A stretch of DNA of 56,881 bases, taken from Succinivibrio dextrinosolvens DSM 3072 (GTDB lineage: Bacteria > Pseudomonadota > Gammaproteobacteria > Enterobacterales > Succinivibrionaceae). Each line of letters opens with the position of its first letter. Positions within the stretch are counted from its first letter, which is position 1. Shown here piece by piece: positions 1 through 56,881 of this stretch. Below the pieces are notes generated by a model, which had not been told where the DNA came from, searched no databases, and saw nothing but the letters and a program-made list of their open reading frames with translations. A program made the translations under genes and the position numbers. The stretch lies in contig NZ_FUXX01000013.1 in NCBI RefSeq assembly GCF_900167015.1, forward strand, positions 1-56,881, in the 5' to 3' direction.

Positions 1-310
1 TTTCTGTGACACTGTTGAGGATGCATCCTTACGTTGGAATGAATGGAGAGATATGGCTTTAAGCTCAGAAGTACCAGAAATAGTTAAGTTTGCCGAGGTT
101 CAGGAAAGGAAGTATAAGGATGGAATAATTAACTCAAGTCTGTATAGAGTTGGAACTTCAATAGTTGAGGGAATAAACAATAAAATAAAAGTGATAAAAA
201 GAAAGGCTTATGGTTTTAGAGATTTTGAATATTTCAAGCTTCTAATAATGTGGAATTTCCCTGGAAAATATAACGGGGTTTAACAAAACCCCGAAATTAT
301 GATTAGAACC
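1..310 (+). mobile_element. 3' end of an ISL3-family-like insertion sequence (cut by window start)
   Basis: The window opens inside a transposase reading frame that ends at 283. A hairpin (CGGGGTTT at 274-281 with AAACCCCG at 286-293) overlaps the stop codon. The sequence ending at 310, read on the minus strand, begins GGTTCTAATCATAATTT. This resembles the left terminal repeat of the IS at 26006 (GGTTCTTCAGAGAATTT), so I place the right end of this element at about 310. The left end lies outside the window. Confidence 0.6.
2..283 (+). CDS. ISL3-family transposase, C-terminal fragment
   Basis: The open frame runs in from the window edge (frame of position 2) and gives about 93 residues. It aligns by eye with the C-terminus of the second transposase at 26131-27379. 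Both contain a segment of the form K(Y/H)(K/R)DGI.N...Y....S(I/V)(V/L)EGINNKIKV(I/L)KR.AYG(F/Y)RD. The Glu of EGINNKIK is the expected third acidic residue of the DDE triad of ISL3 transposases. The two copies differ at many positions, so they are related but distinct IS types. Whether the gene upstream of the window is intact cannot be judged. Confidence 0.75.
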   Translation, partial: FCDTVEDASLRWNEWRDMALSSEVPEIVKFAEVQERKYKDGIINSSLYRVGTSIVEGINNKIKVIKRKAYGFRDFEYFKLLIMWNFPGKYNGV

Positions 311-381
311 ATAAATTTTACGGGCAATATATATATGCTTAAACTTAAGTTGGTATTCTGTTTATATGTTGAGGTTACTAT

Positions 382-1206
382 ATGCTTTTAAACAAATTAT
401 CAATTATTACTTCAGCAGCTGTACTAGTCTGTTCTTTAGTAAGCTCAGCTTATGCAGATGAAAGCAGACTTCAGAGAATTAAAGACAATGAAGAGCTTAG
501 AGTATCTGTTAATAATGATCTAAAAATACTATCTCTTCAGGATAGCAAAACAGGCGAATATAAAGGACTTGAGCCATCAATTGCCAAGATGATTGCCAAA
601 GCAATCGGAGACAAGGTCAATGTCACCTTTATCACCCCCCCAACAAACCGCGACAATGTACTTGAGATCGACTATGCGGACTGCATGATCGGTACCTATA
701 CCATTACAGAGGAAAGAAAGCAGAAATACGATATTTCATCCCCTTACTTTGTTACCAATATATCAGTACTTGTAAACAAAAATTCAAACATAAAATCAGT
801 TAAGGACTTGGAAGGAAAGAAAGTCGGCGTTATCAGAAACGCAACCGCTTCAAAAGAGCTTGTAAAATACATGATTTCCAAAGGATTGATTGATAAGTCT
901 GCATATGAAGATAAATCATTCGACGCAGATCTATGGAACAACAAGATAACCTTCAAATCCTATGATACAGATGGGGCTGTAATGGAGGATCTGGATACTA
1001 ACGAAATCCAGGCTTTCTGTAACGACAAGATCATTCTGGAGTCTCATTTAGACGGAAATTATGTAATCCTAAAGGATGAATTTGCTCCCCAGGCCTACGG
1101 AATTGTTAGCGCAAAGGGTTCAGATCTGTCACCTTTTATCGATGCTCTTATCGAAAAATGGAAGAAAGATGGAACCTTAGATAAATTAATTTCTGAAAAT
1201 CTTTAA
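382..1206 (+). CDS. Periplasmic amino-acid-binding protein (SBP family 3)
   Basis: Predicted 274-aa secreted solute-binding protein. The first 25 residues form a signal peptide ending SSAYA-DE. The mature part follows the family-3 (glutamate/glutamine/aspartate) pattern: an N-terminal RIKDNEELRVSV-type strand, YKGLEPSIAKMIAKAIG, then ERKQKYDISSPYF and VKDLEGKKVGV, which are typical of polar amino-acid binders. The start is preceded by a weak GAGG about ten bases upstream. No permease or ATPase gene is adjacent, so this is an orphan binding protein whose transporter must be elsewhere. It sits directly beside the IS end and is closed by a strong palindrome at 1239-1274. The exact ligand is not decidable from sequence. 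Confidence 0.85.
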   Translation: MLLNKLSIITSAAVLVCSLVSSAYADESRLQRIKDNEELRVSVNNDLKILSLQDSKTGEYKGLEPSIAKMIAKAIGDKVNVTFITPPTNRDNVLEIDYADCMIGTYTITEERKQKYDISSPYFVTNISVLVNKNSNIKSVKDLEGKKVGVIRNATASKELVKYMISKGLIDKSAYEDKSFDADLWNNKITFKSYDTDGAVMEDLDTNEIQAFCNDKIILESHLDGNYVILKDEFAPQAYGIVSAKGSDLSPFIDALIEKWKKDGTLDKLISENL

Positions 1207-1238
1207 ACCACTCCCCAAAACAAAAACTATTCTCTATA

Positions 1239-1274
1239 TTCAAGCTCCAAAACTGATCAGTTTTGGAGCTTGAA
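1239..1274 (+). terminator. Perfect 36-bp palindrome, likely transcription terminator
   Basis: A fully complementary inverted repeat (half-site TTCAAGCTCCAAAACTGA) lies 32 bp after the binding-protein stop and before the his operon. It is followed by only a short T-containing stretch, so termination efficiency is uncertain, but the position fits the end of the upstream gene. Confidence 0.5.
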
Positions 1275-1295
1275 TCTTGTTACCTTTCAATATAT

Positions 1296-1324
1296 TTGCT
1301 TTATTTTGAATTATGTTACACTAT
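1296..1324 (+). promoter_or_regulatory. Candidate his operon promoter
   Basis: TTGCTT (1296-1301) and CACTAT (1319-1324) are 17 bp apart in the 114-bp interval between the terminator and hisG. There is no short reading frame rich in His codons, so I see no classical his leader-peptide attenuator. Confidence 0.3.
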
Positions 1325-1388
1325 TAGGGTTCTAAGTGATTTATTTCACTTTTTCTTATTGTTTTTCATTTAAATTAAAGAGATAAAT

Positions 1389-2321
1389 ATGAGTACTTGC
1401 AAAGCATGTTGCGAAAATAATGGCAGCGAAAAGAAGCGCCTGCGTATTGCAATTCAGAAATCTGGGCGACTAACTGATGAAACCTTAAAGTTATTCAAAG
1501 ACAGTGGAATTAAGATTTCCTCTAACCGAGATCATCTGCTTGCACATGCTGAAAATCTGCCTATAGACATTCTGCGAGTACGTGATGACGACATTCCAGG
1601 TCTTGTTATGGATCATGTTGTTGACTGGGGTATTGTGGGACAGAATGTTCTTGAAGAAACCACCATGCAGCGTGATTTAGATGGAATGTATACAGGATTC
1701 AATGAAGTTCTAAAGCTGAATTTCGGTGACTGCAGACTATCTGTAGCAGTTCCAATGGAAGAGGAATGGCACGGTCTTTCTGATCTTGAAGGCAAGAAGA
1801 TTGCAACCACCTACCCTCACCTGCTTCGTCGTGTTATGAAGAATGCCGGTGTTAACTTCAGATCAGTTCTGTTAACCGGTTCTGTTGAGGTTGCCCCTCG
1901 CGCAGGTCTAGCAGACGCTATCTGTGATCTTGTATGTACCGGTGCAACCCTGCAGTCAAACGGTCTTAAGGAAGTTGAGACAATTTATACCTCAAAGGCT
2001 GTCCTGATTGGACGTGATCAGCCTTTATTCCCAGAGAAGCAGGCAATCGCAGATATGATTATCGAGCGTTTCAAGGGCGTTATGTCAGCTGTTGAAAGCA
2101 GATACATCATGATGAATGCTCCAAAGGCTAAGCTAGAGCAGATTAGAGCTATCCTGCCAGGTGCCGAGAATCCTTCAATTATCGAACTTGAAGGCAGTTC
2201 CGACAGAGTTGCACTTCATGTAGTATCAAGAGAAAAGGTGTTCTGGGAAACTCTAGAACAGCTAAAGGCTCTTGGTGCAACCTCTATTCTGGTTGTTCCT
2301 ATTGAAAAAATGCTTGGCTAA
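1389..2321 (+). CDS. hisG: ATP phosphoribosyltransferase, long form
   Basis: Catalyses the first step of histidine synthesis: PRPP + ATP to phosphoribosyl-ATP. At 310 aa it is the long, hexameric HisG with a C-terminal ACT-like regulatory domain, the site of histidine feedback inhibition in this family. It matches E. coli HisG nearly end to end: [48 protein letters not shown], and the C-terminal [17 protein letters not shown]. An unusual N-terminal extension of about 15 residues carries Cys at 4, 7 and 8. The ATG is preceded by AGAGA. It is the first gene of the eight-gene his operon, with hisD starting 12 bp downstream. Confidence 0.97.
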
Positions 2322-2333
2322 TAAGGGACAGAA

Positions 2334-3617
2334 ATGGAAGTAAAGATTTGGAAAGAACTGAGCAGCAAGGAGCAGGAAGCTGCTCTGATGAGACCTGCTC
2401 AGGCCTCATCTGACAAGATCAGAGAGATTGTTACATCAATTATTTCCAGAATCCGCAAAGAGGGCGATACCGCCCTTTTTGAGTATTCTAAGACCCTTGA
2501 TAAGTTTGAGGGTGAGAATATCGAATGGACAGCAGAGGAAATCAGCGCAGCCTGCAAAAGAGTTGATGCAGACCTTAAAAAGGCAATTGATACAGCCTAT
2601 GAGAACATCGCAAAGTTTCACGCTGAGCAGAAACCTCATCACATAAAGCTAGAGACATTTCCTGGAATTGTATGTGAGACTCATACTCATCCAATCGATT
2701 CTGTAGGTCTTTATGTACCAGGCGGTTCAGCTCCATTAGTATCAACAGCGCTGATGCTTGCTGTTCCAGCAAAGATTGCTCAGTGCCCTGAGGTAATTCT
2801 ATGCTCACCTCCTCCAATTTCTGATGCCATTATTTATGCTGCATCAAAAGCTGGTGTAAAGAGAATCTTCAATCTTGGCGGTGCTCAGGCTATAGCAGCC
2901 ATGGCCTATGGTACAGAAAGCGTGCCAAAGGTTCTTAAGATCTTTGGACCTGGCAACCAGTTTGTAACCATGGCAAAGAGAATCGTATCCAACGATGCAC
3001 AGGGTGCTTCAATCGATATGCCTGCAGGTCCTTCAGAGGTTCTGGTAATTGCATCAGACAGCGCAAATCCAGAATATATTGCTGCAGATCTGCTCTCTCA
3101 GGCTGAACACGGTCCAGACTCACAGGTGATTTTAATTGCCTTAAGCCAGGAATTTGCAAACAAGGTTATGCAGAAGGTTGATGAGCAGCTTGAAGCTCTT
3201 CCTCGTAAGGAAATCGCTCTTAAGGCTCTATCCAAGAGTACAGCCTTAGTTGTGGATTCCTTAGATGAGGCTGCAGAGCTATCAAACAGATATGCTCCTG
3301 AGCATCTGATTCTGCAGATTGATGATCCTGATTCACTAATCGGCAAACTAAGAAATGCAGGCTCAATCTTCGTTGGAGCATACACTCCAGAGTCTTTAGG
3401 CGATTATGCTTCAGGCACCAACCATACTCTTCCAACCTATGGTTATGCAAAGACCTTCAGTGCTCTGGGTACAGATGACTACAGACGACGCTATACCATT
3501 CAGAGAGCATCAAAGGAAGGATTAAAAGAGATTTCAAAGACTGTCACCACCATGGCTTCAGCTGAGGGGCTTGATGCCCACAGAAATGCCGTAGTTGTGA
3601 GAGTAAAAGATATTTAA
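2334..3617 (+). CDS. hisD: Histidinol dehydrogenase
   Basis: Performs the last two NAD-dependent oxidations, L-histidinol to L-histidine, with a bound zinc ion. The 427-aa length is normal. The signature VPGG(S/T)APL occurs near residue 130, followed by [12 protein letters not shown] and [11 protein letters not shown]. Expected zinc ligands are visible in SQAEHG (about residues 257-261) and near YASGTNH (about 358-364). The catalytic-His region APEHL is near residue 323. A ribosome-binding GGGA precedes the ATG. It lies between hisG and hisC with short gaps, as in enterobacterial operons. Confidence 0.97.
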
Positions 3618-3632
3618 ACTGAGGATAATTTT

Positions 3633-4706
3633 ATGAACTTTGAAAAACTAATTACCAAACACGTACAGAAGCTTGTCCCTTATTTATCAGCTCGTCGTAT
3701 TGGTGGTCATGGTCATAACTTCCTCAACGCCAACGAGTCTCCTAAATCAGAGGGCTATTTTTTAAATTCATCAACACTCAACAGATATCCTGACTGTCAG
3801 CCAGAGGAACTGATTGAAAGATATGCTGACTTTGCCGGTGTACACAAGTCAATGGTACTTGCAGCCCGTGGCTCAGACGAGGTTATCGGACTTATCATCA
3901 GAACCTTCTGCGAGGCAGGCTCTGAGGGTATTCTGATTGCCCCTCCAACCTACGGAATGTATGAGGTTGCAGCAAACACCAACAATGTACTTGTTGCTAC
4001 AGCTAAAAGAGAGGCTGATTTCTCATTAAAGGCTCAGTCACTGATTGATGCAGTCAACAGCAGCTCATTTAAGATTAAGGCTGTATTTATTGACTCTCCA
4101 GCAAATCCACTGGGCAATATCTTCGAGAAAGCTGAGCTTGAAAAACTTCTTAAAGCTCTTCCAGATACTCTGATTGTTATGGATGAGGCTTACGTAGAGT
4201 TCGCATCAGAGGCTGATGATTACACCTCAATGGTAAAGGATCACGAGAATCTGATTATCACCAGAACTCTCTCAAAGGCATTTGCCCTTGCAGGTATCCG
4301 CTGCGGTTTTGCTATTGCCAACGAAAACATTATCAAGGCAATGCTGAAGGTAATTGATCCATATCCAATCTCCGATCCAGTAGCTCAGATTGCGGTTCAG
4401 GCACTGTCAGATCACGGTGTCGAAATGACCCGTGAGCGAGTTGTAAAGTGCAATGAAAGACGAGCAAAGCTGAAGGAGGCTTTAGAGTCTCTGCCTTTTG
4501 TTGTTAAAACCTTTGACTCTGTAGGAAACTTCATTTTAGTTGAGTTTAAAGACGGTCCTAAGGTTTTCGATGCCATGGTTCAGAAAGGTGTAATTCTACG
4601 TTCCTTTGAAACCAAGCCTGGTCTTAAGAACTGCGTAAGAATAACAATCGGCTCTGATGCTGAATTAGAGGAGCTGATGCGCTACCTCAAGGGCGTGGAG
4701 ATTTAG
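3633..4706 (+). CDS. hisC: Histidinol-phosphate aminotransferase
   Basis: PLP-dependent class I/II aminotransferase converting imidazole-acetol phosphate and glutamate to histidinol phosphate. The 357-aa length is usual. Visible motifs are LNANESP at the N-terminus, YPDCQP, the DEAYVEF strand and the PLP-lysine segment [17 protein letters not shown]. The start ATG follows GAGGA at suitable spacing. The stop codon is separated from the GTG start of hisB by one base, which suggests translational coupling. Confidence 0.97.
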
Positions 4707-4707
4707 T

Positions 4708-5811
4708 GTGAAAAAATATCTTTTCATCGACAGAGACGGAACTTTAGTAACCGAGCCTGAGGATTATCAGGTTGATGCGCTATCAAAGGTAAAGTTTGAA
4801 AAGAATGTTATTCCTGCCCTGTTAAAGCTTCAGGCTGCTGGCTACACCTTTGTTATGGTTTCAAATCAGGATGGACTTGGAACAGAGTCCTTTCCTCTTG
4901 ATACATTCACACCTGCACACGAGCTTATTCTAAATACCCTGGAGAGTCAGGGTATTGATTTTGAACAGGTGCTGATCTGCCCTCACAAGCCAGAGGATCA
5001 CTGCAGCTGCAGAAAGCCTGAGCTTGGTCTTGTAATGTCATATCTTAAGGACACCTCATGGGATAGAACAAAATCCTATTTCATCGGTGACAGAGATACT
5101 GACGTCAAGATGGGACAGAACATGGGCATCACTCCTATAAAGTACGACCCTGAGAATATGGGATGGGACAGAATTGCAGATGAACTCTGCTCTCTGCCTC
5201 GTGTTGCCACTGTTGAGAGAAACACCCGCGAAACCAAGATTAAGATCACTGTAGATTTAGATCATAGCGGTCGCTCTCACTTTGATACCGGTATCGGCTT
5301 TTTTGACCACATGCTTGATCAGATTGCAACCCACGGCGGTATCAGCATTGATGCCAAGATTCAAGGCGATCTTGAAGTGGATGATCATCATACCATTGAG
5401 GATACCGGCATTGCTTTAGGCGAAGCTCTGCTAAAAGCTTTAGGCGATAAGAGAGGCATCGGCAGATTCGGCTTCGTGCTTCCTATGGATGAGGTTTATG
5501 CAAAGGTATTTGCAGACTGTCTTGATGATGACAATGTCACTGTCGCACTAGATATTTCAGGCCGTCCTCACGTCAAGTTTGATTTCTGCGCCGATTTCAC
5601 CCGTGACAAGGTTGGTCAGATGTCAGCCCAGATGGTTCCTCATTTCTTCCATGCTCTGGCTGTAGCTATGGGATTAAGCCTTCATATGTATGTAAGTGAG
5701 GGTAATGCCCACCACCAGATTGAAGCTTTATTCAAAGCATTCGGAAGAGCCCTGAGAGTTGCACTTGCAAGATCAGGAAATGAACTGCCATCTTCAAAAG
5801 GAAAGCTTTAA
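4708..5811 (+). CDS. hisB: Bifunctional histidinol-phosphatase / imidazoleglycerol-phosphate dehydratase
   Basis: A 367-aa fusion as in E. coli. Residues about 1-165 form a HAD-type phosphatase with the nucleophile motif DRDGT (residues 8-12) and a Cys/His zinc loop ([11 protein letters not shown], from about residue 91). Residues about 170-367 form the IGP dehydratase, with the two metal-binding repeats HHTIED (about 227) and HHQIEA (about 335). The start is GTG, one base after the hisC stop. The fused arrangement is characteristic of gammaproteobacteria and some relatives. Confidence 0.97.
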
Positions 5812-5813
5812 TC

Positions 5814-6419
5814 ATGAAGATTTCTATCATTGACACAGGTTCAGCCAATTTAAATTCTGTAGTACAGGCCTTTAAGAGAATCGGCTATGAAGCAGTAGTT
5901 TCATCAGAGATTGCTGATTTTGAAAAGGCAGACAGACTGGTGCTGCCAGGCGTAGGTACAGCCAGTGCTGTAATGGATGGAATCAATAAGTATAAGCTTA
6001 GAGATTTTATTCTTGAGACTAAAAAGCCTCTTTTAGGTATCTGTCTTGGCATGCAGATTCAGGCTACCGATTCAGAGGAAGTTCCTTTAGGACAGGACAG
6101 CGTGATTGACTGTCTTGATATCGTAAAGTCACGAGTTGTAAAGCTAAAGTGCGACGGACTGCGTCTTCCTCACATGGGATGGAATACTGTAAGTCACACC
6201 GATCATCCTCTGTTTGCTGATATTAAGCAGGATGCCTATTTCTATTTTGATCACTCATTTGCTATGCAGACCGGAGACTACACCATAGGCAAGACCACCT
6301 ATGGAACCGAGTTCTCTTCAGCAATTGCCAAAGACAACTTTATGGGAGTTCAGTTCCACCCAGAAAAGTCATCTGCAGCAGGTGAACAGTTACTGACAAA
6401 CTTTATTAAGAATTTCTAG
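5814..6419 (+). CDS. hisH: Imidazole glycerol phosphate synthase, glutaminase subunit
   Basis: Class-I glutamine amidotransferase (201 aa) that supplies ammonia to HisF. The catalytic triad is visible: Cys in GICLGMQ (about residue 77), and His and Glu in QFHPEKS near residue 182. The oxyanion-strand LPGVGTA motif is present. It begins two bases after the hisB stop, consistent with coupled translation, and pairs functionally with hisF two genes downstream. Confidence 0.97.
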   Translation: MKISIIDTGSANLNSVVQAFKRIGYEAVVSSEIADFEKADRLVLPGVGTASAVMDGINKYKLRDFILETKKPLLGICLGMQIQATDSEEVPLGQDSVIDCLDIVKSRVVKLKCDGLRLPHMGWNTVSHTDHPLFADIKQDAYFYFDHSFAMQTGDYTIGKTTYGTEFSSAIAKDNFMGVQFHPEKSSAAGEQLLTNFIKNF

Positions 6420-6428
6420 GAGCAAAAA

Positions 6429-7163
6429 TTGATTATCCCTGCACTTGATTTATCAGGCGGTCACGTCGTTCGTCTTAAGCAAGGTGATTTTGCTCAGAAG
6501 ACTATTTTCGATGTAGATCCTATCAAGAGAATTTACGATGCAGCCAATCAGGGCGCTGAGCTGATTCATATTGTTGATCTGGATGGAGCAAAGGATCCTG
6601 TTCTAAGACAGAGAGCTCTTATCAGCAAGATTGTAAAGGCTTCCCCTGTTCCTATTCAGACCGGCGGCGGTATCAGATCAGAATTTGATATCAGAAATCT
6701 TCTTGATCTTGGAGTTGAGAGAGTTGTAGTAGGCTCAGTTGCTGTAAAGCAGCCTCATCTTGTCAGAGGCTGGTTAAAGCTCTTTGGTGCCGAGCACTTC
6801 ACTCTGGCTCTGGATGTAAGACTTACTGATAATGTTCCTTATGTGGCAACCCACGGCTGGCTGAAGACCTCTGATACCACTTTAGATCAGATTCTGCGTC
6901 ACTATCTGCCATATCATATCAAGCATGTGCTTGTAACCGATATCAGCAAGGACGGCATGATGAAGGGAGCAAACAACTCTCTTTACGCTTCCTTATATGC
7001 TAAATATCCTGATCTGGATATCATTGCCTCAGGCGGTATCTCATCACTAGACGATATCAGAAATGTTGCCAGAGCCAGAGCTAAATCCGTAGTTTTAGGC
7101 CGCTCTCTTTTAGAGGGTAAATTCTCAGTTGAGGAGGCTATCAAATGCTGGCAAAACGCATAA
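6429..7163 (+). CDS. hisA: ProFAR isomerase
   Basis: (Beta-alpha)8-barrel isomerase of 244 aa that opens the ribose ring of ProFAR to PRFAR. Seen are the N-terminal [10 protein letters not shown] with the catalytic Asp, QTGGGIRSE, and the second phosphate-binding segment [10 protein letters not shown]. The start appears to be TTG with AGGAG five bases upstream (6419-6423); no ATG or GTG is better placed. The 3' end overlaps hisF by 19 bp, indicating tight coupling. Confidence 0.96.
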
Positions 7164-7918
7164 TTCCATGCCTTGATGTTCGTGATGGTGTTGTTGTAAA
7201 AGGCGTTCAGTTCAGAAATCACGAGGTCATGGGCTCAATTATCGATCTTGCAAAAAGATATGCAGATGAAGGTGCCGATGAGCTGGTTTTCTACGATATT
7301 ACAGCCTCCTCTGACAACCGTCGTGTAGACAAATCATGGGTTGCAAAGGTCGCTGAGGTTATCAATATTCCTTTTGCAGTGGCTGGCGGAATCAAGTCTG
7401 TTGAGGATGCAAGAACCATTCTTCAGTACGGAGCCGACAAGATTTCCATCAACTCTCCTGCTCTTGCAGATCCTACTCTTATCACCCGTCTTGCAGATAA
7501 GTTTGGTGTTCAGTGTGTGGTAGTCGGAATCGATACCTACTATAATAAGGAACTTAATAACTATCAGGTAAAACAGTATACCGGTGATGTAAGCAAGACC
7601 ACCACTACCTCCTGGACCACTCTTGAATGGGTAAAAGAAGTTCAGAAACGAGGTGCAGGCGAGATTGTCCTGAACATGATGAATCAGGACGGTATGCGTA
7701 ATGGTTACGATTTAGAGCAGCTTAAGAAGGTTCGTGAAATCTGCAGCGTACCTCTGATTGCATCAGGCGGTGCAGGCACAATGGAGCATTTCTATGAGGC
7801 CTTTGAGCTTGCTAATACTGACGGAGCTCTGGCAGCTTCAGTATTTCATAAGGGAACCATCCATATTCCTGAGCTTAAGAATTATTTAAAAGGAAAAGGA
7901 GTTTGTATCCGTGATTAG
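7145..7918 (+). CDS. hisF: Imidazole glycerol phosphate synthase, cyclase subunit
   Basis: Cyclase half of the HisHF synthase, 257 aa, giving IGP and AICAR. Landmarks are the start [15 protein letters not shown] with the catalytic Asp, [23 protein letters not shown] with the second catalytic Asp, and the phosphate site IASGGAGT. It overlaps hisA at its 5' end by 19 bp, and its stop codon overlaps the GTG start of hisI. Confidence 0.97.
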
Positions 7919-8315
7919 ATATTTCCATGGTTTTGAAAGCATTGACGATTTAGATTTTGAAAAGAATGACGGGCTGATTCCTGCAATTGTTCAGGACTGC
8001 CAGACCGGTCAGGTTTTAATGATGGGCTATATGAACAAGGAATCAATCCAGAAAACCATTGATACCCATTATGTAACCTTCTTCTCAAGAGCAAGACAGA
8101 AACTGTGGACCAAGGGTGAGGAATCAGGAAACTTCCTGCACATGAGATCAATCACCTGCGACTGTGACAAGGATACCCTGCTGGTACTGGCAAGACCTGA
8201 CGGTCCAACCTGCCATTTAGGTACCACCAGCTGCTTTGATGCATCTCCACTTGCAGATGCAACCTCAAGATATATTTCAGGCAATCCTTTACAGAACTAT
8301 AATTTTGTAAAATAA
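7911..8315 (+). CDS. hisI: Phosphoribosyl-AMP cyclohydrolase, HisE domain absent
   Basis: Third step of histidine synthesis. The 134 residues cover only the cyclohydrolase domain: [30 protein letters not shown], the metal-binding [10 protein letters not shown] and the Zn-ligand region [13 protein letters not shown]. coli HisIE continues for about 90 residues with the PR-ATP pyrophosphatase domain; here the frame ends shortly after the cyclohydrolase and a terminator follows. The missing HisE step must be encoded elsewhere. The start is GTG, overlapping the hisF stop by 8 bp. Confidence 0.95.
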
Positions 8316-8342
8316 ACTTGATTTAAAAAAGCAAATTAAGAT

Positions 8343-8377
8343 AATGGTATGTGAGAAAAACACATACCATTTTTTTT
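8343..8377 (+). terminator. Rho-independent terminator of the his operon
   Basis: The stem AATGGTATGTG (8343-8353) pairs with CACATACCATT (8361-8371), with a 7-nt loop and a run of T. It separates hisI from the terC-like gene. Confidence 0.9.
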
Positions 8378-8395
8378 AGGAAAAAAAATAATAAA

Positions 8396-9430
8396 ATGCA
8401 AAATTCTGTTCATATTGGTCTTGAACTTGAAACACTAATCATCTTTACCCTTTTAGCTATTTCCGGCCTTGTAATCGATCTTTTTGCCCACAGAGCCGAC
8501 AAACCAATCTCGATTAAAGCAGCAGCCTTCTGGACTATATTCTGGATCGTCATTGGAGTTTCCTTTGGCCTCTTCCTGTACTTCCATTTCTCAGCAGAAG
8601 CTGCATCACTATACTTTGCAGGTTATGCCTTTGAAATGGCGCTGTCGGTTGATAACCTTTTTGCAATTATGGCGATATTCTCCTGGTTCGGTATCAAATC
8701 TGGCTATACCCACCGTGTACTTTACTGGGGTGTTATCGGAGCAGTTGTCTTCAGACTTATCTTCGTTTTAATCGGTACCAGCCTGTTTGCTCTTGGACCA
8801 TATGTTGAAATCGTATTCGCTGTAATGGTTGCAGTTTCAGCTATTCTGATGCTCAAGAAGAAAGAGCATGAGGAAACCTCAGACTTCTCTGCCCATCCAG
8901 CATTTAAGTTTGTAAAGATGTTCCTTCCTCTGTATCCAAAGCTCTACGGACACAATTTCTTTATCTCAAGAGAACACGTTGAAGAAGAGCTGAAAAAAGA
9001 AGAGAACAAGGATATCGTCCTCAAGAGAAAAGGACTGTTCTTTGCTACCCCATTATTCCTGTGCCTGGCAATTGTTGAGACCTCTGATGTAATGTTCGCC
9101 TTTGATTCAGTTCCTGCAGTTATCGCTGTTTCAAAGGATCCATTCATTGTTTACTCATGTATGATCTTTGCAATGCTTGGTCTGCGTTCAATGTTCTTTA
9201 TTCTGGACGCCTTAAGAAACGCACTGGTACATCTTGAAAAGGCTGTTATCTTCCTGCTGTTCTTTGTTGCATTTAAACTATTTGCAGCAGCTTCTCTGCA
9301 TCTGTTCGGTGTAGGCCTTGATATTGACGTTTATACCTCTCTGATTGTGATTGCCTCAGCATTGACAGTAGGTATTCTTGCAAGCTTCGTTTTTCCAAAG
9401 AAGATTGAAGATTCACAGGCAAAAGAATAG
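8396..9430 (+). CDS. TerC/Alx-family integral membrane protein (possible Mn exporter)
   Basis: About 344 aa with eight or nine hydrophobic helices and the TerC/Alx signatures: FEMALSVDNLFAI with conserved acidic residues in the first repeat, VETSDVMFAFDSVPAV in the second, and GLRSMFFIL. Members such as E. coli Alx and MeeF export Mn(II); others are annotated as tellurium resistance. I start at the ATG at 8396, because an earlier in-frame GTG lies inside the his terminator stem and would add an unlikely polar leader. Only about 20 bp separate the terminator from the start, leaving no room for a yybP-ykoY Mn riboswitch. The closest promoter must therefore lie within hisI, or expression depends on readthrough. 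Confidence 0.85.
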   Translation: MQNSVHIGLELETLIIFTLLAISGLVIDLFAHRADKPISIKAAAFWTIFWIVIGVSFGLFLYFHFSAEAASLYFAGYAFEMALSVDNLFAIMAIFSWFGIKSGYTHRVLYWGVIGAVVFRLIFVLIGTSLFALGPYVEIVFAVMVAVSAILMLKKKEHEETSDFSAHPAFKFVKMFLPLYPKLYGHNFFISREHVEEELKKEENKDIVLKRKGLFFATPLFLCLAIVETSDVMFAFDSVPAVIAVSKDPFIVYSCMIFAMLGLRSMFFILDALRNALVHLEKAVIFLLFFVAFKLFAAASLHLFGVGLDIDVYTSLIVIASALTVGILASFVFPKKIEDSQAKE

Positions 9431-9452
9431 ACTTTAGAGCTTAAGATTATGC

Positions 9453-9485
9453 AAAGGCAGAAGGTTAGTCTTCTGCCTTTTTTAT
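9453..9485 (+). terminator. Terminator of the terC-like gene
   Basis: AAAGGCAGAAG (9453-9463) pairs with CTTCTGCCTTT (9470-9480), followed by further T residues. Confidence 0.9.
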
Positions 9486-9495
9486 TGAAAAGCAT

Positions 9496-9523
9496 AAAAA
9501 AAAAGCGCACCTGCGCTTTTTTT
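9496..9523 (-). terminator. Bidirectional terminator of the dusC operon
   Basis: AAAGCGCA / TGCGCTTT stem with a two-base loop, flanked by A-run and T-run. It sits immediately downstream of the minus-strand gene ending at 9542. Confidence 0.8.
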
Positions 9524-9541
9524 GAGGAATAACGATAATTC

Positions 9542-10027
9542 CTAACGTGAGACCTTCTCACCGATCTCTCGGTCCTCAAAGGTTCTCTTGCCGTTAACAA
9601 TAGAAGTTACATAGGTATTGATAAGATTCTTCGCCTCTGCTGAAACCTCTCCAGATAACTCAATGAAATACATATTATTAGGCTCGCCTACAATAACAGC
9701 ATTTCTTGCTATATTAGGACATGAAATAGTAAAGAAAGCCTTGCCCTGTTCTCTTGGGGCTCCACATTCATTGGTTTTGGCATACTCCTGAGCAAGAGTT
9801 GTAGCATCCTTGTCCTGAGTAGTCTTTGTATACTGAAAACGAACCTTGGTCTTAGGCTGAGGCTGAGTTTTCTTATTCACAGGAGATGAGTACTCAATAG
9901 ATGTACCTTCTACCTTTACATTCCAAGATTCAGGAACTGGTGGAAAATAAGCCATCTGGGTTTCTGCGTATGCAGAAAAGCCTAAAAGAATGGCTGATAA
10001 CAGAACGAGTTTAGATTTAATTATCAT
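9542..10027 (-). CDS. Secreted protein of unknown function
   Basis: I do not recognise a family. The product has about 161 residues when started at the ATG at 10027, which has GAGGAG upstream; the longer frame from a GTG at 10045 would place that Shine-Dalgarno inside the gene. The N-terminus MIIKSKLVLLSAILLGFSAYA is a textbook signal peptide. The mature protein has two Cys (in NECGAP and ISCPN) that could form a disulfide. It overlaps the 3' end of dusC by 11 bp, so it is the downstream cistron of that transcript and ends at a strong terminator. Confidence 0.6.
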   Translation of the reverse strand: MIIKSKLVLLSAILLGFSAYAETQMAYFPPVPESWNVKVEGTSIEYSSPVNKKTQPQPKTKVRFQYTKTTQDKDATTLAQEYAKTNECGAPREQGKAFFTISCPNIARNAVIVGEPNNMYFIELSGEVSAEAKNLINTYVTSIVNGKRTFEDREIGEKVSR

Positions 10028-10994
10028 TAGAATTATGCTCCTCACGATTTATCTCGTCATGTAATAATTTTAGTCCATCGTTTACGGTTACGCACTTACA
10101 GAAAACTTTAAAAAATGGATTTAATTCTCTTCTGTGAACTCTTGCATAACCTAAAAACTGCTTGGCTCTATCCATTACCATCTTCTCGGTAGGTCTTGAT
10201 TTGGCAAAGACCTCAATAACCTCAACATCGGTCTTCAGGATATCAACAATTGAAAATGGCTCTGCCCCTTCCTTAATCACATGACCTAAGTTAGGAATAG
10301 CAAAAGCACCTCTGCCGCACATAAAGTCGTTACATAAGGTGATTTCCTTACACTTTACGGCATCTTCAAGAGAGTTGATATTTCCGTTGGCAATAAGAGT
10401 AGCATTAGGAGCCAGTTCATGAAGATTACGCATTGAAGACCAGTCTAAGGCATCTTCCTTGTATAAATCTTTTCTGGTTCGACAGTGAACAGTAATTTCC
10501 TTAACACCATCAACAGCAACAGCCTTAATCACCTCAGGAGCCTCAGCTTTATCAGCAAAGCCAAGTCTTACCTTTGCAGACAGCTCACACTCAGGAGGAA
10601 GAGCCTCACGAACTGTACACATAATCTCGTGCATCAGCTCAGGTTCTTTTAAGAGCATAGCTCCTGAATGGTGAACGAATCTTGAAGGGCATCCGAAATT
10701 GATATCAATGGATTTTGCACCAAGTTTATGTGCTTTAACGGCAGATAAAGCCAGAGTTTTAGGATTATCTCCTAAAAACTGCACACGCAGATCAGTACCA
10801 TCTGGAGTCTTGCAGTCATTTAAAAACTCAGGGATCTCGCGGATCAGAGTTTTCTCTGAAACACACAGATCAGTAATACGGATAAATTCTGAGAAACACA
10901 GATCATAGCCGCCGTGAGCACATAAAACCTCACGCATAGGGCCATCTGCCAGTCCCTCAAGGGGAGCCAAATAAACTTTGCTATCTTTTAACAT
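10017..10994 (-). CDS. dusC: tRNA-dihydrouridine synthase, DusC type
   Basis: FMN-dependent reductase that makes dihydrouridine in tRNA. Resemblance to E. coli DusC is clear: VYLAPLEGLADGPMRE, YDLCFSEF(I/V)R, TPDGT.LRVQ.LG, the catalytic-Cys motif NFGCPS (Cys near residue 102), LSAKVRLG, IANGNI and GRGAFAIPNL. Assignment to DusC (U16) rather than DusA/B rests on overall similarity. I place the start at the ATG at 10994 (about 325 aa); the frame extends to a TTG at 11006. It is followed by an overlapping small secreted-protein gene. Confidence 0.88.
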   Translation of the reverse strand: MLKDSKVYLAPLEGLADGPMREVLCAHGGYDLCFSEFIRITDLCVSEKTLIREIPEFLNDCKTPDGTDLRVQFLGDNPKTLALSAVKAHKLGAKSIDINFGCPSRFVHHSGAMLLKEPELMHEIMCTVREALPPECELSAKVRLGFADKAEAPEVIKAVAVDGVKEITVHCRTRKDLYKEDALDWSSMRNLHELAPNATLIANGNINSLEDAVKCKEITLCNDFMCGRGAFAIPNLGHVIKEGAEPFSIVDILKTDVEVIEVFAKSRPTEKMVMDRAKQFLGYARVHRRELNPFFKVFCKCVTVNDGLKLLHDEINREEHNSNDN

Positions 10995-11092
10995 AATTCG
11001 ATACAAATAGTGAACAGTGCGCTCATAATAGCAATTTTTGGCAATTTGTCATCTCTTTTTGTGATAGAATTTTTCGCAGCTAAGGAGACGAA

Positions 11093-12073
11093 ATGATAAT
11101 AGCTACCCACGACGGAACTTTTCACGCAGACGAAACCACTGCATGTGCCATTCTTACATACCTTTTTGATACGTCTTCAATCATCAGATCACGTGATCCT
11201 GCAGAGCTTGAAAAAGCTGATATCATTATTGATGTGTCAAATATCAATGATGACAAACACTTTGATCACCACTCAAAAGATTTCAAACTGTGTCGTGACA
11301 ACGGAGTCAAATATGCCACAGCAGGTCTGATGTGGAATAAATTCGGACACGAGTACCTAAAAAAGGTTGCACAGAAGGAGCTTGAATTCCGTCCTTCAGC
11401 AAAAGTAATCGACAGCGCATTTGTACGTATCGATGAAGATATCATGACCATGATTGATTTAAATGACAATGGTCAGCTGACAGGCTATGTCGATCTGATA
11501 ACCGATCCAAAGACAGATAGTGAAAGAGCTATAGTCAACAGATTAAATGAGCTTTATCAGGCTACAGCTGATATTCCTTTCATTGTAGCCATGATGAATC
11601 TGCCAAATAAGGTAGGTGCAGAGCAGGACAAGTCCTTTAATCAGACAGTTAAAATGCTCAAGACCATCCTTCTTAATGCGGCAATCAATGCACTTCACAC
11701 TGAAAGCGGTGTAGCCAAGGTAATTGAAGCCTACTCTGGCGGTGAAATTCTGATTATGCATGAGAGACTGCCTTGGACCAGTGCTGTTCTGAACAATCCA
11801 GAGATCTTCAAAGACTGTCTTATCGCTGTATACCCAGACAGAAACCAGAGATGGAGAGTACAGTCCCTGCCTCAGTCAAAGGCACAGCGCTTTAAGAACA
11901 GACTATCCGCTCCTGCAGCATGGAGAGGACTTAACGATACCGAGCTTGATAAGGCAACCGGACTTAAGAATATGACCTTTATTCATAAATCTGGCTTTAC
12001 AGGCGGAGCTCAGACCTTTGAGGATAATCTTGAGCTGGCCAAGCTGTGGCTTGAGCTTGGAGAAAAGGATTAG
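11093..12073 (+). CDS. MYG1-family protein (UPF0160), DHH-like phosphoesterase/exonuclease
   Basis: 326 aa beginning IIATHDGTFHADETTACA, the diagnostic MYG1 N-terminus (THDGxFHxDE). It is followed by FDHHSKDF near residue 57, a DHH-type metal site. The C-terminal region has GLK(N/G)MTFIHKSGFTGGA, also characteristic. Eukaryotic MYG1 is a 3'-5' exoribonuclease; the bacterial role is unproven. A strong AAGGAG lies just upstream of the ATG. The gene is transcribed divergently from dusC with an 98-bp spacer and stands alone. Confidence 0.85.
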   Translation: MIIATHDGTFHADETTACAILTYLFDTSSIIRSRDPAELEKADIIIDVSNINDDKHFDHHSKDFKLCRDNGVKYATAGLMWNKFGHEYLKKVAQKELEFRPSAKVIDSAFVRIDEDIMTMIDLNDNGQLTGYVDLITDPKTDSERAIVNRLNELYQATADIPFIVAMMNLPNKVGAEQDKSFNQTVKMLKTILLNAAINALHTESGVAKVIEAYSGGEILIMHERLPWTSAVLNNPEIFKDCLIAVYPDRNQRWRVQSLPQSKAQRFKNRLSAPAAWRGLNDTELDKATGLKNMTFIHKSGFTGGAQTFEDNLELAKLWLELGEKD

Positions 12074-12232
12074 ATTAGCAATCACCTTCTTAACAATATA
12101 CAACCTGGATTTTTCTGTTTATTTAAGGCAGTGAAATCTGAGTTTGTATTGTCTCTATTTTAACGTTCAGTTCTAAAATAATAACCAAAAACAATAACGA
12201 TTTTACAGCTTGAGATATTTTTAATTGTGACT

Positions 12233-12628
12233 TTACTTGATTCGGATCAGAGCATGTCCATCGTTGCCTCTGGCGCGCAGGAAGCTTACCTTTCGGTCCA
12301 CATCATCAGGGATCTGCTTTTGCTTGTAGAAAAATGAGCGGTCCCTAACCTTCAGATCAACCGATCCCTTTCCCCCCTCAAGCTTCTTACCATTAGAAAA
12401 CTCTGAGTACAGATAATAGATATCGTTCTTGCTGTCCAGCTCGACCTTGGCCTTCTGCTTTGGCATAACGTTATACCATCCATCTACTACCCAGTCATTT
12501 TCCTTGTTATCAAGATATGAAAAGGCCATAACCACTGTAGCGTCGGTCTGATTCTCTATCGTAATCTCAAGAGCATTGGCGTAAAAAGCGCATAAAACAG
12601 AAGCTAAAGAAAGCACAACCTTTTTCAT
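12233..12628 (-). CDS. Secreted protein, DUF1036-like
   Basis: 131 aa with a signal peptide (MKKVVLSLASVLCAFYANA-LE). The mature part resembles DUF1036-type small beta domains: IENQTDATVVMAFSY, WVVDGWYNVMPKQKAKVEL and YYLYSEF. Those domains bear a hydrophobic/Trp core and are often found as periplasmic proteins of unknown role. The family assignment is by pattern only. Its ATG lies 9 bp after the stop of the DUF1189-like membrane protein, so the two are probably co-transcribed. Confidence 0.6.
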   Translation of the reverse strand: MKKVVLSLASVLCAFYANALEITIENQTDATVVMAFSYLDNKENDWVVDGWYNVMPKQKAKVELDSKNDIYYLYSEFSNGKKLEGGKGSVDLKVRDRSFFYKQKQIPDDVDRKVSFLRARGNDGHALIRIK

Positions 12629-12637
12629 ACGAAATCC

Positions 12638-13723
12638 TTATGGAGCAAAAAATCCAGGGCCGTCACCAGAGCTGTCCGAAGACTTAGACTGAGTCTTGGT
12701 ATTGGTAGAACCTTCAGAAGTCTCAGAGGATAACTCTTTGTTTTCTTCTGCTGTATCAGTCTGATTTTCAACAGGATCTTCTACAGGGTTCCTACCTTTA
12801 TTTGTAGTTGAATCTAAGCCATCTGTAAAGTCGGAAATGTCTCTTCTTGATGGCTGTGAGCTCTCGTTATCATAATTTTTGATTGTTGTCCCCTGAGGGG
12901 TATATTTTCTGACAAATTCTTCCACACCATTCTTTTCAAGCTCGAAACGGAAATTTCTCACAAAAAGAATCATGTATACCATAGGCAGAAGCATGACCAG
13001 ATTGAATGGAAGTTTAACATTTAAAATAAGTTCTACTAATAACAGTAGACCTACTATAGTATTTGCAAATGAGCTAAGTCTTAGCGTATTACCAAAGGAT
13101 GTCTTGATTTTTCCAACAAAAACAAAGAGAAACTTCGATAAAACAGCCATTACAAGAGCATTAAAGACCAGAATGCAGAAGAACCAGCATAGAAGAAAAA
13201 TGAAGATGAATGGAACTGCAAGACCGAAAAGAGCATCCACAACATTTGAAACCTCAAGAGGATCAAAGTTAGTACCTGTGGTCACAAGATCAGTGTACTT
13301 AACAACAGTCTTCTGGTTTGGAGCCTTTACAGATATTGTCTTTGAATTAAGCTCGACAATAGCCTTCTGAGCATTACCGGATAAAGGCTGATCCTTTACA
13401 TTGTATACAACTGCAAGAGTTCCGTCTGTTGTAAAGATTTCCTTATAGCTGTTGTCTTCAACTAATGGCTTGAAGGAGCCATCCTGAGCAACATAGCTAG
13501 GAGGGATCATGGCTACGATTCTTGGAAGTTCAATACCTCTGAAAATCTCAAGAACGTGATTGATCTTAACACTTGCAGGAATAGAAAGAATTACAGATAA
13601 AAATAGCAGATAAAGCAGACCGAATCCTTTCATTCTGAATAGAACATCAAAATAAAACTTTTTAGAGGATAGGGCCTTAATTGGATAGGAGCAGTAGTTT
13701 AAAAATTGTTCTTTTGTTATCAA
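12638..13723 (-). CDS. Integral membrane protein, DUF1189-like, with Ser/Thr/Asn-rich tail
   Basis: 361 aa. One hydrophobic helix lies near residues 32-50, followed by a roughly 100-residue extracytoplasmic loop. Three or four helices then fall between about 160 and 275 (VPFIFIFLLCWFFCILVF, FANTIVGLLLLVELIL, LPMVYMILFV). The last 75 residues are low-complexity and hydrophilic, rich in S, T, N, D and E. The layout fits DUF1189 proteins, whose function is unknown. The start is TTG at 13723 with AGGA upstream; no ATG is available nearby. It is co-directional and nearly contiguous with the secreted DUF1036-like protein. Confidence 0.65.
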   Translation of the reverse strand: MITKEQFLNYCSYPIKALSSKKFYFDVLFRMKGFGLLYLLFLSVILSIPASVKINHVLEIFRGIELPRIVAMIPPSYVAQDGSFKPLVEDNSYKEIFTTDGTLAVVYNVKDQPLSGNAQKAIVELNSKTISVKAPNQKTVVKYTDLVTTGTNFDPLEVSNVVDALFGLAVPFIFIFLLCWFFCILVFNALVMAVLSKFLFVFVGKIKTSFGNTLRLSSFANTIVGLLLLVELILNVKLPFNLVMLLPMVYMILFVRNFRFELEKNGVEEFVRKYTPQGTTIKNYDNESSQPSRRDISDFTDGLDSTTNKGRNPVEDPVENQTDTAEENKELSSETSEGSTNTKTQSKSSDSSGDGPGFFAP

Positions 13724-14044
13724 AGCTTATAATCCTAGTGAACATATACCTACTCTAAGAATAACACACAACTGTGAACAAATTTCTTTATATCAGGAAC
13801 AAAATCAGCCAAAAGTTGAAAATTTAAATCAACGAAACTTCGATTTTTTTCTAAAAAAGCACCAAAATTTACCCAGAAATACACAACCTCTTCCAAAATG
13901 GAGCAATTCATACCCCCGATTTGCTCTCTTTTAATGCATTTTTATCAAAAAAAATGGCTTTTATTGATTTTAAAAACCGGCAGATAGAATATGAAATAGT
14001 GTTAAACAACACTGTGAAAACGACAAATAACATTAGGAATTAAC
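13724..14044. other. Divergent intergenic region
   Basis: 321 bp, AT-rich, between the DUF1189-like gene (minus) and the BASS transporter (plus). It contains a small inverted repeat AGTGTTaaacAACACT about 35 bp before the transporter start. I see no gene and no convincing consensus promoter. Confidence 0.5.
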
Positions 14045-15031
14045 ATGTCACTATTAATAACACTGAGCAGAATACTTGCTAAATATACAGCACTGTTCGT
14101 TATCGGCACTGCTGTCTTCGCCTACTTTGTTCCATCATCATGTACCTTCGTAAAAGGAAATACTCAGATTATTATTCTCGGCATTATTATGCTCTCAATG
14201 GGTATGACTCTAGGCAGACAGGACTACAGAATCCTGGCCCAGAGACCATTTGACATTCTTATCGGCACAATTGCACAGTTCACCATTATGCCTCTGATTG
14301 CAATTGCGCTTGCAACCACCTTCAATCTATCAGACGGCCTAACTTTAGGTCTTGTTCTGGTTGGCTGCTGCCCAGGAGGTGTTTCATCCAACATTATGAC
14401 TTTCCTTTGCAAGGGAGATGTTGCCTTCTCAGTTGGTATGACCACTGTATCAACCATTATTGCTCCTGTAGCAACTCCTCTGTTAGTAAACTACCTTGTA
14501 GGTCAGCGTATTGATATTGACGGCTGGAGCATGTTCCAGTTTATGCTGATGGTTACCATCGTACCAGTTGGCATCGGTTCTCTTTGCAACATTATTTTCG
14601 GCAAATTCGATTTCTTCAAGAAGATTCGTCAGATCATGCCTGGTGTTGCAGTAATCGGATTTGCTCTGATTGTTGGTGGCGTTATTGCTTACCACGGACA
14701 GAAATTCCTTGAGTCAGGACTTGTAATTTTCCTGTGCATTTTCTGTCACAACGCTTTAGGATACCTATTAGGATTCTTTGCAGGCCGTACCTTCAAGATG
14801 AGTACAGCAAAGAAGAGAACCCTTGCAATTGAGGTTGGTGTTCAGAATGCAGGCCTTGCAACAGGTCTTTGCGGCAAGTTCTTCCCAACATCTGCAGAAG
14901 CAGCTATCGCATCAGCAGTATCCTGCGTATGGCATTCAATTTCAGGAACCATCCTTGCAAATATCTTTGCAACCTATGACAAGAAAAAGGCTGAAGGATC
15001 AAATAATCTTCAGACCTCAACAGAACAGTAG
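14045..15031 (+). CDS. Bile acid:sodium symporter (BASS) family transporter, PanS/YocS-like
   Basis: 328 aa with about ten hydrophobic helices. BASS hallmarks include LGIIMLSMGMTL, LVLVGCCPGGVSSNIMTFLCKGDVAFSV and EVGVQNAGLATGL. The CPGGxSSN and ExGxQN(A/S)GLA motifs line the sodium/substrate site. PanS-type members transport ketopantoate; others carry organic anions, so the substrate is open. The ATG follows TTAGGAA. The dapE gene starts 12 bp after its stop, so they are likely co-transcribed, perhaps without a functional link. Confidence 0.85.
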   Translation: MSLLITLSRILAKYTALFVIGTAVFAYFVPSSCTFVKGNTQIIILGIIMLSMGMTLGRQDYRILAQRPFDILIGTIAQFTIMPLIAIALATTFNLSDGLTLGLVLVGCCPGGVSSNIMTFLCKGDVAFSVGMTTVSTIIAPVATPLLVNYLVGQRIDIDGWSMFQFMLMVTIVPVGIGSLCNIIFGKFDFFKKIRQIMPGVAVIGFALIVGGVIAYHGQKFLESGLVIFLCIFCHNALGYLLGFFAGRTFKMSTAKKRTLAIEVGVQNAGLATGLCGKFFPTSAEAAIASAVSCVWHSISGTILANIFATYDKKKAEGSNNLQTSTEQ

Positions 15032-15043
15032 TAAGGAAGAGTA

Positions 15044-16210
15044 ATGGAGCTATCCCGTACCGTTGAGCTGGCACAGAAACTGGTTAGAATAGAATCAGTA
15101 ACACCTGATGATAACGGGTGTCAGGATCTGATAAAGGAGATCTTAAAGCCGTTGGGCTTCACCTGTTACACGATTGAAGAAAAAGGTGTAACAAATCTTC
15201 TGGCAACTCACGGACGGGGCTCCCCTTTCCTTTTATTCTTAGGTCATACAGATGTCGTCCCGGTCGGAGACGAGTCATCATGGGATCATCCTCCATTCTG
15301 TGGCGATATCTTCGAGTATGACGGAGAGCCTTATCTGTATGGTCGAGGCAGTTCTGATATGAAGGGCGGTGATGCCGCAATGATCACTGCAATGTGCGAG
15401 TACATAAGGCAGAATCAGAATCATATTGGAACCATTGGACTGCTGTTAACCTCAAATGAGGAAGGAGATGCCATAGGTGGTACTCCTTATGTAATCGACT
15501 ACATGAAAGAGCGTCACATGATCCCTACCTACTGTCTGATTGGAGAATGCTCCTGCGATAAGATCTTTGGAGATTCCATCAAGAACGGTCGTCGTGGAGA
15601 TATGAATGCCACAATTAACGTTCATGGAATTCAGGGACATGCAGCTTTAGAACAGCACGCTAAGAATGCTGTATTCGAAGCATCTCGCTTTATTCAGGGA
15701 ATGCTGGATAATCCTATTGATAACGGAACACCGTTCTTCCCTCCAACCTCATTTCAGGTATCCAATATTCATGCAGGAACTGGTGCTGACAATGTAATTC
15801 CTGGCTCATGCACACTGCGCTGCAACTTCAGATGGAACGATTCTCAGACTCCATCTCTTATAGAAAAGCACGTAAGAGGCGTGGCAGAGGATCTTAATAT
15901 TGACTGCGATATGGAGTTCAGAGAAGAGGGAAAGCCATTCCTTACAAAGGACGGAGAGCTTATTGATGCTCTTTATAATTCAATAAGAGCAGTCAGTGGT
16001 GTTACCCCTGATCTTGGAACCTCGGGTGGAACCTCTGATGGCAGATTCGTAAGGCCACTTGGAACTCAGACTGTAGAATTTGGTCCTGTTTCAGATTTAA
16101 TCCATAAGGTTAATGAAAGAGTCAGTGTAAAACAGCTTGATATGCTGCATGAAATCTACCTTAGAGTCATTTATCAGCTGATGATACACAAGCCTATTAC
16201 TGAAGAATAG
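15044..16210 (+). CDS. dapE: Succinyl-diaminopimelate desuccinylase
   Basis: M20-family di-zinc hydrolase in lysine/meso-DAP synthesis, 388 aa. Metal-site motifs are LGHTDVVPVGD, YGRGSSDMKGG and TSNEEGDA. DapE-specific signatures are IKNGRRGDMNATINVHGIQGH, NVIPGSC.LRCNFRW and GTSGGTSDGRF. The C-terminus VEFGPVSDLIHKVNERV carries the last metal-binding His. AAGGA is just before the ATG. It follows the BASS transporter in a probable two-gene unit and is closed by a hairpin at 16243-16286. Confidence 0.95.
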   Translation: MELSRTVELAQKLVRIESVTPDDNGCQDLIKEILKPLGFTCYTIEEKGVTNLLATHGRGSPFLLFLGHTDVVPVGDESSWDHPPFCGDIFEYDGEPYLYGRGSSDMKGGDAAMITAMCEYIRQNQNHIGTIGLLLTSNEEGDAIGGTPYVIDYMKERHMIPTYCLIGECSCDKIFGDSIKNGRRGDMNATINVHGIQGHAALEQHAKNAVFEASRFIQGMLDNPIDNGTPFFPPTSFQVSNIHAGTGADNVIPGSCTLRCNFRWNDSQTPSLIEKHVRGVAEDLNIDCDMEFREEGKPFLTKDGELIDALYNSIRAVSGVTPDLGTSGGTSDGRFVRPLGTQTVEFGPVSDLIHKVNERVSVKQLDMLHEIYLRVIYQLMIHKPITEE

Positions 16211-16242
16211 ACTCTCTTTTAAAAACCAAAATATCTTCATAT

Positions 16243-16286
16243 GACCTCATTTTCTCGTAAAAACGATGGATTGAGGTCTTTCTCTT
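16243..16286 (+). terminator. Terminator after dapE
   Basis: The outer stem GACCTCA (16243-16249) / TGAGGTC (16272-16278) encloses an inner TCGT-aaaa-ACGA hairpin. T-rich sequence follows. Confidence 0.6.
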
Positions 16287-16376
16287 TATGCGTTCCAATT
16301 AGTTACACATACCAGACTCATATGCTTTTCTACAAGAATTGCTCTATAATCGTTGCTGTATTATTTAAGGACGAAT

Positions 16377-17147
16377 ATGGAAAAGCTATTTGATATAAAT
16401 GAATTAGGCTACAGCGTACGCTGCAAATTATTCTACGATAAAGACATACATGCCATCGATAAGGTTGTAATCGCAACCCACGGCTTCGGTGGATTTAAAG
16501 ACAATAAATCTGTCGAAAAATTCGCAGAAAGAATCGATACAAAATATAAAGGCTTTGGCGTAATTACATTTGACTGGCCTTGTCACGGTCAGGACGCAAG
16601 AAAGAAACTTCTTATAAGTGAATGCCAGACCTACCTTAAGCTTGTTATTGATTACGCTCTAAAGCACCTGAAGGCAAAAGCCTTATACAATTATTCTGTA
16701 AGCTTTGGCGGCTTTAATCCCCTAAAATACATAGCAGATAATGGTAATCCTTTTGAAAGAATTGCCCTAAGAAGTACTTCAGTAAAGCTCTATGACATCA
16801 TGTCATCAACTATTTCTGAGGATGATCATAAGAAGCTATCCAGAGGAAAAGAGGTCTTAGCAGGCAGAGACCGCAAGATGAAGATCAGTAAGGAATTTCT
16901 GGATTCCCTAAAGACCATAGATGAGGAAATTGCAGGCTTTGACTATATTGATTATGCAGAAAGCATCCTCATGATTCACGGTACCCTTGATGACAGTGTT
17001 CCTATTGAGAATGCAAAAGAGTTTTCTGATAAGAATATTATTGAACTTGTAGAAGTTGAAAAGGCAGATCACCGTTTTTCAGATCCAAAGCGAATGGATT
17101 TTGCAATTCAGAAAATAATCGACTTCTTTGCACCACAGAACAGTTAA
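16377..17147 (+). CDS. Alpha/beta hydrolase (serine hydrolase family)
   Basis: About 256 aa starting at the ATG at 16377, which has TTAAGGA upstream; an upstream in-frame start at 16353 lacks a site. The fold is indicated by VVIATHGFGGFKDN (oxyanion region), VITFDWPCHGQD, the nucleophile elbow YSVSFGG (Ser near residue 109, atypical first Gly replaced by Ser), the acid in HGTLDDSVP and the final His in KADHRFSDP. Such proteins are carboxylesterase- or acyl-hydrolase-like; the substrate is unknown. It stands alone between dapE and a convergent GNAT gene. Confidence 0.8.
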   Translation: MEKLFDINELGYSVRCKLFYDKDIHAIDKVVIATHGFGGFKDNKSVEKFAERIDTKYKGFGVITFDWPCHGQDARKKLLISECQTYLKLVIDYALKHLKAKALYNYSVSFGGFNPLKYIADNGNPFERIALRSTSVKLYDIMSSTISEDDHKKLSRGKEVLAGRDRKMKISKEFLDSLKTIDEEIAGFDYIDYAESILMIHGTLDDSVPIENAKEFSDKNIIELVEVEKADHRFSDPKRMDFAIQKIIDFFAPQNS

Positions 17148-17161
17148 CTCAATTCATAATC

Positions 17162-17191
17162 TCCTCCAGCCACGATTTGGGCGCTGGAGGA
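17162..17191. terminator. Hairpin between convergent genes
   Basis: TCCTCCAGC (17162-17170) pairs with GCTGGAGGA (17183-17191), midway between the convergent hydrolase and GNAT genes. There is no T-run on the plus side. Confidence 0.45.
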
Positions 17192-17221
17192 ATGATCAAA
17201 TTGATTTCCCGCAGATTATAG

Positions 17222-17626
17222 TTATGTCCACAGAGAGGTAATGAACATAGGAGAGGCATCCTTGGACTTGACAAAACCGCAGTCAGAATAGAAATGTAGT
17301 TCGTCATCATAGGCAATCACAGCAATTCTAAGGTAATCCTTATAGTGTTCCTTCACCTTTGCAACCAGAGTTCTGCCTATAGTCTGTCCGTGATATGCAG
17401 GATTTACCAGAAGATAATGCACATAGGCATTCATGATGCCATCATCCATAGCACAGATCATTCCTACAAGCTTATCCCCATCCCATGCAGAATAGACTGT
17501 ATGGAAATTCTTCATAGCAACCACAAGCTTGTCAGGAAAATGACCAGATGACCATTCTACAGAGAGGAAAAGCTCTTCAAGATCCTCCCTTTTTAAATCG
17601 TGTATGTCCTTGTAGAGAATAGCCAT
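17222..17626 (-). CDS. GNAT-family N-acetyltransferase
   Basis: 134 aa, a compact single-domain GNAT. The acetyl-CoA-binding motif A is seen as YLLVNPAYHGQTIGRTLVAKV (Q/RxxGxG variant), preceded by VGMICAMDDG and followed by the C-terminal strand FYSDCGFV. The acceptor substrate cannot be inferred. It is the only gene on its strand between two hairpins (17162-17191 and 17660-17698), so it is probably monocistronic. Confidence 0.85.
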   Translation of the reverse strand: MAILYKDIHDLKREDLEELFLSVEWSSGHFPDKLVVAMKNFHTVYSAWDGDKLVGMICAMDDGIMNAYVHYLLVNPAYHGQTIGRTLVAKVKEHYKDYLRIAVIAYDDELHFYSDCGFVKSKDASPMFITSLWT

Positions 17627-17659
17627 TTATAATCCTTAGAAAAAAACATTCCAAAAACA

Positions 17660-17698
17660 AAAATCACCAGAAACACAATAAAGGCAACTGGTGATTTT
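17660..17698 (-). terminator. Terminator at the end of the arg operon
   Basis: AAAATCACCAG (17660-17670) pairs with CTGGTGATTTT (17688-17698) around a 17-nt loop. On the minus strand it follows argD by about 20 bp, and a T-rich run follows. Confidence 0.75.
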
Positions 17699-17720
17699 CC
17701 TTAACTTTAAGCAGCTTACC

Positions 17721-18929
17721 TTAATTCTCAGCGATAAGATCCTTTACAGCTTTCTCAAGCAGCTCCATGGCTTCATCGACAACCTTGGCTCTGATATTAA
17801 GAGCAGGTGCAAGACGCAGCACATCAGAGTGAGCTGTAAGAGTTAACAGCTTATGCTTAAAGCAAAGTTTCTGAAGCTCAGAGGACTTGCCTGCATATTT
17901 ACCGTCTAAGACAAGACCTAGCAGCAGACCTTTACCTCTAACTTCCTTGAATACATGATACTTTTCATTAAGCTTAGAGACTTTCTCAACAATGTAATCA
18001 TGGGTTCTGTTAACCTTTCTAAGGAAAGCCTTGTCACTTACCTTGTCGATAACATAAGCGCCAACAGCACAGGCAAGAGGATTACCGCCAAAGGTTGAAC
18101 CGTGAGTTCCAGGTACAAAATGAGAAGCAAACTTATCGTAGGTTAGAACCGCACCAATTGGAAGTCCTGAAGCCAGGCCTTTTGCTGAAGTAAGAATATC
18201 CGGTTTAACTGGAGTCTGCTCATAGGCATAAAGAGAACCGCTTCTGGCAACACCGGTCTGAACCTCGTCGAAGATCAGAGCTGCATGGTATTTATCACAA
18301 AGCTCTCTAACCTTAATCAGAAAGTCATTGTCTGCTGTGATAATACCGCCCTCGCCCTGAATTGGCTCTAGGATAACTGCACAGGTCTTATCGGAGATGG
18401 TCTCCTCAAAGGTCTTGGTATCATTGTATGGCAGATGGGTAATTGCGGCAGGTTTTGGACCGAAACCGTCAGAATAACTCTCCTGTCCACCTACGGTTAC
18501 AGAGAAAAAGGTTCTGCCGTGGAAGCTGTTGTTAAAGGAGATAATCTCATTCTTCTCCTCACCATAGAGATCAAAGGCAACTCTACGGGCAAGCTTTAGG
18601 GCAGTCTCATTTGACTCGGCACCTGAATTTACAAAGAATACCTTTTCATAACCGGTCTTCTTTACAAGTTTTGATGCAAGAGTCAGAGTGTACTCATTAC
18701 AGAAAATGTTACTTACATGAATAAGATTAGCGGATGCCCTTTTGATAACCTCAACTACACCTTTAGGAGTATGCCCCAGAAGATTAACTGCAATTCCCGA
18801 GGTAAGATCAGTGTATTTATTGCCCCTGTTGTCATAAACATATGCACCGTGAGCCTTCTTGATAACCATATCCATAGGGTTATAGCAAGGGAACATTACC
18901 TCATCAAAAGTCTTTCTTGTAATCTTCAT
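17721..18929 (-). CDS. argD: Acetylornithine aminotransferase
   Basis: Class-III PLP aminotransferase, 402 aa, converting N-acetylglutamate semialdehyde to N-acetylornithine. Motifs are AYVYDNRGNKYTDLTSGIAV, FFVNSGAESNETALKLAR, FHGRTF, EPIQGEGG, IFDEVQTGVARSG and the PLP lysine in TSAKGLASGLPIGA (near residue 247). In some bacteria it doubles as DapC. It is the last gene of the argC-argB-argA-argD operon; its start codon overlaps the stop of the acetyltransferase gene by one base. Confidence 0.93.
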   Translation of the reverse strand: MKITRKTFDEVMFPCYNPMDMVIKKAHGAYVYDNRGNKYTDLTSGIAVNLLGHTPKGVVEVIKRASANLIHVSNIFCNEYTLTLASKLVKKTGYEKVFFVNSGAESNETALKLARRVAFDLYGEEKNEIISFNNSFHGRTFFSVTVGGQESYSDGFGPKPAAITHLPYNDTKTFEETISDKTCAVILEPIQGEGGIITADNDFLIKVRELCDKYHAALIFDEVQTGVARSGSLYAYEQTPVKPDILTSAKGLASGLPIGAVLTYDKFASHFVPGTHGSTFGGNPLACAVGAYVIDKVSDKAFLRKVNRTHDYIVEKVSKLNEKYHVFKEVRGKGLLLGLVLDGKYAGKSSELQKLCFKHKLLTLTAHSDVLRLAPALNIRAKVVDEAMELLEKAVKDLIAEN

Positions 18930-19585
18930 TATGCATTCTCCTTATTCACATCGTATATGTATGCAACTTCATCACAGGTGGCGCGTTTAGGGCAGTTTTC
19001 ACAGTCTTTTAGAATCTTCTCAGGCAGAGCTTCAATTACAGTCTTCTGGAAGCCCACCTTTGAGAAGAATTCAGGAGAGCGTGTCAGGACAAAGACTCTC
19101 TTGATAAACATCTTTGCAGCTCTCTTTAAAAGATAATTAACAATAGCTCTGCCCTGTCCCTGTCTCTGAACTACAGGAGAAACACCTAAAGAACGGATTT
19201 CAGCAAGACCGGAATCATAAACATATAAACAGGCACAGCCCATTACCTGAGAGTCTTTGACACACACGGCAAAGGTCTGAATACCTCTGATAATATCATT
19301 ACGCTTACGAGGAAGGTTCTGTCCCTGCTTAGCCCAGTATTCAATCATATCCATCAGAGAGTCAACATCTTCTAAAGTTGCCTGTCTTACAGTAAAACTT
19401 GCATGTTCCTGCTTTAGGAAGATCTGATTAAGGTTAACCAGAGAATCCTTAATTGAAACCAGCTCTTCATCAGTGATCTTGTGCTCTGCACGAAGATCGG
19501 CGATCTTATCGTAGATCTCTTCTAAGGTATTGTTCTTTAATTCATCCAGTATGTAGAAGGATGATTCCTGAGTGATAGGTGGCAT
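18929..19585 (-). CDS. argA: Short-form N-acetylglutamate synthase (GNAT domain only)
   Basis: About 218 aa from the ATG at 19585 (GGAG upstream; the frame extends to 19624 without a better start). Residues about 65-200 form a GNAT domain with FTVRQATLEDVDSL, IRSLGVSPVVQRQGQGRAIV (acetyl-CoA loop) and FFSKVGFQ. The C-terminus has a CxNCxxxxxCDE cluster that I know from short N-acetylglutamate synthases. The amino-acid-kinase domain of E. coli ArgA is absent; instead there is a helical N-terminus of about 60 residues. Its position between argB and argD supports the role of making N-acetylglutamate, the first arginine intermediate. Confidence 0.8.
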   Translation of the reverse strand: MPPITQESSFYILDELKNNTLEEIYDKIADLRAEHKITDEELVSIKDSLVNLNQIFLKQEHASFTVRQATLEDVDSLMDMIEYWAKQGQNLPRKRNDIIRGIQTFAVCVKDSQVMGCACLYVYDSGLAEIRSLGVSPVVQRQGQGRAIVNYLLKRAAKMFIKRVFVLTRSPEFFSKVGFQKTVIEALPEKILKDCENCPKRATCDEVAYIYDVNKENA

Positions 19586-19632
19586 ATATAATTCTCCACG
19601 AAATAAATTAAACCTGAAAACCAAAACTCTGA

Positions 19633-20394
19633 CTAGAGTTCAATAGCAGTTCCAAGCCGATGCCGTGAAGAGACAATCTCTTTTAATAAAGGATCTTTAA
19701 AGGATGCGATATAAACAGGCTTTCCAATAAACTTTGCTGTTTCCACAGCACTCTTTACCTTAACCTGCATACCGCCGCTGATGGTACCATCTTCAATTAA
19801 GCTATTAAGCTGTGCCTCGTTTAAAGAAGGAATTAGCTTTCCTTCCTTATCAAGAACACCTGGGACATCAGAAATAAAATAGACGGGAGCGGACAGTAAC
19901 AGTCCGATTGCTGAGGCTACATCATCTGCATTAACGTTATACATCTGCCCTTCTGAATCAAGAGCAACAGATGCGATTACAGGTGTATAGCCACCATCTA
20001 AAAGCATATTGATGTAATCTGCTGATACAGGAGAAACCTTTCCTACCATTCCAAGGTCGGCAGAAAGCTGTTCTACGCCTAAGGAATTGCCGTCAGAGGC
20101 AATCATGCCGATTGCCTTAAGACCATTCTTTATGGCTAAAGCCTGCAGCTTCTTATTACACATTCCGCAAAGGGCGGCACTGATATATGGCATCTGTTCT
20201 TTAGGGCTGACTCTAAGACCATTCTTCTTTTCTACTTTAAGATTCAGATCTTTAAATAAAGCGTCAACCTCAACACCGCCACCATGGACAACCACAATAC
20301 GTGAAGAGCGGGCTGCTGAAAACAGCTCTCCCAACTCCCTGTGTCCATCCAGAGCCTTACCGCTTAGCTTTATAACAACAGTATTTTCAGTCAT
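19633..20394 (-). CDS. argB: Acetylglutamate kinase
   Basis: 253-aa amino-acid kinase that phosphorylates N-acetylglutamate. Motifs are VIKLSGKALDG, VVVHGGGVEVD, YNVNADDVASAIG and ISDVPGVLD. The length matches the E. coli-type enzyme without the N-terminal helix found in arginine-inhibited forms, so feedback control probably lies at another step. It sits between argC (61 bp upstream) and the acetyltransferase gene. Confidence 0.95.
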   Translation of the reverse strand: MTENTVVIKLSGKALDGHRELGELFSAARSSRIVVVHGGGVEVDALFKDLNLKVEKKNGLRVSPKEQMPYISAALCGMCNKKLQALAIKNGLKAIGMIASDGNSLGVEQLSADLGMVGKVSPVSADYINMLLDGGYTPVIASVALDSEGQMYNVNADDVASAIGLLLSAPVYFISDVPGVLDKEGKLIPSLNEAQLNSLIEDGTISGGMQVKVKSAVETAKFIGKPVYIASFKDPLLKEIVSSRHRLGTAIEL

Positions 20395-20455
20395 TACACG
20401 ATACTCTTATGAAGATCTTCTACGATCTGCGAAAATACCACTTAAATCTCTTCGG

Positions 20456-21460
20456 TTAACCAAAGAGTCCCTTTAGCTCATCAAATCCATAATATAGATT
20501 GAATACCTGCACAGCCTGAGCTGAGGCACCTTTGAGCAGATTGTCTATACATGAACATACTACAATATAGCCATCTTTCATGGCATAACCGATATCACAG
20601 TATGGAAGATACTGAACATCCATAAGCTTTGGCATTCCGTCCTTTACTCTAACAAGAGGCTTGTTGTCGTATACGGAATATGCCTTCTTAACCTGCTCTA
20701 CGGTTACATTGTCCTTAAGTTTTGCATTGATTGTTGCGTGTATACCGCGTTTGAAATCGCCAAGATGAGGAGTGAAGATCACTTCGCATCCCAGATGCTC
20801 TGCTATTTCAGGCTGATGACGGTGAGTAAACACACCATAGGCATTTAAGCTTACCTCGCAGAATGAATTTGTAAGCTTGGCTTTTCTGCCTGCACCTGAA
20901 ACACCTGATACAGCGTTGATTGATGGACGATAGTTTCTATCCAGAAGATCCGCATCAATAAGAGGACGCAGTGCCAGCTGTGATGCTGTAGGATAACAGC
21001 CTGGCAGAGAAATCATCTTGGTTGCTCTTAACGCATTTAAATCAGTGAACTCAGGCAGAGCGTATACAGCTGAAGCCAATAGTTCAGGATACTTATGCTC
21101 AAAGCCATAGGCCTCAGCAAATACCTTAAGATCAGAGATTCTGAAAGCACCGGATAAATCGAATACAGCAATACCAGCTGCAGTAAGAACAGGAGCCACA
21201 TCGTGACTTACCTTGTGGTCGGTTGCCAGAAATACGGCATCAACCTCTCCAATTAAATTCTTTGGATCACTCATTGGTTCTAAAACAAGATCACAGCGAC
21301 CTTTTAGTGAACCGTATAAATCTGAGATTTTCTTATTTTTATCAAGTGAGTTTTCCGATACATACAGATGCTTTAGACATACTTCATTATGTGCACAGAA
21401 AATGCGGCATAATTCAGCACCTGCATATCCACTCGCGCCTACAACAGCAACACTTAACAT
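20456..21460 (-). CDS. argC: N-acetyl-gamma-glutamyl-phosphate reductase
   Basis: NADPH-dependent reductase of arginine synthesis, about 334 aa. The N-terminal Rossmann motif SVAVVGASGYAGAELCRI indicates the ATG at 21460, which has TTGGAG upstream, rather than an earlier in-frame start at 21478. The catalytic cysteine lies in SLPGCYPTASQLAL (near residue 154), and THRHQPEIAEHL is the conserved His region. It is the first gene of the arginine operon; I see no clear ArgR box pair upstream. Confidence 0.95.
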   Translation of the reverse strand: MLSVAVVGASGYAGAELCRIFCAHNEVCLKHLYVSENSLDKNKKISDLYGSLKGRCDLVLEPMSDPKNLIGEVDAVFLATDHKVSHDVAPVLTAAGIAVFDLSGAFRISDLKVFAEAYGFEHKYPELLASAVYALPEFTDLNALRATKMISLPGCYPTASQLALRPLIDADLLDRNYRPSINAVSGVSGAGRKAKLTNSFCEVSLNAYGVFTHRHQPEIAEHLGCEVIFTPHLGDFKRGIHATINAKLKDNVTVEQVKKAYSVYDNKPLVRVKDGMPKLMDVQYLPYCDIGYAMKDGYIVVCSCIDNLLKGASAQAVQVFNLYYGFDELKGLFG

Positions 21461-21661
21461 CAAAACTCCAAAATACATTTGTAAAATACATTAAAAGTTT
21501 ACAAGATATTCTAAAGTAAAGAAAAATAATGTTACTTTTGCACAGTTTTAGATCTTTTAACTTAAGACAGAGCCTAGAGAAAGGAGGAAAACAGGAAATA
21601 TTACGTCTGATATTCCCCAAAAAAGAGAAAAATATTCTTTTTTTTGAATTAGTTTTAAGGC

Positions 21662-21721
21662 AGCTTCTCTCTTGTCATTATGCCTTACAAAAGCATAATG
21701 ACAACAGTTACAAAAGAAGCT
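21662..21721 (-). terminator. Nested hairpin downstream of mepA
   Basis: The inner stem TTGTCATTATGC (21672-21683) / GCATAATGACAA (21693-21704) is perfect over 12 bp. An outer AGCTTCT / AGAAGCT stem extends it to 21662-21721. On the minus strand it follows mepA; the distal side is T-poor at first, so it may be an RNA structure rather than a simple terminator. Confidence 0.5.
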
Positions 21722-21738
21722 ATTGAAAAGGAAAAGAG

Positions 21739-22554
21739 TTAATTGTAGTTGTTGTCCTTAAACAGAGCCTGACATCTTGCAGGGGGAATCTTCTTAGGCT
21801 TAACCTTAGGCTTGGTAGGCTTTGCTGAAGGTGGAGGAGGAATAAACCATGAGGCAAGCTCTGCGCCACAGCCGTCTCCATTAGGTGCTTTGGCCTGCTT
21901 TACACATGAAGGACTGTCTGTAGGACAGCCAAGTCTTACATGCATATGACCTCTGTGACCAAACCAAGGTCTGATTTTCTGAAGCCATGACTTATCATGA
22001 CCTTCATAAATCTGACATAAAGTTTTCTTAATACCAGGAGCAACAAAGATTCTTTCCACACGAGGGTCCTGTGCTGCCATATAAAGCAGAGCAACTCGAT
22101 TGTTGTCAAAGAACTTTGTTGGTCTGTTCTTGGTGTCAACAATATAGACATCCTCAGGATGATTCAGCTCATACTCACTCTTGCGTGGAGTCGAGAAATC
22201 AAAGGAAATATCTACATCAAGACCTGTCTGATGTGAGCCATGATTAGAGGCTGCACCAAATGAACCGCCCAAAGGTCTGGATAAATCACCGATAAGCAGA
22301 TCTGGAAGCCCCGCCTTCTTAGCTTTGACAACAAGCTTATTGATATAGTCTATAAGCTGAGGGTGACCAAAATTACGGTAAACACCCCAGTGCTGAACCT
22401 GAAAATGCTCTCCGTCCTTAAGCTCAACGGCACCCTTGATACAGCCATTGGAATACTCTCCAATAGACTCAACACCTGATGGTGTCTTGGCATAGGAACA
22501 GAAGCTTAATAAAACAGCAAAAAAGGCTGCTATAAATATTCTGATGCTATTCAA
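21739..22554 (-). CDS. mepA: Penicillin-insensitive murein endopeptidase
   Basis: Zinc LAS-type endopeptidase that cuts D-Ala-meso-DAP cross-links in the periplasm. The family motifs are SNHGSHQTGLDVDI (zinc His and Asp) and WFGHRGHMHVRLGCP (second His pair), plus GDLSRPLGGSFGAASNHG. I choose the TTG at 22554, which gives the signal peptide NSIRIFIAAFFAVLLSFCSYA; a further in-frame TTG at 22599 would add a charged leader. The chosen start overlaps the stop of the upstream gene (TTGAATAG), pointing to translational coupling. The C-terminus is Pro/Lys-rich, longer than in E. coli. Confidence 0.9.
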   Translation of the reverse strand: MNSIRIFIAAFFAVLLSFCSYAKTPSGVESIGEYSNGCIKGAVELKDGEHFQVQHWGVYRNFGHPQLIDYINKLVVKAKKAGLPDLLIGDLSRPLGGSFGAASNHGSHQTGLDVDISFDFSTPRKSEYELNHPEDVYIVDTKNRPTKFFDNNRVALLYMAAQDPRVERIFVAPGIKKTLCQIYEGHDKSWLQKIRPWFGHRGHMHVRLGCPTDSPSCVKQAKAPNGDGCGAELASWFIPPPPSAKPTKPKVKPKKIPPARCQALFKDNNYN

Positions 22555-24187
22555 AGGAAAATAATCTCTTGATAAAGCCCATCTTTGAAGATGGAACAAT
22601 CATAACCTCAATTGATATTCCCTGGAAATTAAAACCTTTTGAAGGAATATCAGTGTTCTCCTGACTGATAAGCTCACCGCACTCATTGAGGTTTGCATAA
22701 AGCTTCTCAAGATAAGGAGAAGATTCCCTTTCAATAATTTTTCTTAGAGTGATTCTGGCACTGTTTAAAGATTCAGGATCATTCATTTTCTGCGGTCTTA
22801 CTATATCAGTAAAATTGATTCCGGTAATATACTGAATCCACAGTTTTAAAGCAGGAGTCATCCATATATCAGAAAACGGATTGGATGCCTCTCTAATAAT
22901 CTCGTTTACATGATGGCGGACGTTTTCGATATGGGCATTACGTTCTTTTCCGCGGCCCTTGATTTCAAAACGTCTGTAAATACTGCGACCGGTTGCATCA
23001 CGGATCTCCTTATAGCAGTCGGCAGCACTGCCGCGTTCAGGAGAACTTGAAAAATAAAGTCTAGGACCTTCAGGAGCAGTACGATCCTTCTTTCTTAAAA
23101 GATCAAAATCATAGTGCTCAAATGGCACAGTATCATTCTCATGTAGAGACTGATTGATAAGAGATGCAATCAGACTGGCCTTCTGATCTGAGGATAAAAA
23201 CAGATCAAGATTATCAATAATGAAGTTTGTAAAGCTCTCTATACCAGCAGGTCTTAAAACAGAGAAGTCTCCCCTGTTTTTAGCTATAGTCAGAGAGTCC
23301 TCTTTTTTATGGAAGAACTGGGAATAGAAGATCAGAATCCAGATCTGCATTCTAAAGGACAGGATCTTCTGGAAAATGAACTCCGCAAGTTCCTTCTGTC
23401 CTGCAAGCTCACGTGCTGTAGGCCGCTGCTGACGGTTGAAAAGCCAGTCACAGGCATACATGTTCATCTCAAACCAGTCCAGTCTGTCTGCAAGATTAGA
23501 ACTGAAAAAATCAGTGATTTCCTTGTCAGACAGATCCTTAAAGGATTTAGGATCATTCTCAAACCAGACATCCTTGGTTTCAGGTAAAGGCCAGATAAAG
23601 CTTGGCTGAATTCCACCTGCAGAAATTGACTTTCTGCGTTTTGGATTAAGCAGAAGTTCCTCTAAAAACGACCATAAGGCAGCCATCTGATGAAGGCGCT
23701 TTAAAAGAGGAGTGTAATTGGTATTGCGATTATCATCAGGAATCAGACCGACATAATCGCACATTCTGGATAAGGTAGTACAGGACTGAGCCTTTTCATC
23801 ATCAGAATAAATATCAGCAAACACATCAACTATGGAGAAAACATGTTCACTGTTACGTAATAATGATACAAAAGGCTCCTTTGAGGCATCAAAGCAGACA
23901 ACATTCTTACGCTTTAAATAATCAGCCTCAATCATGTCTTCAATAGCTGGAAGATCACCCTTGCTTTCTATGAAATCACGGGAGATCTGCATTTTAGATG
24001 CAGCCTCGGACCAGTGGATCCGATTATAGTTGTACTGTGGCTGCAGATAGGTATGAACATATACCTCTGGTCTTTCTGATTTATTCTCTGACCATCTTAA
24101 AATGCCATACTCTAAAAAAAGGCTACTATCTCCTTCATTAGGAGAGTAGGCATCAACAAAATATAAAGTTGTATTTTTAGAAGACAT
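22547..24187 (-). CDS. 546-aa protein with a degenerate DnaQ-like N-terminal domain
   Basis: No family is recognised over the full length. Residues 8-190 track a DEDD exonuclease by eye: LYFVDAYSPN where DxExTG is expected (D12 kept, Glu replaced by Tyr), LEYGILRW, VHTYLQP, and YLKRKNVVCFDASKEPF where VVAHNASFDxxFL is expected (His/Asn lost, Glu at the Asp position). The final HxxxxD motif is not recognisable. The remaining about 350 residues are largely helical and charged, with no signal peptide or membrane helix. Such features suggest a catalytically dead exonuclease fold fused to a novel helical domain. It is coupled to mepA and 19 bp downstream of the BON lipoprotein. Confidence 0.6.
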   Translation of the reverse strand: MSSKNTTLYFVDAYSPNEGDSSLFLEYGILRWSENKSERPEVYVHTYLQPQYNYNRIHWSEAASKMQISRDFIESKGDLPAIEDMIEADYLKRKNVVCFDASKEPFVSLLRNSEHVFSIVDVFADIYSDDEKAQSCTTLSRMCDYVGLIPDDNRNTNYTPLLKRLHQMAALWSFLEELLLNPKRRKSISAGGIQPSFIWPLPETKDVWFENDPKSFKDLSDKEITDFFSSNLADRLDWFEMNMYACDWLFNRQQRPTARELAGQKELAEFIFQKILSFRMQIWILIFYSQFFHKKEDSLTIAKNRGDFSVLRPAGIESFTNFIIDNLDLFLSSDQKASLIASLINQSLHENDTVPFEHYDFDLLRKKDRTAPEGPRLYFSSSPERGSAADCYKEIRDATGRSIYRRFEIKGRGKERNAHIENVRHHVNEIIREASNPFSDIWMTPALKLWIQYITGINFTDIVRPQKMNDPESLNSARITLRKIIERESSPYLEKLYANLNECGELISQENTDIPSKGFNFQGISIEVMIVPSSKMGFIKRLFSFE

Positions 24188-24206
24188 GATTTAAATACAT
24201 ACTTCC

Positions 24207-25025
24207 CTAGAACCCCTGTGCAGGTGCACTTGGAGCTAACAGATTCTCATCCTCCTCAAGTACAGCACCGCCATTATCAACATTTCCCTGAACCTCAGCT
24301 GCCATAGATGAAGAGCTCTGAGAATACTCATTGGTTGAGTTTAATGATGAAGCTGATGAGGAAGTACCTGGATCACCTACGATAGGAGCACCGCCGTCTG
24401 ATGAGTTAGGAGTACCTGAAGCATCCATGTAGTCAAAAATAGGATGAATCTTCTTAACACCGTCAACCTTACGTACCTGATTGATAGCTCTTGAAGCCTC
24501 TTCACGGGTAACATAACCCATCATATATACAACAGAGTTTTCTGTATAAATCTTAAATCTGCCTGAGCTGATCTTTGAGCCAAACAGAAGCATGCTCTTA
24601 ACCTTAGAAGTAATGTATGCATCAGATGCAACAGTGCTTGCAGATACAGGAGCTCTGTTTTCAACACAGTTAAAGATTCTTCTTACGTCCTTAACATGCT
24701 TGATCTTCTCAAGACACTCTGAAAGGTATTCTCTATCCTGTGTCTCACCAACCAGAAGAACATTACCGTTAAGAACAACGCAGTCAACACGGAATACCTT
24801 ACCGTTTGATCTGGTATTGTCGTTTCTCAGAATGCTCAGAACATTCTTTGAAATCTTCTGATCATCAACCTGCTTATCAACAGTTCTGCTGTCAGAACCG
24901 ATATAGGCACCAGCACCGGCAGCTGCACCGCCAACTACTACAGCAGCACAACCATTGAATACGAAAGCAGATGAAACAGCGAAAGCTGCGACAAGAGAAA
25001 GCTTCTTTAAGTTAGAAATTTGCAT
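24207..25025 (-). CDS. dolP: BON-domain outer-membrane lipoprotein, DolP/YraP-like
   Basis: 272 aa. The signal sequence ends in a lipobox-like FNGC with Cys26 as the lipidation site, followed by a Gly/Ala-rich stretch (VVVGGAAAGAGAYIGSDSR) typical of YraP/DolP. Two BON domains follow at about residues 50-120 and 130-200 (VVLNGNVLLVGETQD and SVVYMMGYVTREEA are their beta strands). The last 70 residues are Ser/Gly/Asn-rich and specific to this protein. DolP supports envelope integrity and BAM function in E. coli. It is probably the first gene of the unit that continues into the 546-aa gene and mepA. Confidence 0.85.
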   Translation of the reverse strand: MQISNLKKLSLVAAFAVSSAFVFNGCAAVVVGGAAAGAGAYIGSDSRTVDKQVDDQKISKNVLSILRNDNTRSNGKVFRVDCVVLNGNVLLVGETQDREYLSECLEKIKHVKDVRRIFNCVENRAPVSASTVASDAYITSKVKSMLLFGSKISSGRFKIYTENSVVYMMGYVTREEASRAINQVRKVDGVKKIHPIFDYMDASGTPNSSDGGAPIVGDPGTSSSASSLNSTNEYSQSSSSMAAEVQGNVDNGGAVLEEDENLLAPSAPAQGF

Positions 25026-25602
25026 ATCCTTATGACTCCATACAGTTTTCCAACATTATACTCGTTGAAAACTTATGCAAAATATATCTACGATATTGAA
25101 CTAATACAGTAGTTTAGCAAAAGACAGAATATAGTCAAAAGGATAAAAATAAAAGTGAGATTAAAAGGAGAAAATAAATAGAGGGCCTGAAAAGAAAAAT
25201 CCCCTGAATAAGAATTTATCAGGGGACAACAATCAAACAAACATAAGGAGTACGTGAACTATATCACAAAAAATCAATTGTGATCAATTTCTCAAAAATA
25301 TTTTTTCAACTTTTTAGCAAATTCAAGAAAAAACAATAAGTTAAACAAAATACTTTTTTGATAATTTTTATCACTTACGATTTTCGGTGACTGTATATTA
25401 AATATAGGAAGAATTTGCATAGTAAATTAAGATGTAAATCGCATTTTCATAAATTGGCTATATAAAAATAAAAAAATGTAAAAACGAGCTATTGATTAAT
25501 TTTTTGATTTTTAATATTTGAACAAATCCGAACAAACGCGATATATATGCTATTTTATTGATTCAAAAGATAAAAATAAGATAAAATCATTAAAAAAAAC
25601 AG
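25026..25602. other. AT-rich intergenic region
   Basis: About 580 bp without a credible protein gene between the BON lipoprotein and tRNA-Pro. It contains a candidate minus-strand small RNA (25196-25251). The rest is AT-rich; I see no other structure. Confidence 0.5.
25196..25251 (-). ncRNA. Candidate small RNA with strong terminator
   Basis: On the minus strand, CCCCTGA...TCAGGGG (25203-25227) is followed by ATTTTTC, a good intrinsic terminator, yet no minus-strand gene precedes it. About 45 bp upstream, TATAGT (25258-25263) with a TTGATC 18 bp further upstream could be a promoter. The intervening RNA is U/G-rich (TTGTTTGATTGTTG), as in Hfq-bound sRNAs. A CRP-like site (TGTGA-N6-TCTCA read on plus) overlaps the -35 region. 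All of this is pattern-based; no homology is claimed. Confidence 0.3.
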
Positions 25603-25631
25603 TTGACAGTCAGGAGCGAGATCCCTATAAT
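25603..25631 (+). promoter_or_regulatory. Consensus sigma-70 promoter of tRNA-Pro
   Basis: TTGACA (25603-25608) and TATAAT (25626-25631) with exactly 17 bp between them, ending 10 bp before the tRNA. Confidence 0.9.
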
Positions 25632-25641
25632 GTGTCTCAGT

Positions 25642-25718
<77 letters not shown>

Positions 25719-26005
25719 TTCAAAAATCCTTTCTTATTCTTCAAAAACAAAATCAGTTAAAAATTAAATTAAATAAATCAACAGGTTATTATCTGTAACT
25801 GTTAATACAACTGTCATATTTAATTCAGCAGACAAAAAATATTTCCCCTCCTTAATATATAAAGAGAAAACAGCAGATATTTATTGAAAAAATATCAATC
25901 TGAAATTCCAGATTCCTCCACCATTACTACTGTGACAATTACTTATGTTCAGTTTCAAAGGATGGTCATTGAAAAAAATAAGGCCTTTTTATCTGCAAAA
26001 AAAAA

Positions 26006-27443
26006 GGTTCTTCAGAGAATTTGTGGCTAGTTAAAAAATTCTAGTGAATATTATCAAATAAATTAAACAAAAAGGGCATTTTCCTCTTAAGATAAAAATA
26101 GAACAACAACACCTAAGAAGGACAACGCCCATGACTTGTATTGTATCTGATTTTTTATCTAAAAACTTCTTTCCTGGCTACAAGATTACAAATATTTCTT
26201 TTTCTGAGGTGTCTGACAGGGATATTACTATCGAGCTTGAACCTGCAGAACCACCTGTCTGTCCTCACTGTGGAAGTCATAACGTAGTTGTTCACGAATA
26301 CCTGCAGAGAGTTATCAAAGATGAAAAGCTGCTAGGATGCTTCGTTACTCTAGTAATCACCTACCGTACCATCAGATGCAATTACTGCGACTGCAAATAC
26401 GCTACTGAAGACATCCCGTTCCTATCAGATTCCTTCAGAGTTACAAAGAGAGCAGAAGAAGCTGTTATAGAGGATTTGGAGATGAGGCTCAATTAAGGAT
26501 ACCTCAGCAAGGACAGGCTTATCCTGGGATGTATGCAAGAATATTCATAAGCGGTATCTACAGAGTACCATTTCATTCTCCCTTGGAAGTTCTGAGTTTT
26601 TAGCTATTGATGAGTTCTCAATCAAGAAGGGACATAAGTACGGTACGGTTGTCGCTGACATTGTAACCAAACGAGTTATCTGGGTCTGTGAAGGCAAATC
26701 AAATACAGATGTCAGCAGATTCTTTGAACTGTGTGGAAAGATAGGCTGTCAGCAGATTAAGGCTGTAGCAATGGACCAGAATGCAGGCTTTGCATCGCTT
26801 GTAAACAGATACTGCTCTAAAGCCCTTGTTGTGTATGCTCTGTTCCATATGGTCTATAACTTCGGAAGGCTTGTCATTAGTGCCATAAGAATAAGACTTG
26901 CCAATTACTACAGAGACCATGGAGATGAGGCTGGATATCAGCTGCTTAAAGGCTCCAGATTCCTTCTGCTTACACGTAATTCACGATTAAGTGAGGAAAA
27001 GAAACTAAGACTTGATTCTATACTCAGTTACTACAGTGAACTCAATAAAGCCAATGAACTCAAAGAGCTGTTACCTGAAGTATACGAAGCTAATTCCAAG
27101 GCTGAAGCAGAACGATTATGGACTGAATGGGTAAGACTTGCTATGACCTCTGGAGTTGATGAGATTATGAGGTTTGCTAAGAGTCAGAATGACCACTACA
27201 GAGATGGCATTACCAATGCCGGTATCTACCATATCAGGACAAGTGTTCTGGAAGGAATAAACAACAAGATAAAGGTTCTAAAGCGTGTAGCCTACGGCTA
27301 CAGAGATTTAGATTACTTCTTTTTAAGAATAAGAAGTGCATTCAGGGGAAAGTTTACTCCAATCCCGACGATTGGATAGAAGAAAACCCTGATGAATTTT
27401 GTTATATTCAAATCAGGGCTTTCCACAGATTCACGGATGAACC
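26006..27443 (+). mobile_element. ISL3-family insertion sequence with frameshifted transposase
   Basis: About 1438 bp. The left end GGTTCTTCAGAGAATTTGTGG (26006-26026, 21 bp) and the right end, read on minus from 27443, GGTTCATCCGTGAATCTGTGG, match at 17 of 21 positions. Flanks are AAAAAAAA on the left and CCAAAAAA on the right, compatible with an 8-bp target duplication that has drifted or with insertion into an A-run. The right end abuts the A-run of the terminator that serves the adjacent giant gene. Confidence 0.8.
26131..27379 (+). pseudogene. ISL3 transposase disrupted by a +1 frameshift
   Basis: The first frame (26131-26496) encodes the N-terminal ISL3 zinc-finger domain (CPHCGSHN ... 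CNYCDC) and linker. It stops at 26496, while the homologous frame resumes one base shifted from about 26486 and continues to 27379. The downstream frame carries DTSARTGLSWD, the first Asp in FLAIDEFSIKKGHKYG, the second in VAMDQNAGF and the catalytic Glu in LEGINNKIKVLKR. One inserted base near 26480-26490 explains the break. ISL3 elements normally use a single frame and there is no A-rich slippery site, so I call it inactivated. Confidence 0.85.
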
Positions 27444-27445
27444 CC

Positions 27446-27476
27446 AAAAAATGGGTACCTTGTCACCTCGGTACCC
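27446..27476 (-). terminator. Terminator of the giant kinase-domain gene
   Basis: On the minus strand GGGTACC (27470-27476) pairs with GGTACCC (27453-27459), followed by ATTTTTT. It lies 26 bp past the stop codon. Confidence 0.8.
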
Positions 27477-27501
27477 TATTTATCAGTTTGATAGACTCAG
27501 A

Positions 27502-30500
27502 TTAGGCAAAGCTGTCGATTAACATTGGAATTGCATACTTGATGAGCTTTCCAGTGCCAAGATTTTCCACTGCCTGAGAACGCTTATCCGAAAGAACTTC
27601 TGCCATGCAGTCGAGGAAGTCGTCGTAGTCTTTTGCACCTTTTGCACTATTTCGGGCTTTTTCTGCAATATCGTCAATGTCCTGTGCAATTACTCCCTTG
27701 AACTGCTCGAAGAATCCATCAAAGATATCTTTTGCACTGCGGTTCACAGACTCAAGCTCACGGGTTATCATCTCACGGTAAGCCTGATTTTCAGCCTCCT
27801 TTGCAGGATCTACTTCTGTTCCTGGTTCAGGAATTTTCTTTAAAAGAGCTTCAATGTTAGTTCTGCGGTCAACGCACTGCTGATACTGATCAAACATGAC
27901 CTTGAGATCATCATGTCCATCAAGATGCGACTTTATCGTTTCATCAACCTCAGTGTCTGATTTTTTCTTATCGAAAAGATCAAGAATGTACTGTCTGTAT
28001 TCTGGACCATTGACCTCCTTCTTGGCAGTAGTACAGAATCTGTTGATCAGTTTAAGTCTGGTCTTTTCATCTCTAGTATTGTCAGCACCAATGTTATACA
28101 CAAGGATTGATACTGGATCCTGATTCCTTATTTTCACATTTGCGGCTGCAATTCGCATTGCATTGTAGGTATCCTTCAGGGCTTTGTTAAGCTCCTCAAT
28201 AGCGTTGTTCAGTGCTATCTGACACTTACTGAAGTTATAGATTGGCGCAGGCATTTCCACACCTAGCTTCAGAACTTCCTGCAGTGCAACAAGAATTCTG
28301 GCACCGGCATCCTTTCTGCTGCCCTTTGATAGCACTGCACTTAACACAGCCTTCATGCGATCCTTTACCAGAGGCGAGTTAGGATCATTCTTATCTACAT
28401 GTTCATTTAGTCTGGCCTTACTGGTATCAGAGAGCAGCGCTGTTAGAGATTCAATAAAAGCAGAGCTGTCTGAGTACATGGCAGCTGCCATCATTTTGGT
28501 AATATGCAACTGCTGATCTGGAGTAAGCTGCGTACAGTTACCAAAATCAATGATTGTAAGCTGATCAGGAGAGGTCATGATATTTCCAGCATGCAGGTCT
28601 CCATGGTAGAAGCCCTTGCCAAAAATACCTTCACTAACCCAGTTTTTGGTGAAGGACATCAGATTCTGCTGCTGTTTCAGAAGGAACTGATACTGCTCAG
28701 AAAGCTTATTATATTTATCCAGCGAAACCTTGTAGTCCCGATGCAGGAATTTATCGGTTACCTCTCCACTGTATTTATATATTTCCAGATCCTCAACACC
28801 GTTAAACTCGTGGGTAAATGGCTTCAAATGCTGCTTAACGATTTCATTGGCATCACGTATACATTTATCAAGAGTTACACCAGGGGCAAGATCAAGCACC
28901 ATCACATCAGTGGTAGGACGGACCAGAGGACTTAGAGTCATGCTCTTAACCTTGGTGGAATTGTTACTGTAGATCTGACCTGACTCTACGTTGTTTGCCT
29001 CCACGGTAAGATCAAGCTCTTCAAGAATGGTCTTAAGATCACCTGCAAAGGTAACATCCATTCCAGGAACCTTCTTCGCAGCCTCAGTGAAGATCTTCTT
29101 TTCTCGCTCAGCTCGATTCTGAACGTCTGGTCTTAGGAACTTAACCACCTTTTCCACACCTTCAGGGTGATCTTTGGTAAAGAATTTACACAGTACAGCC
29201 TGGCCGACTGAAGCTGCACCTAAGGACCTGACTACGCTGATCTTTGAGATTTCTCCATTTGAGGAATTCACAATCTCAAGAAGATGAGCCTGAATGATAC
29301 GATCTGGTATAGGAGCCAGATTACACTTCATATCCGCAAAGGCTGTCTTAAGCTCGTCAGTCAGTGCATCAGGAGGAAGTCTCTGCAGAATCTTCTGCAT
29401 GATAGGACCTGCACCCTTGAACATTGCGCCAAGTATCTGTGCTGGAGATGAATCAGAATTGGAGTAGCGGACCATGGAAGCAAGCATATTTCGTCTGTCA
29501 ATGGCACTCATATCCTTGAAATAGGTCTTCATAACCTCTCCAATGAACTGCCCCAGAGCGGTCTTGTTAAAGGAGCTGTTGCCTTCATCCTGCAGCTGTT
29601 TTAAGGTTACGTTCTTGTTGGTAGGATCAAGAGGAGCTTTCTCTTCGCCTTCAGGCTTTAGAGCTTCATTGAACCTTTCCGCAATATCATTGCCAATAAT
29701 CTGAGCCTGATTGTCAATCTCCTGGTTAAGTGAAATTTCTGCATTACCTATGACCTCCCACAGTTCATCGTCAGGATTCTTGAGAAGTTCTTCCAGTTTA
29801 TTCCTCAGCATTATCTGCTGTAACCCCATCTTATAGGAGCCTGGCTGTGCCAGCATAAATGGCTCCTTAATCTCCACTTTCTCATCGCCATAGGCATTCT
29901 CTGCCATTTCAACATAGTGGTTTGGCTTGAATTCATGCAGATAACCTTTATTATCCATGGCAACGATAATCTCTTTTACCAGCTGCAGTGGAAGCAGTTT
30001 ATTTTTTATAATCTCTTTTAAGTTTTCATCATTTGGAGTATCAACCTTCTTAAACGGCTCCTTTAGAGTAAATTCCTCCTTTTTAAGGTCAGCAGTTATT
30101 AGGCTGAATAGTTTATTTGCCTCAGCATTATCTATTTTTTTGCTGCCTGACAGCTCTGACACAAGACTCAAAATGAGATCTAATGGCAGCATCCTGTTAT
30201 TAAAGATGTGATTAACAAGATCAACATAGTTCTTTTGGGTTACAGGATCCTGAATATTAAGCTGCTGCATCAGAGGTGAGTCGAATACCTGATCAATAAT
30301 TTCCTGAACATCAGGAAGTCTTTCTCCTCCTAAAGGAGGCTCATTAACCCCTTCCAACTGATCAAGCAGCAGATGTCCACGGAGATCTCCAAGTGCGGAT
30401 CCTAGCGCTTTTCTTACATTCTCAGGAAGAGTATTGATGGCATCTGGATCTGATACAAGTCTGTTGAAGGTTTCGATATGATCAAGGATAGTGTTCACAA

Positions 30501-33414
30501 TTCTGGTGCCGGGTTTGGCATTAGGATTGTCTATTATCGAGTCATACTTGCTGCCGTCATAATTTAAGATCAGATCAGCAAAGAAATTATGAACCTTCTC
30601 ATCTTCAAGCTTTTTCTCAAATTTCTGCTGTTTCTCAATTGCAGGTTTTTCATTAGAAGCTGCTCTACTGTAGGTACTGGTACGTTTATAGTATTCATTA
30701 GCTTCATAAGAAATATTTTTATATAATTGACTCTGCTTGTCCAGACCTTCTTTCTTCAGGTATAAAGGCTCAAGACCATCTCTGCTTTGAGGAGAAATCT
30801 TCAGCATTAAATCTGCTATTCTTTTTATTGCAAGCTCAAATTGAGCTTTAAGCTCAGGAACAACATTACCTTCCTCATTGGATAGAAGTCCCCTGTAGAG
30901 CTTTAATCTGTCCTCCTGAGACATAGAAAGCAGATAATCGGTACCAACCTTGTTTTCCGTTCTGAATATACCGGGAATGTTTCCCCTCATAAACAGGAAA
31001 ACTGCATAGGAGAAGGTATTCTTCATATTACTTTCATATTCAGCCTCTGTTGGCTTACAGAGAATCAATCTGTCAAACATCAGGAGGTTATTAGAGATGA
31101 TCTCCTTTAGATTTTCAGCTGTAATTGTAGATTCGCCTTTTGCTATGTCCTTTTGCATTACCTCTTCGATCTTGTCGGTAAACTCATGAGCCTGAAGAGC
31201 ATAGCTTAATGACTTCATATGCTTAAATATATACTTACATCTTTTGAACTCCTTAAGCTCTTCCGGAGTAAGGTTTGCTGTATCCTTATTCGGATCAAAG
31301 CCATTTTGAACCTTGTCTAAAACCAGCTTTAATTCCTCGACACTATTAATTTTCTCAACTCTTTTCGGCTCAACTTGATTACATAAGAAATAAGAAAATT
31401 TCTGTGCAAACGAGCCAAGATTTGACAGCTTCTCTTTTGCAGAAGAAATCTCCTTCGTTACACTTTCACCATATTCTTTATCTCTGAATCTGAACATGAG
31501 CTCTGCATGATTGGATAGAATCTTTACTCCCTGCATCATTGTCTCCTGTCGTTTATTCTCATCAGGGACAATTTTATCAAGTTCATCTGCAACAACCTGA
31601 AGCTCTGCCACATCCAGTACCTTCTGAGCCTGCTGCTGAGGTATGGTTAGGGGAACCTTGAAATCAGGATTGGTCTTTGCAATTTCTGATAAGAGTGCAT
31701 TAACCGATGGTGACAGAGATTCTAGGCAGGCCTTATCAGCATAAATCAGCTTCAGATTTTCACTGTTCTTTTCAAGAATATCTTTAAGATCATTGATAGA
31801 TGTTTTTCGTTTAGCTGTAAGTTCTGAGAACAGCTGCTTAGAGAAAAGCAGAGTTTTTTTCTGCAGACTGTTATCAAGGCTCTGTTCAATTTCCTTAAAG
31901 TCAGTTTCCATCTTCTGAAGGAAGGTTTTATAAAGAGGATTCTCAGCCTCTTTTTTAAAACCGAAAAAGTTAATCTTAAGGGTTTTGTCAGGCATTTTGA
32001 ATTCATTTCTGATAAGCAGCTCAGTCTTAAGATTGTTGTTCTGACAGTAGTCAATCAGTTTCTTTATCTGACTCATCGCAGGTTCTTTTATTTCATTCAG
32101 AAGACCTCGATTGGCTATCAGATGAGCTAGAACGCGAGCTTCTGAATACATGATCTCGGCTAAGGCAGTACCAAGAGCTTTCTGATCAGTATTTAGGGAA
32201 TAGAGTTTACGGCAGAGGCTGTCAATCTCGTTATAGATGCTTAAATCACGGGCAAGATTATTAGTCTTATCAACCTGATCATGGACGTCTTGAAGAGCTT
32301 CTCTAGTCTTATTCTCCGCGTCCGCAATTTCCTGCCTGTTTATCTCACGCTGCTCTTTTATCTGATTCTGTTTCTCAAGATCAAGATTCTTGACATCAAC
32401 CTTGTTTTCAAGCTGATTCTTGTCTTCCTTATCAAGCTTTGCCAAAAGCTCTGTGGTCATCAGAGAGTTGATTTTATCCTGCTTTTCACCCGGTTGATTC
32501 TGCTCTGCAAATCTAGTCAAAAGCTGTTTTACAGCCTCCTGAGCCTTGTTTTTATCTCCAAGATTTTCTAGAACAGCCAGAGCACAGTTACGCACTGTCT
32601 CTGTAGGCATCATAGTGAAATCTACATTGGCAAACAGAGTCTGAGCTGAGATAAGTTTGATATACAGTGTTCTGGTACGGCTGTTCTCATCAAGCTGAGG
32701 AGCTTCATCAAGTTCTATATCCTCATCCAGAGGTATTTCTGCAGCGTCGATGGTATTCTGGACAGCATCCTTACCATACAGGGAAGGATGGCTTATGATA
32801 TCGTCCTCTAGCTGAGCTCTAAGCTGAGCTGCTGTCAGAGGCAGCTCGAATGTAACCTTATTATTACCTTCCTCAAAGGTTGCAAAAAGCTTGTTATCTG
32901 AGTCCTGTCTTAATTTAACTCTATTACCACCGATGATAAAGGTCTGCTCAAAATCCTCTCGATTAGGGAAGGTCTTAAGACCTGCCTGTAAGTTCTTTAC
33001 TCCTTTTCTAATCTCGTCTGCTTCTCTCTTGTTTTTCATAGACAGGGCTGCATCATCAATATCATGCTCTCCACTGAACACAAAATAGCCGATACCAAAT
33101 GTCAGCACGGTAATCAGTTTTTCAAAGAAAGAGAAATGAGATTTCTTTGGAACCAGCTTCTCTTCTATCTGGGCAGATAGCTTTTCAGGATTCTTCAGGA
33201 TCAGTTCTGCTGTTTTCTTTGGTTCAGCCAGAGACTCCTTGATCATAGGAATTTTTATAATCTCAAAATCATTCCCCCCCTCCTGCTGACCATTCTGATT
33301 TTCAGCAGGTATATTGTTTGGGTTATCATTTATATCGTTCTGATTTAAATTTCCGTTAATCAGAGGATTGTTGATATTCTGACCGAAGTTATTTCCGTTG
33401 ATCTGATGACTCAT
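27502..33414 (-). CDS. Giant (1970-aa) protein with ABC1/UbiB-type kinase domain
   Basis: Residues 1-50 are Asn/Gln-rich. A hydrophobic segment (about 94-114) follows; residues about 120-1300 are charged, helical and unrecognised. The ABC1 (UbiB/ADCK) kinase-like domain spans about 1320-1720. It has a KxGQ-like element (MFKGAGPIMQK then LPPD, about 1333), the Ala-rich loop LGAASVGQ (about 1401), VVKFLRP with the ATP-site Lys (about 1427), ELDLTVEANN, the catalytic loop HGDLHAGNI (about 1605) and IDFGN (about 1622). A further 250 residues of helical C-terminus follow. Ordinary UbiB proteins are about 540 aa and act in ubiquinone synthesis; this one is neither the right size nor in a ubi cluster. 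AGGAG precedes the ATG. It is flanked by an IS and tRNA-Pro repeats, suggesting acquisition by transfer. Confidence 0.8.
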   Translation of the reverse strand: MSHQINGNNFGQNINNPLINGNLNQNDINDNPNNIPAENQNGQQEGGNDFEIIKIPMIKESLAEPKKTAELILKNPEKLSAQIEEKLVPKKSHFSFFEKLITVLTFGIGYFVFSGEHDIDDAALSMKNKREADEIRKGVKNLQAGLKTFPNREDFEQTFIIGGNRVKLRQDSDNKLFATFEEGNNKVTFELPLTAAQLRAQLEDDIISHPSLYGKDAVQNTIDAAEIPLDEDIELDEAPQLDENSRTRTLYIKLISAQTLFANVDFTMMPTETVRNCALAVLENLGDKNKAQEAVKQLLTRFAEQNQPGEKQDKINSLMTTELLAKLDKEDKNQLENKVDVKNLDLEKQNQIKEQREINRQEIADAENKTREALQDVHDQVDKTNNLARDLSIYNEIDSLCRKLYSLNTDQKALGTALAEIMYSEARVLAHLIANRGLLNEIKEPAMSQIKKLIDYCQNNNLKTELLIRNEFKMPDKTLKINFFGFKKEAENPLYKTFLQKMETDFKEIEQSLDNSLQKKTLLFSKQLFSELTAKRKTSINDLKDILEKNSENLKLIYADKACLESLSPSVNALLSEIAKTNPDFKVPLTIPQQQAQKVLDVAELQVVADELDKIVPDENKRQETMMQGVKILSNHAELMFRFRDKEYGESVTKEISSAKEKLSNLGSFAQKFSYFLCNQVEPKRVEKINSVEELKLVLDKVQNGFDPNKDTANLTPEELKEFKRCKYIFKHMKSLSYALQAHEFTDKIEEVMQKDIAKGESTITAENLKEIISNNLLMFDRLILCKPTEAEYESNMKNTFSYAVFLFMRGNIPGIFRTENKVGTDYLLSMSQEDRLKLYRGLLSNEEGNVVPELKAQFELAIKRIADLMLKISPQSRDGLEPLYLKKEGLDKQSQLYKNISYEANEYYKRTSTYSRAASNEKPAIEKQQKFEKKLEDEKVHNFFADLILNYDGSKYDSIIDNPNAKPGTRIVNTILDHIETFNRLVSDPDAINTLPENVRKALGSALGDLRGHLLLDQLEGVNEPPLGGERLPDVQEIIDQVFDSPLMQQLNIQDPVTQKNYVDLVNHIFNNRMLPLDLILSLVSELSGSKKIDNAEANKLFSLITADLKKEEFTLKEPFKKVDTPNDENLKEIIKNKLLPLQLVKEIIVAMDNKGYLHEFKPNHYVEMAENAYGDEKVEIKEPFMLAQPGSYKMGLQQIMLRNKLEELLKNPDDELWEVIGNAEISLNQEIDNQAQIIGNDIAERFNEALKPEGEEKAPLDPTNKNVTLKQLQDEGNSSFNKTALGQFIGEVMKTYFKDMSAIDRRNMLASMVRYSNSDSSPAQILGAMFKGAGPIMQKILQRLPPDALTDELKTAFADMKCNLAPIPDRIIQAHLLEIVNSSNGEISKISVVRSLGAASVGQAVLCKFFTKDHPEGVEKVVKFLRPDVQNRAEREKKIFTEAAKKVPGMDVTFAGDLKTILEELDLTVEANNVESGQIYSNNSTKVKSMTLSPLVRPTTDVMVLDLAPGVTLDKCIRDANEIVKQHLKPFTHEFNGVEDLEIYKYSGEVTDKFLHRDYKVSLDKYNKLSEQYQFLLKQQQNLMSFTKNWVSEGIFGKGFYHGDLHAGNIMTSPDQLTIIDFGNCTQLTPDQQLHITKMMAAAMYSDSSAFIESLTALLSDTSKARLNEHVDKNDPNSPLVKDRMKAVLSAVLSKGSRKDAGARILVALQEVLKLGVEMPAPIYNFSKCQIALNNAIEELNKALKDTYNAMRIAAANVKIRNQDPVSILVYNIGADNTRDEKTRLKLINRFCTTAKKEVNGPEYRQYILDLFDKKKSDTEVDETIKSHLDGHDDLKVMFDQYQQCVDRRTNIEALLKKIPEPGTEVDPAKEAENQAYREMITRELESVNRSAKDIFDGFFEQFKGVIAQDIDDIAEKARNSAKGAKDYDDFLDCMAEVLSDKRSQAVENLGTGKLIKYAIPMLIDSFA

Positions 33415-33642
33415 ACCCTACTTCTCCTAATGAGCTATTTGTGAATACATCCGCTAAAAATCTATATCAAACAGTTATTCTTTATAAGCGGTCTGTATTT
33501 ATTTGATTGCGATTAAATATAGTATGGGGCAAGTTTGTAAAAAAAAATAAGAATAAAATCACATATAAGCAAAAATTGCAACTACAATAAATTATTTTTT
33601 ATTGTACCCCATTAAACTATAAACAAAAAAATATTATTATTT

Positions 33643-33666
33643 TTTCTAACTATATATAGTTAGAAA
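33643..33666. promoter_or_regulatory. Perfect 24-bp palindrome upstream of the giant gene
   Basis: The half-site TTTCTAACTATA is followed exactly by its complement. It lies 229 bp upstream of the giant gene and 147 bp before the second tRNA-Pro promoter. There is no T-run on either side, so an operator is as likely as a terminator. The rest of 33415-33812 is AT-rich with no gene visible. Confidence 0.4.
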
Positions 33667-33812
33667 TCTTTAGAGAAGAAGGTGAGCCGTTCAGAGACAT
33701 TGACAGAATCACCTTATCACGATAAAAACATCATTTAAAGAAAAATACAAACAAAAAAAGAACTTCTTCTGAAAGCTTTATTAGTCAATTTAAATTAAAA
33801 TTAAAAAAAGAG

Positions 33813-33841
33813 TTGACACCTAAAGGGTACATCCCTATAAT
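33813..33841 (+). promoter_or_regulatory. Consensus sigma-70 promoter of the tRNA-Pro pair
   Basis: TTGACA (33813-33818) and TATAAT (33836-33841), 17-bp spacing. From the -10 region onward it is nearly identical to the promoter at 25626. Confidence 0.9.
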
Positions 33842-33851
33842 GTGCCTCAGT

Positions 33852-33928
<77 letters not shown>

Positions 33929-33967
33929 TTTAAAATTCAAATAGAGATTACATCTCATCATAAAAGT

Positions 33968-34044
<77 letters not shown>

Positions 34045-35040
34045 CTCTCAGAAACATCCAATACTAAAAAAACACAAAATAAAGATTTAGCATACATATT
34101 TGTTGTGTCATTTGCTTTGTGTATATCTGACATCAAAAACACTCATCTTTAAACAACAAAAAAAGATCCAAACAGATTTTTGCCAGAAGCCAGAGAGAAA
34201 AAAGACCGGTAGGGGAGAAAGTTTTAAGATAACTGTAATTATCCGTACAAAAAGCTCATCCCTTGGATCAATAAATTATACACAGAAAAGTAATCTAAAA
34301 ATCCTCCAGGATTAACGCAAAACAATATAACCACCCATTACAAGTAAAATACTAAAAAACTCAATCCTAGAGCATTCTCGTGCAAGATCTATAAAACACA
34401 TAAAGATTATTTTATTCTTGGAAGTTATTTATTACTTCATAATTAATAACAATTATGTATTTATTACTTTTAAGAACAGAATAAAGCGATAATACATTAT
34501 TATTTATCTTTAATTACATTTGTAATGTTATTGATTATTTTATATAACAGCAAACTTATCGTCTTTTTTAGACAAAAGCTCCCTTATTTTCATAAAACTG
34601 ATTTATCATCTTAATTCTGTAATTTAATTTCATTTCAATAATTACATTTTTGTAATTCTAATTACATTGATTTAATTTATGAAAATTCCCATTATTGATC
34701 AATAATTATATATTGATATTAAGTTATATATAATAACTCGGTTTATAGATTAAAGATTTTATATTTCAGTATGTTATTAATTATTTACAATATTCATACT
34801 CATAAATATATCTTTCATATATACCGTTTTTCAAATCATATTATCACTTACATTTAGATGTAATTTTTCAACTTTATATAACAACTCTTCCCTATCTTTC
34901 TTCATATTTTTTACAAAATCAGTCTTAGGCTAAAAATACGCTGGTTTATTTATGTAAAGTTAATCTTAAATACAGAGCTAAAAATTCTCTAAAAATATAT
35001 AGTTATTCACATTTTTAATCTTCGATATTAAGGAGAAATA
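34045..35040. other. Long, very AT-rich non-coding interval
   Basis: About 1 kb without a credible gene; a 71-codon frame at 34100-34315 has no ribosome site or recognisable protein. Three inverted repeats of type TTACA-N(2-6)-TGTAA occur at 34514-34525, 34642-34655 and 34848-34863. They may be chance in such AT-rich DNA. Confidence 0.5.
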
Positions 35041-35148
35041 ATGTATACTGATAATGTGAACAGAGAAAAACGAGGATCGTTTTCTATTAGTTTTAAGATC
35101 TTGTTATTTATTACTGAAAAACAGGATCACTTACAGATAATCTCTTGA
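35041..35148 (+). CDS. Candidate 35-aa small protein
   Basis: The ATG is preceded by AAGGAG with a 5-base spacer. The frame encodes 35 residues: a polar start (MYTDNVNREKRGS), a hydrophobic middle (FSISFKILLFI) and a polar end. AATCTCTTGAGATT overlapping the stop, followed by a T8 run, could terminate it. No homologue is recognised. The region also carries two GGATC motifs, so it could instead be an RNA leader. Confidence 0.3.
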   Translation: MYTDNVNREKRGSFSISFKILLFITEKQDHLQIIS

Positions 35149-35165
35149 GATTTGAGTTTTTTTTA
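35135..35165 (+). terminator. Candidate terminator after the small ORF
   Basis: AATCTC-TT-GAGATT, whose stop-proximal stem overlaps the TGA, followed within four bases by a T8 run. Confidence 0.4.
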
Positions 35166-35182
35166 TTTACAGATTTTATATA

Positions 35183-35208
35183 AAAAAAGTTCAGTAAATC
35201 TGAACTGA
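35183..35208 (-). terminator. Minus-strand intrinsic terminator
   Basis: On the minus strand GTTCAG-ATTTA-CTGAAC is followed by TTTTTTTATAT. No minus-strand protein gene lies immediately upstream, so it implies an unannotated minus transcript or a backup stop. Confidence 0.5.
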
Positions 35209-35233
35209 GAATGGTAGAAAACTACTACAGCAA

Positions 35234-35276
35234 AAAAGGATCAGAGGCTACAGTAAAATGTAGCCTCTGATCTTTT
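35234..35276. terminator. Strong bidirectional terminator hairpin
   Basis: GATCAGAGGCTACA (35239-35252) pairs with TGTAGCCTCTGATC (35259-35272). A-rich sequence lies before it and TTTT after; on the minus strand it is followed by CTTTTTTG. The plus-strand GGATCA motif lies in the 5' arm. Confidence 0.8.
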
Positions 35277-35329
35277 ATAAGCATGAATGATCTTCTCTAC
35301 AACAATGCCCTCTCCTTTATTTTTTAATT

Positions 35330-35650
35330 CTCATACAGTGATACTGAAAGAAAGGACCGGATCATTCGTTATAGACTGTTCTGCACAGGATCAATCCCCT
35401 CAGTATCATTTCCAGAGGATCATCTTTCCTATTTTCCAATGATACTTCCCTATTCTCCTGCACATACTGAGGTTTCTTTAATATGGACCTGTAGCCATAT
35501 TCATACATCTTTTTACGTCTATAGATACATATGCAATCAGGAGCATCTGCATATACTTAAACAGGATCAATTGTAAAAGAGGATCAATCACAGATGCATT
35601 TATGCAGGATCAATTAAAGGCAGGATCAAAAAAAATCCCTCAAGGATGGA
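35330..35650 (+). ncRNA. Candidate CsrA/RsmA-sponge RNA (CsrB-like), extent approximate
   Basis: A non-coding stretch with about a dozen GGA motifs on the plus strand. They include CAGGATCA at 35387, 35562, 35605 and 35621, and GAGGATCA near 35415 and 35579. CCGGATCA occurs near 35358 and CAGGAG at 35538; the reverse complement TGATCC is absent. Several sit in predicted hairpin loops: ATATGCA (35529-35535) / TGCATAT (35548-35554) exposes CAGGAG, AGTATCATT (35402) / AATGATACT (35438) exposes GAGGATCA, and TGATACTGA / TCAGTATCA exposes two more. CsrB RNAs carry repeated CAGGA(U/A/C)G in loops. Promoter and 3' end are unresolved. Confidence 0.4.
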
Positions 35651-35664
35651 GCGTCCTCGAGGGA
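35631..35664 (-). terminator. Terminator of zapC
   Basis: On the minus strand CCCTC.AGGA / TCCT.GAGGG forms a stem followed by ATTTTTTTGAT, about 60 bp after the zapC stop. A second small hairpin TCTTAAC-taac-GTTAAGA lies between them (35673-35690). Confidence 0.7.
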
Positions 35665-35718
35665 GAGAATGGTCTTAACTAACGTTAAGAACTACAGCAA
35701 ATTAGGAGAAAAAATTCT

Positions 35719-36282
35719 TTAAGCGTATCTAACACGACGATCATTTGAGCCAGAATAAATATCGCCAATGCACTCTGGACATACTCTGATCATCATTCCA
35801 ATCTGATATCCTCTATTCTGTTCCTTATCTAAGACCAGCTCCTCTGATAGAAGCATCAGTCTTACCATACCGTCAGCATCTATTTCTTCAAGAACCAGGC
35901 AATAACCTGCTGAACCGGCCTTTGAGTAAACTATTACTACATCTCCCCTTGCAAACTCTACAGCAGGACGATCAAGAGCTAAAAAGTATCTGCTGGTTGG
36001 AGCTGCTGGTCTTGTAAACTTCTCGCATGCAACTGCATTAAGTCCAAGATCAAGGGCAAAACTTTCATTCTTTAAAATTTCATATAAACCATCCTGGTAA
36101 TCAGTCAGAAGATTTGCATCATCTATACAGAACTGACTGTTACTCTCAGGGCGGACAAACAAATCTTCAACGTTGTACCTTGTTTTAAACAGGTAGGACT
36201 TACCTTCATCGGTTGTAAGATTGATACTTAACTTTCCGTCATGATAAGTCCATGTACAATCATTCTGAGGGCTAATAACCAT
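35719..36282 (-). CDS. zapC: Cell-division protein ZapC-like
   Basis: 187 aa, divergent but alignable with E. coli ZapC, a cytoplasmic FtsZ-bundling factor at the division ring. Seen are WTYHDGKLSINL near the N-terminus, FKTRYNVEDL, the best-conserved FCIDDANLL (residues 51-59; E. coli FCVDDAALY), and LNAVACEKFTRPAAPTSRYF (E. coli [20 protein letters not shown]). The gene lies next to pyrD, as in E. coli, which supports the call. No signal peptide is present. Its ATG has AAGGA about 12-14 bases upstream. Confidence 0.8.
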   Translation of the reverse strand: MVISPQNDCTWTYHDGKLSINLTTDEGKSYLFKTRYNVEDLFVRPESNSQFCIDDANLLTDYQDGLYEILKNESFALDLGLNAVACEKFTRPAAPTSRYFLALDRPAVEFARGDVVIVYSKAGSAGYCLVLEEIDADGMVRLMLLSEELVLDKEQNRGYQIGMMIRVCPECIGDIYSGSNDRRVRYA

Positions 36283-36672
36283 CTGTTTTTGCTGTCCTTA
36301 TTCAGTTTTCTGAAATTTGTAATTCATTTTCATTTTAGCCTATAAACTGAAGAAAATAAACTAAATGAAAAATAAAAAATGTTTTATTTGTCAATAACTG
36401 ATCTGTCTATCACATTTTCAGTTATTTTTATTTGTAAATGTCAATAGCTTCTAGAGCATTTTTTTCAATGTTTAAATATTACTTAAAAAAAATTATATTA
36501 GTCTTATACAGTCATTATTATTATGAGAGTCTGTATTATTATTTATATGATTATTTGTGAATTAGCTTAAACTTATTTGTAAATTAGATTAAATGCAGAA
36601 TAAAGCAGCAGATAATAATATTTCTATTGGACGTGATTATTAGTTTTAGAAAAAAAGAGAACGTGAAAAACT
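36283..36672. other. AT-rich spacer between zapC and pyrD
   Basis: About 390 bp with no gene or repeat that I can support. It presumably holds the zapC promoter; no close sigma-70 consensus stands out in the A/T-rich sequence. Confidence 0.45.
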
Positions 36673-36710
36673 AAAAAAAGCTTCACTGCCCTCTCAGGTT
36701 GTGAAGCTTT
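36673..36710 (-). terminator. Terminator of pyrD
   Basis: On the minus strand AAAGCTTCAC / GTGAAGCTTT with a 14-nt loop, followed by a T-run. It separates pyrD from zapC transcription. Confidence 0.85.
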
Positions 36711-36736
36711 CAGAGATTAACATCCGATCAGGATCA

Positions 36737-37768
36737 TCAGATGTTGTTTACGATTGATTTAATGACGTTTGGTCCACGATAAATCAGTGAAGAATAAATC
36801 TGAAGTAATGTTGCCCCATCATTCAGTCTTTCACGTGCATTTACTGCATTTGAGATTCCGCCTACACCGATGATAGGGATCTTCTTATCAATAATCTTGG
36901 CAGTTCTGCGTAAAGTTTCAGAACTGATACTTCTTAAAGGCTCGCCTGAAAGTCCGCCCCACTCCTGCGCATGCACCATTCCATTGATAATATCTCTTCT
37001 GGTGGTGGTATTTGTACAGGTTACGCCGTCAATTCCAAGATCAAGACATACAGCACACAGATTCTCCAAAGCCTCATCTGAAAGATCAGGAGAGAACTTA
37101 ACAACAAGAGGAACGTATCTGCCTGAGGTTGCACTTATATTCTTCTGCTCTGCCCTGATTGGCTTTAGAAGATTATATAAAGGCTCCTTGGCCTGAAGCT
37201 TGGTAAGACCTGGAGTATTTGGGCAGGAAACATTGACGGCAATGTAGTCAGCATAAGGGTAAACCTTACGTAAACAGAACAGATAGTCATCAACAGCGTT
37301 TTCCAGAGGTGTGGTTTCGTTTTTACCAATACTTACACCTAAAACGCCGTCATAGGTACGTTTTTTCAGATTCTCTACAAGATAGTCAACGCCCTTATTA
37401 TTAAATCCCATACGGTTGATGATGCCCTGAGCGCTTGGAATTCTGAACATTCTTGGCTTTGGATTTCCATTCTGAGCCTTTGGAGTTACAGTTCCAACCT
37501 CAATATGACCAAAACCTAAGGCACCGAAGAAGTCTACAGCTTCAGCATTTTTATCAAGACCTGCAGCAAGACCTAATGGATTTTTAAACTCCAGTCCCAT
37601 TGCCTTTACAGGACGATACTCAATATTCTGAGAGAAAATCGGTAACAGTGATTTATTAGAACAGGCTTTAGCGCCTCTTAAAATCAAGTCATGTGCAGTC
37701 TCAGGATCAAGCATAAATAAAAATGGACGGATCACTGAAGGATAGAGACTGTAAGGAATGAACTGCAT
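36737..37768 (-). CDS. pyrD: Dihydroorotate dehydrogenase (quinone), class 2
   Basis: FMN enzyme of pyrimidine synthesis, 343 aa, attached to the inner membrane and passing electrons to quinone. The class-2 N-terminal helix region is present (LYPSVIRPFLFMLDPETAHDL). Other motifs are KNPLGLAAGLDKNAEAVDFF, GHIEVGTVTPKAQ.GNPKPRMF, NRMGFNNKG, the catalytic-Ser region VNVSCPNTPGL and the FMN-phosphate site GVGGISNA. It is 15 bp downstream of the DUF2835 gene and probably in one transcript with pepN. Confidence 0.96.
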   Translation of the reverse strand: MQFIPYSLYPSVIRPFLFMLDPETAHDLILRGAKACSNKSLLPIFSQNIEYRPVKAMGLEFKNPLGLAAGLDKNAEAVDFFGALGFGHIEVGTVTPKAQNGNPKPRMFRIPSAQGIINRMGFNNKGVDYLVENLKKRTYDGVLGVSIGKNETTPLENAVDDYLFCLRKVYPYADYIAVNVSCPNTPGLTKLQAKEPLYNLLKPIRAEQKNISATSGRYVPLVVKFSPDLSDEALENLCAVCLDLGIDGVTCTNTTTRRDIINGMVHAQEWGGLSGEPLRSISSETLRRTAKIIDKKIPIIGVGGISNAVNARERLNDGATLLQIYSSLIYRGPNVIKSIVNNI

Positions 37769-37783
37769 AAGAAATCCTTATAT

Positions 37784-38014
37784 TTAATCAATCTGAATCA
37801 GCTTTAAAAACTTGTTTGAGCTTGTTGTCACCAGTTCAAAGGTTCCGTGAATACCATCCTCGGTGGTAAATTTCTTTAAATGATTTGCATCAATATCAAT
37901 TACCAGACCTTCAAAGGTACGAACACGAACTCTCTGAAAAGCTCCTTTGTAAAGAGACAGTAATGTCTCCTTACTCATTGACAAAGAGAAACGATAGCGA
38001 TTTTCTCCGTACAT
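37784..38014 (-). CDS. DUF2835-family small protein
   Basis: 76 aa. The pattern YRFSLSMSKETLLSLYKGAFQRVRV followed by FEGLVIDIDANHLKKFTTEDGIHGTFEL and a C-terminal NKFLKLIQI matches the DUF2835 family of gammaproteobacteria, a small predicted beta-rich cytoplasmic protein without known function. It sits between pepN (5-bp gap) and pyrD (15-bp gap), clearly inside that operon. Confidence 0.75.
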   Translation of the reverse strand: MYGENRYRFSLSMSKETLLSLYKGAFQRVRVRTFEGLVIDIDANHLKKFTTEDGIHGTFELVTTSSNKFLKLIQID

Positions 38015-38019
38015 ATAAT

Positions 38020-40653
38020 CTACTCCTTCAGAGCAGTGCTTACCTTCTCGTAAATTGAACGAGATAATTTAGGCATCTGCATCAGAGAATTCAGGTTATT
38101 CAGAATCATTCCCTGACGTTTTTCGTCTAATCTTCTGAAGCTTAAAAGCGGAGTTAGAATTCTGGCAGCAACACTTGGGTTGATGTCATTTAACTCAGTT
38201 ATCTGCTTGCACAGAAGATCATATCCTTCACCAGAAATATCATTTAAGGCTACAGGGTTTGATAAAGCCAAAGCACCAGTCAGAGCTCTTACTCTGTTTG
38301 GATTTCTGCCATCAAAGCTTGGGTGAGACAGAAGCTTCTTAACGTTATCAATTGCACTCTTGTTAGGAACAGTTGCCTGTACTCTGAAGAAATTATCAAA
38401 GACTAAAGCGTCTTTTGACCAGTCTTTCTCAAATGACTTCAGAATCTCGCTCTTACAGTCAAGATCAAGATGAACAGCATCAGTCATAGCCTGAAGTTTA
38501 TCGGTCATGTTCTTAGAACCGTTATAGTGGTTAAAAACAATCTCAGAAGCTTCAGTCTTCTTGTCCATTGCACATTTAGCCACAGCGATCATGTGCAGAG
38601 CTAGATTGTTAAGAGCACGTCTTCCCATATCTGTAACACTGTAATTTGAACTTGAAGCCTTAATCTTTCCATAAAGCTGTACAAATTCATTAACCAGAGA
38701 AACGGCAACTTTTGTTTCAAGTGCATCATGAGCATATTTGATTGCATCAATGTTGATCTTATCAAATGTCTCCATCAGATTTGCAATACTCTGAATCTTT
38801 AGAGTTTCATTTATAAGAATCAGATCACTCTGAGCATCAACACTATCTAAAATTGACTTATATGATGCAATCAGTTCAGCAGGCTCTCTGAGCACGCCCT
38901 CTGCAGCGGCAATCTCAAGATTGTCATGAACATAACGGTTCTGCATGGTTGTGGCACAGTCTACCTTGATAAAGGCATCATCACAGAATGACAGCATGTG
39001 CTGCAGCTGTTCCATGGTGTATGGAGCATCAAGCTTAACAGGAGCAGAGAAATCACGCAGAATTACAGGGAAGGTGTCCTTATCCAGAGTGAAGCGGTAT
39101 TCCTGTTCATTCTCATTGAAGATAATAAAGCCGTCAGATGAAAGCTCAGCTGGGTGAACATCATGACCATCCTTATCCAGGAAGCTTAGTCTGATAGGCA
39201 TGTAGAAAGGCTCTTTCTCTTTCTGATCACGTGTTGGATTGGTATGCTGAGTCAGCTTTAATACCAGATTCTTATTAGCCTCGTCATAGGTCCATGAAGC
39301 CTTGACATGAGGGGTTCCTGCCTGTGTATACCAGCGTCTGAACTGAGAAAGATCAACACCAGCACTTTCCTCAAAGCAGCATAGAAAATCTTCAATGGTT
39401 ACAGCCTGACCGTCAAACTTCCTTAAGTAATCGTTCAGAGCCTTTTTGAACCTGCTCTCGCCGATTAAGGTATGAATCATACGGATAATCTCTGCACCCT
39501 TGTCGTAGATTGTTACGGTGTAGAAATTATTCATCTCCATTACTTCCTCTGGTCTTACAGGATGAGCCATTGGAGATGCGTCCTCAGCAAACTGAGGTCC
39601 GCGGATCACATTGATTGCATGAAGACGGGTTAATGCCCTGTTGGCAACATCTGATGAGAATTCCTGATCACGGAATACGGTCAGACTTTCCTTTAATGAA
39701 AGCTGGAACCAGTCTCGCAGAGTAACTCTGTCACCGGTGTAGTTATGGAAATACTCATGACCGATAACACTTTGAACATTATAGAAGGCTGTATCAGTTG
39801 CACATGTTGGATCAACCATTACATATACAGAGTTGAAGACATTCAGTCCCTTGTTCTCCATTGCGCCGAAGTTGAAGAAATCAACAGCAACAACCTTGAA
39901 ATTATCAAGATCAAACTCAAGTCCCCAGCGGTCTTCATCCCATTTCATTGAATCCTTGATTGACTGCATTGCCCATAGTCCACGATCATATGAGCCTCTG
40001 TCAACGTACAGCTCAAGAGCAACCTTACGTCTGGACATTGTGGTAAAGGTATCAGAAACAATATCAAAGGTACCTGCAACCAGAGCAAACAGATAGCTTG
40101 GCTTTGGGAACGGATCTTCCCATACGGCATAAGGTCTGTTCTTTCTGGTACCTCTTTCAATCAGATTACCGTTAGATAACAGAACACCACAGCCATACTC
40201 TGGTCCGATAATGGTTACTCTGTATTTAGCTAGAACATCAGATCTATCCAGAGAATATGTGATTCTGCGGAAGCCCTCTGGCTCACACTGAGTACAGAAA
40301 GTGCCGTTTGACTTGTAAAGTCCCATTAGAGATGAGTTCTCTGATGGATTGATAACATTTTCAAGCTCAACAGTAAATTCATCAGGAACAGATGAAATCT
40401 CAATGCCGTTTTTTACGTCTTTATACTTGGCTTCAATACCGTCAACCTTAACATAGTTTAACTTCAGATCTTCTCCGTTTAATACCAGCGGAGCCTTGGT
40501 ATCAGAGGTTAAACGCTTAAAGGTTGTTACATTCTTTACAATGGTATGTGTATCATCAAGTGTAAAGGTAAGATCAATATCAACTGCAGTAAAATTTGGT
40601 GCTTTGTAATCTGTTCTTTTCTGTGCCTTGTAGGTATTACGCTTTTCTGTCAT
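38020..40653 (-). CDS. pepN: Aminopeptidase N (M1 family)
   Basis: 877-aa zinc aminopeptidase, similar in length to E. coli PepN (870 aa), releasing N-terminal residues from cytoplasmic peptides. Visible are the exopeptidase motif NFGAMENKGLN (about residue 264), the zinc signature HEYFHNYTGDR (about residue 300) with the third ligand in SLKESLTVFRD, and the transition-state Tyr region NNFYTVTIYDKGAEII. It is followed by the DUF2835 and pyrD genes. Confidence 0.96.
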   Translation of the reverse strand: MTEKRNTYKAQKRTDYKAPNFTAVDIDLTFTLDDTHTIVKNVTTFKRLTSDTKAPLVLNGEDLKLNYVKVDGIEAKYKDVKNGIEISSVPDEFTVELENVINPSENSSLMGLYKSNGTFCTQCEPEGFRRITYSLDRSDVLAKYRVTIIGPEYGCGVLLSNGNLIERGTRKNRPYAVWEDPFPKPSYLFALVAGTFDIVSDTFTTMSRRKVALELYVDRGSYDRGLWAMQSIKDSMKWDEDRWGLEFDLDNFKVVAVDFFNFGAMENKGLNVFNSVYVMVDPTCATDTAFYNVQSVIGHEYFHNYTGDRVTLRDWFQLSLKESLTVFRDQEFSSDVANRALTRLHAINVIRGPQFAEDASPMAHPVRPEEVMEMNNFYTVTIYDKGAEIIRMIHTLIGESRFKKALNDYLRKFDGQAVTIEDFLCCFEESAGVDLSQFRRWYTQAGTPHVKASWTYDEANKNLVLKLTQHTNPTRDQKEKEPFYMPIRLSFLDKDGHDVHPAELSSDGFIIFNENEQEYRFTLDKDTFPVILRDFSAPVKLDAPYTMEQLQHMLSFCDDAFIKVDCATTMQNRYVHDNLEIAAAEGVLREPAELIASYKSILDSVDAQSDLILINETLKIQSIANLMETFDKINIDAIKYAHDALETKVAVSLVNEFVQLYGKIKASSSNYSVTDMGRRALNNLALHMIAVAKCAMDKKTEASEIVFNHYNGSKNMTDKLQAMTDAVHLDLDCKSEILKSFEKDWSKDALVFDNFFRVQATVPNKSAIDNVKKLLSHPSFDGRNPNRVRALTGALALSNPVALNDISGEGYDLLCKQITELNDINPSVAARILTPLLSFRRLDEKRQGMILNNLNSLMQMPKLSRSIYEKVSTALKE

Positions 40654-40675
40654 AAATCACCTTAAAAATTATAGA

Positions 40676-40700
40676 AAAGCCCAACATTGAGCTGGGCTTT
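40676..40700 (-). terminator. Terminator between prc and pepN
   Basis: AAAGCCCA (40676-40683) pairs with TGGGCTTT (40693-40700). On the minus strand a T-rich stretch follows. Confidence 0.7.
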
Positions 40701-40708
40701 ATTGAAAT

Positions 40709-42760
40709 TTATTTTGCAGCTGTCTGCGCCACAACACTGTCGCCGTCAGTCTTTTTCTTAATCATATCAGAATAATCTGAGGCAATATTTACAGTCTCAA
40801 GAAGAATAGGATCATCAAATTCAAAGTCAGTAGGAAGATCCTTTACAGACTTAACCGGATTCTTACCCATTGCCTTCAGACGAATATTTGTATTCTTAAG
40901 CGCATTCTTCTCATCTTCATCAAACAGTTTCTTGCGCTTGTCGAAGTTAACAGTTATAACCTTTCCTTCCTTGAGCTTCAGATAACGCTCTCGCTCGGAC
41001 TGGATAACGTTGAATACAGGATCCTTTTCAATACGCTGTCTGTACAGCTCTGATAGTCTGTCGACAAACCTGTCAGGATCAGAGTAGCGTACATAATCGG
41101 TCTTTGAAATCTTGTCCCACTTCAGAGCATTTGGTTCGTTCTTCTCACCAAGCTCGGTAACATCAATCAGAGTTGGCAGAACAATGTCTGGAGTTACGCC
41201 TCTAAGCTGAGTTGAACCGCCGTTGATTCTATAGAATTTGGCGATGGTGTAGTGAATAGAACCAAGATCTGAACCACTTAGATCATAAAGTCTGGTCAGA
41301 GGTCTGCTCTGCTGAACAGTGCCCTTTCCATATGAGGTATCACCAACGATCAGTGCTCTTCCGTAATCCTGAAGTGCAGCAGCCATAATCTCAGAGCTTG
41401 AAGCAGACAGACGATTGATTAGCACTACAAGAGGACCATCATAGTCAATATTCTGATCTTCATCCTCATAAGGAACTTCATTGGAGTTTACATCGCGTAC
41501 AAGAACAACCGGACCTGACTTGATAAACTGACCTGTGGTGTATACTGCCTCAGGAAGCAGACCGCCGCCGTTGTTTCTCAGATCAATAATGATTGAATCA
41601 ACGTTCTGAGCCTTTAGCTTGTCGATCTCGCGCTTTACGTTCAGATGCAGATCTGTGTAGAAGCTTGAAATGGTAATTACACCAACCTTCTTGCCATTGT
41701 ATGAGTTATAGACCTTTGACTTGGCTTCCTTGTCCTGAAGTCTGATCTTGTCTCTTACAATATCAACATTGAAAGTCTTGGTAGCAGCACCTTCTCCTCT
41801 TTCAATCTCAAGAGTAACCTTGGTGCCCTTTCTGCCTTTAATCTGTTTTACGACCTCGGTAAGTCTCCAGCCGATAATATCCTCGAATTTTCCATTCTTC
41901 TGCTTAACACCGATAATCTTATCCTTTGGCTTAAGCTGCTTGGATTTTTCTGCAGGAGAACCTGGAAGCAGAGACTCGATAACTGTGTACTCATCTTCCT
42001 GAGAAAGCACAGCTCCGATACCTTCTAATGACAGATTCATATCGTCATTGAAGTTTTCTGATTCTACAGGTCCGAAGTAATTGGTGTGAGGATCAATTGC
42101 AGTTGCAAAAGCATTCTCAAATACAGAGAAAACATCCTCAGATGTAATCTGAGACAATCTTCTCATAGATGCTATATAACGGTTCTTAAGACGCTTTGTT
42201 GCCTCTTTAGGAGTCTTGCCGTTTAAAAGCTGAATCTCATACTCGTTCTTAAGCTCACGCATCCACAGATTCTTAAGCTCAGCCTCTGTTGCTGCATATG
42301 AAGCCTTGGTACGATCAAGCTCGATGCTCTCATCTGCCTTCAGATCCAAAGGAGAATCCAGTAAACCAATTAAATAGCTGTACTTTTCGTAACGCTTTTT
42401 AATGTTCTGATTATAAAGGTCATATGGATAGTTCAGATAACACTTATCCAGACTGTTTATAATGCCTTTTGTATTAGCATAGATAAGATCAACTTCGCCC
42501 TGTGTATAAAGGGAATGGGTGTAATCCAGATAAGACATAAGTCTGTCAATCACATTGGTTGCAAACTTCTCGTCTACATTGACAATCTTATAGTGAGCTC
42601 TGGTAAAGAAATTATATATTCTTGAGCAGGCTGTATCATGTCTAGGTTCTGGAAGTAGAACCGGCATTTGCTCTGCTTTAGGAATTGTAAGCTTTGCTTC
42701 ACAGACACCCAAACTACCTGCAAACATACAGGCAAGTGCTATTTTTGCTAATTTATTCAA
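40709..42760 (-). CDS. prc: Tail-specific (C-terminal processing) protease
   Basis: 683-aa periplasmic S41 protease. A signal peptide (about residues 1-22) ends CEA. The N-terminal helical domain is followed by a PDZ domain (about 230-320, LSLEGIGAVLSQEDEYTVIESLLPGSPAEKS). The catalytic domain has the Ser in INRLSASSSEIMAAAL (near residue 454) and the Lys in DTSYGKGTVQ (near 478), matching the Ser452/Lys477 dyad of E. coli Prc. Prc controls murein hydrolase levels and degrades tagged periplasmic proteins. It follows proQ by 12 bp, the conserved proQ-prc order. Confidence 0.95.
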   Translation of the reverse strand: MNKLAKIALACMFAGSLGVCEAKLTIPKAEQMPVLLPEPRHDTACSRIYNFFTRAHYKIVNVDEKFATNVIDRLMSYLDYTHSLYTQGEVDLIYANTKGIINSLDKCYLNYPYDLYNQNIKKRYEKYSYLIGLLDSPLDLKADESIELDRTKASYAATEAELKNLWMRELKNEYEIQLLNGKTPKEATKRLKNRYIASMRRLSQITSEDVFSVFENAFATAIDPHTNYFGPVESENFNDDMNLSLEGIGAVLSQEDEYTVIESLLPGSPAEKSKQLKPKDKIIGVKQKNGKFEDIIGWRLTEVVKQIKGRKGTKVTLEIERGEGAATKTFNVDIVRDKIRLQDKEAKSKVYNSYNGKKVGVITISSFYTDLHLNVKREIDKLKAQNVDSIIIDLRNNGGGLLPEAVYTTGQFIKSGPVVLVRDVNSNEVPYEDEDQNIDYDGPLVVLINRLSASSSEIMAAALQDYGRALIVGDTSYGKGTVQQSRPLTRLYDLSGSDLGSIHYTIAKFYRINGGSTQLRGVTPDIVLPTLIDVTELGEKNEPNALKWDKISKTDYVRYSDPDRFVDRLSELYRQRIEKDPVFNVIQSERERYLKLKEGKVITVNFDKRKKLFDEDEKNALKNTNIRLKAMGKNPVKSVKDLPTDFEFDDPILLETVNIASDYSDMIKKKTDGDSVVAQTAAK

Positions 42761-42772
42761 TTTAATAGTGCC

Positions 42773-43456
42773 TTACTTTGCCTTTTTTGGAAGTAATACT
42801 CTATCTAATGGAAGATTTACAGTAAGACCTGATTTCAGGGTTACGTATACAGTATCCTTAACAGCATCCTGAGCAACAATGCCCTTAACAAAATGCTGTT
42901 CTGAGCTTAGAACAAGAACTTCTGTTCCATTCTTTAATGACTCAACGGTTGCCTTGTCGCCTTCAACCTTGAAAGCTTTCTTTGCAGGCTTTGCACCGTT
43001 CTTCTTAAAGAACTTCTTGGTAGGATTCTGTTTCTTAGCAGGCTTTGAAGCTTTACGCTTCTGATTGATTTCTTTAATCTTTTCTGCTGCGTACTGTGCA
43101 TGTTCAGCATTTACGGTATCACCGCACTCGTTACCGTCAAGATCAATTCTTGCGGCACCTTCTTTTACTGAATACAGATACTTCAGACGGGAGGTATACA
43201 GACGAAGTGCTGCACGAACCTTTGATACAGACAGACCTTCAATACCTGAAATTCTCTCTTTCAGTTCATCGAAGATACCAATCTTAAGAGGCTTGCAGTC
43301 ACCTTCTTTTACAAAAGCTTTAGGGAAAGCCTTGTATAGAAGCTCCATTGACTCTTTTACATGTTCAAAATGAGAACCAGTCTCTGCGGTCTTCTCTGCA
43401 GCTGATTCGTTAGCATTTTCTACAGGCTGCTGTAGTGCGTTTTCCTGGGTTTCCAC
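42773..43456 (-). CDS. proQ: RNA chaperone ProQ
   Basis: 227 aa. An acidic/Gln-rich N-terminus of about 28 residues precedes a ProQ/FinO RNA-binding domain (about 30-140; ELLYKAFPKAFV, PLKIGIFDEL, VRAALRLYTSRLKYLYSV). A Lys-rich linker (about 135-170) and a C-terminal Tudor-like domain ending VTLKSGLTVNLPLDRVLLP follow. ProQ binds structured sRNAs and mRNA 3' ends. The start is GTG with AGGAG seven bases upstream. It is transcribed with prc and divergently from the gene at 43712. Confidence 0.95.
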   Translation of the reverse strand: METQENALQQPVENANESAAEKTAETGSHFEHVKESMELLYKAFPKAFVKEGDCKPLKIGIFDELKERISGIEGLSVSKVRAALRLYTSRLKYLYSVKEGAARIDLDGNECGDTVNAEHAQYAAEKIKEINQKRKASKPAKKQNPTKKFFKKNGAKPAKKAFKVEGDKATVESLKNGTEVLVLSSEQHFVKGIVAQDAVKDTVYVTLKSGLTVNLPLDRVLLPKKAK

Positions 43457-43711
43457 AAGAAACTCCTTTTATAGTTATTAAAATGTAATGCAATACTATA
43501 TTTTAATTTAGATTAAAGGATTTGTGAATTGAAAAATACATAAAGTAGAGCTAATTCAACAATTTTTTGTACTATCAGTCACTCTAACATAGAAAACTTT
43601 GAAAAAAATTTGTTGACTGAAAATTAAACTTTACAAGATTGGTATATCACTTCGAGAATTTGGTAGAATTCTTAGATTACACGATTAATAAGAACTAGGA
43701 GATATACAAAA

Positions 43712-44359
43712 ATGTCAATGCCTGAACGTTATCATCCAGAGTGTCCGCCTGATGCACACAAGGTTATCAGACCACCAGAGAAGGAAGTTTTTGCTACTCT
43801 TTGCGTTTATGTGCCAGACTCTGAAGAGGTTAACGGCATGGATAACGTTACAGATATTCTGTCCATGATGAATAAGAAGCCTCTTATTCTATGTTCAGAG
43901 AAAATGAAGGAGCTGATTCTTAAGAATGCAGAACAGGCTGAGATCAAGCCGGAGTTCATTCGTGTACACGATGATCCTTCCAAGGCTTCAATTGCCTACA
44001 CTGACGGAGCTGTTGGTCCATCTTTAGATTTCTACAACATTGCACAGAACAGTGAGCTTTCAAAGGATTTCCTGCAGCTGCTACAGAAAAAATGCCTGAT
44101 CTGTCTGGATACATTGTCAATGTTCATCTTAAGATCAATCTCAACTGTATATCCATGGGATGAGCTTCTGGCAAACCAGTTCCTAGGACAGTACACAGCA
44201 GCACTAAAAGATCTTACCGATGCAGACATCAAGCTTCTGACTGATGTAAGATACGGCAGATTCGATGCCCTTAAGGTTGAAGAAGAAAGCAAGACTGCAT
44301 ACAAGTTCCTGCGTCTTGAAAGAAAGCTATTCCTTCAGTACCCAACTGAAGACGATTAG
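43712..44359 (+). CDS. Unrecognised 215-aa cytoplasmic protein
   Basis: I cannot assign a family. The protein lacks a signal peptide or membrane helices and is balanced in charge. Segments include MPERYHPECPPDAHKVIRPP at the N-terminus, a central VHDDPSKASIAYTDGAVGPSLDF and a C-terminal helical stretch rich in Leu, Lys and Glu. AGGAGA precedes the ATG, and a clean intrinsic terminator follows, so it is a genuine single gene. It faces proQ divergently across 255 bp of AT-rich DNA. A regulatory or adaptor role is possible but unsupported. Confidence 0.65.
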   Translation: MSMPERYHPECPPDAHKVIRPPEKEVFATLCVYVPDSEEVNGMDNVTDILSMMNKKPLILCSEKMKELILKNAEQAEIKPEFIRVHDDPSKASIAYTDGAVGPSLDFYNIAQNSELSKDFLQLLQKKCLICLDTLSMFILRSISTVYPWDELLANQFLGQYTAALKDLTDADIKLLTDVRYGRFDALKVEEESKTAYKFLRLERKLFLQYPTEDD

Positions 44360-44374
44360 TATTCTAAGACGAGA

Positions 44375-44400
44375 AAAGCATAGGTTTTGGCCTATGCTTT
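44375..44400 (+). terminator. Terminator of the 215-aa protein gene
   Basis: AAAGCATAGG (44375-44384) pairs with CCTATGCTTT (44391-44400) with a 6-nt loop. It can act in both directions and also faces nudC. Confidence 0.85.
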
Positions 44401-44430
44401 ATCATTTATTTCCACGATATATTCTGATCT

Positions 44431-45282
44431 CTAAGCATCTCTACTTTTCAGATCAAAACCGTATTTTTTGAAATTATTAATCATGGTCTTGGTTAAGGAT
44501 ATGGTTGACTGAATCTCATCGATATTCTCACGTGTAATCCAGAAAGCTTCTGCAAGCTCCCCCTCATCACGGGTAATCTTAGTATCACCATCAACTCTTG
44601 CCATAAAACCAAACAGAATATTACTATCAAGTCCCCATGGCTGTGATCCGCAGTAGGTCAGATCCTTAATTTTAAGACCAACCTCCTCCATAGCCTCTCT
44701 GTGAGCTGTCTGTTCAGGAGTCTCACCTATCTCGCAGAAGCCAGCAATTAAAGCAACACCTCTGTAAGGGCGATCCTTGTATCTGGTAACTACAATCTTA
44801 TCCCCGTCAGTAATTCCTACTATTACCGCAGGAGCGATCTTAGGATAGATGATATTACCGCAGTTCGGACAGCACAGTGCTCGCTCGGACTTGGAGTGAG
44901 TTGTGAGAGAGCCGCATTTTCCACAGTAACGGTTACTCATATACCAGTTATATAAATGGTAAGCGGTAAAACCAGCAAAGCATTCAATACGAGGATTGTC
45001 AGAACGCAGAACAGTATTTCTCTGCCATTCAAAACCTTCAATATTCAGAGCATTGCACGAATCGTTATATAGAAAGTATGCATTCTCATCTATAGAGAAA
45101 AGATACGTCAGCTTCTCTTTTGGGAAAGAGAAAGCTCTTGGAAAGGTTAAAGGAGAGTTTTTACCATCTCCTTTTACGTAGACGTCCCTGTCTTTAAAGG
45201 CAAGGACGAAATCTGTATCAAGAGGAGCTCTTTTTAATGAAAACTCATTCTTAAAAAGATGATCCCCGATATCCTGTAGCAT
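44431..45282 (-). CDS. nudC: NAD(H) pyrophosphatase / RNA-decapping Nudix hydrolase
   Basis: 283 aa. A four-Cys zinc ribbon (CGKCG ... CCPNCG, about residues 119-138) precedes the Nudix box GFCEIGETPEQTAHREAMEEVG (about 179-200). The NudC-specific SQPWGLDSNILFGFMA follows. The enzyme hydrolyses NAD(H) to NMN(H) and AMP and removes NAD caps from RNA. It starts 3 bp after trxB, giving the tight order M15 peptidase - trxB - nudC. Confidence 0.93.
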   Translation of the reverse strand: MLQDIGDHLFKNEFSLKRAPLDTDFVLAFKDRDVYVKGDGKNSPLTFPRAFSFPKEKLTYLFSIDENAYFLYNDSCNALNIEGFEWQRNTVLRSDNPRIECFAGFTAYHLYNWYMSNRYCGKCGSLTTHSKSERALCCPNCGNIIYPKIAPAVIVGITDGDKIVVTRYKDRPYRGVALIAGFCEIGETPEQTAHREAMEEVGLKIKDLTYCGSQPWGLDSNILFGFMARVDGDTKITRDEGELAEAFWITRENIDEIQSTISLTKTMINNFKKYGFDLKSRDA

Positions 45283-45285
45283 AAA

Positions 45286-46218
45286 TTATCCTAAAAGATA
45301 TTTCTCTGCATCCAAAGCTGCCTTACAGCCTTCACCTGCAGATGTAATTGCCTGTCTGTAAACCATATCTGCACAGTCACCTGCAGCAAAAACTCCCTTT
45401 ACAGAGGTTGCAGTATCACTGCCGAATCCTGTTTTAATATAGCCATTATCAAGCTCAAGCTGGCCTTCAAAAATTGAGGTTGCAGGAGCATGTCCGATGG
45501 CAACAAACACACCATCTAAAGCAAGCTCTTTCTTCTGCCCCTTTACATCAAGCTCAACACCGGACAGTTTATTGCCATCACCTTTAAACTCGGTGATCTG
45601 AGCATTAAGTATGAACTCAACCTTACCTGAATCCACCATTGAGCGAAGCTTATCAACCATAACCTTTTCAGATCTGAAGCCTTCTCTTCTGTGGATCAGA
45701 TAAACCTTCTTACACATGTTGGTCAGATATAAAGCTTCAACAAAGGCTGCAGAGCCTCCACCTACAACAGCAACCTCCTTGTTGCGGAAGAAGAAGCCGT
45801 CACAGGTTGCACATGCAGAAATACCTTTTCCCTTATAGATTTCCTCGCTAGGAAGTCCTAAATACCTGGCCTTGGCGCCGGTGGCGATAATCACGGTTTT
45901 TGTTTTTAAAACATCACCTGATGATAAGGTTACTTCCTTAATCTCCTGAGAAAAATCGACCTTGGTAACTGTATCTGACAGCATCTTTGTTCCTAAGGAT
46001 ACAGCATGCTCCTGAAGTGTCTTCATTAGAGAGAATCCATCTGGAGCATCCTTTCTTCCTGGCCAGTTGCCGATTTCAGGAGTAGTTGTCAGCTGACCGC
46101 CAACCTCAGGACCACTCACAAGGACTGGAGAGAGACCGGAACGGCAGGCATAGATTGCAGCAGTCCATCCGGCTGGACCAGAACCGATAATTACGGTATT
46201 TAAAACTTCTTGAGTCAT
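45286..46218 (-). CDS. trxB: Thioredoxin reductase
   Basis: 310-aa flavoprotein that reduces thioredoxin with NADPH. The FAD-binding GSGPAGWTAAIYACRSG is at the N-terminus; the redox pair CATC in ISACATCDGFFFRN lies near residues 136-139. NADPH-binding VAVVGGGSAAFVEALYL and the second FAD motif VKGVFAAGDCADMVYRQAITSAGEGCKAA complete it. The gene is embedded between the M15 peptidase and nudC with gaps of 1 and 3 bp. Confidence 0.97.
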   Translation of the reverse strand: MTQEVLNTVIIGSGPAGWTAAIYACRSGLSPVLVSGPEVGGQLTTTPEIGNWPGRKDAPDGFSLMKTLQEHAVSLGTKMLSDTVTKVDFSQEIKEVTLSSGDVLKTKTVIIATGAKARYLGLPSEEIYKGKGISACATCDGFFFRNKEVAVVGGGSAAFVEALYLTNMCKKVYLIHRREGFRSEKVMVDKLRSMVDSGKVEFILNAQITEFKGDGNKLSGVELDVKGQKKELALDGVFVAIGHAPATSIFEGQLELDNGYIKTGFGSDTATSVKGVFAAGDCADMVYRQAITSAGEGCKAALDAEKYLLG

Positions 46219-46219
46219 A

Positions 46220-46897
46220 TCAGGCTCCTATTAGATCTTTGTAATGCGTTTTTGCGTATTCGATAGCGTAAGGTACCCAAGGTTCATTAAATGAAGACAG
46301 GTACTCAAGAGCATCATCAAGCTTGAATGAAGCTAAAAACTCGCAGGCCTTCTTTTCATATGAAATGTGCCATGGTTCATAGCCCATTGAATTCTTTCCT
46401 GTATAAGGTCTTTTAAAACCAAACTTATTTAGGGCATTCTTAAGATAAACATCCAGTTTGTAGAAATAACTGCCCTTCTGATACTCTCTTGCGGTAAGCT
46501 CCAGCTGCTTGCCTTCAGGCAGGAGATTTGAGGCATAAATGTCGAAATCTGTTCCAAAGTGATGACGAGAAAAACCAGGAATTGCAGAAAATCTTACAAT
46601 TTCTAAAACCTTCTGCTCATCTGATAATGAAGAGATATCCATAGGCTCTTCATTTTCATCAAGTACAGGTCTTTTACCATTAAATTTGTCATCAAAAATC
46701 TTAAACTGCTTATAAAAGCTTCTGTATGCAGATGCAATCTTAATCTCAAAGCCATTATCATAGGCATCCGCAAATAAAGGGCCTAAAGCCTTAACAGCAT
46801 CTCTGTCACCAAGAAGAACCAGCATTCGCTTTGGATCATCCTTGAAGTTTACAAGCTTGCTGTCATCAAGACCTAAAACCTGTTCTTTTGTAATCAA
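46220..46897 (-). CDS. M15-family D-Ala-D-Ala carboxypeptidase-like protein, no signal peptide
   Basis: 225 aa. VanY/DacB-type M15 residues are apparent: IASAYRSFYKQ, FSRHHFGTDFDIY (zinc His and Asp), and YEPWHISY (zinc-proximal Glu and second zinc His). The N-terminus MITKEQVLGLDDSKL is polar with no signal peptide or anchor, so it may act on cytoplasmic peptidoglycan fragments or leave by another route. The start is TTG with weak upstream signals. It precedes trxB by one base. Confidence 0.75.
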   Translation of the reverse strand: MITKEQVLGLDDSKLVNFKDDPKRMLVLLGDRDAVKALGPLFADAYDNGFEIKIASAYRSFYKQFKIFDDKFNGKRPVLDENEEPMDISSLSDEQKVLEIVRFSAIPGFSRHHFGTDFDIYASNLLPEGKQLELTAREYQKGSYFYKLDVYLKNALNKFGFKRPYTGKNSMGYEPWHISYEKKACEFLASFKLDDALEYLSSFNEPWVPYAIEYAKTHYKDLIGA

Positions 46898-47016
46898 TTA
46901 TCAAAGGTTCCTTATCTTATAAACAAAGCTAGCTATTACTATATGCCTAATACAAAAATATTTCAGCGAGATGGAAGCAAATTGAAAAAAATTATTTGAA
47001 AATGAAAGGAAAGTAA

Positions 47017-47047
47017 CCAGAGGATCAGAAAATCCTCCGGTTTTTTT
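47017..47047. terminator. Hairpin after mscL
   Basis: CCAGAGGAT / ATCCTCCGG with a short loop, followed on plus by a T7 run. It lies just beyond the mscL stop and before the M15-trxB-nudC unit. Confidence 0.6.
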
Positions 47048-47050
47048 AAA

Positions 47051-47491
47051 TTACTTGTTCTGTTCTTTCAGAAGATCTCTGATTTCACGTAGAAGCTGTA
47101 CATCTGCAGGATCAGCAGGAGCTTCAGCAGGATTCTCTTCCTCTTTGATGATACGGTTCTTAAGGTTAATGATAAGCTTAATGGTCAGGAAGATTGCAAA
47201 GGCAATGATCAGAAAATCAAGAACGTTCTGCAGGAAAACACCATAGGTCAGAACGATTTCAGGTGAAGTATCAGTCTTATCCTGAAGTGTTACAGCCAGA
47301 TCCTTAAGATCAATGTTGCCAACAAATAGACCAACCAGAGGCATGATTACATCAGCAACCAGTGATGAAACAATCTTACCGAATGCAGTACCGATTACCA
47401 CACCGATTGCCATGTCCATTACATTACCTTTAACAGCGAACTCTCTGAATTCCTTGAAAAAGGACTTGCCTGTTGAAACAATGTCTTTCAT
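47051..47491 (-). CDS. mscL: Large-conductance mechanosensitive channel
   Basis: 146 aa. The hallmark is [40 protein letters not shown] (N-terminal amphipathic helix and pore helix TM1). The second helix is [18 protein letters not shown], and the cytoplasmic helix is RIIKEEE...[12 protein letters not shown]. It protects cells from osmotic downshock. It begins 20 bp after the exonuclease gene stop, so the two may be co-transcribed. AAGGAG precedes the ATG. Confidence 0.96.
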
Positions 47492-47511
47492 ATATACTCC
47501 TTAAATTACAT

Positions 47512-48432
47512 TTAGTTATTTTCAAATTTATATCGAGTCTTGGCCTTATATTCGATAATCTTGATATCAAAATCGACATAGCCATCCTTATAGGTATCCT
47601 CGATAATCTGTTTTACCTTGGATGCCTCATCCTCATCCTGATAGTAACGAGACCAGGTCTTGGCATTACCGCCGTCAAACCTGAAGCCTCTTTCTTTAAG
47701 ATTATCCTTGAATTTAAAGGTATTGCCTCTGATTACAACTCTATAGCTGCAGCTTAGAGCAGAACCGATAAGTTCACTGAAGGCTACAGGAACCTTATAC
47801 ATGATCCATAAAAGAGCAAGACAGTCCACATATGCTCGGTGAGCATCATAGAAATACCCAAGCACCAGATTTATGAACTCAAGCTTGGCACTTGAATATC
47901 CAAGCTTCTTCCATGGGATTTCCTTTAGAGAACAGGCCCATGACAGAGTAGACAGAGATTTGAAGCGTTTTTCAAAGAAAGGACGATCAAATGCAGCGTT
48001 ATGAGCAACAACAAGAGGTCTTCCTGTCAGGAATCTGGCAACCATCTCATCATCAAAATGATGACCTGCAACCATCTCATCAGTAATATGAGTCAGCTCA
48101 GTGATTTCAGGAGGAATTGGTTCATTAGGATCTTCAAACTCGTCGTAGTATCTGTCTACTGTTAACAGAAGCTTTCTGTCTAAAGAAAAGGTTGCCTTAA
48201 CCATTCCAAGCTCAATGATCTTGTTCTTCATCGGATCCATTCCAGTTGTTTCTGTATCAAGAAAAACCACGGAATATACCTTCTCATTCGGAAGAGGATC
48301 ATTTAGAACAATTGGAAAATGAGTATCTACACCTGAAATAGTCAGGGGAATTTTCTCAAGTAAACGATAATTTTCAGGATGCGCAGTGATCCTTTCAATC
48401 ATGTTCAGAGGGAAAGAATTTGTATCTTGCAT
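47512..48432 (-). CDS. DnaQ-family 3'-5' exonuclease
   Basis: 306 aa with all DEDDh residues: VVFLDTETTGMD (DxE), PLVVAHNAAFDRPFF (second Asp) and YDAHRAYVDCLALLWI (His and final Asp). The last 80 residues are an additional domain resembling that of other bacterial exonucleases that repair or mature nucleic acids. It could be a DNA polymerase III epsilon-like proofreader or an RNase T/Orn-like trimming enzyme. It is not close enough to E. coli DnaQ, RNase T or ExoX for a symbol. Located upstream of mscL. Confidence 0.85.
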   Translation of the reverse strand: MQDTNSFPLNMIERITAHPENYRLLEKIPLTISGVDTHFPIVLNDPLPNEKVYSVVFLDTETTGMDPMKNKIIELGMVKATFSLDRKLLLTVDRYYDEFEDPNEPIPPEITELTHITDEMVAGHHFDDEMVARFLTGRPLVVAHNAAFDRPFFEKRFKSLSTLSWACSLKEIPWKKLGYSSAKLEFINLVLGYFYDAHRAYVDCLALLWIMYKVPVAFSELIGSALSCSYRVVIRGNTFKFKDNLKERGFRFDGGNAKTWSRYYQDEDEASKVKQIIEDTYKDGYVDFDIKIIEYKAKTRYKFENN

Positions 48433-48750
48433 GAATATCTGTTTCTATCTTTAAATACCGTATTCTTCGCGGATTTTAGAAAAAAATCTACTTAATTATT
48501 TGTATTATATCCAATTTAATCTTTATGTTACGTTTTTTTGCAAATAATATGATCAAAAAGCAAACATTTATTTTTATATAAATATGCCCTGTTTTTATAC
48601 ATTATTTTCCTGTTGATTTATAAAGAAAATTATCTACATTTTGCTTATTTTTGGTGCAAACATTAATGTTAAAAATAATTACCTATTTTAATACGTTAAT
48701 GAATATGTTTACATATAAACAAATCGATAGAATTAACAAGGAATGACAAT
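48433..48750. other. Divergent intergenic region upstream of cysK
   Basis: 318 bp, strongly AT-rich, between the exonuclease (minus) and cysK (plus). It must contain both promoters. No conserved operator is recognised. Confidence 0.45.
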
Positions 48751-49683
48751 ATGAAATATTACAAGTCTGCAATCGATCTGATTGGCAATACACCTCTGGT
48801 TGAGCTGTCAAATCTACAGAAAAAATTTAATCTGAAGGCACGAGTCTTCGCAAAATTTGAAGCTCTCAATCCATCAGGCTCAGTAAAGGACAGAGCTGCT
48901 CTTTATATGATCAAAGAAGCTCTTGCCTCAGGAAAGATCAACAAGGATACAAAGATCTATGAGCCAACATCCGGAAATACCGGTATAGGTCTTGCTCTTG
49001 TATGTGCAAATCTTGGTCTTGATGTTACCCTGGTTCTGCCAGAAACCATGTCTGTTGAAAGAAGAAACATTCTTAGAGCCTACGGTGCAAAACTGGTACT
49101 GACAGAAGGTGCCAAGGGCATGAAGGGTGCAATTGAAAAGGCAACTGAACTTGCAGCAGCATCTGACAATACCTTTATTCCTCAGCAGTTTGAAAATGAA
49201 GCTAATGTTAAGGCTCACTATGAGACTACCGGCCCTGAGATCTGGAATGATACCGACGGCAAGGTTGATATTTTCGTAGCCTCTGTCGGTTCAGGCGGAA
49301 CTGTAAGTGGAACCGGAAAATACCTCAAAGAAAAGAACAGCAGCATCAGAGTATACGGTGTTGAAGCTGCAGCTTCCCCTGTTTTAAACGGAGGTAATGC
49401 CGGTCCTCACAAGATTCAGGGTATTTCCGCAGGATTCATTCCTAAGATTTACGACAAATCTGTTGTAGACGAGGTTATCGATATTACTGATGAGGAAGCT
49501 TTTGACAACGGCAGAACTCTTGCCCAGTCTGAAGGTCTTTTCATTGGTATTTCATCTGGCGCAGCCATCAGTGCAGCAATCAAGCTTGCTCAGAAGGATG
49601 AGAATAAGGACAAGATTATTGTTGTTATTCTTCCAGACAGCGGTGACAGATATCTTTCAACAGCACTATATCATCAGGACTAA
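48751..49683 (+). CDS. cysK: Cysteine synthase A
   Basis: PLP-dependent O-acetylserine sulfhydrylase, 310 aa. The PLP lysine (residue 46) lies in NPSGSVKDRAA; the substrate loop is TSGNTGIGLA (about 71-80), followed by ETMSVERRN, the PLP-phosphate loop SVGSGGTVSGTGKYLK and the Ser near the pyridine N in GISSGAAI. The C-terminus VVILPDSGDRYLST is typical. AAGGA is 8 bases upstream. The DAACS symporter follows after 5 bp, which suggests linked amino-acid uptake and cysteine metabolism. Confidence 0.96.
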   Translation: MKYYKSAIDLIGNTPLVELSNLQKKFNLKARVFAKFEALNPSGSVKDRAALYMIKEALASGKINKDTKIYEPTSGNTGIGLALVCANLGLDVTLVLPETMSVERRNILRAYGAKLVLTEGAKGMKGAIEKATELAAASDNTFIPQQFENEANVKAHYETTGPEIWNDTDGKVDIFVASVGSGGTVSGTGKYLKEKNSSIRVYGVEAAASPVLNGGNAGPHKIQGISAGFIPKIYDKSVVDEVIDITDEEAFDNGRTLAQSEGLFIGISSGAAISAAIKLAQKDENKDKIIVVILPDSGDRYLSTALYHQD

Positions 49684-49688
49684 CTATC

Positions 49689-50972
49689 ATGATTTTTAAT
49701 ACATCACGAATCCATGCGGCAGCTGCGACTGCCCTTGCAAAGGTTAGCGGAAAAGGCAGAGCCCTGACTGCAGTCTTTTATATCGGAGCCCTGATTATAG
49801 GTGCTCTAATCGGTTTTGCAGGTAATGCAGATGTAAATGCGGTTATGGACTTTATTGCCACCGTATTCACAAGACTGTTCAGCTTTATTGCAGTTCCAAT
49901 CATTGCAGTATCACTGATCTCTACTCTTGCAAATCTGTCCCGTAATTCAAAGGGTGGAACCATCTTTATTCATACTATCTTCTACACTCTTCTGACAACT
50001 ATTCTGGCAGCAGTTTTAGGTGCAGTACTGTTTTCAGTCATCACACCAGCAAACGTTCCTGCTGCAATGACAGAAGGTGCTGCAGATGTTGTCTCAAAAT
50101 ATGAATCTCTATCTTATCTTGAGCATATCCAGAACATTATTCCAAATAATCTTCTACAGCCATTTGTAGCAGGTAATGTGCTTTCAATTCTGATGGTTGC
50201 CGCAGCCTTTGGTTTAGGTATTGCCTCAATGAAGGAAAGCAAGAATAAGGATGCGCTTATTTCTGTAATTACAGGATTTCAGGAACTGTTATTCATCCTG
50301 ATCCACTGGTTAATCAGAATTCTGCCAATCGGTATCATGGCATTCACAGCTCAGCTTGTAACTCAGCTTGAAGCAGGAATTATCCTAGGCGGTCTTGCTA
50401 CCTATTTTGGTGTAGTAATCAGCTCTAATTTAATTCAGATGTTCGTAATTCTTCCTCTGATTCTGCTGATTAAGGGACTAAATCCTCTGAAGATTGCTCG
50501 CGGCATGCTACCTGCTCTTGCAGTTGCATTATTCTCCAAGTCATCAGCAGGTACCCTGCCTGTTACCATGGCGGCAGCTGAGGATAATCTTCATGTAGAC
50601 AGAAGAGTTTCAAGATTCGTTCTTCCAATCTGCACCACTATCAATATGAACGGCTGCGCTGCATTTATTCTGATCACTTCAGTATATCTGCTGCAGAATG
50701 CTGGTATTGAAATCGGCTTTAGCACCCTGACTGCCTGGGTATTTATTGCAACCTTTGCCGCAGTTGGCAACGCTGGTGTTCCTATGGGATGCTACTTCCT
50801 AACCCTGTCTCTGGTTTCATCAATGAACATTCCTGTATCACTGATGGGTGTTATTCTGCCTGTATATGCAGTAATTGATATGATTGAGACGTCACTGAAC
50901 GTATGGTCTGACTCATGTGTTGCAAACATTGTGAATAAGACTATGAAGGACAAGCTTCCAGCAGAAGCTTAG
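49689..50972 (+). CDS. Sodium:dicarboxylate / neutral amino-acid symporter (DAACS family)
   Basis: 427 aa with about eight transmembrane helices and two hairpins. The family's serine-rich hairpin appears as LFSKSSAGTLPVT, the sodium/substrate site as TTINMNGCAAF, and the second hairpin as AAVGNAGVPMGCYF. DAACS members carry glutamate, C4-dicarboxylates, serine/threonine or cystine. Being 5 bp behind cysK favours a sulfur-related or serine substrate, but this is context only. A terminator follows. Confidence 0.85.
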   Translation: MIFNTSRIHAAAATALAKVSGKGRALTAVFYIGALIIGALIGFAGNADVNAVMDFIATVFTRLFSFIAVPIIAVSLISTLANLSRNSKGGTIFIHTIFYTLLTTILAAVLGAVLFSVITPANVPAAMTEGAADVVSKYESLSYLEHIQNIIPNNLLQPFVAGNVLSILMVAAAFGLGIASMKESKNKDALISVITGFQELLFILIHWLIRILPIGIMAFTAQLVTQLEAGIILGGLATYFGVVISSNLIQMFVILPLILLIKGLNPLKIARGMLPALAVALFSKSSAGTLPVTMAAAEDNLHVDRRVSRFVLPICTTINMNGCAAFILITSVYLLQNAGIEIGFSTLTAWVFIATFAAVGNAGVPMGCYFLTLSLVSSMNIPVSLMGVILPVYAVIDMIETSLNVWSDSCVANIVNKTMKDKLPAEA

Positions 50973-50992
50973 TTTTAGAAGATTTCAACACT

Positions 50993-51021
50993 AAGGCCAG
51001 ATCACTATCTGGTCTTTTTTT
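50993..51021 (+). terminator. Terminator after cysK-symporter operon
   Basis: AAGGCCAGAT / ATCTGGTC stem, tetraloop CACT and a T7 run. Confidence 0.9.
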
Positions 51022-51137
51022 ATCTGAACAAACATTATTCAATTTTTTCTATTCGAAAATATCCAAAGTCTTTGGTTAATTTCGAATAGGAATTAAAAAT
51101 CACTTATAAATTAAATAGTTAAGAAATATTCAGTGAG

Positions 51138-51944
51138 CTAGTTTAGAAGCTTGGATTTGATACCATGAGATACATGCTTTCGTCCAAGGATCTCCCCCTT
51201 CATGGATGGGAACCACTCTTTTTTAGGCTTTGCCGCAATCAGATCATCAACAGAAATAAACAGTCTTGAATTAACATCATTAGGGGCAACTGTCCCCTTG
51301 GTGAAGATAAATTCAATCCCGTCAGGCAGCAATACATAGTTTCTTGGATCAACCTCGATCTGCGCCTTAATTACGTAAAGATTCTTATAGCCGTATTCCT
51401 TGAATTTATTGTAGACAAGATTGGAACAGGTCATGGCTGCAAGAGTAGGATCTTCAAAGAGGTCTTCAAAATGGACAAATTTCTTGGTTTCAAGATTAAA
51501 GTTGAAAACATCAGTCAGAGTAGCCTTCTGATCTAAAAACTCCTGTTTTACGAGCACAACCGCACACATGAAACCAAGCTCTTTAATCACACGAAAATCA
51601 AAGGAAACATCCTGATAGGCAATATCTCTCTGAATAAAAAGATCACTGTTCTCATCTTCAAAATCGAGATTATCAGTAATGTAACCAATATAATCGTGCT
51701 CAAACTTACTGACGTAGAAATTCTTGAAGAAACCGCAGGTTCTGGAATAGGCTTCATTCTTACACAGTGCTGGAAGATGAAAGGTTGACTGAGTGTAGGA
51801 CATTTCAACAACCTCATCATAGGTACTGGTGTCAAAAATAATGTCCTTTGACTCAGGCTTATCCATTTTTTCTGGAAGTGTATTGGCAAATGCGCCTGAA
51901 GTTAATAACAGTGTCAGTAATAGTGACTTAACAAATAAACTCAT
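51138..51944 (-). CDS. Secreted DUF3298-like protein
   Basis: 268 aa with a signal peptide (MSLFVKSLLLTLLLTSGAFA). The C-terminal half resembles DUF3298/RsiV-type domains: VFNFNLETKKFVHFEDLFED, then NYVLLPDGIEFIFTKGTVAPND and SRLFISVDDLIAAKP, the strand order typical of that fold. Three Cys in the mature part may form disulfides. The ATG overlaps the xseA stop in an ATGA arrangement, so it is translated from the xseA message. The ligand or role is unknown. Confidence 0.6.
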   Translation of the reverse strand: MSLFVKSLLLTLLLTSGAFANTLPEKMDKPESKDIIFDTSTYDEVVEMSYTQSTFHLPALCKNEAYSRTCGFFKNFYVSKFEHDYIGYITDNLDFEDENSDLFIQRDIAYQDVSFDFRVIKELGFMCAVVLVKQEFLDQKATLTDVFNFNLETKKFVHFEDLFEDPTLAAMTCSNLVYNKFKEYGYKNLYVIKAQIEVDPRNYVLLPDGIEFIFTKGTVAPNDVNSRLFISVDDLIAAKPKKEWFPSMKGEILGRKHVSHGIKSKLLN

Positions 51945-53521
51945 TTAATTGAAGCCTTATCATTCTTTTGAATTTCTACTATCTCTGATTTTACTCTGCC
52001 ATCAGAAAGCATTGTAGTAATTATGTCTCCCTTTTTTAAGGAATCTATATCTACAGCGTGATCGTTATTATCAAAGGTTATCGAATATCCGCGATTTAAG
52101 ATATACAGAGGATTTAATGACGACAGTCTGGTAACCTGCTTTATGTATTCCTGATTCAGTCGATTAAGCCTGTCTTCAACATCTGAGGATTGAATGTCAT
52201 TCACAAGAGCTTTGAGCCTGTCCTTTAACAGATTTATCTTTTTATCAATCAGGCTGTTAAAGGAAAGAACTCTATGCTCATAATTAAGCCTCTCAGATAC
52301 ATCAAACAGCTGACGATCAAGAGCTGAATTCATTCTTATAAGACAGTTCTTAACCTTTGACGATTCCTGCTCAAGATAATAGGAAGGCTCAAAAACAGAA
52401 AGCCTTTCCTTTAAGGAATTCAGCCTGTGCTCGTACTCTGAAACGGTATTTGCCGATGCAGAATCCAGTCTGTTTATGAGTAAATCAACCTGCTTTGAAA
52501 TGTTATCCACATAAAGCTGAGGAGATGAATTCTTCAGTCTGCTGCACAGATGATCAAAATTCATACACTCATAATCATAGATTCTGAAAATGGCATCTGA
52601 CATTTTTTTTACATACTGCTCAACTGAATTATAAAGATCACTTCTTAATACAGAGGAGACAAATTCAGCAGCTCTGGTTGGAGTTGCAGCACGCATATCT
52701 GCGGCAAAATCTGTAAAGGCATAATCAGCCTCATGGCCAACCGCAGAAATAATAGGGATCGGACATTTAGCAACAGCCTTTACCAGCTCCTCATCAAAGA
52801 AAGCAAGGAGATCTTCAAAAGAACCGCCACCTCGTCCTATGATGATAACGTCACACTGATTGTGCTCAATAGCAAGATTAAGAGCACTCAAAAGTGACTG
52901 TGGAGCACTTGCACCCTGAACAAGTGATGGATAAAGAATAATATTGATAAGAGGATTTCTATGCTCTATTGTTTTAATAATATCCCCGATTGCCCTGCCG
53001 TCAGCTGAAGTTACAACACCTACAGTATTAACAAATCTTGGAATACAGCGCTTTTCACGTGAGAAATATCCCTCTGACTCAAGCTTTCTTTTAAGCTCAT
53101 TGAGTCGTTCCATGATAGACCCCAATCCGAGTTTTCTCATGGAATGAGCAATAAATTTAAACTGTCCGTTTTTGGTAAAGAGACTGATACTACCGTTTAA
53201 CTCTACTTTATCTCCGGCTTTTGGTTCAAAGGACATTCTCTGTCTGTAACTTTGCCACATTACACAGTCCAGAGTAGAACCGTCATTAGAATCCTTTAGC
53301 TTAAAGTAAATGTGATTGTAGCTTTTTATCTCTGAAATTTCGCCATAGATTACGAATGGACCTAGAGTCTTAAAGAAAGAATCAGTCTGATGTAAAAACT
53401 CAGATACACTCCATGAGCCTTCTGATGGTCTTTCTTCCAGAGAATCAATCATAGAAATATTTTGAACAGATGAGCTTTGATCCGCACTATCAAGCAAAGA
53501 CTCATCGAATAATTGTGGCAT
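51941..53521 (-). CDS. xseA: Exodeoxyribonuclease VII large subunit
   Basis: About 526 aa from the ATG at 53521, which has TAAGGAG upstream; an in-frame TTG at 53551 is not used. The N-terminal OB-fold (WSVSEFLHQTDSFFKTLGPFVIYGEISEIKSY...HIYFKLKD region) is followed by the catalytic domain with VGVVTSADGRAIGDII, IIGRGGGSFEDLLAFFDEELVKAVA and SAVGHEADYAFTDFAADMRAATPTRAAE. Long coiled-coil segments follow. It degrades single-stranded DNA with XseB, which is not in this window. About 40 residues at the N-terminus exceed the usual length. Confidence 0.95.
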   Translation of the reverse strand: MPQLFDESLLDSADQSSSVQNISMIDSLEERPSEGSWSVSEFLHQTDSFFKTLGPFVIYGEISEIKSYNHIYFKLKDSNDGSTLDCVMWQSYRQRMSFEPKAGDKVELNGSISLFTKNGQFKFIAHSMRKLGLGSIMERLNELKRKLESEGYFSREKRCIPRFVNTVGVVTSADGRAIGDIIKTIEHRNPLINIILYPSLVQGASAPQSLLSALNLAIEHNQCDVIIIGRGGGSFEDLLAFFDEELVKAVAKCPIPIISAVGHEADYAFTDFAADMRAATPTRAAEFVSSVLRSDLYNSVEQYVKKMSDAIFRIYDYECMNFDHLCSRLKNSSPQLYVDNISKQVDLLINRLDSASANTVSEYEHRLNSLKERLSVFEPSYYLEQESSKVKNCLIRMNSALDRQLFDVSERLNYEHRVLSFNSLIDKKINLLKDRLKALVNDIQSSDVEDRLNRLNQEYIKQVTRLSSLNPLYILNRGYSITFDNNDHAVDIDSLKKGDIITTMLSDGRVKSEIVEIQKNDKASIK

Positions 53522-53755
53522 AAAAATCTCCTTACAGGAGAATTGTATCAAAAGACAAAGAAGTGAACTAGAAAAAGACCAGAAAAGGAAGAATCTTGTC
53601 GACTAATAGAGTAAACAGAATTACATAATGCACCAAAAGAAAAGCTTATTATACATCCTTGATTTATATGCTATCCGCAAAGCTCTTTTTTACAAATAAT
53701 GTTTAATAACAATACGTTAAAAATGTAAAAGACAAAATTTTTTTTAAATATTTTG

Positions 53756-53783
53756 TTGACATAAAAAAATAATCCCTTATAAT
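53756..53783 (+). promoter_or_regulatory. Promoter of the tRNA Gly-Cys-Leu-Leu cluster
   Basis: TTGACA (53756-53761) and TATAAT (53778-53783), 16-bp spacing, ending 14 bp before tRNA-Gly. Confidence 0.85.
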
Positions 53784-53797
53784 GGCACACATCGGAT

Positions 53798-53873
53798 GCG
53801 GGAATAGCTCAGTTGGTAGAGCATAACCTTGCCATGGTTAGGGTCGCGAGTTCGAACCTCGTTTCCCGCTCCA
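53798..53873 (+). tRNA. tRNA-Gly (anticodon GCC)
   Basis: 76 nt with CCA. Acceptor GCGGGAA / TTCCCGC; anticodon stem TAACC / GGTTA with loop TTGCCAT. Confidence 0.98.
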
Positions 53874-53881
53874 ATGTTGAT

Positions 53882-53955
53882 GGCGCGTTAGTAAAGCGGT
53901 TATACATCGGATTGCAAATCCGCGAAGTCCAGTTCGACTCTGGAACGCGCCTCCA
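53882..53955 (+). tRNA. tRNA-Cys (anticodon GCA)
   Basis: 74 nt with CCA. Acceptor GGCGCGT / ACGCGCC; the anticodon loop contains TTGCAAA. Very close to E. coli tRNA-Cys. Confidence 0.98.
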
Positions 53956-53961
53956 CTAAAT

Positions 53962-54051
53962 GCCCAGGTGGTGAAATTGGTAGACACAAGGGACTTAAAA
54001 TCCCTCGGAACTTATACTTCCGTGTCGGTTCGACTCCGACCCCGGGCACCA
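53962..54051 (+). tRNA. tRNA-Leu (anticodon TAA), copy 1
   Basis: 90 nt class-II tRNA with CCA. Anticodon loop ACTTAAAAT between GGG and CCC stem bases; extended variable arm (CGGAACTTATACTTCCG). The acceptor GCCCAGG / CCCGGGC has one A-C mismatch at the fifth pair. Confidence 0.97.
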
Positions 54052-54097
54052 CTTCCCAAGTGATGCACTTTAGTAAAAATCAACATTCTCTCTTATT

Positions 54098-54187
54098 GCC
54101 CAGGTGGTGAAATTGGTAGACACAAGGGACTTAAAATCCCTCGGAACTTATACTTCCGTGTCGGTTCGACTCCGACCCCGGGCACCA
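54098..54187 (+). tRNA. tRNA-Leu (anticodon TAA), copy 2
   Basis: Identical over 90 nt to the copy at 53962, including the acceptor mismatch; separated from it by 46 bp. Confidence 0.97.
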
Positions 54188-54539
54188 CTTTCGATATTCT
54201 TATTTCCAACCAACCTCAAAAAAACAATTTTTTCATGAATTGTGTACTATTTGCATGTTCACCAAATTGAAATTTTCTCAAAACAGAATTTAATAAAACT
54301 TTCGTGAATGTTCTTTTAGTAGCATTCTATTTTGATCATATGGCAGCACTCTAAAATTATTACTTTTTATACCAATATACTAGATTGTTTAAACAGAATA
54401 ATAAATTCATACTAGTATACTAGTGAAAAATCACAAAATTAAGAAAGACGAATACGCTTGTTAATAGTCAAAAGCGATGTATTAACAGATAGATCTATCG
54501 ACAAAACAAATATAAAAAGAATAAGTAAAGATTTGAATC
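54188..54539. other. AT-rich spacer between facing tRNA clusters
   Basis: About 350 bp with no gene seen. It holds two copies of an ATACTAG-type word (near 54377 and 54411) and is otherwise unstructured. Confidence 0.4.
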
Positions 54540-54615
54540 TGGAGAGGGAAACGAGGTTCGAACTCGCGACCCTAACCATGGCAAGGTTATGCTCTACCAA
54601 CTGAGCTATTCCCGC
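54540..54615 (-). tRNA. tRNA-Gly (GCC), copy with acceptor mismatch
   Basis: Same as the other Gly copies except that the 3' acceptor strand reads TTCCCTC instead of TTCCCGC, giving a C-T mismatch at the second pair. It is the last of three minus-strand copies and may be decaying. Confidence 0.85.
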
Positions 54616-54648
54616 ACTCCGATTTAGAGAAGGAGTCATAAAGTACAT

Positions 54649-54724
54649 TGGAGCGGAAAACGAGGTTCGAACTCGCGACCCTAACCATGGCAAGGTTATG
54701 CTCTACCAACTGAGCTATTCCCGC
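54649..54724 (-). tRNA. tRNA-Gly (GCC), copy with one G-U acceptor pair
   Basis: 76 nt with CCA. The acceptor 3' strand is TTTCCGC, giving a G-U wobble at the fifth pair; otherwise identical to the copy at 54756. Confidence 0.95.
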
Positions 54725-54755
54725 ATTCAATATATTCTTTATAACAAATTTTAGA

Positions 54756-54831
54756 TGGAGCGGGAAACGAGGTTCGAACTCGCGACCCTAACCATGGCAA
54801 GGTTATGCTCTACCAACTGAGCTATTCCCGC
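54756..54831 (-). tRNA. tRNA-Gly (GCC)
   Basis: Identical in sequence to the plus-strand copy at 53798-53873. It is first in the minus-strand trio, next to the promoter. Confidence 0.98.
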
Positions 54832-54845
54832 ATCCAATGTGTGCC

Positions 54846-54873
54846 ATTATACAGATCTAATAACTCAAATCAA
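54846..54873 (-). promoter_or_regulatory. Promoter of the minus-strand tRNA-Gly trio
   Basis: On minus: TTGATT (54868-54873), 16 bp, TATAAT (54846-54851). The leader GGCACACAT(T/C)GGAT is shared with the plus-strand Gly promoter, so the loci arose by duplication. Confidence 0.8.
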
Positions 54874-54938
54874 GCGATTTTTTTAATTAAATTCAAAGCA
54901 ATCCAAAAAAAAAGCAAATATAAGCCATTCCTTTTATA

Positions 54939-54954
54939 CGGCAAATTTTTGCCG
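54939..54954. promoter_or_regulatory. 16-bp palindrome upstream of flagellin 1
   Basis: CGGCAAATTTTTGCCG (CGGCAA-N4-TTGCCG). The same motif occurs before flagellin 2. Its location about 107 bp upstream of a sigma-54-like promoter suggests an enhancer site for a flagellar activator. Confidence 0.55.
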
Positions 54955-55052
54955 TCAAATAAATCTTACAAAATAAAATATATTATTCAGATTTATTTTT
55001 TATTTTTATATTTCAATAAGATACTCTAAATTTTTCTCTCTTCTCAACAAGA

Positions 55053-55069
55053 TGGCATACAAATTTCAT
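55053..55069 (+). promoter_or_regulatory. Sigma-54-like promoter of flagellin 1
   Basis: TGGCATACAAATTTCAT: -24 GG and -12 C are at the sigma-54 spacing, with TTTC in place of TTGC. The matching arrangement before flagellin 2 supports it. Confidence 0.45.
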
Positions 55070-55126
55070 AAGGAATTACACAAATTAAAAAGGCAATATA
55101 AATTGTCAAAATAGGAGAGAAAAAAA

Positions 55127-56083
55127 ATGGCTTTGTATGTTACTACTAATGTATCGTCTTTGAATTCGCAAAGACGACTTTCAAGTGCTACAAAATCACT
55201 TGATACTACCTACCAGCGTTTATCTTCAGGTTTAAGAATCAACTCAGCTCGTGATGATGCTGCAGGCTTACAGATCTCAAACCGTTTAACCAACCAGATC
55301 AATGGTCTAAAACAGGGTAACCGTAATGCAAACGACGGTATCGCTCTGTGTCAGACTATGGAAGGTGCGCTGGACGAAACAACCTACATGCTGCAGCGTA
55401 TTCGTACCCTGGCAATTCAGGCAGCTAACGGTACCAATACCCAGATTGATAGAGATTCTATCCAGCAGGAAATCACTCAGCTTTCAGCTGAAATTACAAG
55501 AATTGCATGTAAGACCTTCTTCGCTGGAAGACAGTGTCTGGCAGGTGTAGACGGAGCCCACAAGGGTGGTGTTCTGGATCAGTCAGGTAAAGTTACATTC
55601 CAGGTAGGTGCTTACGCATTTGATACTCTGTCTGTATCAATGTCAGCAGGTTTCACTCTTTCGGGAATCTACTCCTTATATTTGAAGACAAATGGAGGAG
55701 AAGAAATTAGTAAAGAGAAGACTAAAACCGATATCTGCTCCAACGGTCTATACATAAACGCAGCAGGATTCTACGAATTCAACTGTTATACCCAGGATAA
55801 TGCTGAATATACCATTCAGTCAATTGATAACCTAATCAATATTGTTGATAGTAAGAGAGCTGAGCTTGGTGCTATACAGAACCGTATGGAATCAACCATC
55901 CGCAACCAGGAAAACGTCGCCGAAAACGTAAGTGACGCACGTTCACGTATCCGTGATGCCGATTATGCTGAAGAATCAGCAAATCTGGCTGCTCAGAATA
56001 TTCTGCAGCAGGCATCAACAACTGTTCTAACTCAGGCTAACCAGAGACCATCAATTGCGATGAGTCTGCTATCTGGAGGCTAA
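55127..56083 (+). CDS. Flagellin (contains five cysteines)
   Basis: 318-aa filament subunit exported by the flagellar type III system. The N-terminal D0/D1 (residues 1-140; [25 protein letters not shown]) and C-terminal D1/D0 (about 230-318; SKRAELGAIQNRMEST, RIRDADYAEESANLAAQNILQQASTTVL) are well conserved; the central domain is short and variable. Cys occurs at 75, 128, 137, 204 and 220, unusual for flagellins. The TAGGAGAG site is 8 bases before the ATG. A terminator follows and a second flagellin starts 434 bp later. Confidence 0.95.
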   Translation: MALYVTTNVSSLNSQRRLSSATKSLDTTYQRLSSGLRINSARDDAAGLQISNRLTNQINGLKQGNRNANDGIALCQTMEGALDETTYMLQRIRTLAIQAANGTNTQIDRDSIQQEITQLSAEITRIACKTFFAGRQCLAGVDGAHKGGVLDQSGKVTFQVGAYAFDTLSVSMSAGFTLSGIYSLYLKTNGGEEISKEKTKTDICSNGLYINAAGFYEFNCYTQDNAEYTIQSIDNLINIVDSKRAELGAIQNRMESTIRNQENVAENVSDARSRIRDADYAEESANLAAQNILQQASTTVLTQANQRPSIAMSLLSGG

Positions 56084-56135
56084 TAAAAGAATTACAAAAC
56101 CGTAAAAGGTTTCTCTCCTGAGCATTATGCTCATT

Positions 56136-56168
56136 GGCCGGGCAGGCATCTTCCCGGCCCTTTTTTTT
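56136..56168 (+). terminator. Terminator after flagellin 1
   Basis: GGCCGGG (56136-56142) pairs with CCCGGCC (56153-56159), then C and T8. Confidence 0.95.
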
Positions 56169-56253
56169 ATTCTAGCGCCCAAAAGATTAGAAATCTCTAA
56201 TCAGAACCGTCAAAAAATGGCATAACAATCGAAAAGTCAGAGAAAAAACAGAT

Positions 56254-56269
56254 CGGCAAAAAATTGCCG
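56254..56269. promoter_or_regulatory. 16-bp palindrome upstream of flagellin 2
   Basis: CGGCAAAAAATTGCCG, same CGGCAA-N4-TTGCCG pattern as at 54939, about 126 bp before the sigma-54-like -24 element. Confidence 0.55.
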
Positions 56270-56386
56270 TTTCCGTCCTCTATATTAATGTATTGCTTTG
56301 CCGCTTCTGCCCTACTCATTAATTATTCAGTCATTTTTCTTATTAATCAAGATGTTATATATATTGCCATTTTATTAATCAAAAGT

Positions 56387-56403
56387 TGGCACAGATATTT
56401 CAT
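56387..56403 (+). promoter_or_regulatory. Sigma-54-like promoter of flagellin 2
   Basis: TGGCACAGATATTTCAT: consensus TGGCAC and correctly spaced TTTCA (consensus TTGCA). Confidence 0.5.
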
Positions 56404-56517
56404 GTATACATGTACCTTTAAGAGTTTTTTCTTTTTGGAGAGAAATAAGAAAAAAACGAGAGCCTCTTAAAGCGAATATCTAACACCAATTTTTGGGTTA
56501 TTAGGGGAGAAATAAAA

Positions 56518-56881
56518 ATGGCTCTATATGTTCCTACAAATACGTCTTCGATTAATGCTCAAAGACGTTTAAATGCGGCAACTAAATCGCTGGATACAAC
56601 TTATCAGCATTTAGCTTCTGGTCTTCGAATCAACTCTGCTCGTGATGATGCTGCTGGTTTGCAGATTTCTGACCGACTCACCTCTCAGATTAATGGTCTG
56701 AAGCAAGGTAACCGTAACGCCAATGACGGTATCGCTCTGTGCCAGACTATGGAAGGTGCGCTGGATGAAACCACAAACATGCTTCAGCGTATTCGTACCT
56801 TAGCTATTCAGGCAGCAAACGGTACCAATACTTCAATTGACAGAAAGTCAATTCAGCAGGAAGTTGAGGCTTTATCACAGG
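56518..56881 (+). CDS. Second flagellin, 5' part (cut by window end)
   Basis: The ATG at 56518, with AGGGGAGA upstream, opens a frame that remains open for 121 residues to the window edge. It closely follows flagellin 1: [52 protein letters not shown] with Cys at the same residue 75, and [14 protein letters not shown]. It is a tandem paralogue with its own promoter and palindrome, so the pair may be differentially expressed. Confidence 0.95.

Follow-up and report, generated by a model that had tools for sequence, protein, structure and literature searches.

RNAs of the CsrB, CsrC and RsmX/Y/Z type carry many GGA motifs, mostly within hairpin loops or elsewhere in single-stranded sequence; CsrB and RsmZ RNAs are under the transcriptional control of BarA-UvrY (GacS-GacA) and end with a Rho-independent terminator. 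In SELEX experiments, GGA was 100% conserved under selection by CsrA, as stated in the available text of PMC7652899. Another short RNA word, GAUCA at the 3′ end of 16S rRNA, is recognised by the KH domain of Era (available text of PMC10582724), and a small RNA can also be accompanied by a cis-encoded antagonist (available text of PMC8687705). The locus described here, a series of GGATCA words beside zapC in Succinivibrio dextrinosolvens, was originally predicted to encode a lineage-specific sponge RNA of the CsrB/RsmZ type. It resembles these RNAs in having many short same-strand sites at one intergenic locus, in the occurrence of CAGGA at many units and in the presence of csrA in the genome. 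Unlike them, it has an RGATCA core and no excess structure, and it lacks a plus-strand Rfam match, a close UvrY match and a listed plus-strand terminator. Literature searches for small RNAs and CsrA of Succinivibrio or Succinivibrionaceae, for a zapC sRNA and for Csr or GGAUCA sponges did not return the locus among the matches listed.

The array and its flanking sRNA-like modules

The window, i.e., the whole stretch of 56,881 nucleotides that was analysed, is the entire contig C53 of the S. dextrinosolvens DSM 3072 genome (2.67 Mb, 97% complete), and a search of a plasmid collection gave 0 matches. The array stretch lies in an intergenic region, about 1.7 kb long, that separates two tRNA-Pro genes (plus strand, 33852-34044) from zapC (minus strand, 35719-36282). 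The zapC product contains a ZapC_N domain (Pfam PF21083, 38.7 bits against a cut-off of 27) and is 96% identical to that of Succinivibrio dextrinosolvens ACV-10 and 95% identical to that of an uncultured Succinatimonas isolate. The array itself (35359-35628, plus strand) is composed of seven GGATCA units, located at 35359-35364, 35388-35393, 35417-35422, 35564-35569, 35581-35586, 35607-35612 and 35623-35628. The predicted strand bias was borne out, with seven exact GGATCA on the plus strand of 35330-35650 and none on the minus strand; reading of the same segment gave 12 GGA, matching the dozen or so anticipated, and it does look non-coding, the longest listed ORF inside being 51 aa long and free of Pfam matches. 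Two more GGATCA words, at 35124 and 35238, fall outside this segment and are likewise on the plus strand; the former (35124-35129) is surrounded by AACAGGATCA, which is identical in genomes G000, G004, G010 and G014.

The enrichment was assessed on a stretch of 334 bases, which counts six units because the seventh touches its cut edge. RGATCA occurs there six times on the plus strand and never on the minus strand. The expectation is 0.67, and none of 1000 dinucleotide shuffles contained as many as six. An exact pattern of three GGATCA separated by gaps of 4-34 has its sole occurrence in this genome at the array locus. Across the whole window GGATCA is also in excess (54 vs 33.7 in shuffles), probably in part because of codon use; in a 340-kb sample the antisense strand of ORFs carries the word at roughly double the density of the sense strand (98 vs 50). 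This sample of 340,326 bases, about 13% of the genome, comprised the window without the array and 15 further stretches, five stretches shorter than 4 kb having been dropped. A regulon marked by GGATCA at gene starts was sought in it and rejected: for 271 ORFs of at least 100 aa, the 7,569 sense positions upstream contained a single GGATCA, which is no enrichment, with the proviso that the ORFs come from a simple script and rare targets may be missed.

The array is flanked by two sRNA-like modules that are useful in their own right. The first, sRNA1 (35628-35713, minus strand), lies just 3′ of zapC, with a match of the covariance model R1 at 35626-35700. It is built of TTTGCTGTAG, a TTCTTAAC/GTTAAGA hairpin, CCATTCTC and a terminator-like hairpin with a GCTCCAT loop and a T-run; written as RNA, the order reads UUUGCUGUAG, hairpin, CCAUUCUC and terminator-like hairpin with a GCUCCAU loop. 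This module of about 85 bases, not the array, is the best conserved piece of the locus. It is present in 19/19 matched loci, its T-run (6 or more T on the minus strand) is kept in all 19, and its 5′ half is near-invariant over 17 aligned genomes. R1 matched 14 of 39 family genomes, with a zapC match alongside in five of the six loci looked at. The module may be a 3′-UTR-derived sRNA. Neither module has an Rfam match at gathering score.

The second module, sRNA2 (35188-35276), lies to the left of the array and is a sibling of sRNA1 with the same boxes and unrelated stems: a hairpin, TTTGCTGTAG, a small hairpin, CCATTCTC and a terminator-like hairpin with a T-run. A text pattern found it in 11 of the 19 loci. 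Its assignment to the minus strand is provisional because the 14-bp hairpin at 35239-35272, listed by the terminator scan on the minus strand only, is followed by T-rich sequence on the plus strand too (TTTTATA); this hairpin, which separates the left block from the array, is possibly a bidirectional terminator. In four sister species, little sequence is conserved in the right flank of sRNA2. Farther left, a candidate plus-strand promoter block (34989-35049) is composed of TAAAAATATATAGTTATTCACA, with a CRP-like half site, and AATAATGTATACT, and it is conserved in the alignment of the four sister species. A −10-like TATACT lies at 35044-35049 within the AATAATGTATACT part, and the promoter scan lists TCGATA-16-TATACT at 35022-35049, the scan total of 12 being not above the 16.0 obtained in shuffles. 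Downstream of the block, the unit at 35124 is conserved in all four sister species, and a second in-register GATC belongs to a full RGATCA unit in three of them but to GGATCG in this genome.

Distribution of the array and turnover of its spacers

A DNA search with 34950-35720 against 60 genomes matched 19 of them, the own genome included. Of the 19 genus genomes, 16 provided locus sequence for examination, whereas G003, G005 and G008 had no match in this search. An array beside zapC was found in eight of the 19 genus genomes (G000, G010, G014, G004, G002, G001, G012 and G011), in every case between the sRNA1 and sRNA2 modules. Both modules are present and no array is found in G009, G015 and G017, and the remaining eight matched loci contain 0 to 2 GGATCA per approximately 800 bases. 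On the ZapC tree the eight array genomes form one supported group of ten (98/99) together with G009 and G015. The array label, scored with three array-less rows, was not more clustered on this tree than shuffled labels; it needs three changes, no fewer than shuffled labels, and these may represent one gain and two losses.

The 60 RGATCA units collected from the eight arrays (48 GGATCA and 12 AGATCA; 43 units without G011) all lie on the window's plus strand and yield the extended consensus YARGATCAAW. Since they were gathered with RGATCA as the seed, the invariance of GATCA in the consensus is by construction, and the independent evidence comes from a table of one-mismatch neighbours of GGATCAA. 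This table covers 10 genomes, of which three have no array, and leaves out G011 because its tandem copies would swamp the counts. Compared with 22 GGATCAA, the neighbours comprise nine AGATCAA (five from G001, partly from one tandem run), seven GGATCAT and three GGATCAG, with every other variant at 0 or 1. The first G tolerates A and TCA hardly varies; the kept core is RGATCA, not GGA. No RGATCA in reverse orientation occurs in the analysed stretches of the eight arrays, which cut off one unit and so count 59 rather than the 60 of the consensus set, and in each genome at most one of 1000 dinucleotide shuffles attained the observed RGATCA count. Unit spacing is free and shows no helical phase (Rayleigh p ~0.40 at 10.5 bp over 25 spacings, excluding G014, a near copy of G010, and spacings of at least 70, each tandem run being counted once). 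Sites for FNR and IHF were considered and rejected, as the unit flanks do not extend to the familiar consensus sequence of either protein.

The sequence between the units turns over. The ZapC protein of G000 shares 96% identity with its G004 counterpart and 95% with that of G010; the arrays of these three genomes, with seven, seven and five units, have common exact matches of only 10-12 bases. In the aligned arrays of G010 and G014, none of the 25 core positions differs, compared with one of the five R positions and 21 of the 398 positions in spacers. At the spacer rate only about 1.3 core changes would be expected, so that this comparison is weak alone, and the differences are consistent with constraint on the units without proving it. 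The persistence of units while the sequence between them is replaced is our main argument, and it suggests that the array is maintained by selection. The array is real, lineage-restricted and oriented, and it is probably selected.

One alternative holds that the array is a repeat expansion or a mobile-element residue without function. The arrays of G011 and G001 do contain tandem expansions with 16-bp and 14-bp steps, respectively, two members of the zapC group lack an array, and in relatives direct GGATCA repeats occur at a few ends that resemble those of mobile elements. Against this stand the spacers of other species, which are unrelated around an intact unit, and the one-mismatch neighbours, which mostly number 0 or 1. 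The ends of IS21 elements were surveyed at 23 of 54 model matches (one of the 23 without upstream sequence): several sense units were found at one end, in G001, and two antisense units at another. The array shares such direct repeats with the IS21-type end in G001; unlike that end, it lies on a contig, C53, that has no IS21-model match, the two matches of this genome being on C82 and C47. A mobile-element origin was rejected as a general explanation, direct GGATCA repeats not being general at the IS21 ends examined, and we consider a functionless repeat unlikely.

Non-coding ARGATCAA/GGATCA clusters outside the zapC locus occur in a few relatives (G001, G009, G011, G004 and G002). The cluster of G001 (contig C39, L051) is made of four direct GGATCA repeats, mostly in 21-22-bp steps, upstream of an IS21-model match, and a similar sequence is found in G009 (contig C43, L054), where it is element-like by eye only. 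The G011 cluster lies upstream of an ORF and is also element-like by eye only. In G004, a multi-copy element-like stretch with AGGATCAATTGCCTATAGGCAGGATCAA occurs in four places, of which three were fetched (L070, L083 and L093), near contig ends, and the same stretch is present once in G011. G002 has one pair between two ORFs, which is not element-like. Among the subset of other ARGATCAA pairs examined in the genus outside the zapC locus, most lie inside open frames longer than 240 aa.

Comparison with Csr sponge RNAs

A sponge that titrates CsrA has several points in its favour. The genome contains csrA, whose absence had been named in advance as a ground for rejecting the idea: the gene product scores 56.1 bits against a cut-off of 27 and has arginine at residue 44, an important CsrA residue. 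CAGGA is common (29 vs 6 reversed in 11 genomes), and the layout of many short sites at one locus is sponge-like. The conservation of the unit nevertheless runs the wrong way. An A at the R position destroys GGA, and TCA is stricter than the first G, which is the reverse of the CsrA requirement. The dependence on GGA seen in CsrA selection is not reproduced, since the most frequent single-letter variant is AGATCAA and GGA lacking TCA is rarer than in shuffles (22 observed vs approximately 41 expected and 28 on the opposite strand, as sums over eight genomes).

Folding gives the same picture. The original prediction placed several GGA motifs in hairpin loops; when the analysed array was folded at minimum energy, none of its 10 GGA lay in a hairpin loop. 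Its specific example, an ATATGCA/TGCATAT hairpin with a GGAG loop, does fold in isolation (−5.2 kcal/mol, 43 nt), but the GGA of that loop is not part of a GGATCA unit. Over the eight array genomes, 0 of 69 GGA lie in hairpin loops (mean of the shuffle sum approximately 1.4), compared with 45 of 117 (shuffles approximately 6.6) in six CsrB control loci from other families processed with the same script; the tally refers to hairpin loops of the minimum-energy fold and leaves out GGA unpaired elsewhere. As zero is close to the 1.4 expected, the CsrB pattern is absent rather than avoided. Folding z-scores were −0.6 to +1.7 for the arrays of the eight genomes vs −2.9 to −6.0 for the controls, and no excess folding was detected on either strand of the arrays. 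The controls are six of the eight loci returned by the CsrB model search; the other two, L064 and L065, were below the gathering score and were not used.

Model searches were also negative for this family. Rfam, including the Csr and Rsm models, reported only tRNAs in the window at gathering scores, and within 34900-36350 no Csr family was matched on the plus strand at E values up to 10, the sole sub-threshold Csr match being CsrC on the minus strand (23.6 bits vs a gathering score of 61). The CsrB model matched 0 of 27 family genomes vs 10 of 18 genomes from other families of the order, under stricter filters that lose weak matches. Model NF007018 (PRK09483), which we take to represent UvrY, gave a best score of 55 bits over positions 1-105 of 217 against a cut-off of 280, i.e., no close match in a genome that is 97% complete. 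A simple scan of 34000-36700 listed three terminator-like sites, all on the minus strand, and none for a plus-strand array RNA. Core conservation, GGA counts, folding relative to controls, Rfam and the terminator scan led us to reject the Csr sponge as the lead reading, and the missing UvrY match is weaker counter-evidence; overall, we regard titration of CsrA by this locus as very unlikely. What survives of the predicted lineage-specific sponge is its restriction to a lineage, its strand orientation and its shared place in relatives, while the Csr part is not supported by the core, the folding, the Rfam and UvrY searches or the terminator scan.

Possible roles of the array

We tentatively prefer a reading in which the array would act as a flexible multi-site decoy, i.e., a plus-strand RNA without structure, on which numerous RGAUCA sites would hold a trans-acting RNA-binding factor other than CsrA as known. 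The reading builds on what was observed: the units have one orientation and one position, they are retained while their spacers are replaced, and there is no excess folding. That the array acts as a decoy, and that it has a partner of this kind, is what we infer. Further points in favour are the sole occurrence of the three-GGATCA pattern at this locus and the conservation of the promoter-like block, with one unit downstream, in four sister species. Strict orientation combined with free, unphased spacing fits a single-stranded site better than cooperating DNA sites and would favour a plus-strand RNA. Transcription would proceed on the plus strand, perhaps from the 34989-35049 block, and would have to pass the 35239-35272 hairpin, which could end such an RNA before the array. 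As no plus-strand terminator is listed in 34000-36700, the RNA would run antisense into sRNA1 and zapC. Several points count against the decoy: the lack of a target set, the array-less G009 and G015, the unclustered tree label, and the area left of sRNA2 in G011, where two RGATCA lie on the minus strand and none on the plus strand. The exact three-GGATCA pattern is not repeated elsewhere in this genome and GGATCA is not enriched at gene starts in the sample, so that a target set does not point to any partner.

The same conservation pattern might instead reflect a DNA-level array, in which oriented sites, reading TTGATCYT on the minus strand, would be bound by a DNA-binding protein between the zapC/sRNA1 terminator and sRNA2, where they could affect, e.g., sRNA2 transcription or act as a polar roadblock. 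Conserved units with unconserved spacers fit DNA sites as well as RNA sites, and the array sits between the two modules in all eight array genomes. In G000, G010, G014 and G004 a unit lies immediately next to the sRNA1 T-run, and the array-less G006 and G013 keep RGATCA there. Strict orientation with free, unphased spacing is, however, unusual for activator sites, and the flanks do not lead to an FNR or IHF site. The exact three-GGATCA pattern occurs nowhere else in the genome, so no regulon of such clusters is evident, and G009, G015 and G017 keep the module pair without the array. On balance, binding at the DNA level is possible and hardly less likely than the decoy.

The RGATCA words of the array-less species number one or two and lie directly beside the sRNA1 T-run (G013, L041; G006, L040); they are perhaps the seed of array growth.

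A third possibility places the function on the opposite strand: read-through from zapC and sRNA1 would produce a minus-strand RNA with repeated UUGAUCYU extending to the 35239-35272 hairpin and then sRNA2. This agrees with the scan, which lists terminator-like sites on the minus strand at either end of the array, with the sRNA1 T-run kept in 19/19 loci, and with the scarcely conserved right flank of sRNA2, expected if that module were cut from a longer transcript. On the other hand, the sRNA1 terminator should stop most read-through, and we identified no partner for UUGAUCYU. We consider a minus-strand element quite improbable.

Returning to the plus-strand decoy, its arrangement can be compared with that of a small RNA and its cis-encoded antagonist, reportedly exemplified by CJnc190/CJnc180 of Campylobacter. 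The putative array transcript would similarly overlap the sRNA-like modules in antisense; unlike the array, no motif array is described for that system in the available text of PMC8687705.

A more specific version of the decoy would have the array RNA mimic the GAUCA of 16S rRNA repeatedly and titrate Era or another reader of that end. The array core GATCA corresponds to GAUCA, which is the strictest part of the unit and is often preceded by G, and its sequence and lack of excess structure would fit a single-stranded GAUCA. In contrast to the 16S 3′ end, the units have no CCUCC after them and no helix 45 before them, and a five-letter match is weak. Era scored above the cut-off in 17 of the 19 genus genomes, which makes its presence uninformative. 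The literature matches listed included no sponge that copies the GAUCA of the 16S end to titrate Era. Given a match of only five letters and no CCUCC, we rate this version as highly improbable; if it were true, it would link a locus beside a division gene to ribosome maturation.

If the broader decoy reading were true, the locus would represent a sponge that relies on a different word from the GGA of Csr and turns over so quickly that nothing but the binding word is left, and homology searches would miss such RNAs. The unit consensus, together with the public stranded RNA-seq reads of S. dextrinosolvens Z6 (SRR11855358-SRR11855371, genome CP047056, PMC7507024), allows the strand and the partner to be tested in a rumen bacterium that is available in culture.

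Elsewhere in the window, the minus strand of 27502-33414 contains an open frame of 1970 aa with an ABC1 atypical kinase-like match (PF03109, E = 2.9e-15; best stretch at residues 1583-1655), an unusually large size for the ABC1 family.
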